A DNA stretch of 64,000 nt from Rhodocollybia butyracea (Eukaryota; Basidiomycota; Agaricomycetes; Agaricales; Omphalotaceae): assembly GCA_015501585.1 (NCBI GenBank), contig JADNRY010000032.1, forward strand, positions 1-64,000, in the 5' to 3' direction. The notes under the pieces were generated by a model. It made no database searches, was not told the origin of the DNA, and saw only the letters and a list, made by a program, of their open reading frames with translations. Numbering within the stretch: position 1 is the stretch's first letter; every line of letters begins with the position of its first letter. The translations under genes and the position numbers were made by a program. Shown here piece after piece: positions 1 through 64,000 of the stretch.

Positions 1-1830
1 TGTATATTTCGGGTACATCATAAAAGTGCCGAACAACTAGGTTCCGGATCTGTTTGAGCAACGAAGAGACGTGGAATTCCAGAACCCGAAAATACTCTTT
101 GTCGCTGAAAATTTCCGGCCAGGATCATACGAACCAAAATTGGGCTCTGGCAGTCGTTTACGAACTCTCAATCGGCTCCGCCTGAAGCGGCCATCCAGGA
201 GGATAACGAGGAGATGCTGGCTATCCTCTGCCATCCTATACGAACATCTCAAAATATCAACTTGAAGGCGGTACCAAATCACCCCCAGCCAGACGAACTG
301 GCAACGAGGTGCCCTAGAATTCTCCAGCTGAACCTCGTTCGAAATATAAGATACTCAGTCTTGCAGCAGGCGCTCCCTCTGTTATTTAAACAAAGATTTG
401 GAGCTGCGGACGGCTATACGGCGTATACGGGAGATGATTCGATTTGAAGGCAAACTCGCTGACGTCAACTTTTGGCACCATGCGCAAGGCTTCAGATCTT
501 CAGAAGCTTCAAGCTTCACTAGCACTAGTCGATCTGAAGCTTTGAAGTGCTGGCAGAGAGCTGACGACGTTGAATCACGGTCAAAGCGCGAGCAGAAAAC
601 CGAGGAATAGAGTCTGCAAAGGAGTTGGACTGGTTCTCAAAAGAAATGGCTCTACTTTCGGAACAGTTCAAACGTTCAAAGTTGGAATATCGTGACACCG
701 AGAACATTTTCGATTCGAAGAGGATACAATGGCAGTACAGGCGCGGACGCGGACGCGGTGCAGAAAATTTTCGGATAACTCTAGAATTTCGCGGAGAGAA
801 AAAGCCAACAAGGGCCAAAGCACATGTACACACGATAACCAATCTCGCAAGATTAGACTCAGATAACGATTGGAGTAGAGAGAAGAGCTCGGAGGACTGG
901 ACATAATGCATAATGCATAAAGTATCGGGAGCGCTTCAGTCGATCGACTCGATTCGGCTTCATGAATAGCCTTGAATAGCCCTTCTTGACCCACGTCTGC
1001 AATCGTCGCATCGGTTCACTGAGTGTCCATGCTCTCTGCATATCTTCCGACGCTAAAGCACTTCTTCCTGTCCCGATATCGTCGGCACAGGGATCAAGAT
1101 AACGGCGCAGGTCATAACACGAGGACATCGACTGGAAGCTGCTTTCCAGCATGTCTGGCGTTGATGATGATTGGAAAAGGCTGAAAACTGCGGTGTCAGC
1201 TCACCCACGTTTTGGATACCATTGTGACGGTGAGTCGGTGAGCGCAGCAAAAGGCAAGTATACTGAGAGAAGTCCGGTCCATTGGCATGAGTTCATGGTA
1301 CTGGTCTACGAGTACTTCTTGTCGAAGGCACATGGTCAGCACGTGGCGCTTATTTACGCGCAATTAAGCGCTTAATAGAGCGTACACTCAGGTACGCTCC
1401 TAACAAGTTAACAACGCTCACACACGGTTAAAGTTCTGTTCGGCGGAAAAGATTCTCGCTACTTTCCGTTGTGTCACAAGTTCCAGAACCAATTCCATCG
1501 ATCGCTTCTCCATCCCATCGAGTCATTGCATTCGAGTGCCTGAAAGCTCAGCAAGAAGAAGCTCAGTGTGAGTTTGTACGAAGTTCAGATCCCAACCATG
1601 ATGAGCTACTCAGACGCTCTTCCAGCATTGAACTTGGACCAATTTCAGTGTACCCTGCTGCTTCCTTAGATCAAGAGTGGGTCAAATTTCTTCGTTAATT
1701 CAGATACTTGGCGTTTACTAAGCTTTACAGACCTGGAGGGCCGACGAGAAATGTACTTCAGTCTCTCAGAAAGACGTTGACTTTGCTGCTACCGGTGGCG
1801 TCGTACTACCAACAAACAACATCCAGTGTC
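1..1830. other. No supported gene
   Basis: Short open frames overlap on both strands, but none has a recognisable motif, a convincing start or a consistent exon chain. A palindromic stretch around AAGCGCTTAA lies near 1365-1380. Decayed 5' exons of the MFS gene that follows may begin near 1830, but I could not place them. Confidence 0.4.
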
Positions 1831-2039
1831 TCGATATTGACTCTGAAAATGCGATTTCTCTTCCTCCAATGGTGCGGGACTCGGGACAATTCATATTTAC
1901 GTTTAAATATATGTTGACGGTGATTGCCAACTAGGATCGTGGCTTTCACGCGTTCGCATATCTTGTCGGCGCGTGGTTTATTGAGTTGATGGTCTGGTAA
2001 GGCTAACTCTCTTTCCATCCCGTACATCGGTGTGCTTGA

Positions 2040-3697
2040 TGCGATCTTATAAGGTCACCACCATTCTCGTATGGGGTTTTCCTCAACTTCTATACCACCG
2101 ATCCAGACCTGAAACGATATTCCTCCGCCTCCCTCGCCCTCGTCGGCTCCCTGGCCAGTGGTGTCCTTTATCTCTCCTCCCCAATCGTCCTGCTTATCAT
2201 CAATCGGTTCCCTCGGCACAAGAAAACTGCGATGATTTTGGGGATTACGCTATGTGTGTCAGGATTAACAGGAGCTGCGTTTTCGACGAAAAATTGGCAT
2301 TTGATTATCACGCAAGGGATCATGTACTCGTTGGGTGGAAGTAGGTCGTGTCTTTTACCTGAATGGTGTCCGAAAGCTGATACATGCTTGCGATAGGTCT
2401 ACTGTACTTCCCAATGTCGACGTATCTATTTGAATGGTTTTCACAGAGACGTGGCATTGTGAGCTCTCGTTCTGTTTGTAATCGTATCGTTTTGCTAAGA
2501 TATCCAGGCAAACGGGGTCATGTACTCTGGTACAGGTATGTAACATCTGTACTGGCGTGAACAACACAGTAACCGGACCGCGGTGCATGATAGGTGTGGG
2601 AGGAGTAGTCACTCCCTTCATTGTCGAAAATCTCCTCAGAAAATATGGTCGGAGAACAACACTATTGTCGCTAGTAAGTGTTCGCTGATTTAGAAATATA
2701 CCCCAGCTCATTGTGACTCGGATATCTTCTAGGCCGTCGCATTTCTCGTTTTCACTGTGCCCTGTCTTCCATTCATCAAGCCTCGAGTCCCAGTAGCGCA
2801 AGTCGTAGAGGTCCGAAGCGTCAACACTGCGTTCTTGACATACAGTTCTTTCTGGATTCTTTTCATCGCGAATCTATTCCAAGGACTAGCAAATTTCTTG
2901 CCTTCGTTGTATCTACCGAGTAACTATCTTTCCTATTGCACATCGTCGCTCATGCCTAAACTTTCACCGACCGTAGCCTTTGCTTCCGATCTGAACCTTG
3001 GAACAACCTCCGGGTCGCTTGCGCTCTCACTTATCAATGGTCAGTTCCACTTGCAACATTCGTCTGCGACTCGTCAGATCCTCACCTTCACTCTAACACA
3101 GGTGCCTCGGTGCCTGGACTCATTTTCTTGGGATGGCTTTCGGATCTCTTCGACGTTCGTTGGTCTATCCTCTTATCCTCCCTTGGTTCCGCTATGTCCG
3201 TCTTCCTCCTCTGGGGCTTCGCCGAGACCCTTCTTCCCTTCTTATGTTTGCGTGTGCATACGGCTTCCTCGCCCCAAGCTGGAGTGCGTTGTGGCCGAGA
3301 TTTGTGGCGACCGCGGATGGCGATGATCCACGCCAGGCTTCAACTCTCATGAGCATTTTCCTTGGTGGTATGTTACTACGCTTTATGGTCTTGTACAGAT
3401 TTGAGCTAATCAATCATTAAATTACTGAAGGAAAAGGTATTGGGAATGCTCTAGCAGCTCCTATAGCATCGGGATTGCTTCATCCTGGCGTCTGACGAAT
3501 AAATCGCATACGATATATGGGTTTGAAGGATATGTAAGACTCCATCATTGTTCGACGCCGGGATCTTTTAATCTGACAATTCCCTTTAGGGCCCTCTTAT
3601 TATATTTACGGGGCTGACGCTACTTATGAGCTCGATGGGCACTGGGTATCGTATACTGGAAAGAAAGAGGTCGCTACCAAGGCCTGGTCCGGAGTAG
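2040..3697 (+). pseudogene. MFS transporter relic (monocarboxylate-permease-like)
   Basis: Spliced translation gives a chain of hydrophobic segments typical of fungal MFS monocarboxylate-type permeases: SYGVFLNFYTTDP, then LASGVLYLSSPIVLLI, YSLGGSLLYFPMSTYLFEWF and SVPGLIFLGWLSDLFDVRW. The product would be a plasma-membrane carrier of small organic acids or related solutes. Exons are separated by plausible GT-AG introns at about 2341-2396, 2461-2510, 2536-2592, 2671-2733, 2921-2977, 3040-3101 and 3368-3431. Two breaks kill the frame: one near 3230-3245, between ETLLPF and MFACAYGF, and one near 3482, after GLLHP. The N-terminal transmembrane exons are not clear. The splice sites have outlived the reading frame, so the loss looks recent, or the indels are sequence errors. 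The family call is from motif recognition; the substrate is unknown. Confidence 0.7.
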
Positions 3698-4407
3698 TCG
3701 CGCAGCCAAACTACCAGGAAAGGTGAATTGTTTCCTTGCTCCCCAGGCTGGATTCTTATGTTATTACTTTCACTAGCAATGCGCGCTCACGCTTGGGCAC
3801 ATTACGGAGTATAGTAAACAATTCAAGTCCACTCCTGACCACGCAAAGCACAATAACAGTAAGTAACGATTCGTCTTTAGAACTAGTAGTAGCAGGCGCT
3901 GGCGCATTTCGGGGCTTCGGCCGACTCCAGTGTAAATAGAAATATAGAAAATAAATTTTAGAGTGCTTACAAACTTGACTTTCTTCTTTAACATTCACCT
4001 ACATCCCTTTCTTATATGGTACTCTCAAAAGCGTGTATAGTTACCTCTCACACCAAATTTGAGATGAACGCGAGCGCCGCTTCGGTGTCGCTCAAGACTG
4101 AGTCCAAAAATACAACAACTTTATGCCAGACCTCTACTGTGGAACTGGCCCGAGTGTCGAAGATTTCCCAGCGTAGTGTTTAGTACTGCACCACAAGTAA
4201 ATTACTCTTGAGATTCAACTTCCAATATTCAAAACAGCATTTGAGGTGCTATAGCCGCGGTTGCAGTACCCCAACTTCATACAAACTTTTGGACTGATTG
4301 TGGACGGAAGATACACACAGTTTCTGTTGATTCATTGTTTCTAGTACTATCCAAGATTCCAATCCCAACTTTATATATGATACCCTACACAATCAGCCTA
4401 CCCTTTG
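3698..4407. other. Intergenic; ends with FunK1 3' flank
   Basis: No gene is visible in 3698-4180. From about 4190 to 4407 the sequence resembles the 3' flanks of the kinase copies at 27330-27546 and 28790-29005, so it belongs to the duplicated kinase unit. Confidence 0.5.
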
Positions 4408-5959
4408 TCATGCCAGATCTTCGAAAATAACAAAAATGTATCGAAAGAGACCTTGCCTCTTAGTGTCTCATCGTCATAAGACTTATCTCTCCTGAACCCT
4501 CTCGCATTTAAAGATCGATCCTTTAGGCCAAGAAAAAATGCATCATGAATTGCTGTCATCTAATGTGAAAAAACTTCAAAACCAGCTCGTGGTTTCTCAA
4601 AAAAATGCTCTCTTGCTGTCAGCCAAATCATAAGGTCCATGGGAGGACCAGGGCGGATAGACGGGCGATTGGTGGAGAGACAGTGCAAACTAGGACATAG
4701 TACAGGGATTCAACTTGAAGATCATGGCAATAGAGGTGGACAGGAGGAGTGTAGAAACAGCGGTCAGTCAACACAAGGTCAACAGCATACTCACCTGAGA
4801 GTGTAAGGATGTTACAGGAGTTGTAGAGAGTGCTTGTTGAGAGCAGAACAAGTGTCCAGATGAATAGTAGGATTCTTGGTTATTGTTACAGAAAAACATC
4901 TACAGTATTTATACTACAGAATATAATAAACCCTATAACAATGTATGAGTCTACTTGAGTCATACTGCTAAACATATATACATGTGCATAATGTACCCTA
5001 GAAGATGGAGTCCATATGGTAATTCTATAGGTAATGTTCATAGGTAATGCAAGGTAGCGACCTTGTACGCTACCGTAGCGTACAAGCTATGTATCATAAG
5101 ATTAATAGCGAATGGCTAAATTGACTACATCTATACGAACCTGCGTAGAGGCTGCGTCTAGTGTTTGAGGGTGAGTTTCAACATAGCATATATCGACAGT
5201 TCATTGATTGTATAGCAATTGCATCTAGTTGACTCACATTACTGATTAGATACAACTCATAAGCGGTAATCTAGTTTCAACAAGGAGGAAATGTCCTGAG
5301 AATGTCAATAGCCATATACAACTGTGTGTCGATGTGAGCTGGGGGATTTTAACACATCGGTGCAAATGGCATGGTCAAACTTGTTGAGGACACCATAGAC
5401 ACTACTTCCATACTGTACGTGATGTTTGCCATGCTCACATTGCGATGAAGAATCTTTGCCTCCTTGACAAGCCATCAGAGAAGCTGGATGGCAAGTGGTA
5501 TAAGATGACTCACAGCGGAATATGGCCCTAAATACTATCTTGAGGTTGGCATTGTGACAAGTTTCGTGAGATCAGTGATGAGAAGGGGTTCAGTCATAAC
5601 AGTAATGTGAAGGATGCATTGCTCATAACCTTGTTGAAGAAAACTTGCAAGGTGTATCTGTCTTGGCATCAACGGCAGATTATATCGCAAGGAGATGGTC
5701 TAAGACCCACTGCGACTCTTGGCGAAAAGATGCAATATAGTGAGCCTTTCTCGACAGTGACACTAACTTTACCTTTTCGGAGTACACAGGAGCCTCGAGG
5801 CTCAGCCGATAATCCCATGCTGAGGGGTAAAACAGAAAGTACTGTTTAGAAGAGACATGGAAATACCTGGGATCAGATTGAGATATGGAACTCTTAAAGC
5901 TGACAAGTTAGGTACATTGTTATGAGCAACATTAATGAGGCTGGAAATGCCCCATTGAG
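4408..5959 (-). pseudogene. FunK1 kinase relic (copy D), 3' part
   Basis: The minus strand matches the FunK1 copies at 25-31 kb over the C-lobe (about 4408-4749 and 5283-5450) and the N-lobe exon (about 5480-5959). It has many indels, no continuous frame and a missing stretch near 5738. A solo LTR (4750-5282) splits the C-lobe, flanked by the 5-base duplication AGGAG. Its 5' end is cut at 5959 by another LTR holding a copia element; a short match resumes at 11375. It is the most decayed of the larger FunK1 copies here. Confidence 0.8.
4750..5282. mobile_element. Solo LTR (family L1) in FunK1 relic
   Basis: This 533-base repeat begins TGTAGAAAC and ends GTTTCAACA, so its ends are short inverted repeats of LTR type. 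It is flanked by a perfect 5-base duplication AGGAG (4745-4749 and 5283-5287). A close copy lies at 40010-40523 in the same orientation. No internal retrotransposon sequence is attached, so it is a solo LTR left by recombination. Superfamily unknown. Confidence 0.8.
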
Positions 5960-6104
5960 TGATGTAGATTTGACTCTGTACTGGAACATTCTAGTACTTT
6001 CTTTAGCCTTACTCACTATGTCTTACTCAGCCTACTTACCAGTACTATGTAGAATATTCTAGAAGGTATAGTAAGTAGCATAAATACTGTACAGGCCATG
6101 GGGG

Positions 6105-6555
6105 TGTAAGAGCTAACGAAGTATGCAGTAAGCTACAGCTCAGAGATAAGAGAACACTCTGTATTGATAAATACCTAACAAAGTACGCAGTAAGCTACAG
6201 CTATGGACATTGTCAGCAAAAGTAAGTATAAAGGAACTTGTAAGTAGGCTCACCTCAGAGATAAGAGAACACTCTGAGGGGAGCCGATACAAAGTATCTA
6301 TGAATATAAGTAAAAGATACGTGGCCTCTGCAGGCGGTGCGGAAATACGAATAGGCTATGAAACAAGGTACAAACATATAATAGTGCATGTTTAAAGATA
6401 GGATCAAGAAATATACCGCAGGATGAGACACTTTGTGGAGTAATGGCCCGAAATACCTAGTCCGGCACTCAGAAAGTCCAATCCTAGTGATCAATCCCGA
6501 TGATGTCACCACATTTAAGGAGGATTGCGTGATGTCATAAGAATCAATTCCAACA
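6105..6555 (-). repeat. Copia 3' LTR
   Basis: 451 bases. On the element's strand it starts TGTTGGAATTG and ends CTTACA. It matches the 5' LTR at 10856-11302 with scattered differences and small indels, so the insertion is not brand new. The element's purine tract (6556-6564) abuts it. Confidence 0.95.
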
Positions 6556-6564
6556 CTCCCTCTC
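6556..6564 (-). promoter_or_regulatory. Polypurine tract of the copia element
   Basis: On the minus strand GAGAGGGAG lies directly upstream of the 3' LTR, the expected place for the plus-strand primer of an LTR retrotransposon. Confidence 0.7.
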
Positions 6565-8188
6565 AAAGCGAGCTCAGCCCAAGTTCTGAAGCAAAGTGCT
6601 CAACATTTGCAGAAGGTAAAGCTTTAGTGAGAGCGTTGGCGACCATATCCTCGGTAGGACAATAAACCAAATGAATAGAACCTTTGCTGACAGCCCAGCA
6701 AATAAAATGATAACAAATGTCAATGTGTTTAGTACGAGCATGATATTGATGATCTTTAGCAAGAGCAATAGCCTCAGATTGATTATCAGAGAAAAGAGTT
6801 GTTGGATCATGGAGGGGATAGAAGACTTGAGTCAGAAGGCTCCGAAGCCAGAGACATTCCTTGGCGGCATGAGTAGTGGCGACATATTCAGATTCTGTAG
6901 TCAATAGAGTAACCATTTCCTGTCGTTTAGAAGCCCATGAAACAGCGCCGCCATTGAGAATAAATGTGTACCCGGTGACAGCATGCCTGTCCTCCGCCAT
7001 ATTCCCATCTGCATTGGCATACCCAATCAAGTTTCTCTCTGCTCCGCCATAAGTCAACCATAGGTCCCTTGTACCATTCAGGTACCTAAACACATGCTTC
7101 ACAGCGTCCCAGTGCTCCCGTCCTGGATTCTTGGTGTATTGTGAGAGCGTAGTGACAGCAAACACAATATCGGGTCGAGTTCCAAGCATTGCCCACATCA
7201 GTGAGCCGATAGCTTCATGGTAGGGGATCTTGTGCATAGCAGCAATATTGGTAGTGGAAGAGGGAGATTGTGCGGAAGAAAGGTGAGCATTTGGATCCAT
7301 AGGGAGGGAAACATCCTTCAGATTGCTGAATCCATATCGGCAGATAATACTAGAGTCCAGATAGGCACGCTGTGAGAGTGCCAGAGTTTGGCCCTCGATC
7401 CCGAGAATCCAATGTAGAGCCCCTAAGTCAGTGACTTCAACATGGCTCCGCACACCGTTCTTCACCTTCTTGACATCAGCCAATGTTGATCCCACCACTA
7501 TACAATCGTCAACATGCACAGCGATAATGATACTCTTTCCACCTTCCTTCTTGTAGAGGACTGCTTGATCCACTTTGCACTGCTTGAACCCTAACTTGCC
7601 AACCAAAATCTCTATCAACTGCTGATACCAGCGATGACCGCTCTGCTTCAAGCGGTAAAGAGTTTTGAGGAGATGGAGGACATGACAAGAGGATGTACCG
7701 GGTTCCGGAAAGCCAGGAGGTTGAGACATGAAGATCTGTTCATTCTCGGTGAGTTTACTGTTCAGATATGCGCCCTTTATGTCAATCTGATGAACTTCCA
7801 TGTCAAAGTGAGCTGCCATCACAAGGATAGCGCAAATAGAAGCCATGCATGCAACCGGCGCATACATATTGAAGTAGTCGACTCCAGGAACCTGGGAAAA
7901 ACCTTGAGCAACAAGACGAGCCTTATAGCGTACCACATTCCCAGCCGCATCTTTCTTCGCCTTGAAGACCCACTTGGAGCCAACAACATTAACTCCTTCT
8001 GGCTTCTCGACAACTTCCCAAGTACCCATATCCTTCAACATCTTCAGTTCCTCCTCTATAGCCTTCTCCCATAATGGCCAATCAGGACAACGTTTCGCTT
8101 CAGCTAAGGTGCATGGTTCAAGAGCTTCAGCATCACTAGTCTCGGCCACCATAGCAGACTTGAGGAGAAAATCCTCATCCTCAAGCAA
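6563..8188 (-). CDS. Copia reverse transcriptase-RNase H (Pol C-terminal part)
   Basis: A continuous 541-residue frame. The N-terminal half is a Ty1/copia RT: GSKWVFKAKKDAAGNVVRYKAR near residues 67-88, LVAQGFSQVPGVDY, the catalytic Asp in HQIDIKGAYLNS, and HVDD in place of the usual YVDD near 224-227. The C-terminal half is RNase H: IGYANADGNM, GGAVSWASKRQ, TTESEYVA, then LFSDNQSEAIALA and the HIDICYHFI block. It would copy the element's RNA to DNA in virus-like particles. It is the best kept part of the element. It reads as the end of a Gag-Pol polyprotein, so the apparent start at 8188 is not a real initiation site. Confidence 0.9.
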   Translation of the reverse strand: MLEDEDFLLKSAMVAETSDAEALEPCTLAEAKRCPDWPLWEKAIEEELKMLKDMGTWEVVEKPEGVNVVGSKWVFKAKKDAAGNVVRYKARLVAQGFSQVPGVDYFNMYAPVACMASICAILVMAAHFDMEVHQIDIKGAYLNSKLTENEQIFMSQPPGFPEPGTSSCHVLHLLKTLYRLKQSGHRWYQQLIEILVGKLGFKQCKVDQAVLYKKEGGKSIIIAVHVDDCIVVGSTLADVKKVKNGVRSHVEVTDLGALHWILGIEGQTLALSQRAYLDSSIICRYGFSNLKDVSLPMDPNAHLSSAQSPSSTTNIAAMHKIPYHEAIGSLMWAMLGTRPDIVFAVTTLSQYTKNPGREHWDAVKHVFRYLNGTRDLWLTYGGAERNLIGYANADGNMAEDRHAVTGYTFILNGGAVSWASKRQEMVTLLTTESEYVATTHAAKECLWLRSLLTQVFYPLHDPTTLFSDNQSEAIALAKDHQYHARTKHIDICYHFICWAVSKGSIHLVYCPTEDMVANALTKALPSANVEHFASELGLSSL

Positions 8189-8190
8189 GT

Positions 8191-9276
8191 CTACCAGACC
8201 CGCTTCACTCTCCCCCTCAAGCTTGCTAACAGGCGCACCTGACGGTAAGTGGGTATGGCCTTCAAGAATATCACGGACACGCTGGCTAGGTTTCTGGATG
8301 CAACAAGTAGGTTCCAGCTCTGGATCAGGAGTTGGTTCAGCATGGGTACCGGAGTAGAAGAAGATGGTTTCGTCTGAGAAGGAGGTTGCTCACTGGGAGT
8401 CTGTAAGTTGATATCCCAGTCCTCCCCCTCAATGCAACTGACTCCCGCCATCTTGTCACTGTAGACATTATGCTCGACTGTGATTGAATGGGAATCTGGC
8501 CAATAAACACGAAAACCTTTATGCTTTTCACTCACGCCCACCCAACGTCCTTCTCTAACATGCCTGCCAAGCTTATCGCCCTTCTCAACTCGGACCCACA
8601 CCTTCTCACCCCACTCACGCAAACCACCCAAGTCTGGTTTCTGCCCAGTTGATGCCTCTAAAGGAGTCATCCCATCCAGCGCCTTTGTTGATGTATGGTT
8701 AAGGACCCAGACTGCATGACGCACAGTCTCTGCCCACAATGCCTTTGTTAGCCCACTGGAATGGAGCATCGCCCAGACCTTCTCAATGACAGTGCGGTTG
8801 TAGCGTTCTGCAACACCATTGTGCTGAGGAGTGTCATGGACAGTGAGTTTCTGTTTTGTACCATTTGTCTTCAAGTAAAGAACAAACTCCTTTCCAGTAT
8901 ACTTGCCACCATTGTCAGAGTGAAGGACCTTGATGGGGACATTGTGCTCAGTCTTTGCCCAGGCTTTGTACTTGCGGTAGGAACAGAATGTTTCATCCTT
9001 GGCATGGAGAAAATCAAGGTAAGCCCAGCATTTTGCATCATCAATGAATGAGACATAGTAGCGCTTTCCTCGCAGAGACTGAACCAGTGCTGGACCCATA
9101 AGTTTGAGTGGACTACCTCGCCAAAAACCTTGGCCCTGGATCCTCCTGTCTCTCCTTTGGTACAGGCTTGCGTGTAGCCTTGGCATAAATGCAGGACTCG
9201 CAAAAAATGTCCTGCGGCCCATCATTCTTGAGTCAAACACCTGTAGCAAAACCTTTTGTAACCATATGGCGAGCAA
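8191..9276 (-). pseudogene. Copia integrase segment, frameshifted
   Basis: The frame holds the integrase core: YYVSFIDDAKCWAYLDF, the second catalytic Asp in LHSDNGGKY and the Glu in HNGVAERYN, followed by the copia C-terminal WVGVSEKHKGFRVYWPDS block. Upstream, the end of the zinc-binding region and the first catalytic position lie in another frame (about 8871-9203), and the first Asp codon reads Asn (VHSNLW). The integrase is therefore broken by at least one frameshift plus a catalytic substitution. The 3' part before the RT frame is a low-complexity linker. Confidence 0.85.
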
Positions 9277-10829
9277 CTTTAGGTGAGATATGACCCATGC
9301 GCTTATGGAGTTGGTCTAACATGATTGTCTCCAGCGCCACAGCTTCCCCATCCATGACCTTCTCTTGGTTGACTCGGTAAGCACCTCCCTTGTTCTTGGG
9401 GACCTCTCTGACGAGCTCACCACCAGGCGCACAGATAGTGCACTTACCATCCACAAACATTGCCATAAAACCATGGTCATCAAGCTTTCTGATGGAGACA
9501 AGAGTGTAACCAACTTCGGGGCAATACATGACTTCAGTGAGTTTGAGCTTGTTGGCATCCATGCCAGCAGGAACATCCACCATGATAGAACCAGTGCCAG
9601 TGGCACTAAATGTCTCTTTGTTTGCGGTATGGAAGGACTTTGGAGGAATTGCTTCAAAGTTCTCAAAGTCATTGCAGTAAGGACTGATATGATGGGTGCA
9701 GCCAGAGTCGTATAGCTCAGAGCGAACACAGGAGGGGGCGCCTTCATCATTCATGACAGGAGCTGCAAGAAGAGAGGAAGTGTTGGAATGGGTAGACAGA
9801 ACATCACTCCAGTCTTCTTCAAAGCCATCGGGTAGATCCGGGACTTCAGCATCACCCATGTCCAAGAACAGCAAAAGGCCATTGCCGTCGTCAGACACCA
9901 TGTCATTACCACTGCACGAAGATGTGGAGTCGCTCCAGGCATCCTCGTCATCAACAGCAAAGGCACCGCCTGCTTCCCAATTGGAAACAGACTTGACTGC
10001 CCCTGCATTACCTTTGGATCCTTGACCAGACCCGGATACTTTGACTTTGCAGTCACGCTTCAAGTGTCCCTCCTTTCCGCATTTCCAGCAGGTACACTTC
10101 GACTTCTGAGGCTGTGCTGATGAGCTCACAGCAAGTGCCTTGTCATCATTGTTCTTCTCTTTCTGCTTCCCTCCCTGAGCATTCTGTCTTTTCTGGTGGT
10201 CGTACTCTTCAGCAACAGCCTGAGCAAGGGCCGTTGGTGAAACAACCTTGGTCTTGTCGATAATGTGGGTAGACGTAATGATGGAGGAAGCGAAGGTGGA
10301 GTAGTAATGAGGGATACCCCGGAGGATAGTAGAACAATGATCCGAATCGTCGATAGCGACACCTACAGCGGCAAGTTTCTCTTTTTTCATGTTCAGGTCT
10401 TCTAGAAAATTGACGAACGTTACCCTTTGCAGGGCAAGTAGAGTCCATAAACGCACGTCAAAGGTCAACTTCAGCATAGCCAGACTTTTCCGTGAACTCG
10501 GAAACAATGGCGGCCCATGCTTCAGTAACAGTACTGAAATGCATGATCTTCAGTGCAACAGAATTGCAAACCTTGGAGATCAAGAGATTGTGGGCAGTCG
10601 CTTCATCCTTTGACCAGGTATGAAGGTCCTCGGCAGATGCAGCATTAGGACCAGTTAAGACGGGCTTGATGTCGACACTGTCAAAGTGGCCCCACTTGTC
10701 TTTGCTTTTAACAGCAGCCTCAAAACGAAGTTTCCAGATTGCCCAGTTGGAACCAGAAGCACTGAGTGTAGGGATGTTACTCGGGAGAGTATTGGTGAGC
10801 GCATTGACAGTAGTGGCAGACGAAGACAT
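9233..10829 (-). pseudogene. Copia Gag-protease segment, frameshifted
   Basis: Gag starts at the ATG at 10829 (MSSSATTVN), 27 bases inside the 5' LTR edge. The first frame runs to about 10458 (NWAIWKLRFEAAVKSKDKWG, typical copia Gag). The chain then passes through a second frame (MDSTCPAKGNVRQF) into a third frame that runs from about 10430 to 9233, which implies two frameshifts around 10400-10460. The third frame carries a CCHC zinc knuckle (CWKCGKEGHLKRDC), the aspartic protease motif LYDSGCTHHIS and the pre-integrase HKRMGHISPKV block. In an intact copy this would give nucleocapsid and protease. Confidence 0.85.
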
Positions 10830-10843
10830 AGTTGAGCAATTCG

Positions 10844-10855
10844 GGGCCCATAACC
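10844..10855 (-). promoter_or_regulatory. Copia primer-binding site (initiator-tRNA anticodon type)
   Basis: Right next to the 5' LTR the minus strand reads GGTTATGGGCCC. Its complement GGGCCCATAACC matches the anticodon stem-loop of eukaryotic initiator tRNA-Met, with anticodon CAU. This is the internal half-tRNA priming described for Drosophila copia, rather than priming from the tRNA 3' end. Confidence 0.7.
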
Positions 10856-11302
10856 TGTAAGAGCTAACAAAGTACACAGTAAGCTACAGCTCAGAGATAA
10901 GAGAACACTCTGTATTGATAAATACCTAACAAAGTATGCAGTAAGCTACAGCTATGGACCTTGTCAGTAAAAGTAAGTATAAAGGAAGTAAGTAGGCTCA
11001 CCTCAGAGATAAGAGAACACTCTGAGGGGAGCCGATATGAAGTATCTACAAATATAAGTAAAAGATACACGGCATCCGCAGGTGGTGCGGAAATACAAAT
11101 AGACTATGAAACAAGGTACAAACATATAATAGTGCATGTTTAAAGATAGGATCAAGAAATATACCGCAGGATGAGACACTTTGTGGAGTAATGGCCCGAA
11201 ATACCTAGTCCGGCACTCAGAAAGTCCAATCCTAGTGATCAATCCTGATGATGTCACCGCATTATGGAAAATCATGTGACATCATAAGAATCAATTCCAA
11301 CA
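10856..11302 (-). repeat. Copia 5' LTR
   Basis: 447-base partner of the 6105-6555 repeat, followed by the GGGGG target duplication (11303-11307). It should carry the element's promoter. No TATA box stands out. Confidence 0.95.
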
Positions 11303-11374
11303 GGGGGATACCCAGACAATTGTAGAAAAGGTCTAACAACTGAGTGCACAGATCACTTAATCCACAACATTGAG

Positions 11375-11420
11375 TAAACGCTGAAGACCATGGTGTCCAG
11401 AAGTTGGAGTGAATAAAGGA
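11375..11420 (-). pseudogene. FunK1 relic copy D, 5' remnant
   Basis: After the nested insertion the sequence GAAGACCATGGTGTCCA matches the kinase N-lobe exon of the copy at 26211-26227. Similarity fades within about 40 bases, so the rest of the 5' half is lost. Confidence 0.55.
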
Positions 11421-12814
11421 AGATGTCAAATAACCTTAATGTTCACTCTGGTCTAATAGCAGTGAAGCCCTAGCAAACAGGCAGGGGAAAATAATATTCT
11501 AAGCTACCTTACTTGCGAGTGTGGGCCATTGCGCAAGCGTGTGGCAGGTACGAGTCCTGGAAGAGACTAGGTATGAAATGCAGACTACACTCTGCAGTAC
11601 ATTGCAGCAGAAGGTAAGTACATGCCTCGGCCCAATAACATATTAACATCTCTGATACTCATATTATCCAATACACTCTCCCAAGTGAGAATGAATAGTG
11701 CAATGGAAGCTGGTGACTGCTCTGGTTGAAAAGATATTGACCCACTGGAATATAAGCGGAGGCAACACAGCAGCAAATGTCCGGCAAACTCTAAGGATGG
11801 AAAGGAGCTCTTTTTGGTTGGAAAGACACTGAAGTTCAAGGGCGCTGCTATCATTCAATGGAACATGAGTGATGTCAAATGAAGGATTGATGTAGAAAGC
11901 AACATAAATTCGCAAAATTTTGGTGGTGAGCTCGGTAGGCACTATGAAAGAAAAATCAGTGTGAGGAATGTGAGGGATACCCAAATACACTCCCAAGAAG
12001 TAAAGGAAGGCATTTTGTCCGAGGTTAGAAAGGGCAGTAGATATCGAAGTTGTCAATGGAACCATTAAATACACCAAAAGAGGCAGTGCATGCACTTCAA
12101 CCGCCACCGACAAAAAGTAAAAACCCGAGGAAGTAAAGTGCGGGGGTACAAAACAGGAAGTAATGAGATATATATAAACGCCGTGTGGCAAAAAAGATCC
12201 ACTGCACTGAGAATTTGCATGTGCATGTAAGAGACAGAACTGCAGCGGCATTTAATGCAGGAAAAAATGTCAAGAGGATGGTTCGGTATCAGTCAGATGC
12301 ATCAATGCACTCGGTGAATGTGGTCGCACTGCCATGCAGTAAGCGGTAGGATGCAAATAAAGAGAGTAAGTGGCGCAACAAGGAATAACAAGCAACTGGG
12401 AGCTGCGAAAAGTGCAGTGAGAAGCATTGAACTTGTTGAGTGCTGAAGGTAAATTCACAAAATCACATGACAGGCGCTTTGACATCCCAAATAAGGCAAA
12501 ACGATTCTGCTTAGCTTAATTTGGACGCCATTAAAACCAATTGGGACGAAATTCCCACGCGAAACCGGCCATAAGGACATTCAGGACTCATAAAATAGGC
12601 TACAGCTACGGAGAATATACGGCATAATATACGGCAAAATATAAGATAAAACACAAAGTAAAACTAACAAGCTCCACAGGAGAAACTTTGGCGAGCAATA
12701 CCGATTGCTCACCTGACATCAATATCTCCAACAGATGATGGATATGCTTTATGTTCAAGTTTATATTGGTTTCCAGGTGTAGCCCGCACTAGAACAATTC
12801 CACCTAGATGCTTA
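11421..12814. other. Region without a supported gene
   Basis: The minus strand holds an open frame from ATG at 12251 to 11664 (195 codons) rich in hydrophobic residues. It has no recognisable domain, no paralogue here and no clear splice context, so I do not call it a gene. The rest shows no coding signal. Confidence 0.4.
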
Positions 12815-13620
12815 CTGTCATGCCCTAGGCATATACCGACTGCCGATGTTTCCTGCTTACAGTTACATAATCCGCTCCCACCGCATTTCCGGTTCTGATA
12901 CACTTCTGCTTTGCTTCTGTCTTACTATTTCCTTCACCGTACACTTTCTATGATCCCGCCGATCCATTCTCCATCATTCTTACAATCATACATATGCTTT
13001 ATGCTCATCCCGCCGCTTCCGCTTATGTCCATCATTGTCTTTCATCCCTTGTACTTCTTTTGGCTATTCTTGTCTTTTCTACTCTTGGATTATTACCTAT
13101 CGCTACTCCGGTCCTCGAGTACCCTTTAAATAGTTCCGTACCATGTCAAGTACAGTAGATTGGAAATATTGCTTAACCCCTTGACTCGTGTGCTCTTGTG
13201 TGTTCCGGTTTCTCGCTTTATCTGTTTCTTCACTCCATCGTTTTCACAACCTCTGCAATCTACTATCATCTATTTGGTTCCGCTCTGTTTGCGCTGCATC
13301 AGGTCAGCTACCGCTTCTGCTCATATCGCTATCAAAGCCGCTTGCACTTAGTGGGTCCTACCCTTCGAGTCGGAAACTCATCTACTCTTAGGCTTACTCG
13401 CCGAGTTCATTCTATCACCTGTACGGACCTGCCGTCCTTACATTAGTCCCTTGGACGATCCCGACACAAGTCTTACATCCCATAGGCACTTCGGAACCGT
13501 TCTACCTCACATCCTTTCACATCTCAAACCAACTTTCCCAGTTCGGCTGAACGACGGTAGTACGGAGCATATCCGCACTTTGGTTTCCAGGTTTGTAACC
13601 CGCGCCTAGATCCTTACACT
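12815..13620 (+). repeat. LTR-like repeat family R1, copy 1
   Basis: This stretch recurs on the minus strand at 50155-51405, where it is interrupted by other elements. Part of it (13040-13260) also recurs at 36446-36670. Shared blocks include TCCCTTGTACTTCTTTTGGC and CCATGTCAAGTACAGTAGAT. No coding domain is present. Length and pyrimidine-rich composition suggest LTR or internal debris of an LTR retrotransposon, but I saw no ends or duplication. Confidence 0.6.
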
Positions 13621-13745
13621 TACAGACCCGCCAAAAGGGAAGCCAGGAAGGTTGAGCAGAAGACTAAACTGAAGGTTGTGAATCATGATTAAAGGCACTT
13701 TGTAAGTCACAGGTCACACCTGTTTTCCGACAACCCCTTGACAAC

Positions 13746-14213
13746 TAGTGTTGCAACGGCGCGGCTCGGCTCAGCTCCGGCTGCAAAGCCGCTGAAGCCT
13801 CAGCTTGAGCAGCTTGGAATCCAAAATTATATATACCATTTTCTGAGTAATAAACTCACAAAAAAACACTTGTCATAATGGACATTGGTTCCATTTGGAC
13901 CTAGTAGAACACCTTGAAAGCACTGAACTTCAATAAAGCACACTTTAAAAAAAAAATTATATTTAAACAACGACTGAATCCAATAGCTCCTGAGTGGCTA
14001 TGCATGAACAAACATTGCCGAGGCGCGCAATTTTTGACTTGCAAATGTTCATAATTTTGGAGGATCATACACCAACAAGTGAATACTATCTTACTAGAGT
14101 GCTAGTTAACTGGGAAACCAGATTTGTAAATTTTATGGCTTGAGCCAGCTCCAAGCGGCTCAAAGAATCAGGTTTAGCCAAGGCCGGCTCTGAGCCGCGC
14201 CGTTGCAACACTA
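13746..14213. mobile_element. hAT-type MITE
   Basis: A 468-base element with near-perfect terminal inverted repeats beginning TAGTGTTGCAACGGCGCGGC at each end and an exact 8-base duplication TTGACAAC (13738-13745 and 14214-14221). An 8-base duplication with TAGTG ends is typical of the hAT superfamily. The AT-rich interior has no coding capacity, so it needs a transposase from elsewhere. Confidence 0.85.
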
Positions 14214-14450
14214 TTGACAACCCCGCCATTATTTTTCTTTTGAATTTTGCAACTTTGTTGGATTTGATTTTTTGGGTGCTTACATCACATGCTTATGAAG
14301 TGACCGAAATAGTATAAGTATTATGACATGTGATGGTATATACAAGGGCTGGGGCCTAAGGGCAGTAAGTATATCTCATACCTGTCACAATCTGCTTTGT
14401 GATCCAGAACTTAAGAAACCTAATATCAAATATTATCCTGGTTTTTCTCC

Positions 14451-17400
14451 TCAGAAGTTGTAACTGCATGGAATGAACTCCAATACTCCTGCCCCTTGGG
14501 CATTTACATCTGTCTTGTGCTCCAAAAGCAGCCGGACAATAGCCTTGTTGGTCCCCCAGGAAGCTGTAGCTGCCTGGAGTGCATTCCCATATTCCCCCCC
14601 TTGAGCATTTGTATTGGCCTTGTATTCCAGAAGAAGCTGAACAATATCTTTCTTTCCCTGATTAATAGCTGCTATGAGTGCAGTCCTGTACTCCCCCCCT
14701 GGGCATTTACATCTGCTTTGTGCTCCAGAAGAAGCTGGACAGTATCCTTGTTGTCCTCCCAGGAAGCTGCAGCTGCCTGGAGTGCATTCCCATGTTTCCC
14801 CCCTTGAGCATTTACATCTGCTTTGTATTGCAGAAGAAGCTGGACAATATCTTTCTTCCCCTGACTGCTAGCTGCCATGAGTGCAGTTCCATACACACCC
14901 CCTTGGGCATTTACATCTGCTTTGTGCTCCAGAAGAAGCTGGACAGTATCTTTGTTGTCCCCCCAGAAAGCTGCAGCTGCCACAAGTGCAGTCCCATACT
15001 CCCCACCTTGGGCATTTACATTTGCTTTGTGCTCCAGAAGAAGCTGGACAATATTCTTGTTGTGCCCCCAGGAAGCTGCAGCTGCTTGGAGTGCATTCCC
15101 ATATTTCCCCCCTTGAGAATTTACATCTGCTTTGTGGTCCAGCAGAAGCTGGACAACCTCCTTGTGGTTCTTAAGACTTGCAGCTGCCTGTAGCGCATTC
15201 CCATAATATCCACCTTGAGCATTTATCTCTGCTTTGTGATCCAGAAGAAGCTGGATAATATGCTGATTGTTCCCCCCCGAAGCTGCAGCTGCCTGGAGTG
15301 CATTCCCATATTCTCCCCCTCTGGCATTTACATCTGCTTTGTGCTGCAACAGAAGCTGGACAATAGCCCAATTGTCCCCCCCCGGAAGCTGCAGCTGCTT
15401 GGAGTGCATTCCCAGATTTCCCCCCTTGAGAATTTACATCTGCTTTGTGGTCCAGCAGAAGCTGGACAACATCCTTGTTGTTCTTAAGACTTGCAGCTGC
15501 CTGTAGCGCATTCCCATAATATCCACCTTGAGCATTTACATCTGCTTTGTGATCCAGAAGAAGCTGGATAACATGCCGATTGTTCCCCCCCGAAGCTGCA
15601 GCTGCCTAGAGTGCATTCCCATATTCTCCCCCTCTGGCATTTACATCTGCTTTGTGGTCCAGCAGAAGCTGGACAACATCCTTGTTGTTCTTAAGACTTG
15701 CAGCTGCTTGGAGTGCATTTCCATAATCTCCTCCTTGGGCATTTACATATGCTTTGTGCTGCAGTAGAAGCTGGACAACTTTTTTGTTGCTATTAAGAAC
15801 AGCTGCCTGTAGTGGATTCCCATAATATACACTTTGAGCATTAACATCTGCTTTGTGCTCCAAAAGTGACTGGACAATATTCTTGTCCCTTTCACTCACT
15901 GCTGCATCAAGTGGATTCTCATATTCTCCCCATTGTGTATTTACATCCACTTTGTGCTCCAGAAGGAGCTGAACAGTATCCTTGCTTCTGTGAATTAAAG
16001 CTGCCAGGAGTGCTGTCCCATACTCCCCCCCTTGGGCATTTACATCTGCTTTATACTTAAGAAGAAGCTGAACAATATCCTGGTTGTCCCTGCTGGACGC
16101 TGCAACTTCCTGGAGTGCATTCCCATATTGGGCATTTATATCTGCTTCAATGTACTCCAGAAGAAGCCGGATAATATCTTCCTTCCCTTCAATGATAGCT
16201 CCCATGAGTGCAGTTCCATACACCCCCCCTTTGATATTTACATCTGCTTGGTACTCGAGAAGAAGTTGGACAATATCTTTATATCTTTTACAAACAGCTG
16301 CCTGTAGTGCATTCCCATAATAACCACCTTGAGAATTGACATCCGCTTTGTGCTCCAAAAGCAGCTGGACAATATCCTTGTTCCCCTCACTGACTGCTAC
16401 ATGAAGTGCATTCCCATATTCTCCCCATTGTGCATTTATGTCTGCTTTGTGCACCAGAAGGAGCTGGACACTATCCATGCTTCTGTTAATAATAGCTGCC
16501 ATGAGTGCAGTCTCATACTCCCCCCTTTGGCATTTATATCTATCAACTTTTCCACTAGTAAATGCTCCACAATTGATGGCATATCCAAACAAGCCATATA
16601 ATAAAGTGGGGTTGATATTTCATTTGGATCCAAAGTACCATAGTAGCTTTCCAAATGATACTCTCCACCTGAGTTATACATTCTAATCCAATTCACATAT
16701 GACAGTTGATTGCTGTCAGTCAAGAGTTTAATGACTAAGTTTTTGGCAGCTTGATACTCAGACACTCTATTTCCTACTAGCCTTTTCATATGTAAGGTCC
16801 ATTTGTTTGCAGCATATAATGCTAAAGGATATAACTTCTCAAGTATATTTTGACTGTCAGGCAATGTTCCCTGTGAGTCAAACTGGAGCAGATAGATCAG
16901 GCATGTTTGACATATTGCAGAATGCGCCAACTCCTCATCAATTTTAAACAGTTTGCTTGTAGCTTGAATTTGAGTCAGAAACTCTTTTACAGAATTGTGT
17001 GCCAGTTGAACAATTTCATCCTGAACACTGCCCGAATAGGTTTTCTTCACGCTGACAGTAATCAATGTGGAATCCAGGATATCATAAATCCTGTTTTTAA
17101 GCTCCAATGATCGAAGTTCTGGATCAAATATTTGGACTTCCAGGTCTACTGCAAGAATGTCTGTAACCTGTGGAATTGACAATGGTTCAAATGCATATGC
17201 TAACCACATAAGAAGTTGGCTTGCATCATGCACATGTTCACTTTCTTTCATTCTTGTAAATGCTAAAGTGTATGTTTCCTCCAGAGTCTTTGGCAGCTTC
17301 TTCAGTGCCTCCCAGATGGCTTTGGGTGTTGCACATTTTTGCAGCACAATTACTTGGCAGTCAACCCAACGGAACCTTTGTCAGAATTAGGTTAGTCACA

Positions 17401-18597
17401 GCTTAATTCATTCATTCATTATTTACTTACTGGCCTTGAGCCCCTTGAGTCAAATGATCAACTACTTCTGTTAACAATTCTGGTTTCAGTTTCCGATCCT
17501 TAAATTTTTCCTGTAGGTATTTGGCAACATCCTGATGAAATGCAGACTGCATATTATCAAGGTGAATATGCCAGGAGGCACCATAAACTGCATCAGCCAA
17601 ATATCGACTGGTTACAGCTATACATAGGTTGCCCTTAAGAAAAGCAAGATGTTCAAAAACATCAATTGCCTCACTACATTCATCCATGGCATCCAGCACA
17701 AGATGGAGTGGGCTTAAATCTTTAGAAACAACTGCTAGAGTTGCACTTAGTTCTGCTGTGGTAGGCTCCATCAGACCCTGCATGCATGTTGTATACAGCT
17801 CATGGAGGGCAGGATGAGTCCCTTCATTCCTTGTAGCCATTTGGAGCAAAAGAGATTGAAGAAGGCCCCGAGCATTGGTCTTACTCTGTGAGTTATCACG
17901 GTTGTCAAAATAATAGTAGCAGCACAGTAATGCTGGATTGGCCTTTAGCTTTTGAATGATAGCTGTCCTAAAGAATCACATGAGAAATATGAAAAATAAC
18001 ATCATGTCAACAGTGTTGTATGCATACAAAAGGAATGTTTTGCCTGAGCCCACTAGATGCACTATGATTAGGTTCAAAATCAATGTATAGAAGGATTTTA
18101 CCTTTGCCCTGGATCCACAAAAGTCCAAATGTGCTCTGGCTCCATTTAACAAACTGGGGATGAGAGAATATCCAATCTCCAGTCCCAGGTGTTCTCTTAT
18201 CACATGCTGCCACATAATTTGTAGAGGGGTCAGGTGCTTTTAACCATTTCCGAATAGCTGACACATCATTGGTATCTTATATCCAAGTGTTACTTGCAGA
18301 AATTAAGAAGGACATTAAGGGAGCACTTACTCAGGTTCCAAGTATTGTAGTTATTGATAGTCGTTGCCGCTTGAAATTGTGAATTCAACATGGTAAAGTT
18401 GGAAGCACCTGTAAACATGCTCCAGAAAGTGTAAGCTGGACTTATGAAATGAGAGGAGTCATAATCACCTGCCCGGTCTATCTGCGCTAGCCTGAGGGTT
18501 GTCTTGCTGCTCTCTGGTCATGATGGTTAGCACTGGATTGTGACCGCAAGTTGGTGTTGAAATCTTACCTAGATTCTCTGGACCAAGGTTCAGACAT
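14451..18597 (-). pseudogene. NLR-like NACHT-ankyrin gene, decayed paralogue
   Basis: Same six-exon structure as the intact gene at 51689-55084, with introns at equivalent places. Exons: 18597 to about 18569, about 18419-18331, 18275-18102, 18052-18028, 17967-17431, then 17375 down to a TGA at 14451. The product would be a STAND-type sensor: a short N-terminal region, a P-loop (GKVGSGKT) built across an exon junction, Walker B LHLVLDAMDECSE, then about 20 ankyrin repeats of 33-35 residues built on GGEYGNALQAAA. Breaks: a frameshift near 16520-16526 at the first repeat, a CAG-to-TAG stop at 15606-15608, a frameshift at a run of eight C (15376-15383) and another near 14693-14701. The NACHT half is open, so a short protein without repeats is possible. 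The true 5' ATG is inferred from conservation with the paralogue. Confidence 0.85.
15151..15670 (-). repeat. Internal ~313-base duplication in the ankyrin region
   Basis: The block from 15151 (ending in a GGACAACC context) recurs from 15464 with few differences over at least 190 bases, a step of 313 bases or about three ankyrin repeats. It suggests recent unequal exchange inside the repeat array. Confidence 0.7.
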
Positions 18598-19631
18598 GGT
18601 GGTACGAAGCAGAGAGTTTCGAAAGGCTGATCCGACATGCGTACTTAAGTCATGTGAAGTGTCCTCGTGTACCGGCCCGAAGTTACCGAACGTTATTTAC
18701 ATAATTCATAAACCATTTAGTTTTATTCTCATCTCCAACGAGTGTCAACGGTCGTTTGGCTCAAATCCCTCGGCCCAGTTTTCTTTCTTTCTTTCATTCG
18801 TTCTTTTCTTACCAATTCGAAAACTTGAAGGACAATTCGGACCAGGAAATTAATGTAAGTCTGTTCACTATTCCTCTTCAGTCCTCTTTTCAAGTTTCGC
18901 AATACGCTTCCAGAATCACCATTTCGAAACCACGAAACATCGTGACCACACTCAGTTGAATTCATTCTACAAGCCAAAAACCTGGGCCGGTCATCACTAC
19001 TTCAATTCTCGACGTTTCTACCACTCGTTCTCGCTCCACGCACGATACATGAAACATGAAATCTCTTCCAGTCTCCGGGCACTTTACTCTAATGGATCGC
19101 AGTTTGACTACAATATAGCACTGGAACGCTACTTCCGACTTTGAACTCCACGTTGAACAAACTGATTCGAGCCGACACCTCTGCACATCTCTAACGAGCT
19201 TTCCTCACCCGTATATTCTCCAAGTGGTTCAGCAGAGCCTCTGCCACTACCGGAATCTGCATTACATTGTTTTTCTGGGTTCAGAGAGCGGACGGATTAC
19301 ACTCGTTTCATTTGTTCCGCTTCCGAAGGAGCAGCGACTACCAAATGCGATGTGGATATGGAAGAAGGTGAACCAGATATGTGTTTTACGATCGCTGTGT
19401 GCTGAGTTGCAAATAGGAAAAAGGACTTTAGGATCTGGAACTTGGGTTTCATAGTCTCCCGTAGGCAGACTCTAAAACATCTTGACAGCTCTTGATACTA
19501 CGAGTCGATACGGGTTTCATGACATTTAACTGGAACCAAGAATCCACGATGGTCAAATATTGTCAATGAGAGCTGTACGAAAATCCCACCGAGTACGTCT
19601 TGTATTGCCCTCAAATTCGTTCCTACTAAAA
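18598..19631. other. Upstream flank of NLR relic; no gene seen
   Basis: Nothing coding stands out. 18598-18630 resembles the region upstream of the intact NLR (55085-55115), so the duplication reached the start codon and a little beyond. Short open frames occur on both strands without motifs. Confidence 0.4.
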
Positions 19632-20560
19632 CTAGAATCCTTTCAGGCGCTTTAATGCAGCATAAAAATCCGGGATCCTTCTCAAGTCTCGATCTTTGAC
19701 AAGACCGTATTGTGGCTTGATCTCATTACCCATGTCGATATCGAATGGACTACTAGACATGCAGCCGTCGGTCCACAACATCACAGATCCCTCGATGGAG
19801 TTTTCCTCCAGCAATAACTTTTTTGACGTACTTTCACGCCTTACGCCGCAGCTGTACGACCACGTAAATCTATATTCGGTTACAAAGCGGGTATACCGTA
19901 TATGTACGTCCTGCTTCTCGGATTTGCTGTCGATGTTGCTAACGAGTACCGTTCCTTGATTTTTAGGCCGTCGGAATAGGCTGGAACAAGCAGTCAGTTT
20001 GTCTTCACGGTCATTTCCTTGTTGTGAGGCGTCAGAGGTTGTGAGCAAATACGAATGTGGTTGATGTCGATGAATGATGACGGTAGATATAGTAATGGTT
20101 TGCTTGAAAACGGACGTGGAAGAAGACTCTGGTCAAGACTCGGGTTACTTCGTTGTCATTTCCTTTTTACTATTGTTGCCTGCCGTTCGCTGTTTGTTAC
20201 CATAAATCCCCCATTTTATTGTATACAATTGTTTTGTTTTTTCTGTATTTCCTTGAGCCTTGTTTCGAGTCCACTACATTCCTGGTGCTACCAGTCTTCT
20301 TTCGTGGATCGCCTTTGTTCAAGTTCTGGGAACAACGAATGTTGGTACTAGGAGATCTAACGAGAACGGTGTATGAGGCCTGCAATATGCTGTTTCATGC
20401 TTGTAGTACAAGCCTCTGTCATGCACAAGAATGAACGGAAAAAATGGACAGAATGGACTTCAACTATACTTTCCACCTTCGCTGGTATGATCGCTCCGAT
20501 TGTGTTTGCTATCGTACGAGACATTCGTACGAGACATAGCTGCATGACTGCATAGCTGCT
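19632..20560. repeat. Repeat family R2, copy 1 (holds a conserved minus-strand frame)
   Basis: This ~900-base module recurs at about 56470-57290 and 59700-60450, and inverted in part at 37560-37983. In each full copy an NmrA exon fragment follows directly. On the minus strand, 20048-19632 is open for 138 residues, with LLLEENSIEGSVMLWTDG near its middle and SPFDIDMGNEIKPQYGLV after it. The same peptide is visible but broken in the other two copies, so it is probably an exon of an unrecognised gene. The 3' part (20360-20560) resembles the 5' exon of the FunK1 genes on the minus strand. Confidence 0.6.
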
Positions 20561-20569
20561 ACTACCACA

Positions 20570-21848
20570 GCAGAGTATCCGAAATCCATCAAGTTACCGT
20601 CCACACGATGCTACGTAGGTTGCGCCACGTCGATCTACGAACAGCTCACTCATTATAGTGCATATTTACTAGACGGTTTTATTATGTTTCGTCGCCTATG
20701 ACCTCACAGACTATCCCTTTACTTCTTCCGAGGGGTGATGACCCAAGTAATAGTAGTAAAAGTGAATGTGTGTTGTCACTTTTACTACTTTGCAGGCTTG
20801 GGGATCCCGATCCCTTCCCGCCGCCGCTCCACTTTTACATACTAGTTATCTTGTAACTCTGTGACAAGTACATACACGGTACCATTGCAGTGATTGTCTG
20901 GCCTACATTATATAATTACAACTATCAATTAGATGGTGTGCGAATTATTCTGAGTACTTTGCCAATTCTCCCAATTACCGTACTTGGCCTCGAATCGAGT
21001 GAATGACTCGTCAACAAGTTGCTTCACTTCGTAGGGTAAACGAGGAGGTGCTGCTATCATAGTACTCTTCATCGCGTCCATCTCCCATGGACTCATTTGC
21101 CGGATCGGATGCAATAGACTTCCCTTTTTGTGCATGACCTACTCGATGATTCCTTTGTGACCCTTTTGTAATATGCAGTCTTTTCTGAGCAGCTCTCAGT
21201 TCTTTCGCTCGATTTTCAACGTCCCGCAGCTCCATCAAAATTTCATCATCCTTGGACAGCTGAGATTTGAATCGCGCCGCCTTTTCTGCTTTATTATTGC
21301 GGAGGTTGTTGCTGTGAAGCCGTTGACTTTGAAGGATCAGCACTCATTGAAACTTGTAGAGGTGGTAGCAGTGAGCTAGTAAACGAACGATCCAGCTTAA
21401 TTCTAGGTCACGTTGTAGTTGTACCTAGAACAATGAAAAAAAAAGCGAAAATAGAATAACTTCTCCAAAAATGGATATCCATTGTCTAGCGGAATGGGGG
21501 CGACAAAGAGCGCGACAGTCACACTGATATTGTCACTTTATTGTCCACTTTTACTACCTAGACATGACTTTTACTAACTTTGATAATTTACTACCACTTC
21601 TACTTCTACTACTTATGTATACTCCCTCTTCCGAGTTCATCAACAAATCCTTCCGCATCAAAGGCCAGAGCATCACTCTCACCAAAATCGCTGGAATCTA
21701 CGGCAAGCGAATCGGAATCGTATACGTACCCGAACGCGGGCAAATTCCAGCATGTTCCGTAGAAGAAGCGTATATGAAGACATGTACAGTGTTGCAGACC
21801 GCAGCGCAAAATGGACAACTTACCAATGAATGGGATCGGGAGTCATAG
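20570..21848 (+). pseudogene. NmrA-like oxidoreductase relic N3
   Basis: 20570-20732 matches exons 2-4 of the intact NmrA-like gene (KSIKLPST-like segment, then FVAYDLTDYPFTSSE). 21636-21848 matches the rest of exon 4 (ITLTKIAGIYGKRIGIVYVP, then AEEAY-like and LQTAAQNGQL). The parts are separated by an 894-base inserted element (20733-21626) with a 9-base duplication. Exon 1 is replaced by repeat R2. Confidence 0.8.
20733..21626. mobile_element. TIR element inside NmrA relic N3
   Basis: It interrupts NmrA exon 4 exactly between two copies of TCTTCCGAG (20724-20732 and 21627-21635). The ends are imperfect inverted repeats: GGGTGATGACCCAAGTAATA at the left and GGGAGTATACATAAGTAGTA at the right read inward. 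A 9-base duplication fits Mutator-like elements; if the true duplication is 8 it would fit hAT. On the minus strand 21343-21011 encodes a charged, coiled-coil-like 110-residue peptide with no known motif. Probably non-autonomous. Confidence 0.75.
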
Positions 21849-21899
21849 ACGTACAGCCCGCAATTGGCGGCATGTGCGAATAGGTTATCTGGACATGTG

Positions 21900-22200
21900 T
21901 GGCGGACATTGGAGAGCACGACTGGAAAGAAATAAGGAATAGGAAGGTCTTTATATGACAAGAGAAATTGTTACGAGATATGAACCAGCTGCAGTGGAAT
22001 CATCGAAAGCAAGAGTAGACTGTGCGAAGACGATCCTCGGCAAGAGAAGATTGGTGAAGGAGCGACGCCGTGAGCCAAAAGAACCACCGAGAAGACTGTG
22101 GGCGGAGCAAATCAGAGGAAGAGGGAGGGAAATGGAGCTTCTTTCCAATAGCCGCTATTCGTAGTTTGCATGTGGACGAGTCTAATAGCAAGACGAAGGT
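21900..22200. repeat. Conserved flank downstream of NmrA copies
   Basis: A block following each NmrA copy (here, about 24190-24500, 33040-33380, 57870-58010 with 58400-58650, and 61080-61440) shares motifs such as GTTACGAGATATGA and a GAGAAGAAT...GGGCGGAG stretch. It marks the 3' part of the duplicated unit. The minus strand could hold a weak shared frame, but no domain is recognisable. Confidence 0.5.
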
Positions 22201-22329
22201 GGTAAGTTACGCACCTAGTTCGACGGTCACTGACTTTCTACTCTTTTCATCGCAAGGTCTGTTCCATAGTAGTCCTTCGCGATAGGTATTCTTGGCGGTA
22301 CGGATTTTCAATAACAAGCGCATTCTATT

Positions 22330-22620
22330 TGACGTTCACCGGCAGAGGTTCGCCATAACATGCATAACCTGAAGTGTCTGGTTTCAGGCGATGAGATTGA
22401 GCTCTTCATCCGGGGATATTCCATTGTCCTCTGAATATCGTGCACAATTGCTTTGGATTTGATTGTGTTCGGTATTGTACGAAACACAGCTGCTAGTACC
22501 ACCGCTGTGGAGTGGTGGTGTAGGCCGTGTAGGCCGCGAGATTTGAGCTCCGAGTCGTTCCATGATTTCAGTCGCATTTCAGTCGCGTTCGTTGGTGACA
22601 AATATTAGCGCCTTGGTCGG
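22330..22620 (-). pseudogene. FunK1 5'-exon fragment (copy F)
   Basis: The minus strand matches the first exon of the FunK1 gene starting at 31173, including the region around its start and the AATTGCTTTGGATTTGATTG stretch. No downstream kinase exons follow. It lies head to head with the intact NmrA-like gene at 23100, the arrangement seen for the 31173/31971 pair. Confidence 0.6.
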
Positions 22621-23099
22621 ACCTCGGCTGCTAGCGCCTAAATCCTATTATGGCTTGCGGTCAGCCAGCTCAACGTTCTGAATCAAAGCTGCTCTAGCAG
22701 GCATGGAGTCCTTATTCCCGATCTACGTGTCACTTCTCCATAATATAAGAACGCCAAACCATGTCCTCAGTCCCAAATTGATGTACAGTCTCCATATAGG
22801 TGTGTAAAACAGTTTTCTCTTTCCTGCGGTACGGTTTTACTGACAATCCTACTTCAGTACAGCTTTTTAACTGGGAGTATCACTAAGCCCGGAACTCATT
22901 TAGTCAGCCTCAGTCTCAGTCAGCGTTGCGTCAAGTTAGGAACTAACGGGAACTAACTAAGCATTCAAGGTATAAGTGATCTTTTTGAGTGAAGCTAACT
23001 AAGCAGAGACGCGTATCAAGGTATTTAACTCGTGTAACCCTCGTCACTCGGAGTTATAACTTATCCCGCTCACCAAAATCAACGCACTCCTTCCACCTT

Positions 23100-24167
23100 A
23101 TGTCTACAACTTCCGCAAAATCAATCGCCATCATCGGCGCCGGTACAATCGGAACACATATCCTTCGAGCATTCCTCGCGCTCCCCAATCACCCTAAAAT
23201 CGTAGTGCTCACCCGTTTTAATTCCAAAACCAAAACACTTTCCGACGATCTAACGCTAGCATCTGTACCCGTCCTTCCAATCGACTACACCGATGCATCT
23301 GCTCTTACTACCCTATTCAAAGGACATGCCGTCGACGTCGTAATTTGTACTCTTCCTTTCCCTACAGGACAGAAGACTCAGTTCACTTTGGCGGACGCGG
23401 CAAAGGCCGCTGGCTCCGTGAAGATCTTTGTTCCTTCGGAGTGGTCGTCACCAACCGAAGGAGCATGGAAGAAAGGAGAGAAGAATTTGTGGGGTTTGAA
23501 GGACGAGTTTGCTGGTGAGTATATATAATATGATTTTTCTCCCTGAGCTAACTACCAACATTATAGAATATCTCAAATCCATCGAGTTGCCGTCAACGCG
23601 ATTCTACGTAGGCCGTACCCACTCAATATACTACAATGTTGCTCATTATACCAGACGGGATTATTCTTCAGCGCCCTTCCATGGATCGGCGCACTCGACG
23701 TATCTGAGGATTTCCATATTATCGGGAAAGGAGATAAAGCACTCTCTATTACCAGCGAAACCGATATCGGTGGTAAGTTCCCCCTCCCTATTTTCAGTTA
23801 CCTTCAAATTTCTCATACAAACTCCGTAGGCTTCGTTGCTCACGTCCTCACAAACTATCCCCTCACCTCCCCCAAGCTGTTCAACAACTCCCTCCGCATT
23901 GAAGGCCAGAGCGTCACTCTTACCGACATCGCTGTAATCTACGGCAAGCGAATCACATACGTACCCGAAGACAGGCAGATCCCAGCCCGTTCCGCAGAAG
24001 AAGCGTATGTGAAGACAGTGTTGCAGACTGCGGCTGAGGATGGACAACTGAGCAATGGATGGGATCGTAAGTCATGGACATATAGCCCGGGATTGGCGGC
24101 GAGTGCGAACAAGTTGTGGCCCGGTCATGTCTGGCGGACATTGGAGAGCACGGTTGAGAAGAAATGA
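23100..24167 (+). CDS. NmrA-like NAD(P)-dependent oxidoreductase, intact
   Basis: Four exons (23100-23514, 23567-23607, 23655-23772, 23830-24167) with clean GT-AG introns give 303 residues, the usual length for NmrA/isoflavone-reductase-like proteins. The N-terminus is a Rossmann nucleotide-binding fold (SIAIIGAGTIGTHILRAFL, GAGTIG at about residues 14-19). VVICTLPFP and KIFVPSEWSSPTEG follow, as in the family. Exon 3 gives RFYTGLFFSALPWIG and FHIIGKGDK. These cytosolic proteins bind NAD(P)H and reduce small substrates or act as redox sensors; the substrate cannot be told. I chose the ATG at 23100 because it precedes the Rossmann strand directly. It is the only intact NmrA copy among at least six in the window. 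An upstream FunK1 5' fragment faces the other way. Confidence 0.85.
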
Positions 24168-25068
24168 GGAATAGGGAGGTTTTTATATGGCAAAAGAGGT
24201 ATAGATTATGTGTATAATTGTTACAAGATATGAAATAATCGAAACCAAGAGTGATTTCGTGACGGATGTCATCAGAACTGTAGTCTCTTCATTTCCTTTT
24301 CTGGTAGACTCTATTCCAACGGTCAGGTTGCACTTCTTCAGTAGAGACTGCAAATACGATCCTTGGCACGAGAAGATTGGTGAAGGGACGATGTCAGGAG
24401 CCTGAAGAATAGCCGAGAAGAATATGGGCGGAGGAAATCAGAGGAAATCGGAAGGAGGCCTGTAGCGGAAATGGAGCTTCTTCCCACTAGGCTCCATTCG
24501 CAATTTGCATGCGCGTCGAGGACAGTGTGCGCCGAGGAATTGTAGAAAAGAATCAACTTGAAGACATTTCCAACATTTCCTTCCTTCCTTCCAACTCCTC
24601 GCAGCTAGAGACACTAATCAATGCCAGTCAAATCCGAAGTCGAATCGTTGAAAACCCGTACCGCCGAAAATACCTGTCACGAAGGATTACTGTCGAGCAA
24701 ACCTTCGAAGAAAAGGTGAAAAAAAAGGTGAAAAAGGGAGTGACCATCGAACTGAGTGCGTAATTACTACCTTCGTTGTTGAAATGAGCTCCCATAAACA
24801 GGCGTCAATGGCTGAGTTCGGAGTCAACTCTGAGTTCATGTTGGATGTAATGACGCGAGAGGAATTCTGTTAAGCGAAGGCTCCGAGCCAAACGAGTAAA
24901 GCGGTTGAGGTGATGCCAAATGCTCAAATTCAGCTACATAATCTAAATATCAGGGTTAACTAACCGGCTAGACTCCCAAGATGTAACACAGATGGACAGA
25001 TCTATATACAGACTTCAAAGATACCTAAGACAAAGGTAGTAGCAGGAACAACATCAGTCTATCCTTGG
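24168..25068. other. 3' flank between NmrA gene and FunK1 cluster
   Basis: 24190-24500 is the conserved flank that follows NmrA copies. The rest holds no supported gene. The convergent FunK1 gene ends at 25069. Confidence 0.5.
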
Positions 25069-27079
25069 TCATGACATATCTTCAAAAATAGCAGATAATG
25101 CACCAAAAGAAACCCTGCCTCCTAGCGTCTCATCATCAAAAGGGACCTTTTCTCCTAGTGTCTTATTATTTCCCTTGAACCTTTTCACAGAAACATCCCG
25201 CTCATGTAGGCCAAGAAAAAATGCATCATGAATCCCATCTATCCATTTCAAAAAAATGTCAAAACCAGCTCGTGGGGCCAAAGGATTTTTGGTGAAAAAG
25301 GTTCTCTTGACGGGAGCCATGTCGTGACCTCCAAGGCGGAACCAGGATAGAATACTCAGGTGATCAGCAGGACAGACAGAGCAAACTAGGACATAATACA
25401 GGGATTCAAGATCATGGCGGTAGAGGTGTATGGGAGGGGGAGATGTGCAAAGAATGTCAATGGCCATATAGGGAGCCGTCCCTGTGCGATGGGAGCTGGG
25501 GGATCTTAACACATCGGTGCGAATGGCATGGTCAAAGTCATTGAGGACACCATAGACACTACCATCGCTTCCGTACTGAAACGTGATGTTTGCTACGTTG
25601 ACATTGCGATGAAGGATCTTTGCCTCTTCAACAAGCCATCGATAGCCTTGACATGTACATGAGAAGCCAGATGGAAATCAGTATAAGATGACTCACAGCG
25701 GAAGATATCCCTAAAAACTATCTTAAGGTCGGCAGGATTGGTGAGTTCAGCGATGGGAAGGAGTTTGGTCATAACAGTAATGCGAAGGATGTGTTGCCCA
25801 TAACCTTCCTTGAGAAAACTTGCAAGACGTACCTGTCTTGGCGTCAACGGCAGATCGGCGGAAAGTGATATTGTAGGGAGATGGTGTAACACCCACTCAG
25901 AGTGGCGAGACGATGCAAGCTTACAAGCATTGTCGATTAAAGCTAGCTCAGATAGGCGGGCCTGCCTAGTGAGCTTAACTATGCACACAGAGCCTTTCGC
26001 GACAGCTGCCAGAGCTATGCTAACTTTACCTTTACGGATTACACAGGAGCCTTGGCCAATAATCTCGTGCTGAAGGGTAAAACAGAAAGTACCATTTAGA
26101 AGAGACAGGGAAACGCCAGGGAACAGATTGAGATGTGGAGCTCTTAAAGCTGACGAGCTAGGTACGTTGTCATGAGTAACATTAATGAGGCTGGAAATGC
26201 CCCGTCGAGTGAAGACCATGGTGTCCATAAGGTGAAGGAGATGCTCGATATTCCCGACGATGTTGACTGGGCGTGAAAAGATGACGGCGGAATGATCATC
26301 GTGGAAGAGCTGGATGTTCTCATCCTTGATATGCAAGTCAAGTACAAAGTCTTGGATTTTAGCGTACTTCAGAGACGTCGAAGGGTGTGTGGGGATAGAG
26401 GGTTGCTTGCGAGCAATGGGAGACGACGATGGCAAGGAAAGAGTGCTACGGAAACCTTCTGAAGAATAATTAAGTGTGGCACCAAGATATGCGAATTAGA
26501 CGTACCAGTGTCAATTGTTTTACTGCCTTCAGCAATAGTATCCTCGATTTCATTAAAAGATAGAGTGTTGCGCCCCCAAAAAGGAGGGCTTGGCCCTGAC
26601 GCATTACAGGATTCGATGGTCCATCTTCCCAAACACGCCACACGAACAACAGCGACGTCTGGCTTTCTAGATGTGTAAAAGCCGGAGATAAACGTGTTGT
26701 CATTACGACAGAACCAAACCTCTTTGTGCCCGAGTCCATCGGCGAGGGCTACAAAGGGAGCATATTGACGAGTTTCAGGGCCACGACTTGTTGGGCAGAA
26801 AGTGTCTAGTTTTTGGATGATGGGAAGGGATTGGGGGGATCGAGCGATCTTTCGCGAACCATTTATCCAGTCCGCGTCACATCCACAAACCTGACATAGA
26901 AAGTCATCAAGGTGTGTACTGCACACATCTGAATATTTCGCAAAATCGCTTTGATCGTGCTTTCTACTGTGCAAAACATGGCCGCTACTACCACGGCTGA
27001 GCGGTCTATTAGGCTGCAACACTCGAGCTTGCTCCGTGATTTCAGTTGTGGCTGCTGGTGGCGTCGATGTTGAAGCCAT
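25069..27079 (-). CDS. FunK1-type protein kinase (copy A), open frame, HRN in catalytic loop
   Basis: Three exons (27079-26506, 26458-25697, 25646-25069) splice to 637 residues without a stop. The family is fungus-specific and kinase-like. The N-terminal part has a CxxC pair (FLCQVCGCDADW). The N-lobe includes LNLFPGVSLSLLNG and the repeated VIRKGKV segment. The C-lobe has YRWLVEEAKILHRNVNVANI, GVLNDFDHA, SSHRTGTAPYMAIDIL and YRHDLESLYYVLV, all FunK1 hallmarks. The catalytic loop reads HRN where HRD is expected, so phosphotransfer is probably lost although the DFD motif is kept. I chose the ATG at 27079 because it aligns with the start of copy C; another ATG lies three codons upstream. It heads a tandem run of FunK1 copies. 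Confidence 0.8.
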
Positions 27080-27546
27080 GAGCAGCATTAGCGCTCAGGC
27101 TTTGGTCATGATCAGATTTAGTCCGGGCGCCTGAATCCTATTACATATCAACCATTGATTTGCTTCACTACAGATCGGATTTTTGTGCCCGTCTGAAATT
27201 CTCCCAAGGCATTCTTGGGATCAGCTGGGCCCATGGTTGAGTATGTTTTTCCTTAGTAAAAATACAATCCAGCACAAGGACTGGTCATTGAACTGGACCA
27301 GGAAAGAACCAAAGTAAATATCAGACTTAAGTAAATTGTTACTCTTGGAATTCAACCTCCAACATTTTAGACAATACTTGAGATGCTACAACAGCTGCAC
27401 CTGGCTGCACCTGTAAGATGTAGATGCGCACTTGTGGACAGGTTATGGACAGAAAATGCACTGTGCACACATCAGACATCTCCTGTGGATTCATCATTTC
27501 TAGTAGTATACTGCACAATCCCAATACAAAATTGGTCTATCCTTTG
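27080..27546. other. Flank between FunK1 copies A and B
   Basis: 27080-27230 holds the upstream sequence shared by the FunK1 copies (ATTAGCGC...CCTGAATCCTATTA). 27330-27546 is the shared 3' flank of copy B. No separate gene. Confidence 0.6.
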
Positions 27547-28413
27547 TCATGCCAGATCTTCAAAAATAACAGAAAATGTATCGAATGAGACCTTGCCTCC
27601 TAGCGTCTCATCATCATATGGCTTATCACCCTCCCACCCCATCATATTATTAGTCTGCTCTTGTAGCCCACGAACGAATGCAATATGAATTGCTTTAATC
27701 CATTTCAAAAACACTTCAAAACCAGCTCGTGGGGCCAAAGGATTTTGGGTGAAAAAGCCTCTCTTGACGGCAGCCATTTGGCGACCTCTAAGGCTGAACC
27801 AGTCCCGAATAGTTGGGTCATTGGCAGGACAGACAGTGCAAACTAGGACGTAGTACAGGGATTCAAGATCGTGGCGGTATTGGTGGATGGGAGGGGGAGA
27901 TGTCCGGAGAATGTCAATGGCCATATATGGAGCTGTCCCTGTGCGATGGGAGCTGGGGGATCTTAACACATCGTTGCGAATGGCATGGTCAAAGTCGTTG
28001 AGGACACCATGGACGCTACCATCGCTCCCATAGCCAAACATGATGTTTGCCGCGCTCACATCGGGATGAAGGATCTTTGCTTCCTCGACAAGCCATTGAT
28101 AGCCTTAACATGTACATGAGAAGCTGGATGGCAAGCGGTCAAAGATTACTCACAGTGGAATATGTCCCTGAAAACTGTCTTGAGATCGGCAGGATTGGTG
28201 AGCTCAGCGATGGGAAGGAGTTCGGTCATAACAGTAATGCAAAGGACCTGTCGGCGCTCATAACCATCTTCTTTGAGAAAACTTGCAAAACGCGCCTACC
28301 TCTCTTGGCATCAATGGAAAATCGACGGAATACGATATCGTAGAAGGGTGGTGTAGAGCCCACTGCCACTCTTGTTCCAAGATTTCAGTGGTGGTGATTG
28401 GTGCTGAAGCCAT
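27547..28413 (-). pseudogene. FunK1 kinase copy B, internally deleted
   Basis: The ATG at 28413 keeps the family's N-terminal codons (MASAPITTTEIL) but is joined directly to the middle of exon 2 (EQEWQWALHHPSTIS), so about 1.3 kb including exon 1 and most of the N-lobe is missing. A 4-base gain after PLMPRE shifts the frame. The last exon (down to TGA at 27547) is open: ILHPDVSAANIM, GVLNDFDHA, RTGTAPYMAIDIL. Its catalytic loop reads HPD, with the Arg changed, while Asp and DFD are kept. Not functional as a kinase. Confidence 0.85.
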
Positions 28414-29005
28414 GAGCAACATTAGCGCTCTGGCTAGTCCTAGCGCCTAAATACTACTATGGCTGACGGTTGGTTTTGACTCGGATTCACTTGGATGAAC
28501 GTGGCCACATCTAGAATGCCCGCGCTGCCGTTCAAAGTGACTCCGGAGAGCTGATGAACCGAGTCTTTGATACCTGTCATACTTCAACGGCCATTTTTCA
28601 ACTCCTTCCTATCACAGATTCACAGACTCCGACTCAGTGTCTATCGACCATTGATTTGATTCACTACAGATTGGATTGTCGTATCGATCTGAACTCTCAA
28701 GGTATTCTTCAATCAGCAGATCAGCTTTAGTCTGTTTTCCCTCAGTGAAGAATACAATCCAGCATTGAGCAACCACTTAGTAAGTCTCACGCTTAAGTAA
28801 CTCTCAACCTCTATACTGATTTTAGAGATGCTACAACAGCTGCACCTGGAATATCTAGTATTGTAACAAGCGAATTTCTGGATAAATTGTGGACGAAGAT
28901 ACACGCATCACATCTTGATCATTTCTGATACTATACAATCCCAATATGGTACAAAATCAGTGGTAGTGGTAGTGGTAGTAGTGGTGGCAGTATTTATATC
29001 CTTTG
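28414..29005. other. Shared upstream and 3' flanks of FunK1 units
   Basis: 28424-28780 matches the intergenic region upstream of the FunK1 genes at 31183 and 22603, and 28790-29005 matches their 3' flank. The boundary shows that a unit was deleted or recombined here. A GGTAGT-type run (about 28961-28990) is a simple repeat. Confidence 0.55.
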
Positions 29006-29138
29006 TCATGTCAGATCTTCAAAAATAACAGAAAATGTATCAAATGAGACCTTGTCTCCTAGCGTCTTATCATCATACGGCTTATCACCCTCCAACCCCA
29101 GCATATTATTAGTCTGTTCTTGTAGGCCACGTACACCA
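29006..29138 (-). pseudogene. FunK1 C-terminal fragment (copy E)
   Basis: Only the last ~40 codons of a kinase remain: GLQEQTNNMLGLEGDKPYDD, then KVSFDTFSVIFEDLT and a stop. This is nearly identical to the C-terminus of copy B. It sits immediately downstream of copy C's own C-terminus, as a tandem duplication leftover. Confidence 0.8.
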
Positions 29139-29189
29139 ACATGCGAACTTCTGGACAAACCGGTGAATAGAAAATGCACATCTGTGAAT

Positions 29190-31173
29190 TCATGCGAGAT
29201 CTTCGAAAATAACAGAAAATGTATCGAAAGAGACTTCTCCTCCGAGTGTCTCATCATCATAAGGCTTATCTTCGTTAAACCCTCTCATATTAAGAGACTG
29301 TTTGTGTAGGCCAAGAAAAAATGCACGATGAATCGCAATTATCCATTTCAAAAAAAACCTCAAAACCAGCTCGAGGGGTCAAACCCTTTTTGGTGAAAAA
29401 GGTTCTCTTGATGGCAGCCATTAAGCGACCTCCAAGGCTGAACCAGTCTCGAATAGTTGGGTCATCAGCAGGACAGACAGTGCAAACTAGGACATAGTAC
29501 AAGGATTCAAGATCGTGGCGGTAGAGGTGGATGGGAGGGGGAGATGTCCGGAGAATGTCAATGGCCATATATGGAGCTGTCCCTGTGCGTTGATGTGAGC
29601 TGGGTGATCTTAAGACATCGGTGCGAATGGCATGGTCAAAGTTGTTGAGGACACCATGGATGCTACCATCGCTTTCGTAACGGTACATGATGTTTGCTAC
29701 GCTCACATCACGATGAAGGATCTTTGCTTCTTCGACAAGCCATCGATAGCCTTAACATGTAGATGAGAAGCTGGATGGCAAGTGATATTAGATGACCCAC
29801 AGCGGAATATGTCCCTGAAAACTATCTTGAGATCTGCAGGATTAGTGAGCTTGGCGATGGGAAGGAGTTCGGTCATAACAGTAATGCGAAGGACCTGTTC
29901 CCCATAACCTCCCTGGAGGAAACTTGCAAGACGAATCTGCCTTGGCGTCAACGGCAAATCGGCGGAATGCGATATCGTAGGGAGATGGTGTAACACCCAC
30001 TCAGAGTCCTGGCGAGAAGATGCAAGCTTACAAGGATTGTCGATTAAAGCTAGCTCAGATAGACGGGCCTGCCTAGTGAGCTTAACTATGCACACAGCGC
30101 CTTTTGCGATAGCTGAAGCTATCTTAACTTTACCTTTTCGGATTACACAGGAGGCTCGGTCAATAATCCCGCGCTGAAGGGTAAAACAGAAAGTACCATT
30201 CAGAAGAGACAGGGAAACGCCGGGGAACAGATTGAGATATGGAGCTCCTAAAGCCGGCGAGCTAGGTACGTTGTTATGAGCAACATCAATGAGGCTGGAA
30301 ATACCCCGTCGAGTGAAGATTATGGCGTCCAGAAGATGAAGGAGATGCCCGATGTTCTCGACAATGGTAACAGGGCGTGAAAAGATGACGGCGGAATGAT
30401 CGACGTGGAAGAGCTGGATGTTCTCATCCTTGGTATACAAGTCAACAACGAAGTCTTGAAACCCACTGTGCGCAAGCATTTCTGGCGTGTAGCTCGCGCA
30501 CTTAGGATCGTTTTTCGTGAGCTTCTCTGCGTGCTTCAAGGACATCAACAAGTGTGTGGTGCTAGAGAGTCGCTTACGACCGATGGTGGATGATGATGGC
30601 AAGGAAAGAGTGTTGCGGAAACCTTCTGAAGAATAATTAAGTGTGGCGCCATGAAAAATTACAATATGCATGCAAATTAGACGTACCCATGTCAATTGAT
30701 TTACTGCTTTCGGCAATAGTGCCCTCAAATACCACACAAACAACAGCGACGTATGGATTTCTAGACGTGTAAGTCCCAGAGATAGATGTGCCATGATTGC
30801 TACATGGCCGAATGTCCTTGTCCCCGAGTCCATCGGTGAGGGCAACGAAGGGAGCATATCGAGATTCGCCACGAGTTGAAGTATCTAGTTTTGGGATGAT
30901 GGAAAGGAATTGGGATTGTGATTGAGCCACCACTCGCCGGCCATTTTGTCGCCGATTTATCCAGCCTGTGTCTGGTTTGCAGCCGCAGACCGGACATAGA
31001 AAGTCATCGATGGGTATCACATCGTCCGCACAATCGCTTTGATTATGATTGTGTTTGGTATCGCACAAGACATGTCTGCTACTATCACGGTTTCGGAGTA
31101 ATGGTCTAGCCTGTGGGATTTGAGCCTGTTCCATGATTTCAGTCGTGGTCGCTGGTGGCGTTGATGAAGCCAT
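29190..31173 (-). pseudogene. FunK1-type protein kinase (copy C), one frameshift from open
   Basis: Exons 31173-30687, 30625-29801 and 29750-29190 align throughout with copy A. The product would be about 623 residues. The N-terminus keeps the CxxC region (FLCPVCGCKPDTGW). The catalytic loop is intact (ILHRDVSVANIM), but the metal-binding motif reads LNNFDHA instead of LNDFDHA. A run of eight T on the coding strand near 29350 (seven would keep frame: EVFLKW as in copy B) shifts the frame and truncates the C-terminal ~70 residues, whose sequence is otherwise kept down to the TGA at 29190. The frameshift could be real or an assembly error. The gene is divergent from NmrA copy N2. Confidence 0.8.
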
Positions 31174-31603
31174 GAACCAGCATTAGCGCCCTGGTGGACC
31201 AGCGCCTAAATCCTATTATGGCTTTCCTTCTTGATTCCATTCAACTTTTATGGACTAGCAACTATGAATCAAAGGTGCTCTTGAATGTCTTCAGTCCTGA
31301 TTCAACGTCTGGTGTCCACACTATAGGTGCGCGAAGCAGTTTCCTCTTTCTTGCGGTACGGTTGTCCTGAAAATCCGAGCTCGGTCCTTCCGTACTCAAT
31401 AAGTACTCAATACAGCCTTTTAACTGGAATTATGGCTAAGGCTATGAACTGGAACATTTAGTCATCATCAGTCGGTGTTGCGTCAAGCCAGGATAACAGA
31501 ACAGAACGGGTATTTATTATAATTCACGGTACTAGCAATTCCCCTGCGGGTACGGGGATTTCTTAAAAGCTAACTTTGTAAGCAGAACGGGTATCCAGCT
31601 ATA
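31174..31603. promoter_or_regulatory. Putative bidirectional intergenic region of the FunK1/NmrA pair
   Basis: This stretch separates the kinase start (31173, minus) from NmrA sequence (31604 onward, plus). Related sequence lies upstream of FunK1 or NmrA copies at about 22600-22990, 27090-27230, 28424-28780 and 35494-35830. Shared blocks include GCGCCTAAATCCTATTATGG and a TTTAACTGG stretch. Conservation between copies may only reflect recent duplication. No specific factor site is claimed. Confidence 0.45.
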
Positions 31604-31755
31604 TGTCCCCATTGCCCAACTTCCGCAAAATCAAACGCCATATTCGGTGTCGGTACAATCGGAACTTCACACACCCTTCAAGCTTTCCTCGCCCTCCCCA
31701 ACCACCCCAAAGTGGTAATACTCGCTCGTTCCGATTTCAACTTCCAGAAAAAACC
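31604..31755 (+). pseudogene. NmrA-like exon 1 fragment (N2a)
   Basis: ATG at 31604 followed by a decayed copy of the NmrA first exon (matching the ...CAAAATCAAACGCCAT... and GGTACAATCGGAAC stretches of the intact gene), cut off after about 150 bases. The next copy starts at 31971, so exon 1 is present twice in a row. Confidence 0.7.
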
Positions 31756-31970
31756 CAGTCAGCGCCGTGTCAAGCCAGGATCTAACAGAGAGAACGGGTA
31801 ACTTATTCATGGTACTAGCGATCTCCCTGCCGCTTCGGAGATTTCTTAGAAGCTAACGTGTATTATCCAAGTATTTAACGTTAACTTCTAATAACCCCGT
31901 CGCTCCGAGTTGTGACCTGTCTCCCTTAACGAAACAACCATTACTCATTCCGCCAACCAATCATCCTTAT

Positions 31971-33030
31971 ATGTCCCAACTTCCGCAAAATCAATCGCCA
32001 TCATCGGTGCCAGTACAATTGGAACGCACATCCTTTGAGCTTTCCTTACCATCCCCAATCACCCCAAACTAGTAGTACTCTACCAGAAAAAAACTCTTCC
32101 CGAAGATCTAGCATCCAGGCCCGGCCTTCCAATCGACTTCACCGATGTCTCTGCTCTCACTGCCATATTTAAAGAACAAACTATCGACGTCGTGATCAGC
32201 ACTCTTCCTTTCCCCGAAGGACAGAAGGCCCAGTTCATTCTGGCGGATGCAGCAAAGGCCGCTGGGTGTGTGAAGCTCTTTGTACCTTCGGAGTGGTCGT
32301 CACCGACTGAAGGAGCTAGGGATAGAGAGGAGAAGAATTTTTGGGGTTTGAAAGATGAGTTTGCTGGTGAGTTACTTATCTGTTTCCTCTAAGCGTTGAG
32401 CTAACCACAGTATCATAGAATATTTGAAATCTATTGAATTACCGTTCACGCGATTCTATGTAGGTTATACCAGTTCAATCTACTCTACATCGCTCAATAT
32501 AACTAGACGGGATCATTCTTTAGCGCCGTTCCATGGATCGGTGCACTCGACGTATCTGAAGATTTCCACGTTATCGGCAAAGGGGATAAATTACTCTCTA
32601 TTACCAGTGAGACCGATATCGGTGGTAAGCCTGCCCCCCCTCCTTATCTTCAGAGACACTTTTGCCAACAATTTCTCATACAAACACCATAGGTTACGTC
32701 GCCCACGTCCTCACAAACTACCCTCTTACTTCCCCTGAGCTCGTCAACAGATCTCTCCGCATCGAAGGCCAGAGCATCACTCTTACCGAAATCGCTGCAA
32801 TCTACGGCAAGCGAATTGTATATGTACCTGATGGCGGGCAGATCACAGCAGTCTCTGCAGAAGAAGCATATATGAAGACAGAGCTGCAGACTGCAGCGCA
32901 AGATGGACATCTAAGTAATGGATGGGACTGGAAGTCATGGAACTACAACCCGGAGTTAGCGGCAAGTGCGAACAAGTTGTGGCCTGGGCATGTATGGCAA
33001 ACGTTGGAGAGCACGGTTGAGAAGAAATGA
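31971..33030 (+). pseudogene. NmrA-like oxidoreductase relic N2
   Basis: It aligns with all four exons of the intact gene at 23100-24167. The breaks sit in exon 1: a base is missing at codons 2-3, the Arg codon CGA in ILRAFL reads TGA (32036-32038), and part of the segment after KLVVL is deleted. Later exons are well kept (DVVISTLPFPEGQKAQFILA, then GSFFSAVPWIG and FHVIGKGDK) and end in the same ESTVEKK stop at 33030. Divergent from FunK1 copy C. Confidence 0.85.
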
Positions 33031-34100
33031 GGAATGGGGAGGAACGTATTGGCAAGAGAGGTCTAGATCATTCAAATAATGATACTAGATATGTATATGA
33101 AGAGTCGATTTGTGACGGATGTCATCTGAGAGCGAAGATACGCATGAAATGACGACAAGCTGGAAACCAGTAGTCTCTCTATTTCCTTTTCGGGCAGACT
33201 CTATTTCAACGGTATCGTATATATTGGGTTTTTCCCCATCTTCAGTGCGAGAGATTGGGGGAGGAGTGATGTCATGAGCTTGAAGAATGGCCGCCAAGAA
33301 TATGGGCAGAGGGGAGAGGCCTGCAGCGGAATCGGAGCTTCTTTCCACTAGACGTTGTTTGCAATTCGCATGTGCGTCACGGACAGCGAGTATGATTAGG
33401 AAAGCAGATCGAGTCGGCACAATGTTTGGGACACAGCTGGACCGACATTGAAATATTGAGGGAGGACATGTTGCGATGTCTCGATGTGGTCATCACAAGC
33501 GCGGTACCTTCACTCGGTCTCCGTTTTTGCTGGGGATAAAGCTGGGGCGTGGTGTCCCCACACATGAGTCAGTGCAACGATGAGATGTAGTTGGGACATG
33601 GGTGGGCTATAGTCTGGCCCGGTCATATACCTGGCCGGTAAGCGCAAGCTGTGAACGTTTGAACTTTGAAATTTTCCTCAGCCGAATTTTGCAATTCAGT
33701 CAAACTGGGTGGTGGTGCAACTTTACATCGCATTTTCAGTTTTGTGCAAGTTACAAGCCTGAAAGACTTACCAAACTTGTTCAGAGATTCTGCTCTATTC
33801 TGCTTTGTAAAATGGGGAGGGGAGTATGTAAATTTTGTAACTCACACCTTCCGCCTATATGCACTGCCTGTCCGCAAGGGGTTGCAAGGCTCAATCTTGT
33901 GACTTGTTTCACCCGAGCGTGGTCCATCTTATATGAACATCTCAACTGTTAAATCAAAATTTCAAATACGAACTGGCCGATGACCCAAAGGAGACGTTTA
34001 CGGTTTGACCATCACTTCCTGTCATACGACCAATCATCCACCTGAGGCACTTATAAAAAAGCAACCGTTTGTGGAACGAAAATGATCCAGTGCAGCTCTG
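33031..34100. other. NmrA downstream flank and unassigned sequence
   Basis: 33040-33380 is the conserved flank behind NmrA copies. 33440-34100 shows no recognised gene; several overlapping short frames lack motifs. Confidence 0.45.
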
Positions 34101-34939
34101 CCGGTCCAGTCTCCCACCATATACAGCTTGCTGGTCAACCTGTTATACCACTCGATACATCTTCTCCTTTTGCTCATAACCAGCTCGATCCTTGCTGTGT
34201 ATGCTCTACCGATGGATGAACTACCACATGGTAGACTAGGGCCCAGGGGACCAAACGCTGTGAGTGTTTTACTGGGTAACTTCAAGTTGTACCGTACCTC
34301 AGCTTACGACGCCTCTTTCCAGAAACCCCGTGCGACCTTCACCTTCATCAGCGGCGAAACAGGTAAACCCTTGAAAACTTCAGGTAAACTGACAAAGGAG
34401 TTGCAACGAACCATGACCAGAGCGCTCCGTGCTGCGTGGAACGACTATAATTTCTCGCACTTGTTCGTCTACCGGAATTCATACGACGAAGAATCAGACA
34501 TGGCTTTTTTCATGATCGGTGGGACATTGTTCAAGGAGTGCACTGAAGAAAACCCATGTTTCGGGTGGATCACCCCGGGTGAGTACTTTTACTCCCGAAT
34601 CGGGTTTGCCTTGGCTCTTGTTCTTCATATTCCTCATATTTGTGTTGCTTTCTTTTGCTAGATCTGAAATCGGAATTACACTCGTTATTGCGCAAAGTGC
34701 ATGTGGGCATCAGCAAAGGTCCTATAGGCCGGAACACGTTCAAAATGATTAAAGGCAAACCTGAGGTGGGGGATGTAGGGCTAGAAGGGGTAAAAGAATG
34801 GGAGGACGCTCAGGCTGACTTTGACTCGCGCTTCATGGTACCACAAGGCGGGTTGTCAACACACGCTGCTGATGAACACAAACCTCCATCTGCTGGTGGA
34901 CATGGGCCGGCGGAGGGTGGACACAAGCCCTCAGCTTGA
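34101..34939 (+). CDS. Small, possibly secreted protein, two exons, unusual start
   Basis: Two exons joined by a GT-AG intron (34579-34661) give a 34212-34939 frame of about 215 residues from the first in-frame ATG (MDELPHGRLGPRGPNAV). Upstream in the same frame lies a strongly hydrophobic signal-like stretch (IHLLLLLITSSILAVYALP, from about 34150), but the frame has no ATG before it. The codon at 34119 is ATA in a CCACC context, where an ATG would fit. So either the signal peptide start was lost or an upstream exon supplies it. The body has no domain I recognise and includes TFTFISGETGKPLK and CFGWITPG. The C-terminus is His/Gly/Pro-rich (HKPPSAGGHGPAEGGHKPSA). It resembles fungal small secreted proteins in general only; function unknown. 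Confidence 0.55.
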
Positions 34940-36299
34940 CCACAATGTATTGACGTAGTTCGAGCGCTTGTTTCTGATAATTGTATGTCTTGCTCACTCC
35001 TTTTATGACTCTTTGTCGTTTGACCAAATTTGACCCCGCTGCCACAGTCGATGTGCGTAGTGAGAAGTGAAGATGTGACATGTCTGGGATCGAAGTGGGT
35101 CGAAGTGGAAACCGACATAGGCTGTCTCTAAATTTTTGCACCAGGCAAATGTGAGCATGAGGAGGGCCAGGAAAAGTGCACCGCATCAACTATCTAGAAA
35201 ACATTAACCACTCGTTAACCAGCACTAGCCTGAGTCCCATCTAAGTAAGTATAGAATAGTTTGATAGTACCTTGAATACCCGTTCTGCTTAGTTAGTCCC
35301 TGTTGATTCCTAACTTGACGCAACGCTGACACACCTCATACGCCCAGTTAACCTAGATAGTAGCCTTTGACATGGGGGGAATGGTACTTATAGGCTGTTG
35401 CTATGCGGATCCCTTATTGCACCCAGTGTAGGCTGCAAAATTTGAGCTGTGAGTCGTTCCGTGATTTCATGTTGTGGTCGTTGGTGATGACCAGCATTAG
35501 CGCTTTGGTTGGACTTCGGCCGCTAGCGCCTAAATCCTATTATGGCTTACAGTCAACGGTCGTGAACCAGCCCAATTTTGAATGAATGTTGTTCTGCCAG
35601 GCATGGAGTCCTTAATCCAGATCTACATGTCATTTCTCGATGATATAGGTACGCCAAACAATGTCCTCAGCCCCGATTTGATGCAAAGTCTCCGTATAGG
35701 TGTGTAAACCAGTTTTCTCTTTCCTGCAGTATGGTTTTTACTGAACATCTGACTTCAGTAGAGCTTTTTTAAACTGGAAGTATCGCTAAGCCTGGAACTC
35801 ATTAAGACTCATTTAGTCAGCCTCAGTCTCAATGACATATCAGCACACCTCATACGCCCAGTAAAGCTAGACAGTAGCCTTTGACATGGGGGGGATGATG
35901 GCATAGGCTGGCTATGCGGATCCCTTATTGTACAGTAGCGCAATAAAAGCGCTATATTTTGAACAAACTTTGAATTAAAAGACCTCTGAAGTACAGTTTC
36001 CGGCAGTACCACCAGTCACGTCATTGCGCCGCCGCTGGGATGTCTCGGTCATTGTCATGATTGTTGAGCTGCCACTATTGTGTCTATCTACATCCTAGGT
36101 ATCTAGCATACAAACTAATCCTTTCTGAGCCGTTTGGGACACTGTTTGGCACTCAGAGTGCCCCTAAGGCATAAGAACATGTTGAGAAAGTGACATTGAA
36201 GTACAAGTATACAGTGGATGAATTTGAGCCTAGGTTTGCCCAGGTTTGCCTGGCAGGTGTTCCCCAGGTGTTCCCCAGGAGCACCTGGGCAAATCTGGG
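34940..36299. other. Mosaic of duplicated-unit fragments
   Basis: 35425-35520 resembles the 5' exon region of the FunK1 genes on the minus strand. 35494-35830 matches the shared FunK1/NmrA intergenic sequence, and 35330-35420 partly recurs at 35845-35935 as a short direct duplication (CACCTCATACGCCCAGT...). No open gene. Confidence 0.5.
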
Positions 36300-36990
36300 C
36301 AAACCTAGGCTTGCCTAGGGAATCCTCAAGAGCCTTGACTGGCAAGGGACGAGCCCAAATTCCTAGGATGCCATAGGATTCATAGGTCACCTAGTTTGCT
36401 TTAGGCCACTCTGGGGTCACCTAGGCAAAAACGGCTTTTCCTGATGTCCCTTGTACTTCTTTTGGCTATTCTTGTCTTTTATACTCTTGGATTATTACCT
36501 ATCACTACTCTGGTCCTTGAGTACCCTCTATATAGTTCTGTACCATGTCAAGTACAGTAGATTAGAAATATTGCTTAACCCCTTGACTTGTGTGCTCTTG
36601 TGTGTTCTGGTTTCTTGCTTTATCTGTTTCTTCACTCCATTGTTTTCACAACCTCTGCAATTTACTCTATTTGGATCCAACTTGTTTGCATGCTGTCTGG
36701 TTTAGAGGTGGGCATGAATGCACATTTGAGTGCATTTGTCATTTGTGACACAAGTATGGACATCCTCTGGAGCCATGTTTGCACTCAAATGGGTGCCCAT
36801 CACGAGTATATACTTGTGGCAATGCACATTTGTGCCCCACGAGTCATCAGGAAAAGCCATTTTTGCCTAGGTGACCCCAGAGTGGCCTAAAGCAAACTAG
36901 GTGACCTATGAATCCTATGGCATCCTAGGAATTTGGGCTCATCCCTTGCCAGTCAAGGCTCTTGAGGATTCCCCAGGGTATCCTTGAACT
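36300..36990. repeat. Palindromic element split by an R1 fragment
   Basis: About 145 bases at 36300-36445 recur inverted at 36846-36990: TTCCTAGGATGCCATAGGAT and CAGAGTGGCCTAAAGC-type blocks pair across the centre. The spacer (36446-36845) is a piece of repeat R1 plus a block that also recurs at 50776-50935. A long palindrome with a foreign spacer suggests a foldback or MITE that received an insertion near its axis. Confidence 0.65.
36446..36845 (+). repeat. R1 fragment, copy 3
   Basis: 36446-36700 matches 13040-13260 and the inverted 50936-51180. 36700-36845 matches the inverted 50776-50935. Its order equals that of the 51-kb copy read on the minus strand, so the two came from the same element. 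Confidence 0.7.
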
Positions 36991-37983
36991 ATGCCCCCTT
37001 GAAGTCTTTTAGTTGCAATAGAGCTTATTTGCAACCACTAAAAACATCACTGGTAATGAGGAGATGTCAAGGAGATGGCGTGACAAGCTGGCGGTTGTCT
37101 TCTGCAATTGCTGTGCAATGTAGCGAGGAGACACTGAGGTAACCAAGCTGACATGCTCTAATCTTCTGAACTTTAGAGAGTATTATTGCCCATTATTTGC
37201 CCACCATCTGGGCATATTTCTAAACTCAACAGTGAGTTGAGAGGGGATAGGATTCAGGAAGTCTAAACGTACATTGTACTTCTGTACAGACCATATACAG
37301 AAACCATTGCAAGTACTCATTACAGACATAAACTTAAGACAAATGAGTGCTGAGCTCATAAACAGCCTACCAACTACTACCAAGGTAAAATAAATATATA
37401 TTGGCTTTGCTGGTCTGCTGAAACACATAAAGTTTGGCGTGACAAGGTGTGATGGGGTTTCCAGCAAATTTCCTTTTTGGGAAGGGTTTCTGCTGGAAAT
37501 AGGGTTTCCAAATAGAATAAGCCATGCAACCTATGTAGAATCATGTGGATGGTAATCTGATGGATTTCAGATGCTCTGCTGTGGTAGTAGCAGCCATGTC
37601 TCATACAGTAGCAAGCACAATCAAAGCGATCATGTATATCATAAGGTTTACAGTCAAACTAATATTAGCAGGATTGTAAAATATAAGTTCAAGTCATTCC
37701 CTTCATTCTATCACTGTTTGACAGAGGCTTGTACTATGAAACAGCACATCTTACTCATGACATACATTGCTCCCCTTCTATCCAAATCATTGAATTTGTT
37801 ATTCCTAACACTTGAAAAAAGGAGATCCATGAAAAAGGACTGGTAGCACCAGGAAATGAAGTGAACTCTTCAAAAAACCTCACAAAAATACAAAAAAAAA
37901 AAAAAAAAACACAATTGTATACAATAAAATCAGGGATTTATGGTAACAAACAGTGAACAGCAGGCACAAATAGTAAAAAAAAT
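36991..37983. other. Unassigned, ending with inverted R2 fragment
   Basis: 36991-37550 has no recognised content. 37560-37983 is an inverted, partial copy of repeat R2 (compare 20150-20480) with an 18-base A run near 37893. Confidence 0.5.
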
Positions 37984-38147
37984 GACAATGGAGTGTCTGG
38001 AGGAGGTAGAGAAGTGTGTGAGTGTAGGAGGAGGGAGACCAAAGAACAGGATCACCAGGAAAAGGGAGGACAGGTGCTAAAGATGATAAGGGAGGCTGTG
38101 TTAATGGATACCTGGAGAGAGGGACAGTGGAATGATTGGGAGAGATC

Positions 38148-39525
38148 TGATACTGGATCTATATTTTTTTAAACAGGGCTGGACATTTAAAACTTCATTT
38201 AAATGAGAGCTGGATTCAAGTTCTCATGCACAGCTTACAGCACTACGTCTACTGTACTTCAAACAGGTATTCAAATCAGTAAATTAAATGAGTACTTAGA
38301 TTAAACAAGGAGTTTTAAACTATTACACTAATAATACGGGTGGTATTAAACAAAGACTCTGAACGCACTCTCTAAACAAGATTCCTAAATATACAGCTTG
38401 GACAAAGTTTAAATCTCACCTCTGAACCTGCCGCTCAAGCCACGGCATATGAGTCAACAAAGATACGCACCCTAGGGCCATCTTACAGCGGGTAAAGCGA
38501 TTGCTGGCAGATGCAAACCTTCTCATCAAGTAACCTCAGTGAACTCCGAGAGATAGTGACTGGATAGTGGGGATGATGGTGGTGAGAGAAAGAGAAGTAA
38601 ACAATTGTCAGATGGTTGGCTGTTGAACAATAAGAAAGTGCATGAATTAGTGAGTCATTCAAATAAGACAAAAGGTGGCCTCCCACATGACCATGATATT
38701 CCAGACTATGTAGGTACATACTTGATTGAGGAAACTGCCAGTGCCAGATACCTTCAAGATCTCTCTATCGTTGCCACTGCTGTCAATATTTGGGCCCTAA
38801 AGCAAGCCTATCGAAGCCCCACCCGCTTACACCTCAGCAACTGGACCATGTACAAAGTCCAAAATATAATCACATGATCATGCAACGATCATGTGGGAGG
38901 CCACCTTTTGTCTTATTTGAACAAGTCAAAACTCAGGCCCTTGCTTATTGTTCAATGGCAAACTGTCTGATGGTCGTTCACTTCTCTTTCTCCCACCACC
39001 ATCACCCCCACTATCCAACCACTATCTTGAGTTCACCGAGGTTGCATGCATGCTTGTGAGAGTGAAATATCATAAGGTGTGCTATGGAGCTGTGACTGTC
39101 TCACTGGTTTAAAGCAAGAATCTTTGATAATCCAACTAGTGCAGTGATGCCTCCCAATGATTGCTTTACTACACTGCAAGATAACCCTTTGGTGTGTATC
39201 TTTGTATCTTTGTCGATTTTTATACTGGGGCCGCAGGCGGCCTGTGGCTTGAGCGGCAGGTTTAAAGGTGAGATTTAAACTTCGTCCAAGCTGTATGTTT
39301 AAAAACCTTGTTTGAAATGTGTGTTCAAAGCCTTTGTTTAATGCCACCTGTACATCGAGAAATTTATTATAATCTAAGTACTCGTTTGATTTACTGATTT
39401 AAATACCTGTTAGTACTGTAAGCTGTGCACAAGTTGAATCCAACTCATTTAAATGAAGTTTTAAACATGTTTAAATCGCATTGGCCATGTCCAGCCATGT
39501 TTAAAAAATATAGATCCAGTTTCTT
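38148..39525. mobile_element. Foldback element with long inverted arms, 8-base duplication
   Basis: A 1,378-base insertion flanked by exact GAGAGATC (38140-38147 and 39526-39533). Arms of roughly 550-650 bases are inverted copies: ACTGGATCTATATTTTTT at both ends, then GGCTGGACAT, ATTTAAATGA and the AGGTGGCCTCCCACATGA block near the axis. The 8-base duplication and the GGGCTGGAC subterminal motif suggest a non-autonomous hAT relative. Short frames inside are shadows of the palindrome. Confidence 0.75.
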
Positions 39526-40009
39526 GAGAGATCAGAACAATTGTTAGAGGGATTGGGGAATTGTTTCTGAGGGTGGCCACAACATGGCGGGGGTCTTACA
39601 GGCCACTGTTAGGTATGTGGAGTAGGCAGAGCAGGAGGGATAGAACCACTTGCTCTGGGCAACTTGGTCTTGACCTGGGTAAAATTTCCAAAAGTGTCTA
39701 ACTCTATTAGAAAACATAAAACCAATTAAAGTGTTTGAAAATTTCCTAATTTGGTAATAAAAACAGCTTTGACCTCATCCACTGCAAACATATTAAAATT
39801 TCCCAATTAGTCATTTTGAAAATGCTTTAGGTCAAGACCAACCTAACCTAGGTCAAGACTCGAGACCAGGTTGACCCAGGTCAAGACCAAGTTAACCCAG
39901 GTCAAGACCAAGTTGCCCAGAGCAAGTGGTTCTATCCCTCCTGCTCTCCTACTCCACATACCTAACAGTGGCCTGTAAGACCCTGCCATGTTGTGGCCAC
40001 CCTCAGAAA

Positions 40010-40523
40010 TGACGAAACAGCAGTCAGTCAACACAAGGTCAACAGCATACTCACCTTAGAGTGTGTGGAGGTTACAGGAGATATAAGAGTGCTTGTTGAG
40101 AGCAGAACAAGTGTCCAGATGAATAGTAGGATTCTTGGTTATTGTTACAGGAAAATATCTACAGTATTTATACTACAGAATATAATAAGCCCTATAGCAA
40201 TGTATGAGTCTACTTGAGTCGTACTGCTAAACATAGTGCATATACATGTGCATAATGTACCCTAGAAAATGGAGTCCATATGGTAATTCTATAGGTATTG
40301 TTCATAGGTACTGCAAGGCAGCATACAAGCTATGTATCATAAGACTAATAGTGAATGGCATAATTGACTACATCTATACGAACCTGCGCAGAGGCTGCAT
40401 CTAGTGTTTGAGGGTGAGTTTCAACATAGCATATATTGACAGTTTATCAATCATATAGCAAGTGTGTCTGTCACTCACATTACTGATTAGATACAACTCA
40501 TAAGCGGTAATCTAGTTTCAACA
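40010..40523. mobile_element. Solo LTR (family L1), second copy
   Basis: 514 bases closely matching 4750-5282 in the same orientation, from TGACGAAACAG to GTTTCAACA. Flanks AGAAA and CGAAA form a 5-base duplication with one mismatch. The uninterrupted other arm of the surrounding palindrome (39560-39580) shows the empty site. Confidence 0.8.
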
Positions 40524-40795
40524 CGAAACAATTCCCCAATCCCTCTAGCAATTGTTCTGATCTCTCCCACAGCATCTCAATCATTCCACTGTCCCTCTCC
40601 CCAGGTATCCATTAACACAGCCTCCCTTATCATCCCTAGCACCTATCCTCCCTTTTCCTGGTGATCCTGTTCTTTGGTCTCCCTCCTCCTACACTCACAC
40701 ACTTCTCTACCTCTTCCAGACACTCCTTATCCCTCCCAGACACTCTTCTACACTCCTCTACCCATCCCTACCCATCCCAAAGCATACCCTATTCA

Positions 40796-40924
40796 TAATC
40801 TCGTTCCCAGATGTATAGGGAACGGCCCGGTAATCATAGGCATAAACAAAAAACCAAACAAGAAACAAACAACCGAACGTTCCCTAGAACATCTGGCGCA
40901 ATTTGACCGTGAGGGGTGGGCTCA
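40796..40924. repeat. Left terminal inverted repeat
   Basis: Begins TAATCTCGTTCCCAGATGTA and ends with the GACCGTGAGGGGTGGGCTCA block. Inside the arm CCAGATGTATAGGGAACG is itself followed 50 bases later by a near-inverted copy (CGTTCCCTAGAACATCTGG), so each end can form a stem-loop. Confidence 0.9.
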
Positions 40925-41346
40925 CAGCCACTGTGACATTTTAGCGCGCCAGGTCACCTGAGATTGTTTACCGCGCTTGTACTTGTCTCGACTTCCCTTT
41001 GCGTCTGTTGGCCGCTGGTAGGCCCTTCTCATGCCTGTGCACTCTCGTAGTCAGGATCATGAAAAAGACTGCGAGCGGTCACGCAGAAAGCTTGCTGCTG
41101 CTCGTATCGAAGCTATCCGGCATAGGCATGATGGTTATAATTCCGAAAAAACACGCGCTCAACTTTGCAAGGAATTCACGCGATGTACCAATGGAATGGT
41201 TGCATATGATTGGCAGGTGGATGTAGCTGAGGCGCTGCTTCTCGGGCTCGATTGCACTGTGATTGCTGGGACAGGGGCAGGGAAAACAATGCCATTCATC
41301 ATGCCTCTTCTTGTTGAGGCGAAGGAGAAACGGATAATCATTATAT

Positions 41347-42559
41347 TGTTATGACTCGATCAATAGTCTCATCCAAACCTTCACAGTACGTAACTCGGCA
41401 GTAAAAATGATAAGAGAAATTAATGAGATTATAGAGCAAGCCTTTTCGTTCGTTGAAACTGCTAGGCAAAAAATATATACTCAAACAACTAGGCTCAAGT
41501 ACAGTGAGTAACTAGTTTGTAATACAAAACTCACAGAAGTTATTATTTGGAGATAGCTCGACAAATAATAATAAGATTACCCTCGGAGATGGCTCGACAA
41601 GCAGTAATATGAATCAGAACTAATACTCGGAGTTGGCTCGACAAGTAGTAGTGAGTGTGGTGTCTAATACTCGGAGATAGCTCAACAAGTAGTAGTGAGT
41701 GTGATGTCTAATACTCGGAGATAGCTCAACAAGTAATAGTGAGTGTAATGTCTAATACTTGGAGATAGCTCAACAAGTAATAGGAAGTTGCAACTCGGAG
41801 ATAGCTCAACAAGTGGCAATTAAAGAAGTATTCACTAGGAGATAGCTCAACAGGTGAATGTTAGTGGATACAACTCGGAGTTAGCTCAACAAGATGTATA
41901 AATGTGTATTGTAGCTTGGAGATAGCTCAACAAGATACAATGAGTTGGTCTGGTGATTCACACAAGTGATAACAGCAAACAAGTGGGGGTTTGGATTTAA
42001 GAAAAATAATACGTCTAACGTACATTGGTAAATCTAGACTACTTATATACTGTGCAATGTGTACTAGTTAGGAAATGCTGCGGAATGACTAGATTTGAGT
42101 CATAACTGCGGAAATACTGCGGATGAGTCAGTCTGACTATGTAATGCTGTGCAATGACTAATATTGAGTCATGTATGCGGAACCGTAGTTGACTCAGATA
42201 TCTGGCTGTGCAATGACTGATATTGAGTCATTGATGTAAAGAGGCTATGCAATGATGTCATAGCTGTGGAGCAGTGATGTGATATCCTAACTGCGGAGCA
42301 GTGGAATGACATCATGATTGTGGAGTAGCAAGATGACATCATAGTTGTGGAGCTAGAATGATGTCATGACTGTGCAGACTGTGCAGTGACTGTTAAAGAT
42401 CATTCTGGTGTTCTGGAAGAATGTGTGCAGCATTAACCCAAATGGTGTTGAATAACTAATGAATGTAAAATGTTAAGTAGAATTATTAATGATAGTGTTC
42501 ATAGTTGGTTACAGAAGAAAAAAGATTGGGTGTATAGGATTTAGATCCGGGTCATAACA
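41347..42559. mobile_element. 1.2-kb solo LTR inside the helicase
   Basis: 1,213 bases starting TGTTATGACTCG and ending CGGGTCATAACA, flanked by TATAT on both sides (41342-41346 and 42560-42564). Removing it with one TATAT copy rejoins the helicase codons in frame (KRIIII then SPLNALEE), which confirms the boundaries. The 5-base duplication and TG...CA ends indicate an LTR. Confidence 0.85.
41545..41945 (+). repeat. Tandem ~40-base repeats within the solo LTR
   Basis: About ten imperfect copies of CTCGGAGATAGCTCAACAAG, spaced 29-45 bases apart, several followed by TAGTAGTGAGTGTGATGTCT. Further on (42090-42380) a second, looser repeat of ATGACATCAT and GCGGAGCAGTGG motifs occurs. Confidence 0.8.
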
Positions 42560-44972
42560 TATATCGCCTCTTAACGCGCTAGAAGAAGACCAGGTATGTG
42601 TTCTATAACTTCTCTTTCATTTATTATGCTTATTTACGCATTAACATCTAGGCCAAACGCTTCATCGAGATGGGATTAACAGCTGTTGCCGTGAACGGGG
42701 ATAATTGGAATAGCGATGTTTATAAGGTGTGTGTTTTTAACTACTAGATTTGTGTTTCTCAAACCCTTCTAGTCACTACAGCAAAATGAATACCAAGTCA
42801 TTATCACATCCCCAGACATGGCCCTCGAACATGCTCCTTTCCGCACAGTCCTTAGTTCACAGACTCTTGCCAAAAAAACTCTCGCTGTAGTTATCGATGA
42901 ATCTCACTGTATTTCTCAATGGGGTGATAATTTTAGACCATTATACAACCGACTTGGTGAATTACGCTCATACATTCCTGCAAAAGTTCCGTTTCTCACG
43001 ACATCCGCAACACTCCCACCTCTTGTCCTAGCTCAAGTTCGGAGCTCTCTTCACATCGACCCTCTGGAATCCTACCACCTTAGTATTGGCACCGATCGCC
43101 CCAACATTGCATACTTTGTTCATCACATGAAAGCAGGTAAATCAGATCTCGATGCACTCAACTTTGTGCTGAGAGCTGATCTGGCCAAGGACGAGATCAC
43201 TGAGCTCGTTCAGACTATGGTCTTCTTCGATGATATCAACCTGGGTCTAGATGCTCTGAAGCATCTTCGTGCACGCCTACCTCCTCGTCTCCGAGGTCAA
43301 ATCGCGATGTACAATTCACGTCACTCATCAAAGTCAAAAAAGCGAATTATGAAGGAGTTTTGTGAAGGGAAAATCAAGATTTTATTGACGACTGAGGCTG
43401 CTGGGATGGTACGTTCTAATCAAGGTCCATTGCTATATTATTGCGCTGTGATTTACCTCATATTCAACGTGTAGTCCAGTTTATGGTACCGAAATCGCTG
43501 GCTATCTGGCTTCAGTGAGCAGGACGCGCGGCTCGGAGTCGTGTCATTTGTGGGCAAGTATTTTTACTTGTTCAACCAACAGTGTTCCAGGAGAAGAAGG
43601 TGAAGGATGTGAAAGACGATGATGTGACGTATCGGAAAGATGTTGATGTCGGCTGCAATTGTGGATTGAGACGGCAGACTGTAGGCGTGAGATTGCCGCT
43701 GAGTACTTCTACGATGGCGTCGAACGTTCTTGTGAGATAATCATTCTACAATCGTTTGGTGTGGCTGATTTTGTTTCTCCAGCACCGACTGGTCTATGTT
43801 GTGACAACTGTACTCGCCAATTGGACCCTCTCCATTTTATTCTGTTACTTGATGTTTCCTCGCCCCTACCCACACAACCCGCCAATATCGATTATGGTGA
43901 TAACGAGGCCACTCCATCTTCTGAGGTAAACGAAAACAGCAAGCGGCCTCTTCTTCCGCTTGCAAACCGACGGGGTGAACATCTTGCTTTAGCGCGTGAT
44001 GCTCTCTCTGCTTGGCGGAAAGACATGTATGAAAGATTGTACAAGACCCGAGGTTGGGGTATGAATGTGTTACTACCACCAACAATTCTCACTACACTTT
44101 CTACTCATGCCCGATTACTGTCTGTTTTGGACTATATTGATGCTGGCTGGTCAAGTCTTTTTGTATGGCGGCACGGAACTGAAGTGCTTGGACTTCTCTC
44201 GAAGCTTGACGGTGATTTTCACGCTGCTGTACAGAGGGAAAAGGGTGAAAAGGCCAATGCTCTCAAGTTGGCAAGAGAGGCCAAACGTGCCGAAGAAGCA
44301 CTAGCCAAGGAGGAGGCTCGTAAAATCCGTGCTGACATAGCGCAGAAGGCTAGAGAGGAAAAGGCAGCAGCAGTAGTTCAGCGTAAGGCTGACGTGGCGC
44401 GCAAGAGAGCTGCGGACAAAGTTTGGTTAGCTGTGGAGAAAGCTACGCCCAAACGGTGTGGTCGTCCTCCAAAGAAAACTGAACCGCTTACACCTCAAAC
44501 ACCTTTGCCTGCTCTTTCCAGCGAACAACCGCCAATGGACCCAACTATTTCTCAACCTCGCCCTCTTCCTCGCCCTCTTATTTCGCAAACTCCTCTCTCT
44601 CCGCACAACCGCAGTCACATACGCTCGTTCTCTATGCACCCTGCTGGAATCGAAAATGCTCCCGTGCGACCTTCACCTTCTACCATTGTTCCTTTACCGT
44701 TCAACCCTTATGCACACTTTCCAACCACATCTTTTTTGAGTCCAGCATATGCTATGCCTACTACCCATACCACACCTTCTACTTTGCATTTGGATCAATA
44801 TATCACTGGCAACCCTCTCTATAGTCCATATACAATTTCTCCTACTCCTATGATACCTTCGTTAACATTTCATTCAACTTTGCACCATTCATTTCCTGCC
44901 ACTACTGAACCACCCCCATATAATGTACATACTAGAAACTATAATTATGCTCACGATACTACCAAAGAATGA

Positions 44973-47900
44973 TTACAGTGGTTTCATATCTGTCCAATCC
45001 TCCTCTGTGCTTCGTGTAAGTGTTCTTTGAGTAAACCATTCCTCAGCCTTCTTTTCAACATTCATAGCACCAAGAGTAATGACATCTTTTGAAGTGTTCT
45101 CGCCCAAACTACGCCTCCCTGGGCTATAAACATGAAGGCTGTTGGTTGTATAATGGCTAAGCAATTCTTGAACATCGGCAGTTTTATCTGGTGACCCATG
45201 TCTCGCTCCACGTGAAGTACTTCCAATTTGTGTCTCGATATTTCGGCACACACGGTTGAATGTAGGAATCCCTGGAGATATTCTTCCGGTGTATTCGATA
45301 GTGGCTCCGGGGCCACTCGAGCGGTAGTTTACTTTGACATCCCGCACATTATGCTCCTGGCCAAGGTCAAATGCAAGGAAGCTATTAGGTTTTCCACTTT
45401 GGGTGAAGATCCAACACCATTTTCGAATATGTGTTCTATAGTCAATTGAATACACACTCTATTTTGGAATGACTTATTACTTACCTGATCTCTGGTGGCC
45501 ATTCTTGACGGAGGCCTTGTAGAAGATTGAATACCTCGACCGAGTAATTTGTGTTTCCCCGCCAACAAATCGGAACAATAATGTAGGAAGTAGATTCTCC
45601 ATCCATCCAACATCTCCTTTCCGAATGGCAGCACGAAGATCAAGATATGAGAGGACATCCCTATTCCACATAATCCATTGGCATAACTGTGGATCGTGCT
45701 TGTCCTTCGGGTGATTTTTGGTCAGGTCATGGACTGCCGCCGTTGAAGCATGCTCGTTAATTAATTTAACAGCCAGCCCATGAAGTTGTACAGGGGACAA
45801 CATAGTGAGATCTGAGAGCTTCGTAACCTTTCCAACTGCTAACCATGAAGCGAGAAAGTGCGCTTCACTAATATGGTGTATTGCCTCATCGAGATGATGC
45901 CAAAAGGGTCCCTTTGTAGCGGTGGAAGTTAAACCTTTGCGCTTCAGAACATCGAAAGCATGTTTCAGTGATCCAATGACGGCAGAACTGCCTAGATATT
46001 GCTTGTAGAGGGAGTTTGCAAAGGCCATAATGAGATGGAACCAACCAAATAGAGGGACCATCCAATCAAGACGATCAAATGAATTATGGTCCTCATGCCG
46101 CTGGCGCCATAATCCTCGAAGACGGTCAGCAGTGAGTTGGTCCCCAAGCCAAACAATGAACCTCTTGAGACCTGTAGTCTGTTGCTCCTCGACACTTTGA
46201 AGGCAAAGCAAACACAAAATGAACATAACAACTTTGAGCGTGCCATTGTAGCTGGCCATCACTAAATCTCGAGAGTTATCATATTTGATTATGATCTGGA
46301 GAACTCACTGGCGGTCAGCCGTAACCGAGATAATGTCCTGATAATGGTGCTAAGCATTTGACAATTGATTATAATGCATTAAACGCTTAGCCCAAATTCG
46401 AAAATGATTACTGTCATATTATCAAAAGATGATAACTATGTCCTTCATTTGCCATACATGCATCACCCTTCTGTCTGCATTGTAGTGAGTAAAAATACTT
46501 ATACTGCATCGTAACGGGAGAGAATATTTATATGTGATTGAACAAATTATCAGGTTAGAGCTGGCAGGCAGCTTTTTCTGGTCGCTTTTGTCGCATTATT
46601 AACTGGTAACCATCCATGAATTCAATTGAGCAGTAACACATTTTATTCCAAACGATACATATAAGTTAATTACTACTACTATAGTAGGTATATGGGGACA
46701 TAACGAGAGGGCTAAAGTACGAGGCTGCAGTGCTTGAATTTTGAAATCAACTTGAAGAACCTTGAGCCGTATTGGCTTGGAGCAGCGAAAGAAAACATTG
46801 AGGGAACTGCATTGGATTGCTCAGCAGTCTGGAGTGTAGTCGTGACTAGCATGGAATGAGCTTCGAGTAAATTTTGAGGTGAGTTATGACCTGAGCTTGG
46901 GTATCTTGAGTTGACTTGACAGAAGTTAGAACCATTGACAGTAAAGTGGGGAAGAAAGATGTAAACGTGTAAAAGCATTTAACCCAGTTTAAATACCATT
47001 TTGTGTGGGTAATAATCGACGCGGTTGCTATTACCCGTGAGGGTCAAGAGGGAACAACAAGCTACAACGAGTACAGCTAGTACAAGCGACTGACAAGCAG
47101 ATCTTGATGCATATAAGATGAGTTGTCCCTGCTGTGGAGCACTGTACCCTGTAAGGCGGAGCCGAGTATGATACAATGACCATTATTGTACTAAAAGACT
47201 GTAGCATTTTATAGCACCGTATAATCATGGCGCAGAAGCTCTTAAACTTACTCGTGCTCATCATTCATGACCATGCTCATACTGCGTCTAGGTCAAAGTC
47301 ATAGGAGCCTGAGCTCTAGGTGGTTTCGGGCTGTGACAGCCTAATGGTCGGCTCACCGTTTGATCGTAAGGGTTGGTTTGAGTTTCGAATCAAAGGGCGG
47401 CATGCTTGTGGCGAAGAAAGCGATACTTTTACTTAAGTACCGGAAAGGAGGCTACTAGAGGTGAATCTACTATGAAGAATGAAGGATTCAGGCAAGTGAA
47501 TCATTTCGCGAGTAAAAAGGTTAACAAGTTCGAGTTGCGAAGTTCTTGGAATCCAGCCTTAGTAGTACTCAAACTTTATGAATATTACTATGTCATGACG
47601 AGGAAAATACATATGATTACATTACCCAGAAGACATTCCTCAGCGTTGGAGAGAGATACAAGGACGACATAATGAGGATATGAATCTCATATAGCAAGAT
47701 CATCTGGGAGGAAGAATTACAGGGCAATGACAATCAATTTTAGGCTGCTCTCAGGATTACCGCTGTCAGTATTCTCGGTATAATCATTATGTTCCGCCCA
47801 TAATCACTCATAATAAGAGGAAAATCATTTTATCCGACCGCTAGCTGCATTATAATCCATTACCGCACTGTGTAATCTTTATTACACCTGGTGAGAGGTG

Positions 47901-49354
47901 TAATCCCTGGCAAGGTTTCCCCGGATTTAGTGATGGCTTCCTCTTGGTCAAGGGTTGGACCAATGTATCCTTCAACAATACTATCTGGACCAGTGTCAAG
48001 TTGAAAGACTGGAGAAGGAGGAGCAAAGGCTGGATTATCTTTATGCCTTTCGGAGTACTCTGCAAATTCTGGACAGTCAAGGAGAATACGAAGCACAATG
48101 TCAACATTCTGGTTGAAGATTTGTTCATCTTTTTGCGGTTCACCGAAGATGATGGGATCCAAGTCAAATAGTGTATTGGAGTGTATGCAAAGATATTCCT
48201 GGTATTGACGGTTGATGTTGGGAGGAAGCGTAACATGTTTTGGAAGAAACCAAACAGTCCATGCTGTGGCACTGACAAAATGGCTCTGATTATGAAGGCG
48301 CTGTGAGAATACACGGATGGGAACATTGAGATTGTCATGTCCGATGTTAGAGACTCTGGTTCCAAAAAGGCTACGTGTCTTTGTCATAGCTCTATTTGAG
48401 AGAACTACAAATGCATTCAATGCCCATCGATGGCTCATGCAGATACCAAGTGCATGCATAGCATCAAATGCACGAGCAGAAAGTCCACACGACTTCAAAT
48501 AAATGGCCCAAAGCTTTGCAAAGCGGCCGCGACGTGACGAGCGTGTATATTGAAGCTGTGAAATGATACTGAGTACAACCTTCGCAAGTCAGTGAGCCAA
48601 TGAATATAAATACAAACATTTCACTTACCATGTCAGGATCCTTGTGCTTGTTACGCTTTACTTGCCTGGTAGTATAAGCAGCCTTCTGTAACAGAGTCCA
48701 GAGTGTGTTGTTTGAATCCCGCACAGGTCCCTTCAACAAATGAAAGCTTGTTCCAAGAAGCTGCTCCTCGGAGGTGTCTTCTGGATCCGACAGGAAGATA
48801 GGGGCAGACTGCCGCAACTCCCTATCAATCAAATTAGAAATGCACTCTTTCGCAAATGCTTGCATGGCTAGTTTTGCGCCCAAAGGCCGCAGACCTTTCT
48901 GTGTTGAGCCGCGGGGAGGCTTATGCCATACACGTAGGATTTTGAGGAATTCGTCGCTCAGTGTCAATGACTGTCATGCATATGTGCATCTGGGATCGGA
49001 ATGACATTCAGAATCACCATAGAATAGCGCATCAAGGAAGAGCAGAAGGTCCATATCATGATCCTGCATTGATTGAAGGATAGTATGAACAGCAGGTAGT
49101 TTGGAGTTGTGTGACCCTTCCCATCGTGCTTTCCGTTGGAGGTGATGTGTGATAGCAACGGGATTAACAGGCTCGGGTGCCCTTTCATCGTCAGACAATT
49201 CATCTGCACAGTTATCGGACTCATCATCTGCAAAGTTGCTGTTTTCAGGTTCAAATGATTCATGGTCAGGATGTTCAAAGAGATCGTCGTATTGCATGAA
49301 CAGATCATCATCGAGTTCTTCACTGGGTATGGAATTGCCTGAATCGGATGGCAT
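44973..49354 (-). pseudogene. DUF6589-family protein gene, disrupted (candidate transposase)
   Basis: Exons: 49354-48629, 48579-45485 (interrupted), 45435-44973. The acidic N-terminus is followed by LLLFLDALFYGDSECHSDP, WHKPPRGS, KDPDM-VVLSIISQLQYTRS, ARAFDAMHALGICMSHRWA, DNLNVPIRVFSQRLHNQSHF, then RFIVWLGDQLTADRLRGL, NSFDRLDWMVPLFGWFHLI and ISEAHFLASWL, ending RSSGPGATIEYTGRISPGIP. I recognise this as the basidiomycete DUF6589 family, whose function is not known to me. The Asp of GDQLT, the Asp/His of DW...GWFHL and the Glu of EAHFL are spaced like a possible RNase H-type DDE core; that is inference. Damage: an Arg CGA to TGA (48974-48976), a CACTA-type element (46260-47932), and one G missing near 45556 (GG for GGG before NTNYSVEVF). 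Confidence 0.8.
46260..47932. mobile_element. CACTA-type non-autonomous element inside DUF6589 gene
   Basis: 1,673 bases beginning CACTAAATC and ending GATTTAGTG, inserted between EEA and the ASYNG segment of the DUF6589 exon. AT flanks both ends (46258-46259 and 47933-47934), a 2-base duplication; CACTA elements usually make 3. TIR identity beyond the first 9-10 bases is weak. The interior (46560-47700) has no recognised coding sequence. A faintly tRNA-like stretch near 47330-47400 is not convincing. Confidence 0.65.
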
Positions 49355-49434
49355 GTATTCAATCGCGGTGCGTGTTTTCAATTGAGAGTGTCAGTCACTG
49401 CGAAATCACACCGTTACATATGTCGTCATGTCAC

Positions 49435-49571
49435 TGAGCCCACCCCTCACGGTCAAATTGCGCCAGATGTTCTAGGGCGAAGGGCTGATGTTTGTTTCAT
49501 GTTTGTTTTTTGTTTACATCTATGATTATCGGTAAAGCGGTCCGTGCCCTATACATCTGGGAACGAGATTA
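49435..49571. repeat. Right terminal inverted repeat
   Basis: Inverted match of 40796-40924: the outer 25 and inner ~42 bases are identical, and the middle differs by small indels. Followed by the CCCTATTCA duplication. Confidence 0.9.
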
Positions 49572-49580
49572 CCCTATTCA

Positions 49581-50154
49581 ACCCTAGGTCATGACCTAGG
49601 GCTCCTGGGTCAGGGCCAACCTGAGCTAGGTCATGACCTGAGGCTGAAGGATAGGCCCAGGATTCTGGGTCTTTTTAGTTAGGTCAATGTAACAAAAGTG
49701 TAAGCTAACAAGACCTAGAAAGTGGTTGCTTAAAGTGCACTAATGTGCTTTGGGGACTGGTCTTGTCAGGATTTTGTTACCAATGAGGAGCTGGAGGAAT
49801 TCCTAGGTAATACTGTAGCTCCAATCAATGATGATGTGTCCAACTTTGTTGACGACAACAATATATGAGCATAGTAGATATTTTTTAATGTAGCATAAAC
49901 TTGTATCTCATTGTTAGGTACACTAAACAAAGTTATTTTATCTTTTTAGCTAGACCGGGTGAACCCAGAACCCAAGGGCTCAGGAAACCCAGTCCTGAGT
50001 ATCTTGGCCTTGGGTTTTTGAAGTGATTGGGACAAGCAGACCTTAAGAGTCCCAAACCTGACCTGAGCCATACACTAACTGGTGAGGTTTTTATATAGCC
50101 TAACTGCGGATCAGTTCAGTGTGGTTTGCAGTTATCCAACAGTTATATCACCTA
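49581..50154. other. Repeat debris, no gene
   Basis: 49590-49660 holds AGGTCATGACCT motifs. 49640-49745 resembles 51680-51800, the sequence that supplies the end of the intact NLR gene. The rest is unassigned. Confidence 0.5.
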
Positions 50155-51405
50155 ACTTTAAAACCCTAGAAAGGAGGAAAGTGTAGAACAGTTCCGAAGT
50201 GCCTATAGGATGTAAGACTCATGTTGGGGTACATAAATACAATTTACTATACTTGATACCTGCTTGCAGAAGCCTTTTACAGTGCTCGGAACCTAGTTAA
50301 TTAATTATTGTAGTAGTTACAAGTATATACTCTATGTATGACTAACCGGGGGGGAATGCAGAATGATAACAAGGTTACGGGACTTTATATAAAGTCCTGC
50401 CAGGCCATGTGACCTATCAAACATGTTGAACAGTTACGTTGATTGTTTCAACCACGTTTGGCACATCAGCAAAACGTGGGTGAGCTGGCGCCGTTGTCAG
50501 GCACTATACAGCCATTTCCAGTGATTCTCAGCGGCCCCCAGCGCTGTACAGTGCCGGAAAGCGGCTTCCCATGCACCCACATTTTGCTGATGCATCACAT
50601 GAGCCTGCAGTGCTCTTATATAAGGGCCCACAGCTTCATTTCCTTCCCCATCTCCCTAGAAGTAGGTCAAATACCATAATTCTCATTAGATATTACTATT
50701 TATGGCAATAAATATCATGTATTGCATTATGTGTTTAATTTATTATAGCTATACTCACAAGTGTGGATATTCCGAATCGTGGGGCATGAATGTGCATTTG
50801 CCGCAAGTATATACTCATGATGGGCACCCATTCGAGTGCAAATATGGCTCCAGAGGATGTCCATACTTGTGTCACAAATGACAAATGCACTCAAATGTGC
50901 ATTCGTGCCCACCTCTAAACCAGACAGCATGCAAACAAGTCGGATCCAAATAGAGTAAATTGCAGAGGTTGTGAAAACAATGGAGTGACAAAACAGATAA
51001 AGCAAGAAACCAGAACACACAAGAGCACACAAGTCAAGGGGTTAAGCAATATTTCTAATCTACTGTACTTGACATGGTACAGAACTATATAAAGGGTACT
51101 CAAGGACCGGAGTAGCGATAGGTAATAATCCAAGAGTATAAAAGACAAGAATAGCCAAAAGAAGTACAAGGGATGAAAAGACAATGATGGACATAAGCGG
51201 AAGCGGGGATGGGCATAAAGCATATGTATGATTGTAAGAATAATGGAGAATGGATTGGCGGGTTCATAGAAAGTGTACAGTGAAGGAAAATTTAAGAAGG
51301 AGGCAAAGCGGATGTATATAGGAACTGGAAATGCGGTGGGAGTGAATAATGTAACTGTAACCAGGAAACGTTGGCAGTCTGTATATGCCTGGGGTATGAC
51401 ATCTA
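50155..51405 (-). repeat. R1 repeat, copy 2, interrupted
   Basis: Inverted relative to 12815-13620: 50173-50240 and 50936-51405 match in the expected order. Between them lie a hairpin MITE (50461-50600), an 18-base perfect palindrome GGACTTTATATAAAGTCC (about 50380-50397) and a block shared with 36700-36845. Confidence 0.6.
50461..50600. mobile_element. Short hairpin MITE, copy 1
   Basis: About 140 bases with inverted ends (CATCAGCAAAACGTGGGTG against CACCCACATTTTGCTGATG) and an inner pair (GGCACTATACAGC against GCTGTACAGTGCC). A second copy lies at 51540-51665. No duplication was resolved. Confidence 0.65.
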
Positions 51406-51539
51406 GGTCATCCCCTGCCCTTCCAGCTCATATTCTACCCCCAAAGGAGATGCTCTCCCCTGTCTGGCATGGCCCAGCCCACCCCAGAGCATCTAAAAAA
51501 TCATCCCAGGCCATGACCTTACCCACCTAGGTCATGCTG

Positions 51540-51665
51540 CATTGGCAAAACATGGGTGAGCTGAAGCCGTTGTCGGGCACCATACAGCCGGTTCCAGTGG
51601 CTCCTAGCTGCCCCCAGCACTGTACAGTGCCAGAAAGCAGGTTCCTGTGTATACATGTTTCACTG
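51540..51665. mobile_element. Short hairpin MITE, copy 2
   Basis: Matches 50461-50600 through GGGTGAGCTG, CCGTTGTCGGGCAC and CTGTACAGTGCC. It ends about 24 bases past the stop of the intact NLR gene, in what would be its 3' untranslated region. Confidence 0.65.
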
Positions 51666-51688
51666 ATCAGTGACCTAACCCAATCAGG

Positions 51689-54600
51689 TCATGACTGAGA
51701 CCCCAGGACATGCCCAGCATTCTGCTTCAAATTAGTGAGGTCAATGTAACAAAGGTGTAATCTAAGTAGAAGGAAATATTGGTTGCCTGAAGTGTATTTG
51801 CCCCCTTGGGCATTTACATCTGCTTTGTGTTCCAAAAGAAGCTGAACAATATCCTTGTTTCCTTTACTGGCAGCAGCCTGGAGTGCAGTCCCATATTCTC
51901 TCCCTTGGGCATTTACATCTGCTTTGTGTTCCAAAAGGAGCTGAACAATATCCTCATATCCTGCACTGGCAGCAGCCTGGAGTGCATTCCCATATTCTCC
52001 CCCTTGGGCATTGACATCTGCATTGTGCTCCAAAAGAAGCCGAACAATATCCTCTTTTCCTTCACTGGCAGCAGCCTGGAGTGCATTCCCATATTTGCCC
52101 CCTTGTGCATTGACATCTGCTTTGTGCTCCAGAAGGAGCTGAACAAGATCCTTATTGTCATGCCATGAAGCTGCAGCAGCCTGGAGTGCATTCCCATAAA
52201 ATCCCCCTTGGGCATTGACATCTGCTTTGTGCTTCAAAAGAAGTTGAACAATGTTCTTGTTTCCTTCACTGGCAGCAGCCTGGAGTGCATTCCCATATTC
52301 TCCCCCTTGGGCATTTATATCTGCTTTGTGCTCCAAAAGAAGCTGAACAATATCCTCATTTCCTTCACTGATAGCAGCCTGAAGGGGATTCCCATACTTT
52401 CCCCCTTGGGCATTTACATCTGCTTTGTGTGCCAAAAGTAGCTGAACAATATCCTTGTTTCCTTCACTTGCAGCAGCCAGGAGTGCATTCCAATACTTTC
52501 CCCCTTGGGCATTGACATCTGCTTTGTGCTCCAGAAGAAGCTGAACAGTATCCTTGTGTCTTCCAAAGGCAGCAGCCTGGAGTGCAGTCCCATATCTTCC
52601 CCCTTGGGCATTGACATCTGCTTTATGCTCCAGAAGAAGCTGAACAATATTTACCTTTCCTGCAAAGGCAGCAGCCTGGAGGGCATTCCCATAAAAACCC
52701 CCTTCGGCATTGACATCAGTGTTGTGCTCCAAGAGAAGCTCAAAAATATCCATGTGTCCTGAATTGGCAGCAGCCTGGAGTGCATTCCCATAAAATCCCC
52801 CTTGGGGATTGACATCTGCTTTGTGCTCCAAAAGAAGTTGAACAATATCCTTCTTTCCTTCAATGATAGCAGCCTGGAGTACATTCCCATAAAATCCACC
52901 TTGGGCATTCACATCTGCTTTGTGCTCCAGAAGAAGTTGAACAATATCCTTGTTTCCTTCACTGATAGCAGCCTGGAGTGCATTTCCATATTCTCCACCT
53001 TGGACATTTACATCTGCTTTGTGCTCCAAAAGAAGCAGAACAAAATCCTTGTTTCCTTTACTGGCAGCTGCCTGGAGTGCATTCCCATACCTTCCTCCTT
53101 GGGCATTTATGTTTACCATATTTTTCACTAGCAAATGCTCAGCCATTGATAGCACACCCAAACAAGCCATATAATACAGTGAGGTTGATAGTTCACTTGG
53201 ATCTTTGGTTGGATAATAGTAGTGGTTCAACTCGTCTTCTGCATCTGGATACATTCTAATCCAATTCACATATGACAGTTGACTGCTGTCTTTCAAGAAT
53301 GTTGTGGCTAAGTTCTCAGCTGCAAGTTGATGGTTGGAGCCTCTATTTTGTATCTTTTCCATATGCAATGGCCATTTCTTTGCAGCATATAATGCTAAAG
53401 GATATAACTTTTCAAGGTTAGATTGGCTCTCAGGCAGTATGTCCTCTGAGTCAAATTGGAAGAGATAAATCAGACATGTTTGACATATTACAGAATGGGC
53501 CAAGTCCTCATTGATTTCAAACAGTTTGCCTGTCTGCCCTTGAGCATGGGTTTGAGTAAGAAACTCTTTCACAGAATTGTGTGCCAGTTGAACAACCTCA
53601 TTCTCAGAGCCGCTCCAAAAGTTTTTTTTCACACTGACAGTAATCAATGTGGAATCCAAGATATCATAAACCCTCTTTTCCAGCTCTAATGACCGAGCTT
53701 CAGGATCAAAGATTTGGACTTCCAGGTCTACTGCAAGAATGTCTGTAACTTGTCCAATTGACAATGGTTGCAATGCATATGCCAACCACATAAGAAGTTG
53801 GCTTGCATCATGCACATGTTCACTTTCTTTCATTCTTGTAAAGGCTAGAGTGTATGTTTCCTCCAGGGTCTTTGGCAGCTTCTTCAGTGCCTCCCGGATT
53901 GCTTTGGGTGTGGCACATTTTTGCAGTGCAATTACTTGGCAGTCAACCCAACGAAACCTTTGTCAGGATTTTCCTTAGCCATCATTCAATTAATTCTTTG
54001 GATTACTTACTGGCCTTGAGCTTCTTGAGTCAAATGGGCAACTATTTCAGTTAATAATTCTGGCTTCAGTTTCCGAGCCTTGAATTTTGCCTGCAGGTAT
54101 TTGGCAACATCCTGATGAAACACAGACTGCATATCATCAAGGTAAATATGCCATGAGGCACCATAACCTGCATCAGCCAAATACCGACTGGTTACAGCTA
54201 TGCAGAGGTTGTCCTTAAGAAGAGCAAGATGTTCAAAAACATCAATTGCCTCGCTACATTCATCCATGGCATCCAGCACAAGATAGACTGGGCTTAAGTC
54301 CTTAGAAACAACTGCCAGAGTTGCACTTAGTTCTGCTGTGGTAGGCTCCATCAGACCCTGCATGCATGTTGTATACAACTCATGGAGGGCAGGATGAGTT
54401 CCCTCATTCCGTGTAGCCATTTGGAGCAAAAGGGATTGAAGGAGGCCCCGAGCATCGGTCTTAGTCTGTGAGTTATCACGGTTGTCAAAATAGTAGTAGC
54501 ACAGTAATGATGCTGGATTGGCCTTGAGGTTTTGAATGATAACTGTCCTAAAAAATCACATCAGAAATATGATAAATAACATCATGTCAATGTTGTATGC

Positions 54601-55084
54601 ATACGAAAGGATTGTTTTTCCTGAGCCCACTAGATGCACCATCATTAGATTCAAACTCACTGAAGAAAAGAGTCTTACCTTTGCCCTGGATCCATAAGAG
54701 TCCTGATGTGCTCTGGTTCCATTCAACAAACTGGGGATGAGAGAATATCCAATCTCCAGTTTCAGGTGTTCTCTTATCACATGCTGCCACAAAATTTGTA
54801 GAGGGATTAGGTGCATTTAGCCACTTTCGAATAGCCAACACATCATTGGCATCTTCAACACAAGTTTTACTTGAAGAAATCAGTAAGGACATCCAAGGAG
54901 CACTCACTCCAGGTATGGTAGTTGTTATAAATTGTGGTTGCCGCTTGAAATTGTGAGTTTAACACGGTAAAGTTGGAAGCACCAGTAAGCATGCTCCGGA
55001 AAGTGTAAGTACGCTGGATTTGCGAGATGACGCCGAGATGACATTGAAACCTTACCTAGGATCTCTAGACAAAGGTTCGGACAT
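51689..55084 (-). CDS. NLR-like NACHT-ankyrin protein, intact
   Basis: Six exons (55084-55056, 54993-54908, 54852-54679, 54629-54605, 54547-54011, 53957-51689), all with GT-AG introns, give 1,039 residues with no stop. The N-terminus MSEPLSRDPSMLTGASNFTV leads to CDKRTPETGDWIF, the P-loop GKVGSGKT (about 95-102, built over two exon joins), Walker B LVLDAMDECSE (about 194-204) and VTSRYLAD. Thirteen near-identical 33-residue ankyrin repeats follow (GGEYGNALQAAASEGNKDIV type, about 570-1005). The architecture is that of fungal STAND sensors, which bind nucleotide, oligomerise on a trigger and act in non-self recognition or cell death; no effector domain is evident. The last ~35 residues come from repeat sequence also seen at 49640-49745, so the C-terminus is chimeric. 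The decayed paralogue at 14451-18597 shares every intron. Confidence 0.85.
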
Positions 55085-55860
55085 GGTGGTACGTAGCAAA
55101 GAGTTTCCGGCTCGAAGTTACAGAAGGTTGTTTGATCATCCGTGACGCAGTGCGCAGCGCGGCAATCCCCGACTCTGCATCAGAATGGCATATAGATTTT
55201 CTCAATGTACAATCCTTAATGCTGCTGTGCAGCAATCCCCGACTACAAGATAGATCCGATCGATGACCCTGTGCTGTATTCAAGTTCATCGATCAAGTTG
55301 TTGTCTAGTTGCTCCCCTGTTACTGTCAACTGAAAGCTTGAGCTTTGTGTCATATACATTCTCCTGTAAGAGACTTGCAAGAGACAGAGTCTGACTGATT
55401 TTAAAATTGATGATGGGCATATACATCGGAAATCTTGTTCAGTAAAAAGCCAGAGAGATAACAACCTGAAAAACTTTAATCAGATCATAGTAGGAAGGAA
55501 GGAAGAAAGTACAGGCGCGGTCCCATTGAGGGACAGCCAACAGAATACACATTGCGCCGTATGTGCGCCGCGGATGCACCAATCAACTTTGTTGTGGCAG
55601 CGAGAACTTAATCACACTGGGGCACAAGACCAACTGTGTGAATGAGTACTGTACAACAACGCATTCACTTAGCTACCAAACAAGCTAGTTTTATTAATGC
55701 ATTCAGAACAAAGTTACAGAGAAGATATTCAATGTATCAAACACAAACTTTGCAGTGAGAGCGAGGACTCGACAGTCAAACAAAAATCTACGCAGGAAGC
55801 CAAAATAGGCTAGACAAGCTCCGGCGAGCAGCTATATTCTGGTCGGGGGCCAACACCCCA
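55085..55860. other. Upstream of NLR gene; no gene seen
   Basis: 55085-55115 is shared with the paralogue's upstream flank. A short block with AGCAATCCCCGACT occurs twice (about 55160 and 55232). No supported gene. Confidence 0.4.
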
Positions 55861-55864
55861 TATC

Positions 55865-56060
55865 CAGTATGAAGTACTGCCGTGGGTACACCAGGCCAAG
55901 ATGCTCAACAATGCATGGCATTCGTCCTCCACCGCCGTCCTGCAGAAGCGACACTTCCGCTCGTCTCGTGGAACACAAGGCATATACCACTCATCATAGC
56001 GCAGGCGTTCGATAGACCGTCCTGGCGTGACTTGCTGTTACCAGTTGGGTGCATGTCGAT
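55865..56060 (-). pseudogene. Non-LTR retrotransposon (LINE) 3' remnant
   Basis: The minus strand reads RSIERLRYDEWYMPCVPRDE, then KCRFCRTAVEDECHALL. This matches the C-terminal zinc-binding CRFC...EDE.H.L pattern found at the ends of basidiomycete LINE-type polyproteins. Upstream coding is absent, and a frameshift separates the preceding QLVTASHAR piece. A small relic; the call rests on that one motif. Confidence 0.45.
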
Positions 56061-56469
56061 GCTTTGGTACATTTATGATCTGCAAATATGGCTGCAGCTG
56101 CAAAGTTCTTGACGACGGGACACACACACCCCGTGAGTCGGATTCCACCCTGTCATGTAACAGGTGAACCTGCACTGCGGCCTCGACCTCGCTAGTGAGG
56201 AAAACCCAACATGGGGTTGACCCCTCAAGCTATTGCATCGGCATGGTGTTGGATAAGGTGTGGCTCGTCGAAGTGGTTTACAAAAACCTCAAATTTTATA
56301 AGCCAACTTTCCATTAACATTTTCTGTAGTGAGGAACAACTGCTCCTTCGTAGATAACACATCTGCATCAGCAGCACCAAGAATCAGACACAAAGGTTTA
56401 AACCTAGAATCTTTTTATACACTTTATCTTTTTATACGCTTTGAATAATGCAGCGGTAAAGTCTTGATC

Positions 56470-57290
56470 GGTCTCGTCTCTGAAGAGGCTTGACAAGACC
56501 ATATTGCTCCTTTATCTCATTACCCAGGTCGATATCGAATCTACTACTGCTCATGCAGCCTTTAGTCAACAACATCATAGATCCCTCGATCAGCACTAAC
56601 CTTTTTGACGACTCTTTGACTCCTTACGCCACAGCTCTACGACCACGGAAATTGATTTTTGGTTACAAAGCGGGTATATGTGCGTCCTGATTCTCGGAGT
56701 TGCTGCCGAGGTGGCCAACGAGTACCGTTTCTTGATTTCTAGGCCGTCGCAATAGGTTGGAACAAGCAGTCAACTTGTCTTCAGTCATTTGTTTGTTGTT
56801 GCGGTGTCTAACAGATTGTGAGGAATGTGGATGAGTGTAGATGATGGTAGATATGGTAAGGGTTTGCCCGAAAACAGACCAAAGAACGACTCTGGTCATG
56901 GTTCTCGAGCGTTGTTTTGTCATTTCCTTTTTACTATTGTTGTCTTCGCTGTTCGCTGTTTGTTACCACAAATTCACGATTTTATTGTATATAATTGTTT
57001 TTGTTTTTTCTGTATTTTCGTGAGGTGTTTTGAGTCCACTGCATTTCCTCGTGCTACCAGTCTTTTTTCGTGGATTGCCCTTGCTCGACTGCTAGGAACC
57101 AATGTTGACAGTGGGAGATCCAACGAGAACGTGTATGTATATGAGGCCTGAGGCCTGCAATATGCTGTTTCGTGCACAAGAATGAAGGGAATGGACTTGA
57201 ACTTCCACTAGTTCGACTGTAAACCTTATGATTTGCATGATCACTTTGATTGTGTTCATGTTCGTTATCCTACCAGACATGGCTACTACT
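56470..57290. repeat. Repeat family R2, copy 2
   Basis: Follows the same order as 19690-20560 with deletions. It shares TTTGTTACCA, a TTTTATTGTAT run and the minus-strand peptide region, here broken. NmrA fragments follow as in the other copies. Confidence 0.65.
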
Positions 57291-57299
57291 AGGCGGGGT

Positions 57300-57860
57300 A
57301 TCTGAAATCCATCGAATTACCGTCTACACAATTCTACATAGACTTAATTTACTATCTAGGTTGCTCATTATATGTAGTGTCTTTTTATTAAACGGGATTA
57401 TCCTTTGACGCCGTTCCATAGATCGGCACACTCGACGTATCCGAGGATTTCTACATTATCAGCAAAGGAGATAAAGTACTCTGTAGATCTGTACCAGTAA
57501 AACCGATATCGGCGGTAAGCTGTCCCTAGTCACTCCCTATCTTCCACTTTGCTTCCTAGTTTCTCATACAAACTCCTTCCTTAGGGTTACTCTCACCGAA
57601 ATCGCTGAGATCTACGGCAAGCGAATCGTACACGTACCTGAGGCCTGAAGGCGAGCAGATCCCAGCCGGCTCCGCAGACGAAGCGTATATGAAGACAGCG
57701 CCGCAGACTGCGGCGCAAGATGGACAACTGAGCGATGGATGGGAATGGAAGTCATGCATCATAGACGTATAACCCGGAATTGGCGACAAGTGCGAACAAG
57801 CCGTGGTATGGACATGTATGGCAGACGTTGGAGAGCACAGACAGAAAGAAACGAGGAATA
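57300..57860 (+). pseudogene. NmrA-like relic N4
   Basis: 57303-57515 matches exons 2-3 of the intact NmrA gene, with an in-frame TAG in the PWIG region. 57586-57800 matches exon 4 from VTLTEIAEIYGKRIVHVP on; the start of exon 4 is deleted. No exon 1. Confidence 0.75.
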
Positions 57861-58039
57861 GGGCAAGGGCTTTATATGGCACGAGGTCTAAGTTACACGA
57901 ATAATTGTACAAGATATGAGCCAGTGATATCACGACAAACCAGAAATCTATAGTCTCTCTTTTTCCTTTTCTGGAGACTGGCAGACTCTATTCCAGGACT
58001 ATATAGCCAGTTTCGGCATACAAAGTCCTTCCTCCTTCC

Positions 58040-58365
58040 TGAGGTTTCATCACTCACATCCTCACAAACTATCCCCTTACTTCCCCCGAGCTCGTCAACA
58101 AATCTCTCCGTATCGAAGCTTGCCGAAATCGCTGAAATGTACAGCCAGCGAATCATACATGTACCCGAAGGCGGGCAAATTCTAGCAGGTTCCGCAGAAG
58201 CGTATATGAAGATAGTGCTGCAGACTGCAGCTGAGGCCTCGAGGATGGACAGCTTAGCAATGTATGGGACCGGAAGTCATGGATGTATAACCCGGAATTG
58301 GCGGCAAGCGCGAGTATGGACATATATGGCAGACGTTGGAGAGCACAGTTGGAAAGAAATAAGGA
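58040..58365 (+). pseudogene. NmrA-like exon 4 fragment N5
   Basis: Only exon 4 sequence is present (LTNYPLTSPELVNKSLRI region, then a gap before AEIAEMYSQRIIHVPEGGQI), with small deletions. It lies directly behind N4 as a tandem partial copy. Confidence 0.7.
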
Positions 58366-58390
58366 ATAGGTTAAGGTCATCGTTGGCATG

Positions 58391-59699
58391 AGAGGTCAAG
58401 ATCATTCGAGTAGTTGTTACGATATGTATATGAACCATTTATAGAGAACAAGAGTCGATTTGTGACAGATTGTGACGGATGTCGTCCGAGAGCGAAGATG
58501 AGTAAAAAACGGCGATTCTCGGCGCAAGAGAGATGAATGGAGGAGCAATGTCATGAGCCAGAGTAATGGTCGAGAAGAATAAGGGCAGAGGACATGCCAT
58601 CAGAGGAAGAGGAGGAGGCCTGTAGCAGAAATGGGGCGCTATTGCATGCGGACGAGCCAGAGCCTTTGGTAACAAAGGTCGCTGTATTTACGCACCTTGG
58701 TTCGATGTTCAAATCCTTGCCTTGTCTTTCCATCACCTTTTCATCTAAGATTTGTTCCGCAATAATCCTTCGCGATCGGGCGGCGGGTTTTCATCGACAA
58801 GCGCAATCCGATTTGGGTATCCTTGGAAGTAACGGGTTTTCAATGATATCGATAAGCGCACAACTCGATTTTACCGATATTGGTGGGCATTGTTATCCGA
58901 AACAGGCGACCGAGAGAACAACCAGGTAGATTTTGAGAGACAATGCCGGTCATATCCAAGTAGTAGGAGGGGAAAGGTCTTCAAGTTGATGCTTCTTCTG
59001 CCCATAAGAAACAACTTGGTGTCAACAGCCAGGTGTAAAAGTTGCCTGTCGATTACCTGTCGATTTCACGCTGGACGTATACGCGAGAGGGAAGGCGAGT
59101 AATAAGCGCTTAAGCGCTTATTAGTTAGTTCTCGGATCGTTACATCCATGATGTGTTGGATTTCTTTAGTCTGTTCTTGTTTCTTTGTGCCTCCCTTGTA
59201 AATGCGCAACCTGCGGTCACGATTACAGTCCTTTTCGAAAACCTTGGGAAACGCAGGCAAGAACGCAGGTGGGGTGTTTGCAGCCAGTCAGGACCAGGGA
59301 CCAGGGCCAACTTTTGGTTTGACTGCATGACCCACTATCCTTGCACTATCCTCTATCTATTACTCAAGTAGTACCGGCGGCAACATGAAGCATAAAGGCT
59401 TAATGATAACGGTACCTATTAGCAGACGTTTTCAATGAAACTGTAACGTCGGAGTCTGAACTTCCTCTCAGGTGGTATGGCGGAGAATGGAAGCGTTCTA
59501 ATCGGCGAGTCGCCACCTGATAGTTGAACGCTGAACCCCTCAGCAGTTTAACAACTCAATTGACCAATGCACCCCCGATTTACACTCCTCAACGCTTGTC
59601 GAACTCACACCTGTCATTGCTCCTGTCAGATACCTTACACAACATTACAAGGTACCAACACGAAGCACGATGATCCTGTATTATTTCGAGCGCTTCTTA
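58391..59699. other. NmrA downstream flank and unassigned sequence
   Basis: 58400-58650 is the conserved flank behind NmrA copies. 58700-59120 partly recurs at 61520-61940 (GTAGATTTTGA, AAAAGTTGCCTGT and a CGAGAG/CACGAGA stretch), so the duplicated unit extends here. No gene recognised. Confidence 0.5.
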
Positions 59700-60450
59700 A
59701 GTCACAATCAGCACGAAAATCCGCAATCCTTCTCAACTCTCGATCTGTCTTGTCTCTGAAGAGACTTGACGAGACCGTATTGCCGCTTGATCTTATTACC
59801 CATGTCAATATCGAATTATCTGCTCATGCGTTCTTCGGTCCCCAACATCATAGATCCCTCGATGGAGTTTTCCCTCAGCAATAACCTTTTTGACGTGCTC
59901 TGACTCCTTACGGCGCAACTGTACGACCACGGAAATCAATATTCGGTTACAAAGCTGTGCAGGGATATACCTTCTCAGATTTGCTTGTCGATGTGGCCAA
60001 CGAGTACCGTTCCTTGATTTTTAGGCCGTCGGAATAGGCTGGAATGTACAAGCAGTCAACTTGTCTTCATGGTCATTTGTGGCTCACAGATTGTGAGCTA
60101 CGCGAATACGAATGTGATTGGTGACGGTAGATATGGTAAGGGTTAGTAATGGGCGTGGAAGACAACTCTGATCAAGAGGGGTTCTCGAGAGTTACTTTGT
60201 CATTTCCTTTTTACTATTGTTTCCTTTGCTGTTCGTTGTTTATTACCACCGATCCTCGATGTTATTGTATACAATTGTTTTTGTTTTTTCTGTATTTTCG
60301 TGAGGTGTTTCGAGCCCGCTGCATTTCCTCTACCAGTTCTTTTTTATGGATCGTCTTTGTTCGAGTTCTAGCAACAAAGTACAAACCTCTGTCAAACGGG
60401 GATGCACAAGAATGAAGGGAATGACTTGAACTATATTGTACCAGACAGTA
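59700..60450. repeat. Repeat family R2, copy 3
   Basis: Matches 19660-20560 with several deletions, including the ATAGATCCCTCGATGGAGTT block and the TTTCCTTTTTACTATTGTT block. NmrA fragments follow. Confidence 0.65.
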
Positions 60451-60459
60451 CTAGGCAGG

Positions 60460-61090
60460 GTATCTGAAATCCGTCAAATTACTGTCCACACGATTCAACG
60501 TAGGCTCAGTTTACTATCAAGGCTGCTCATTATAGTGTATTTTTATCAAACGGGATTATTCTTTGGCACCGTTCCATGGATCAGCACACTCGACGTATCC
60601 GAGGATTTTCACATTCACATTATTAGCAGCAAAGGAGCTAAAGTACTTCATAGATCTGTCACCAGCGAAACCGATATCGGTGGTAAGCTGTCCCGTAGTT
60701 CCTCCCTATCTTCCACTTTGCTTCCTAATTTCTTAAACTCCTTCCTTAGGCGTCGCCCACGTCCTCACAAAATATCCCCTTACTTCCCCCAAGCTAGTCA
60801 ACAAATCTCTCCGTATCGAAGGCCAGAGCCATCACTCTCACCGAAATCGCTGAGATCTACGGCAAGCGAAATGTAATCTGAGGCCTGAAGCCTGAAGGCG
60901 AGCAGATCCAGCCGGCTCCGCAGAAGGAGCGTATATGAAGATAGTGCTGCAGACTGCGGCGCAAGATGGACAACTGAGGGACGCAATGGATGGGACCGGA
61001 AGTCATGCATCATAGACGTATAACCCGGAATTGGCAATAGGTTGTGGTATGGACATGTATGGCAGACGTTGGAGAGCACAGTTGGAAAGA
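60460..61090 (+). pseudogene. NmrA-like relic N6
   Basis: Exon 2-3 fragments at about 60464-60690 and exon 4 from about 60750 (VAHVLTKYPLTSPKLVNKSL), with frameshifts near 60830 and 60880. It ends with the ESTVGKK-like region near 61085. Confidence 0.75.
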
Positions 61091-63433
61091 AATGCAGAAT
61101 AGGTTGAGGTCGTTATATGGCACGAGAGGTCTAAGTTACACGGAATAATTGTACGAGATATGAGCCAGTGAAATCACAACAAACCAGAATCCGTAGTCTC
61201 TCTATTTCCTTTTCTGGAGGCTGGCAGACTCTATTCCAGGAGTATATAGCCGATTTCAGCCCATCTTCAGTAGAGACTGCGCGAAGACGATTCCCAGGGC
61301 AACAGATTGGTGGAGGAGCGATGTCATGAACTTGAAGAATTGCCGAGAAGAATAAGGGCAGAGGAGATCGGAAGAAGAGGGGGAGGCCTGTAGCGTGTAA
61401 TGGAGCACTTGACGCTATTCGCAACTTGCATGCGGACAAGCCTAAAACTAGATATTAAACAGCCAAAGACGAAGGTAGTGGCTACGCACCTAAGTAGTTC
61501 GACGGTCACAGCCTTTCAGATTCTAACCTTTTCAATGCCTTTTCATTCAGGTTTGTTCCCTAGTGGTCATTAACCGGTCCTTCGCAATAGGTATTCTTGG
61601 CGGTACGGGTTTTCGATGTTTCAACAACGGGCACAATTCGATTTGACTGACACTAATGAGGATGGCTATTCCAGGATCCTCGTTATCCGATACAGGCGAC
61701 AGAGAGAACAACGAGGTAGATTTTGACAGAAATTGCCGGTCGTAGGAGGAAAAGTCTTCGAGCCGATGACTTTGAGGGAATTCTTCTGTCCAGTGGCACA
61801 GAAGATAAAGATACGTGTCGACAATCGAAAATTGATGAAAAAGTTGCCTGTGGATTACCTGTCTGGGTTCACGCTGGACGCACGAGAAGAACAATGGAAG
61901 GCGAGTCAAAAGTACCAAGCGCCGAGCGCTTATTAGCTATTTCTCGGATCGTTGTGATGTTCTTGCGTCTCCCTTATAACCTGCGGCCATGAATAAGTAT
62001 ACAACTACAACCGCAAATGTCCTAATCTACATCTCCAAGGAGCCCTGGACCCAACCTGGACCGCGCACAGGACAACTTCAAGGGCTATTGGACCTGCCAC
62101 TTGGTGTCGGAATAGGCCAGGGGAAGCAGTCCGTTGGATTTTGGCTCGAGGATTGTAGCGATGTGCCATGTACCATCGGCTGACACCTCGATTTTTACGC
62201 GTTCACGCACTTCTGCTCATGCGCCAGGTCTCAGATCTCAATTTACACCCTCTAACACACCAAAGCGATTGACAAAAGGAAGAACATCCTAGAACGATCA
62301 CTCAGAGATAGAATCTCTTTTTCACAAGTCCTTCTTATCCTAAGGGCATTGCATAGGGTGTACGCATCGTACTCATTCCTGCCCTTATATGAAATTACAC
62401 GGTTTGGATCGACCCTCTCGTGGAGTCTGGTGCGGCGCCGAGGATGGTATTACTCCAAGAAAGTTGTACGCGATGTGTGGTCCGAACCAGCATTGCCTCT
62501 GGATCTGATCCCTCGGGACTCGGGAGGATGGCACCAAGAGACGTGAAGCGTGTTCACAAAACGCAGATGACGATATAGTTATGTGAGGTCGAGAGATGCT
62601 GCTCACTAAAGTGTCAGAGCAAGGTCTTATTTATCTCCCTCCTTCTTCTCCCATTGACTATGTTCGCGCACCCCTGCCATCCAGGAATATCCACAAAAAA
62701 GCACAACACCACCAACAACCGTCACGCTCAAGCCTTCCTCGATCTTCCTCTGCCGTACCCGATGGATCCAAGAATCTCACGAGAATCCCATGGCCCGCAT
62801 CAATTGCGCATCCCGGCTTCACCAATGACAAACAAGAAAACATCAGAGTGCAAATACCACAGCTTCGACGCCCCTTCGATGCTCCTTCACGTCGTTCATA
62901 GCCAGATACCAGCGGGTGCGCGCGCACGGCACAGGAAAGAGGGATGGTACGAGTGACTTGAGGCCTGGCTTGTAGAAGATGTGAGAATGACTAGGTTTGG
63001 TGCAATCATTGAGGCGGTGATGAGGGTGCAGAGGGTAAGAAAGGGTAACAACGACGTCTCCGACAAGCTGGTATACTACATACTCCTGTCGACAGCCTTA
63101 TTGTCGTCTCTCCACTTCGTTTCTGGACTCACTAACATGAGCAGGCCAGGCTCAAGTGAACAATCTGGTTGACATCAAGAACTTCGTCACCTGCAACGGG
63201 TGCCCATCGTCAACCAGTACGGACAATTTCATCGACGATGTAGGAAGTTGTGCTGCCGCGGTCAAAACTTACAACTTACCATGACTGAAATGATAGGAAC
63301 AGGCTCAACGGTACGCGTAGGGCTCCAGTGTTTGGCGACCATTCAATTGCATTATACGTATCTGACCTAGGCATTCTAATTGACCTGTGAGCCCAGCAGT
63401 AAATACATACATCCAAAGACTTTTTCCTATAAA
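61091..63433. other. Duplicated-unit flank, then unassigned sequence
   Basis: 61091-61440 is the NmrA downstream flank and 61520-61940 is shared with 58700-59120. 62000-63433 looks different: short overlapping frames on both strands (62596-62956 plus, 62927-62658 minus) without motifs. The transposon-derived look fades here, but no gene can be supported. Confidence 0.4.
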
Positions 63434-64000
63434 TCAAATGTCTCGATTCCTATTGTGCCGATTGGTATGGTCCTCAAAGCTCCCAAAGCTCTCAAAGCTG
63501 TGTTCCTCAACGCTCCCAATGCTGGATCCCCTTACCGAAGGATGTGACCCAGGGACTCCTTCAACCGTCACACTATATGGCGAGGATTTGTCAAGCCAAA
63601 CCGAGGGTAATGAGACCAACTCAATCGGTTTCTCACCCCCGCCGTCCGGACGGTACAGGTCGTGCCTATCTATCAGCTGGTGGAGCATTGCTTCGACCAT
63701 ATGCGCCGAAGTTCCCTCCTTCCCCGATCTCGGCTCCTTTGTGGTAAGCTTTTTGAGTAGGTCCTGGCCCTGCTTTTTGGATGTGAACCGTGCGGTAGCT
63801 TCCAGATCGATGGATACAACGCCTGGTGGCACTGCCAAGTTGCGTGTGATGGCCTCGAACGCGGGTTTCAGGGTCAAAGGCTCTTTGGCAACGGGTCCCG
63901 CGAAGAAGTGAAAAAGGTCGGCTTTGGGGTCAGGCGGCGTGAAGACCAGTGACCATTCTACATCGTTGGGACTAATAGTTTTTCTCCAAACAGAAAGAGA
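63434..64000 (-). CDS. C-terminal part of an unrecognised protein, runs off the window
   Basis: A minus-strand frame is open from the window edge to a stop at 63434 (about 188 residues visible). It reads VWRKTISPNDVEWSLVFTPP, then FHFFAGPVAKEPLTLKPAFE, FTSKKQGQDLLKKLTTKEP and ends NRHNRNRDI. I do not recognise the family. No intron is needed, and the higher G+C and lack of repeats suggest a host gene. The overlapping plus-strand frame (63387-63911) is probably its shadow. Confidence 0.5.
   Translation of the reverse strand, partial: SLSVWRKTISPNDVEWSLVFTPPDPKADLFHFFAGPVAKEPLTLKPAFEAITRNLAVPPGVVSIDLEATARFTSKKQGQDLLKKLTTKEPRSGKEGTSAHMVEAMLHQLIDRHDLYRPDGGGEKPIELVSLPSVWLDKSSPYSVTVEGVPGSHPSVRGSSIGSVEEHSFESFGSFEDHTNRHNRNRDI

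Follow-up and report, generated by a model that had tools for sequence, protein, structure and literature searches.

The window, the 64,000-nucleotide stretch of Rhodocollybia butyracea DNA analysed here, contains a unit in which two genes lie between terminal inverted repeats (TIRs; Table 1). One gene encodes a RecQ-like helicase and the other a protein with the Pfam domain DUF6589. They meet stop against stop: position 44972 closes the last helicase frame, and the last frame of DUF6589, on the opposite strand, ends at 44973. The helicase contains a GTGAGKT motif at 41268–41288, and its best sequence matches in the PDB are RecQ, BLM and RECQ5. In Pfam, it scored 26.3 bits against DEAD (cut-off 26), with Helicase_C under its cut-off; its last frame had no confident Pfam match. 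Its pieces also match the helicases of three other loci in this genome (C656, C684 and C1272). The second gene matches the Pfam model DUF6589 at 45477–46262 and 44973–45455, and a tblastn search with a DUF6589 relative matched 48265–48588 and 45561–46205. The original prediction had named both genes, and the Pfam and PDB matches confirm their identity, but it did not mention that each of them is interrupted.

Table 1. Features of the window, and units elsewhere in the genome in which the helicase and DUF6589 genes are bounded by exact 9-bp duplications
Feature	Location	Strand	Basis or sequence
Left target-site duplication	40787–40795	.	CCCTATTCA; exact match to 49572–49580; once only in the paralogous empty site
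Left TIR	40796–40939	+	tip 5′-TAATCTCGTTCCCAGATG; 45 matches in own genome, self included
RecQ-like helicase gene, interrupted	41031–44972	+	pieces 41031–41346, 42785–43420, 43447–43587; last frame 43659–44972
Solo LTR inside helicase gene, 1213 bp	41347–42559	.	TATAT duplication at 41342–41346 and 42560–42564
DUF6589 gene (probable DDE transposase), interrupted	44973–49381	-	Pfam DUF6589; tblastn of relative; frames
Nested 1.68-kb repeat	about 46257–47935	.	ends CATCACTAAATC/GATTTAGTGATG; exact ends deduced from inverted tips
Right TIR	49420–49571	-	inverted-repeat alignment
Right target-site duplication	49572–49580	.	CCCTATTCA; exact match to left copy
Window unit	40796–49571		9-bp duplication CCCTATTCA
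C684 unit	C684:1643–10510		9-bp duplication TCAATTACA
C720 unit	C720:39831–46916		9-bp duplication CCTCTATAC
C401 unit	C401:51005–58092		9-bp duplication CATGGTACT
C1310 unit	C1310:3616–10702		9-bp duplication GGATGTAAG
C1172 unit	C1172:14484–20377		9-bp duplication GTTACAACC
C1225 unit	C1225:11157–17094		9-bp duplication ACGTTAAAT

Boundaries of the element and insertions in its genes

The TIRs are about 140 bp each, and both element tips read TAATCTCGTTCCCAGATGTATAGGG. By reading of the sequence, the two arms are identical over their outermost 25 bases and over an inner run of about 43 bases, much as had been predicted. A single alignment of 40796–40924 with 49435–49571 gave 83% identity, and two pairs of arms were delimited within the repeats (40796–40829/49538–49571, 34 nt, 94%; 40882–40939/49420–49477, 58 nt, 88%). 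Immediately outside the TIRs lies the exact 9-bp duplication that the prediction had described. The chance probability of such a 9-mer match at fixed places is about 4e-6, assuming equal base frequencies.

As the element inserted within another repeat, copies of that host repeat could be used as empty sites. A query of 870 bases, made of the joined flanks and one copy of the 9-mer, yielded 13 long junction-spanning matches elsewhere in the genome besides the window, among the matches listed. The best of these (C499:5028–5460), the one of the 13 that was aligned base by base, covers positions 230–658 of the query at 97% identity. It contains CCCTATTCA once and has no insert, and thus represents an uninterrupted target. 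Together, the TIRs, the 9-bp duplication and this empty site bear out the prediction of a mobile unit. An inverted pair of 400 bp (36447–36845 and 50774–51173, 96% identical) lies outside the element on both sides; no duplication of at least 7 bases was found at its ends.

Both genes of the window copy are broken by insertions: the helicase gene by a solo LTR, the DUF6589 gene by a 1.68-kb repeat. The first 154 bases of the solo LTR have at least 39 other matches in the genome, all at 98% identity, some of which occur as pairs 4.7–6.1 kb apart. The LTR contains internal 44-bp tandem repeats and belongs to a high-copy LTR family. The 1.68-kb repeat is absent from the C494 copy (82% identical), which is continuous across its place. 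A 445-base stretch starting at 46256 has at least 24 matches and, as several of these are 99–100% identical, the repeat was probably active recently. It shows an apparent 2-bp GC duplication, and no frames of at least 120 codons were listed wholly inside it.

The helicase and DUF6589 pair across the genome

The search for the gene pair covered one genome, that of R. butyracea. Its 68 DUF6589 matches (one under the family cut-off) were grouped by hand into 41 clusters, and three queries gave 52 RecQ-like places. A RecQ-like place lies within 10 kb of 24 of the 41 clusters, where uniform scatter would produce about 0.45; the other 17 have no RecQ-like match within this distance. The recurrence of the pair within 10 kb was thus correctly foreseen, and transposon membership, which had been proposed as the reason why both families are multi-copy, accounts for many of the DUF6589 and RecQ-like matches found here.

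Eleven DUF6589 regions were examined, consisting of the window and ten others. Seven of them contain a helicase and DUF6589 unit with 5′-TA(G/A) tips and exact 9-bp duplications, so the duplications expected at other copies surround the pair in six regions besides the window. As the C720, C401 and C1310 units are copies of one family, each 99.5–99.7% identical to the C656 element, the seven bounded units represent five families. These fall into three deep groups, with helicases 57% identical between C684 and C656, 67% between C1225 and C1172, and 24–35% in the remaining pairs. The helicase pieces of C656 and C1272 match DEAD/Helicase_C in Pfam. In the C1225 family, the corresponding piece had no Pfam match at E ≤ 0.01, and was counted as helicase kin because it resembles the helicases of other units (that of C684, for example, at E 1e-12).

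The two genes point towards each other in the window, C1172, C1225 and C1272, and away from each other in C684 and in the family of C656. As five copies of two families (C684; C656, C720, C401 and C1310) are arranged head to head, the tail-to-tail order that had been predicted along with the pairing is not a defining trait. In the other regions, C656 is the same element as C720, C401 and C1310 but its flanks lack a duplication, and the C875 unit is cut by the contig end. C1272 contains a 41-nt inverted pair (78%) for which no target-site duplication (TSD) was found. C433 has TIRs at 54438 and 68519, with the left end outside the stretch examined for TSDs.

A TSD scan under loose rules also returned a 10-mer at C656, another at C1272 and a further two 9-mers at C1172. 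These have 6 of 9 tip matches each and were taken as chance. The C1172 element that we accepted also scores 6 of 9; it was accepted because it ends at matching tips inside a TIR alignment and because these ends resemble those of C1225. Under a stricter scan, TSDs were returned at the expected ends of the window and C1225 units only, as well as at three inner positions of C1225. The insertion site of the C1172 element seems to be a small palindrome (C1172:14456–14483, CAAGCTTG...), which gives the element extra inverted flanks. Helicase and DUF6589 divergence were also compared in six elements, but two close pairs account for the Pearson correlation of 0.92 (Spearman 0.20, p 0.48), and the comparison was discarded as evidence.

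The window element also has short relatives of 639–659 bp, flanked by exact 9-bp duplications at four of the five loci scanned. At C1072, window-family ends lie about 5.2 kb apart; neither a TSD nor, at E ≤ 1e-4, a match to the helicase or DUF6589 was found there. At C455, no end pair was found with the tips searched. Further pairs of window-family ends, 14–16 kb apart, are found at C506:159296–175005 and C863:15854–29847, and no DUF6589 match is listed between them.

A predicted transposase fold in DUF6589

AlphaFold models of two DUF6589 lineages have a predicted RNase H-like DDE fold that matches the Hermes, P-element, RAG and Transib DDE transposases; both models were made from proteins other than that of the window, which has 24% identity to the C684 protein. 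As both modelled lineages match DDE transposases in predicted fold, DUF6589 is very probably the DDE transposase of the element, which agrees with the role originally predicted for it. Identity in the structural alignments with known transposases is about 7–12%. With Foldseek alone, no DUF6589 match reached E ≤ 0.001 (the best, Hermes, had E 0.028), and a PDB sequence search gave none at E ≤ 1. Together with the predicted fold, acidic residues conserved in two DUF6589 lineages strongly suggest a DDD/E transposase. In the window protein, the first putative catalytic Asp lies in DNLN (48334–48336) and the second in GDQLT (46140–46142), with NRD (45657–45659) as a candidate only for the third acidic residue.

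DUF6589 (PF20231) is present in Lentinula, Mycena, Schizophyllum and other mushroom fungi, among the best 120 of 213 and the best 120 of 409 homologues, with about 8000 candidates scored for each list; no animal relatives appear among those listed. In 64 of 64 homologues, DUF6589 is the only Pfam model matched at E ≤ 0.01. In all 64, the residue three positions before the invariant His H372 is A, Q, T, M or S and never C or D; the C/DxxH signature was checked at this His only. We found no published function for DUF6589 or PF20231 within the limited literature set searched.

In the mechanism that we propose, the DUF6589 transposase would bind and pair the TIRs and presumably cut the element out. 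The excised element would be joined to the target strands at a 9-base stagger, and gap filling there would create the 9-bp duplication. The duplications and the predicted fold support insertion by DUF6589 at such a stagger. The same enzyme may mobilise the short non-autonomous copies in trans, as their common ends and duplications suggest. The RecQ-like helicase would have an accessory role, probably remodelling the ends or assisting in the resolution or repair of DNA at donor and target. As the pair turns up again in divergent families, the element seems to need this helicase.

Placement among known DNA transposons

We are confident in reading the window element as a damaged copy of an Academ-type DNA transposon from the helicase-bearing lineage (AcademH), with DUF6589 as its DDE transposase. 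The AcademH label is inferred from gene content, TSD length and literature descriptions rather than from comparison with reference Academ sequences. In the excerpts available, PMC3627910 cites Kapitonov et al. for a 'RecQ Helicase in Academ', and PMC6416283 reports recognisable protein domains, such as DEAD (PF00270) and recQ_fam, in 1,568 of 1,938 fungal Academ copies, which are frequently annotated as host genes. AcademH duplications are described as 9 or 10 bp, a length linked to the helicase (PMC10045372), and its hosts as Basidiomycota, Ascomycota and Mucoromycota (PMC10799480). Its primary source, Kojima 2020 (Mob DNA 11:15), is represented here through these two papers and PMC8290104, which notes that putative non-autonomous MULE and Academ elements are widespread in Marasmius oreades. 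The prediction that no described superfamily carries this pair therefore does not stand.

The R. butyracea elements agree with these descriptions in three respects. A TSD of the described 9 or 10 bp flanks the window unit, six other units (of the 11 regions) and four of 5 short relatives. A RecQ-like helicase is recognised by domain in the window, C656 and C1272, and by similarity in C1225. With neither C nor D three positions before H372 in 64 of 64 homologues, DUF6589 falls outside the C/DxxH superfamilies, given as hAT, P, MuDR, Kolobok and Dada in the part of PMC9587614 available. As the pair and the 9-bp TSD fit the described helicase-bearing Academ, our result is mainly a useful re-annotation: the kind of transposon was already known, and what is added is an identity for DUF6589. 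PF20231 thereby gains a probable function as a DDE transposase and not a host gene. If true, many 'DUF6589' and RecQ-like gene models can be removed from host gene counts. Complete and non-autonomous copies can be sought by the diagnostic 5′-TA(G/A) ends and 9-bp duplication, and it becomes possible to test what a RecQ helicase does when carried by a transposon.

It is improbable that DUF6589 is instead a transposase superfamily of its own, independent of Academ, near hAT, P and RAG in fold and with an obligate RecQ helicase partner on which its movement may depend, possibly by a replicative route. A helicase-bearing DDE superfamily distinct from Academ seems marginally less probable again. 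The likeness to Academ rests on descriptions instead of reference sequences, and DUF6589 went unmentioned in the limited literature set searched, but the RecQ helicase, the 9-bp TSD, the Basidiomycota host and the absence of C/DxxH all fit the excerpted descriptions of Academ and AcademH.

Mutator-like elements (MULEs) typically have long TIRs and a TSD of about 9 bp. The TIR length and TSD of the window unit follow this pattern, and the structures matched in fold by the first DUF6589 model include ISCth4, which we take to be an IS256-family transposase. MULE ends that captured a helicase and a DUF6589 gene are nevertheless very unlikely, as a single capture would not recur as a common pair in five families and three deep groups. 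Moreover, the homologues match DUF6589 and no MULE transposase domain, no MULE model was found in 7 window frames at E ≤ 0.1 in Pfam, and the C/DxxH signature of MULEs was not found at H372. We give least credence to a Kolobok element with a RecQ helicase (KolobokH): the available part of PMC9587614 describes KolobokH as encoding this helicase and known only from fungi, and one red-algal Kolobok as carrying it on the complementary strand, as in the window, but Kolobok duplications are TTAA (4 bp), whereas window-type units have 9 bp without a TTAA rule, and the Kolobok C/DxxH (between the second D and the last E) is absent at the H372 position in 64 of 64 sequences.

Compared with known systems, the DUF6589 models share a predicted RNase H-like catalytic fold with Hermes (hAT), the P element and Transib/RAG1. 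However, hAT and P carry C/DxxH, unlike DUF6589 at its conserved His. With KolobokH, the window element shares a RecQ helicase and a fungal host, as far as the excerpt of PMC9587614 describes it. Fungal Academ copies contain DEAD and recQ domains like those of the window, with a partner not named as DUF6589 in the available part of PMC6416283. The closest likeness, by description, is to AcademH, a helicase-carrying DNA transposon of Basidiomycota with TSDs of 9–10 bp.
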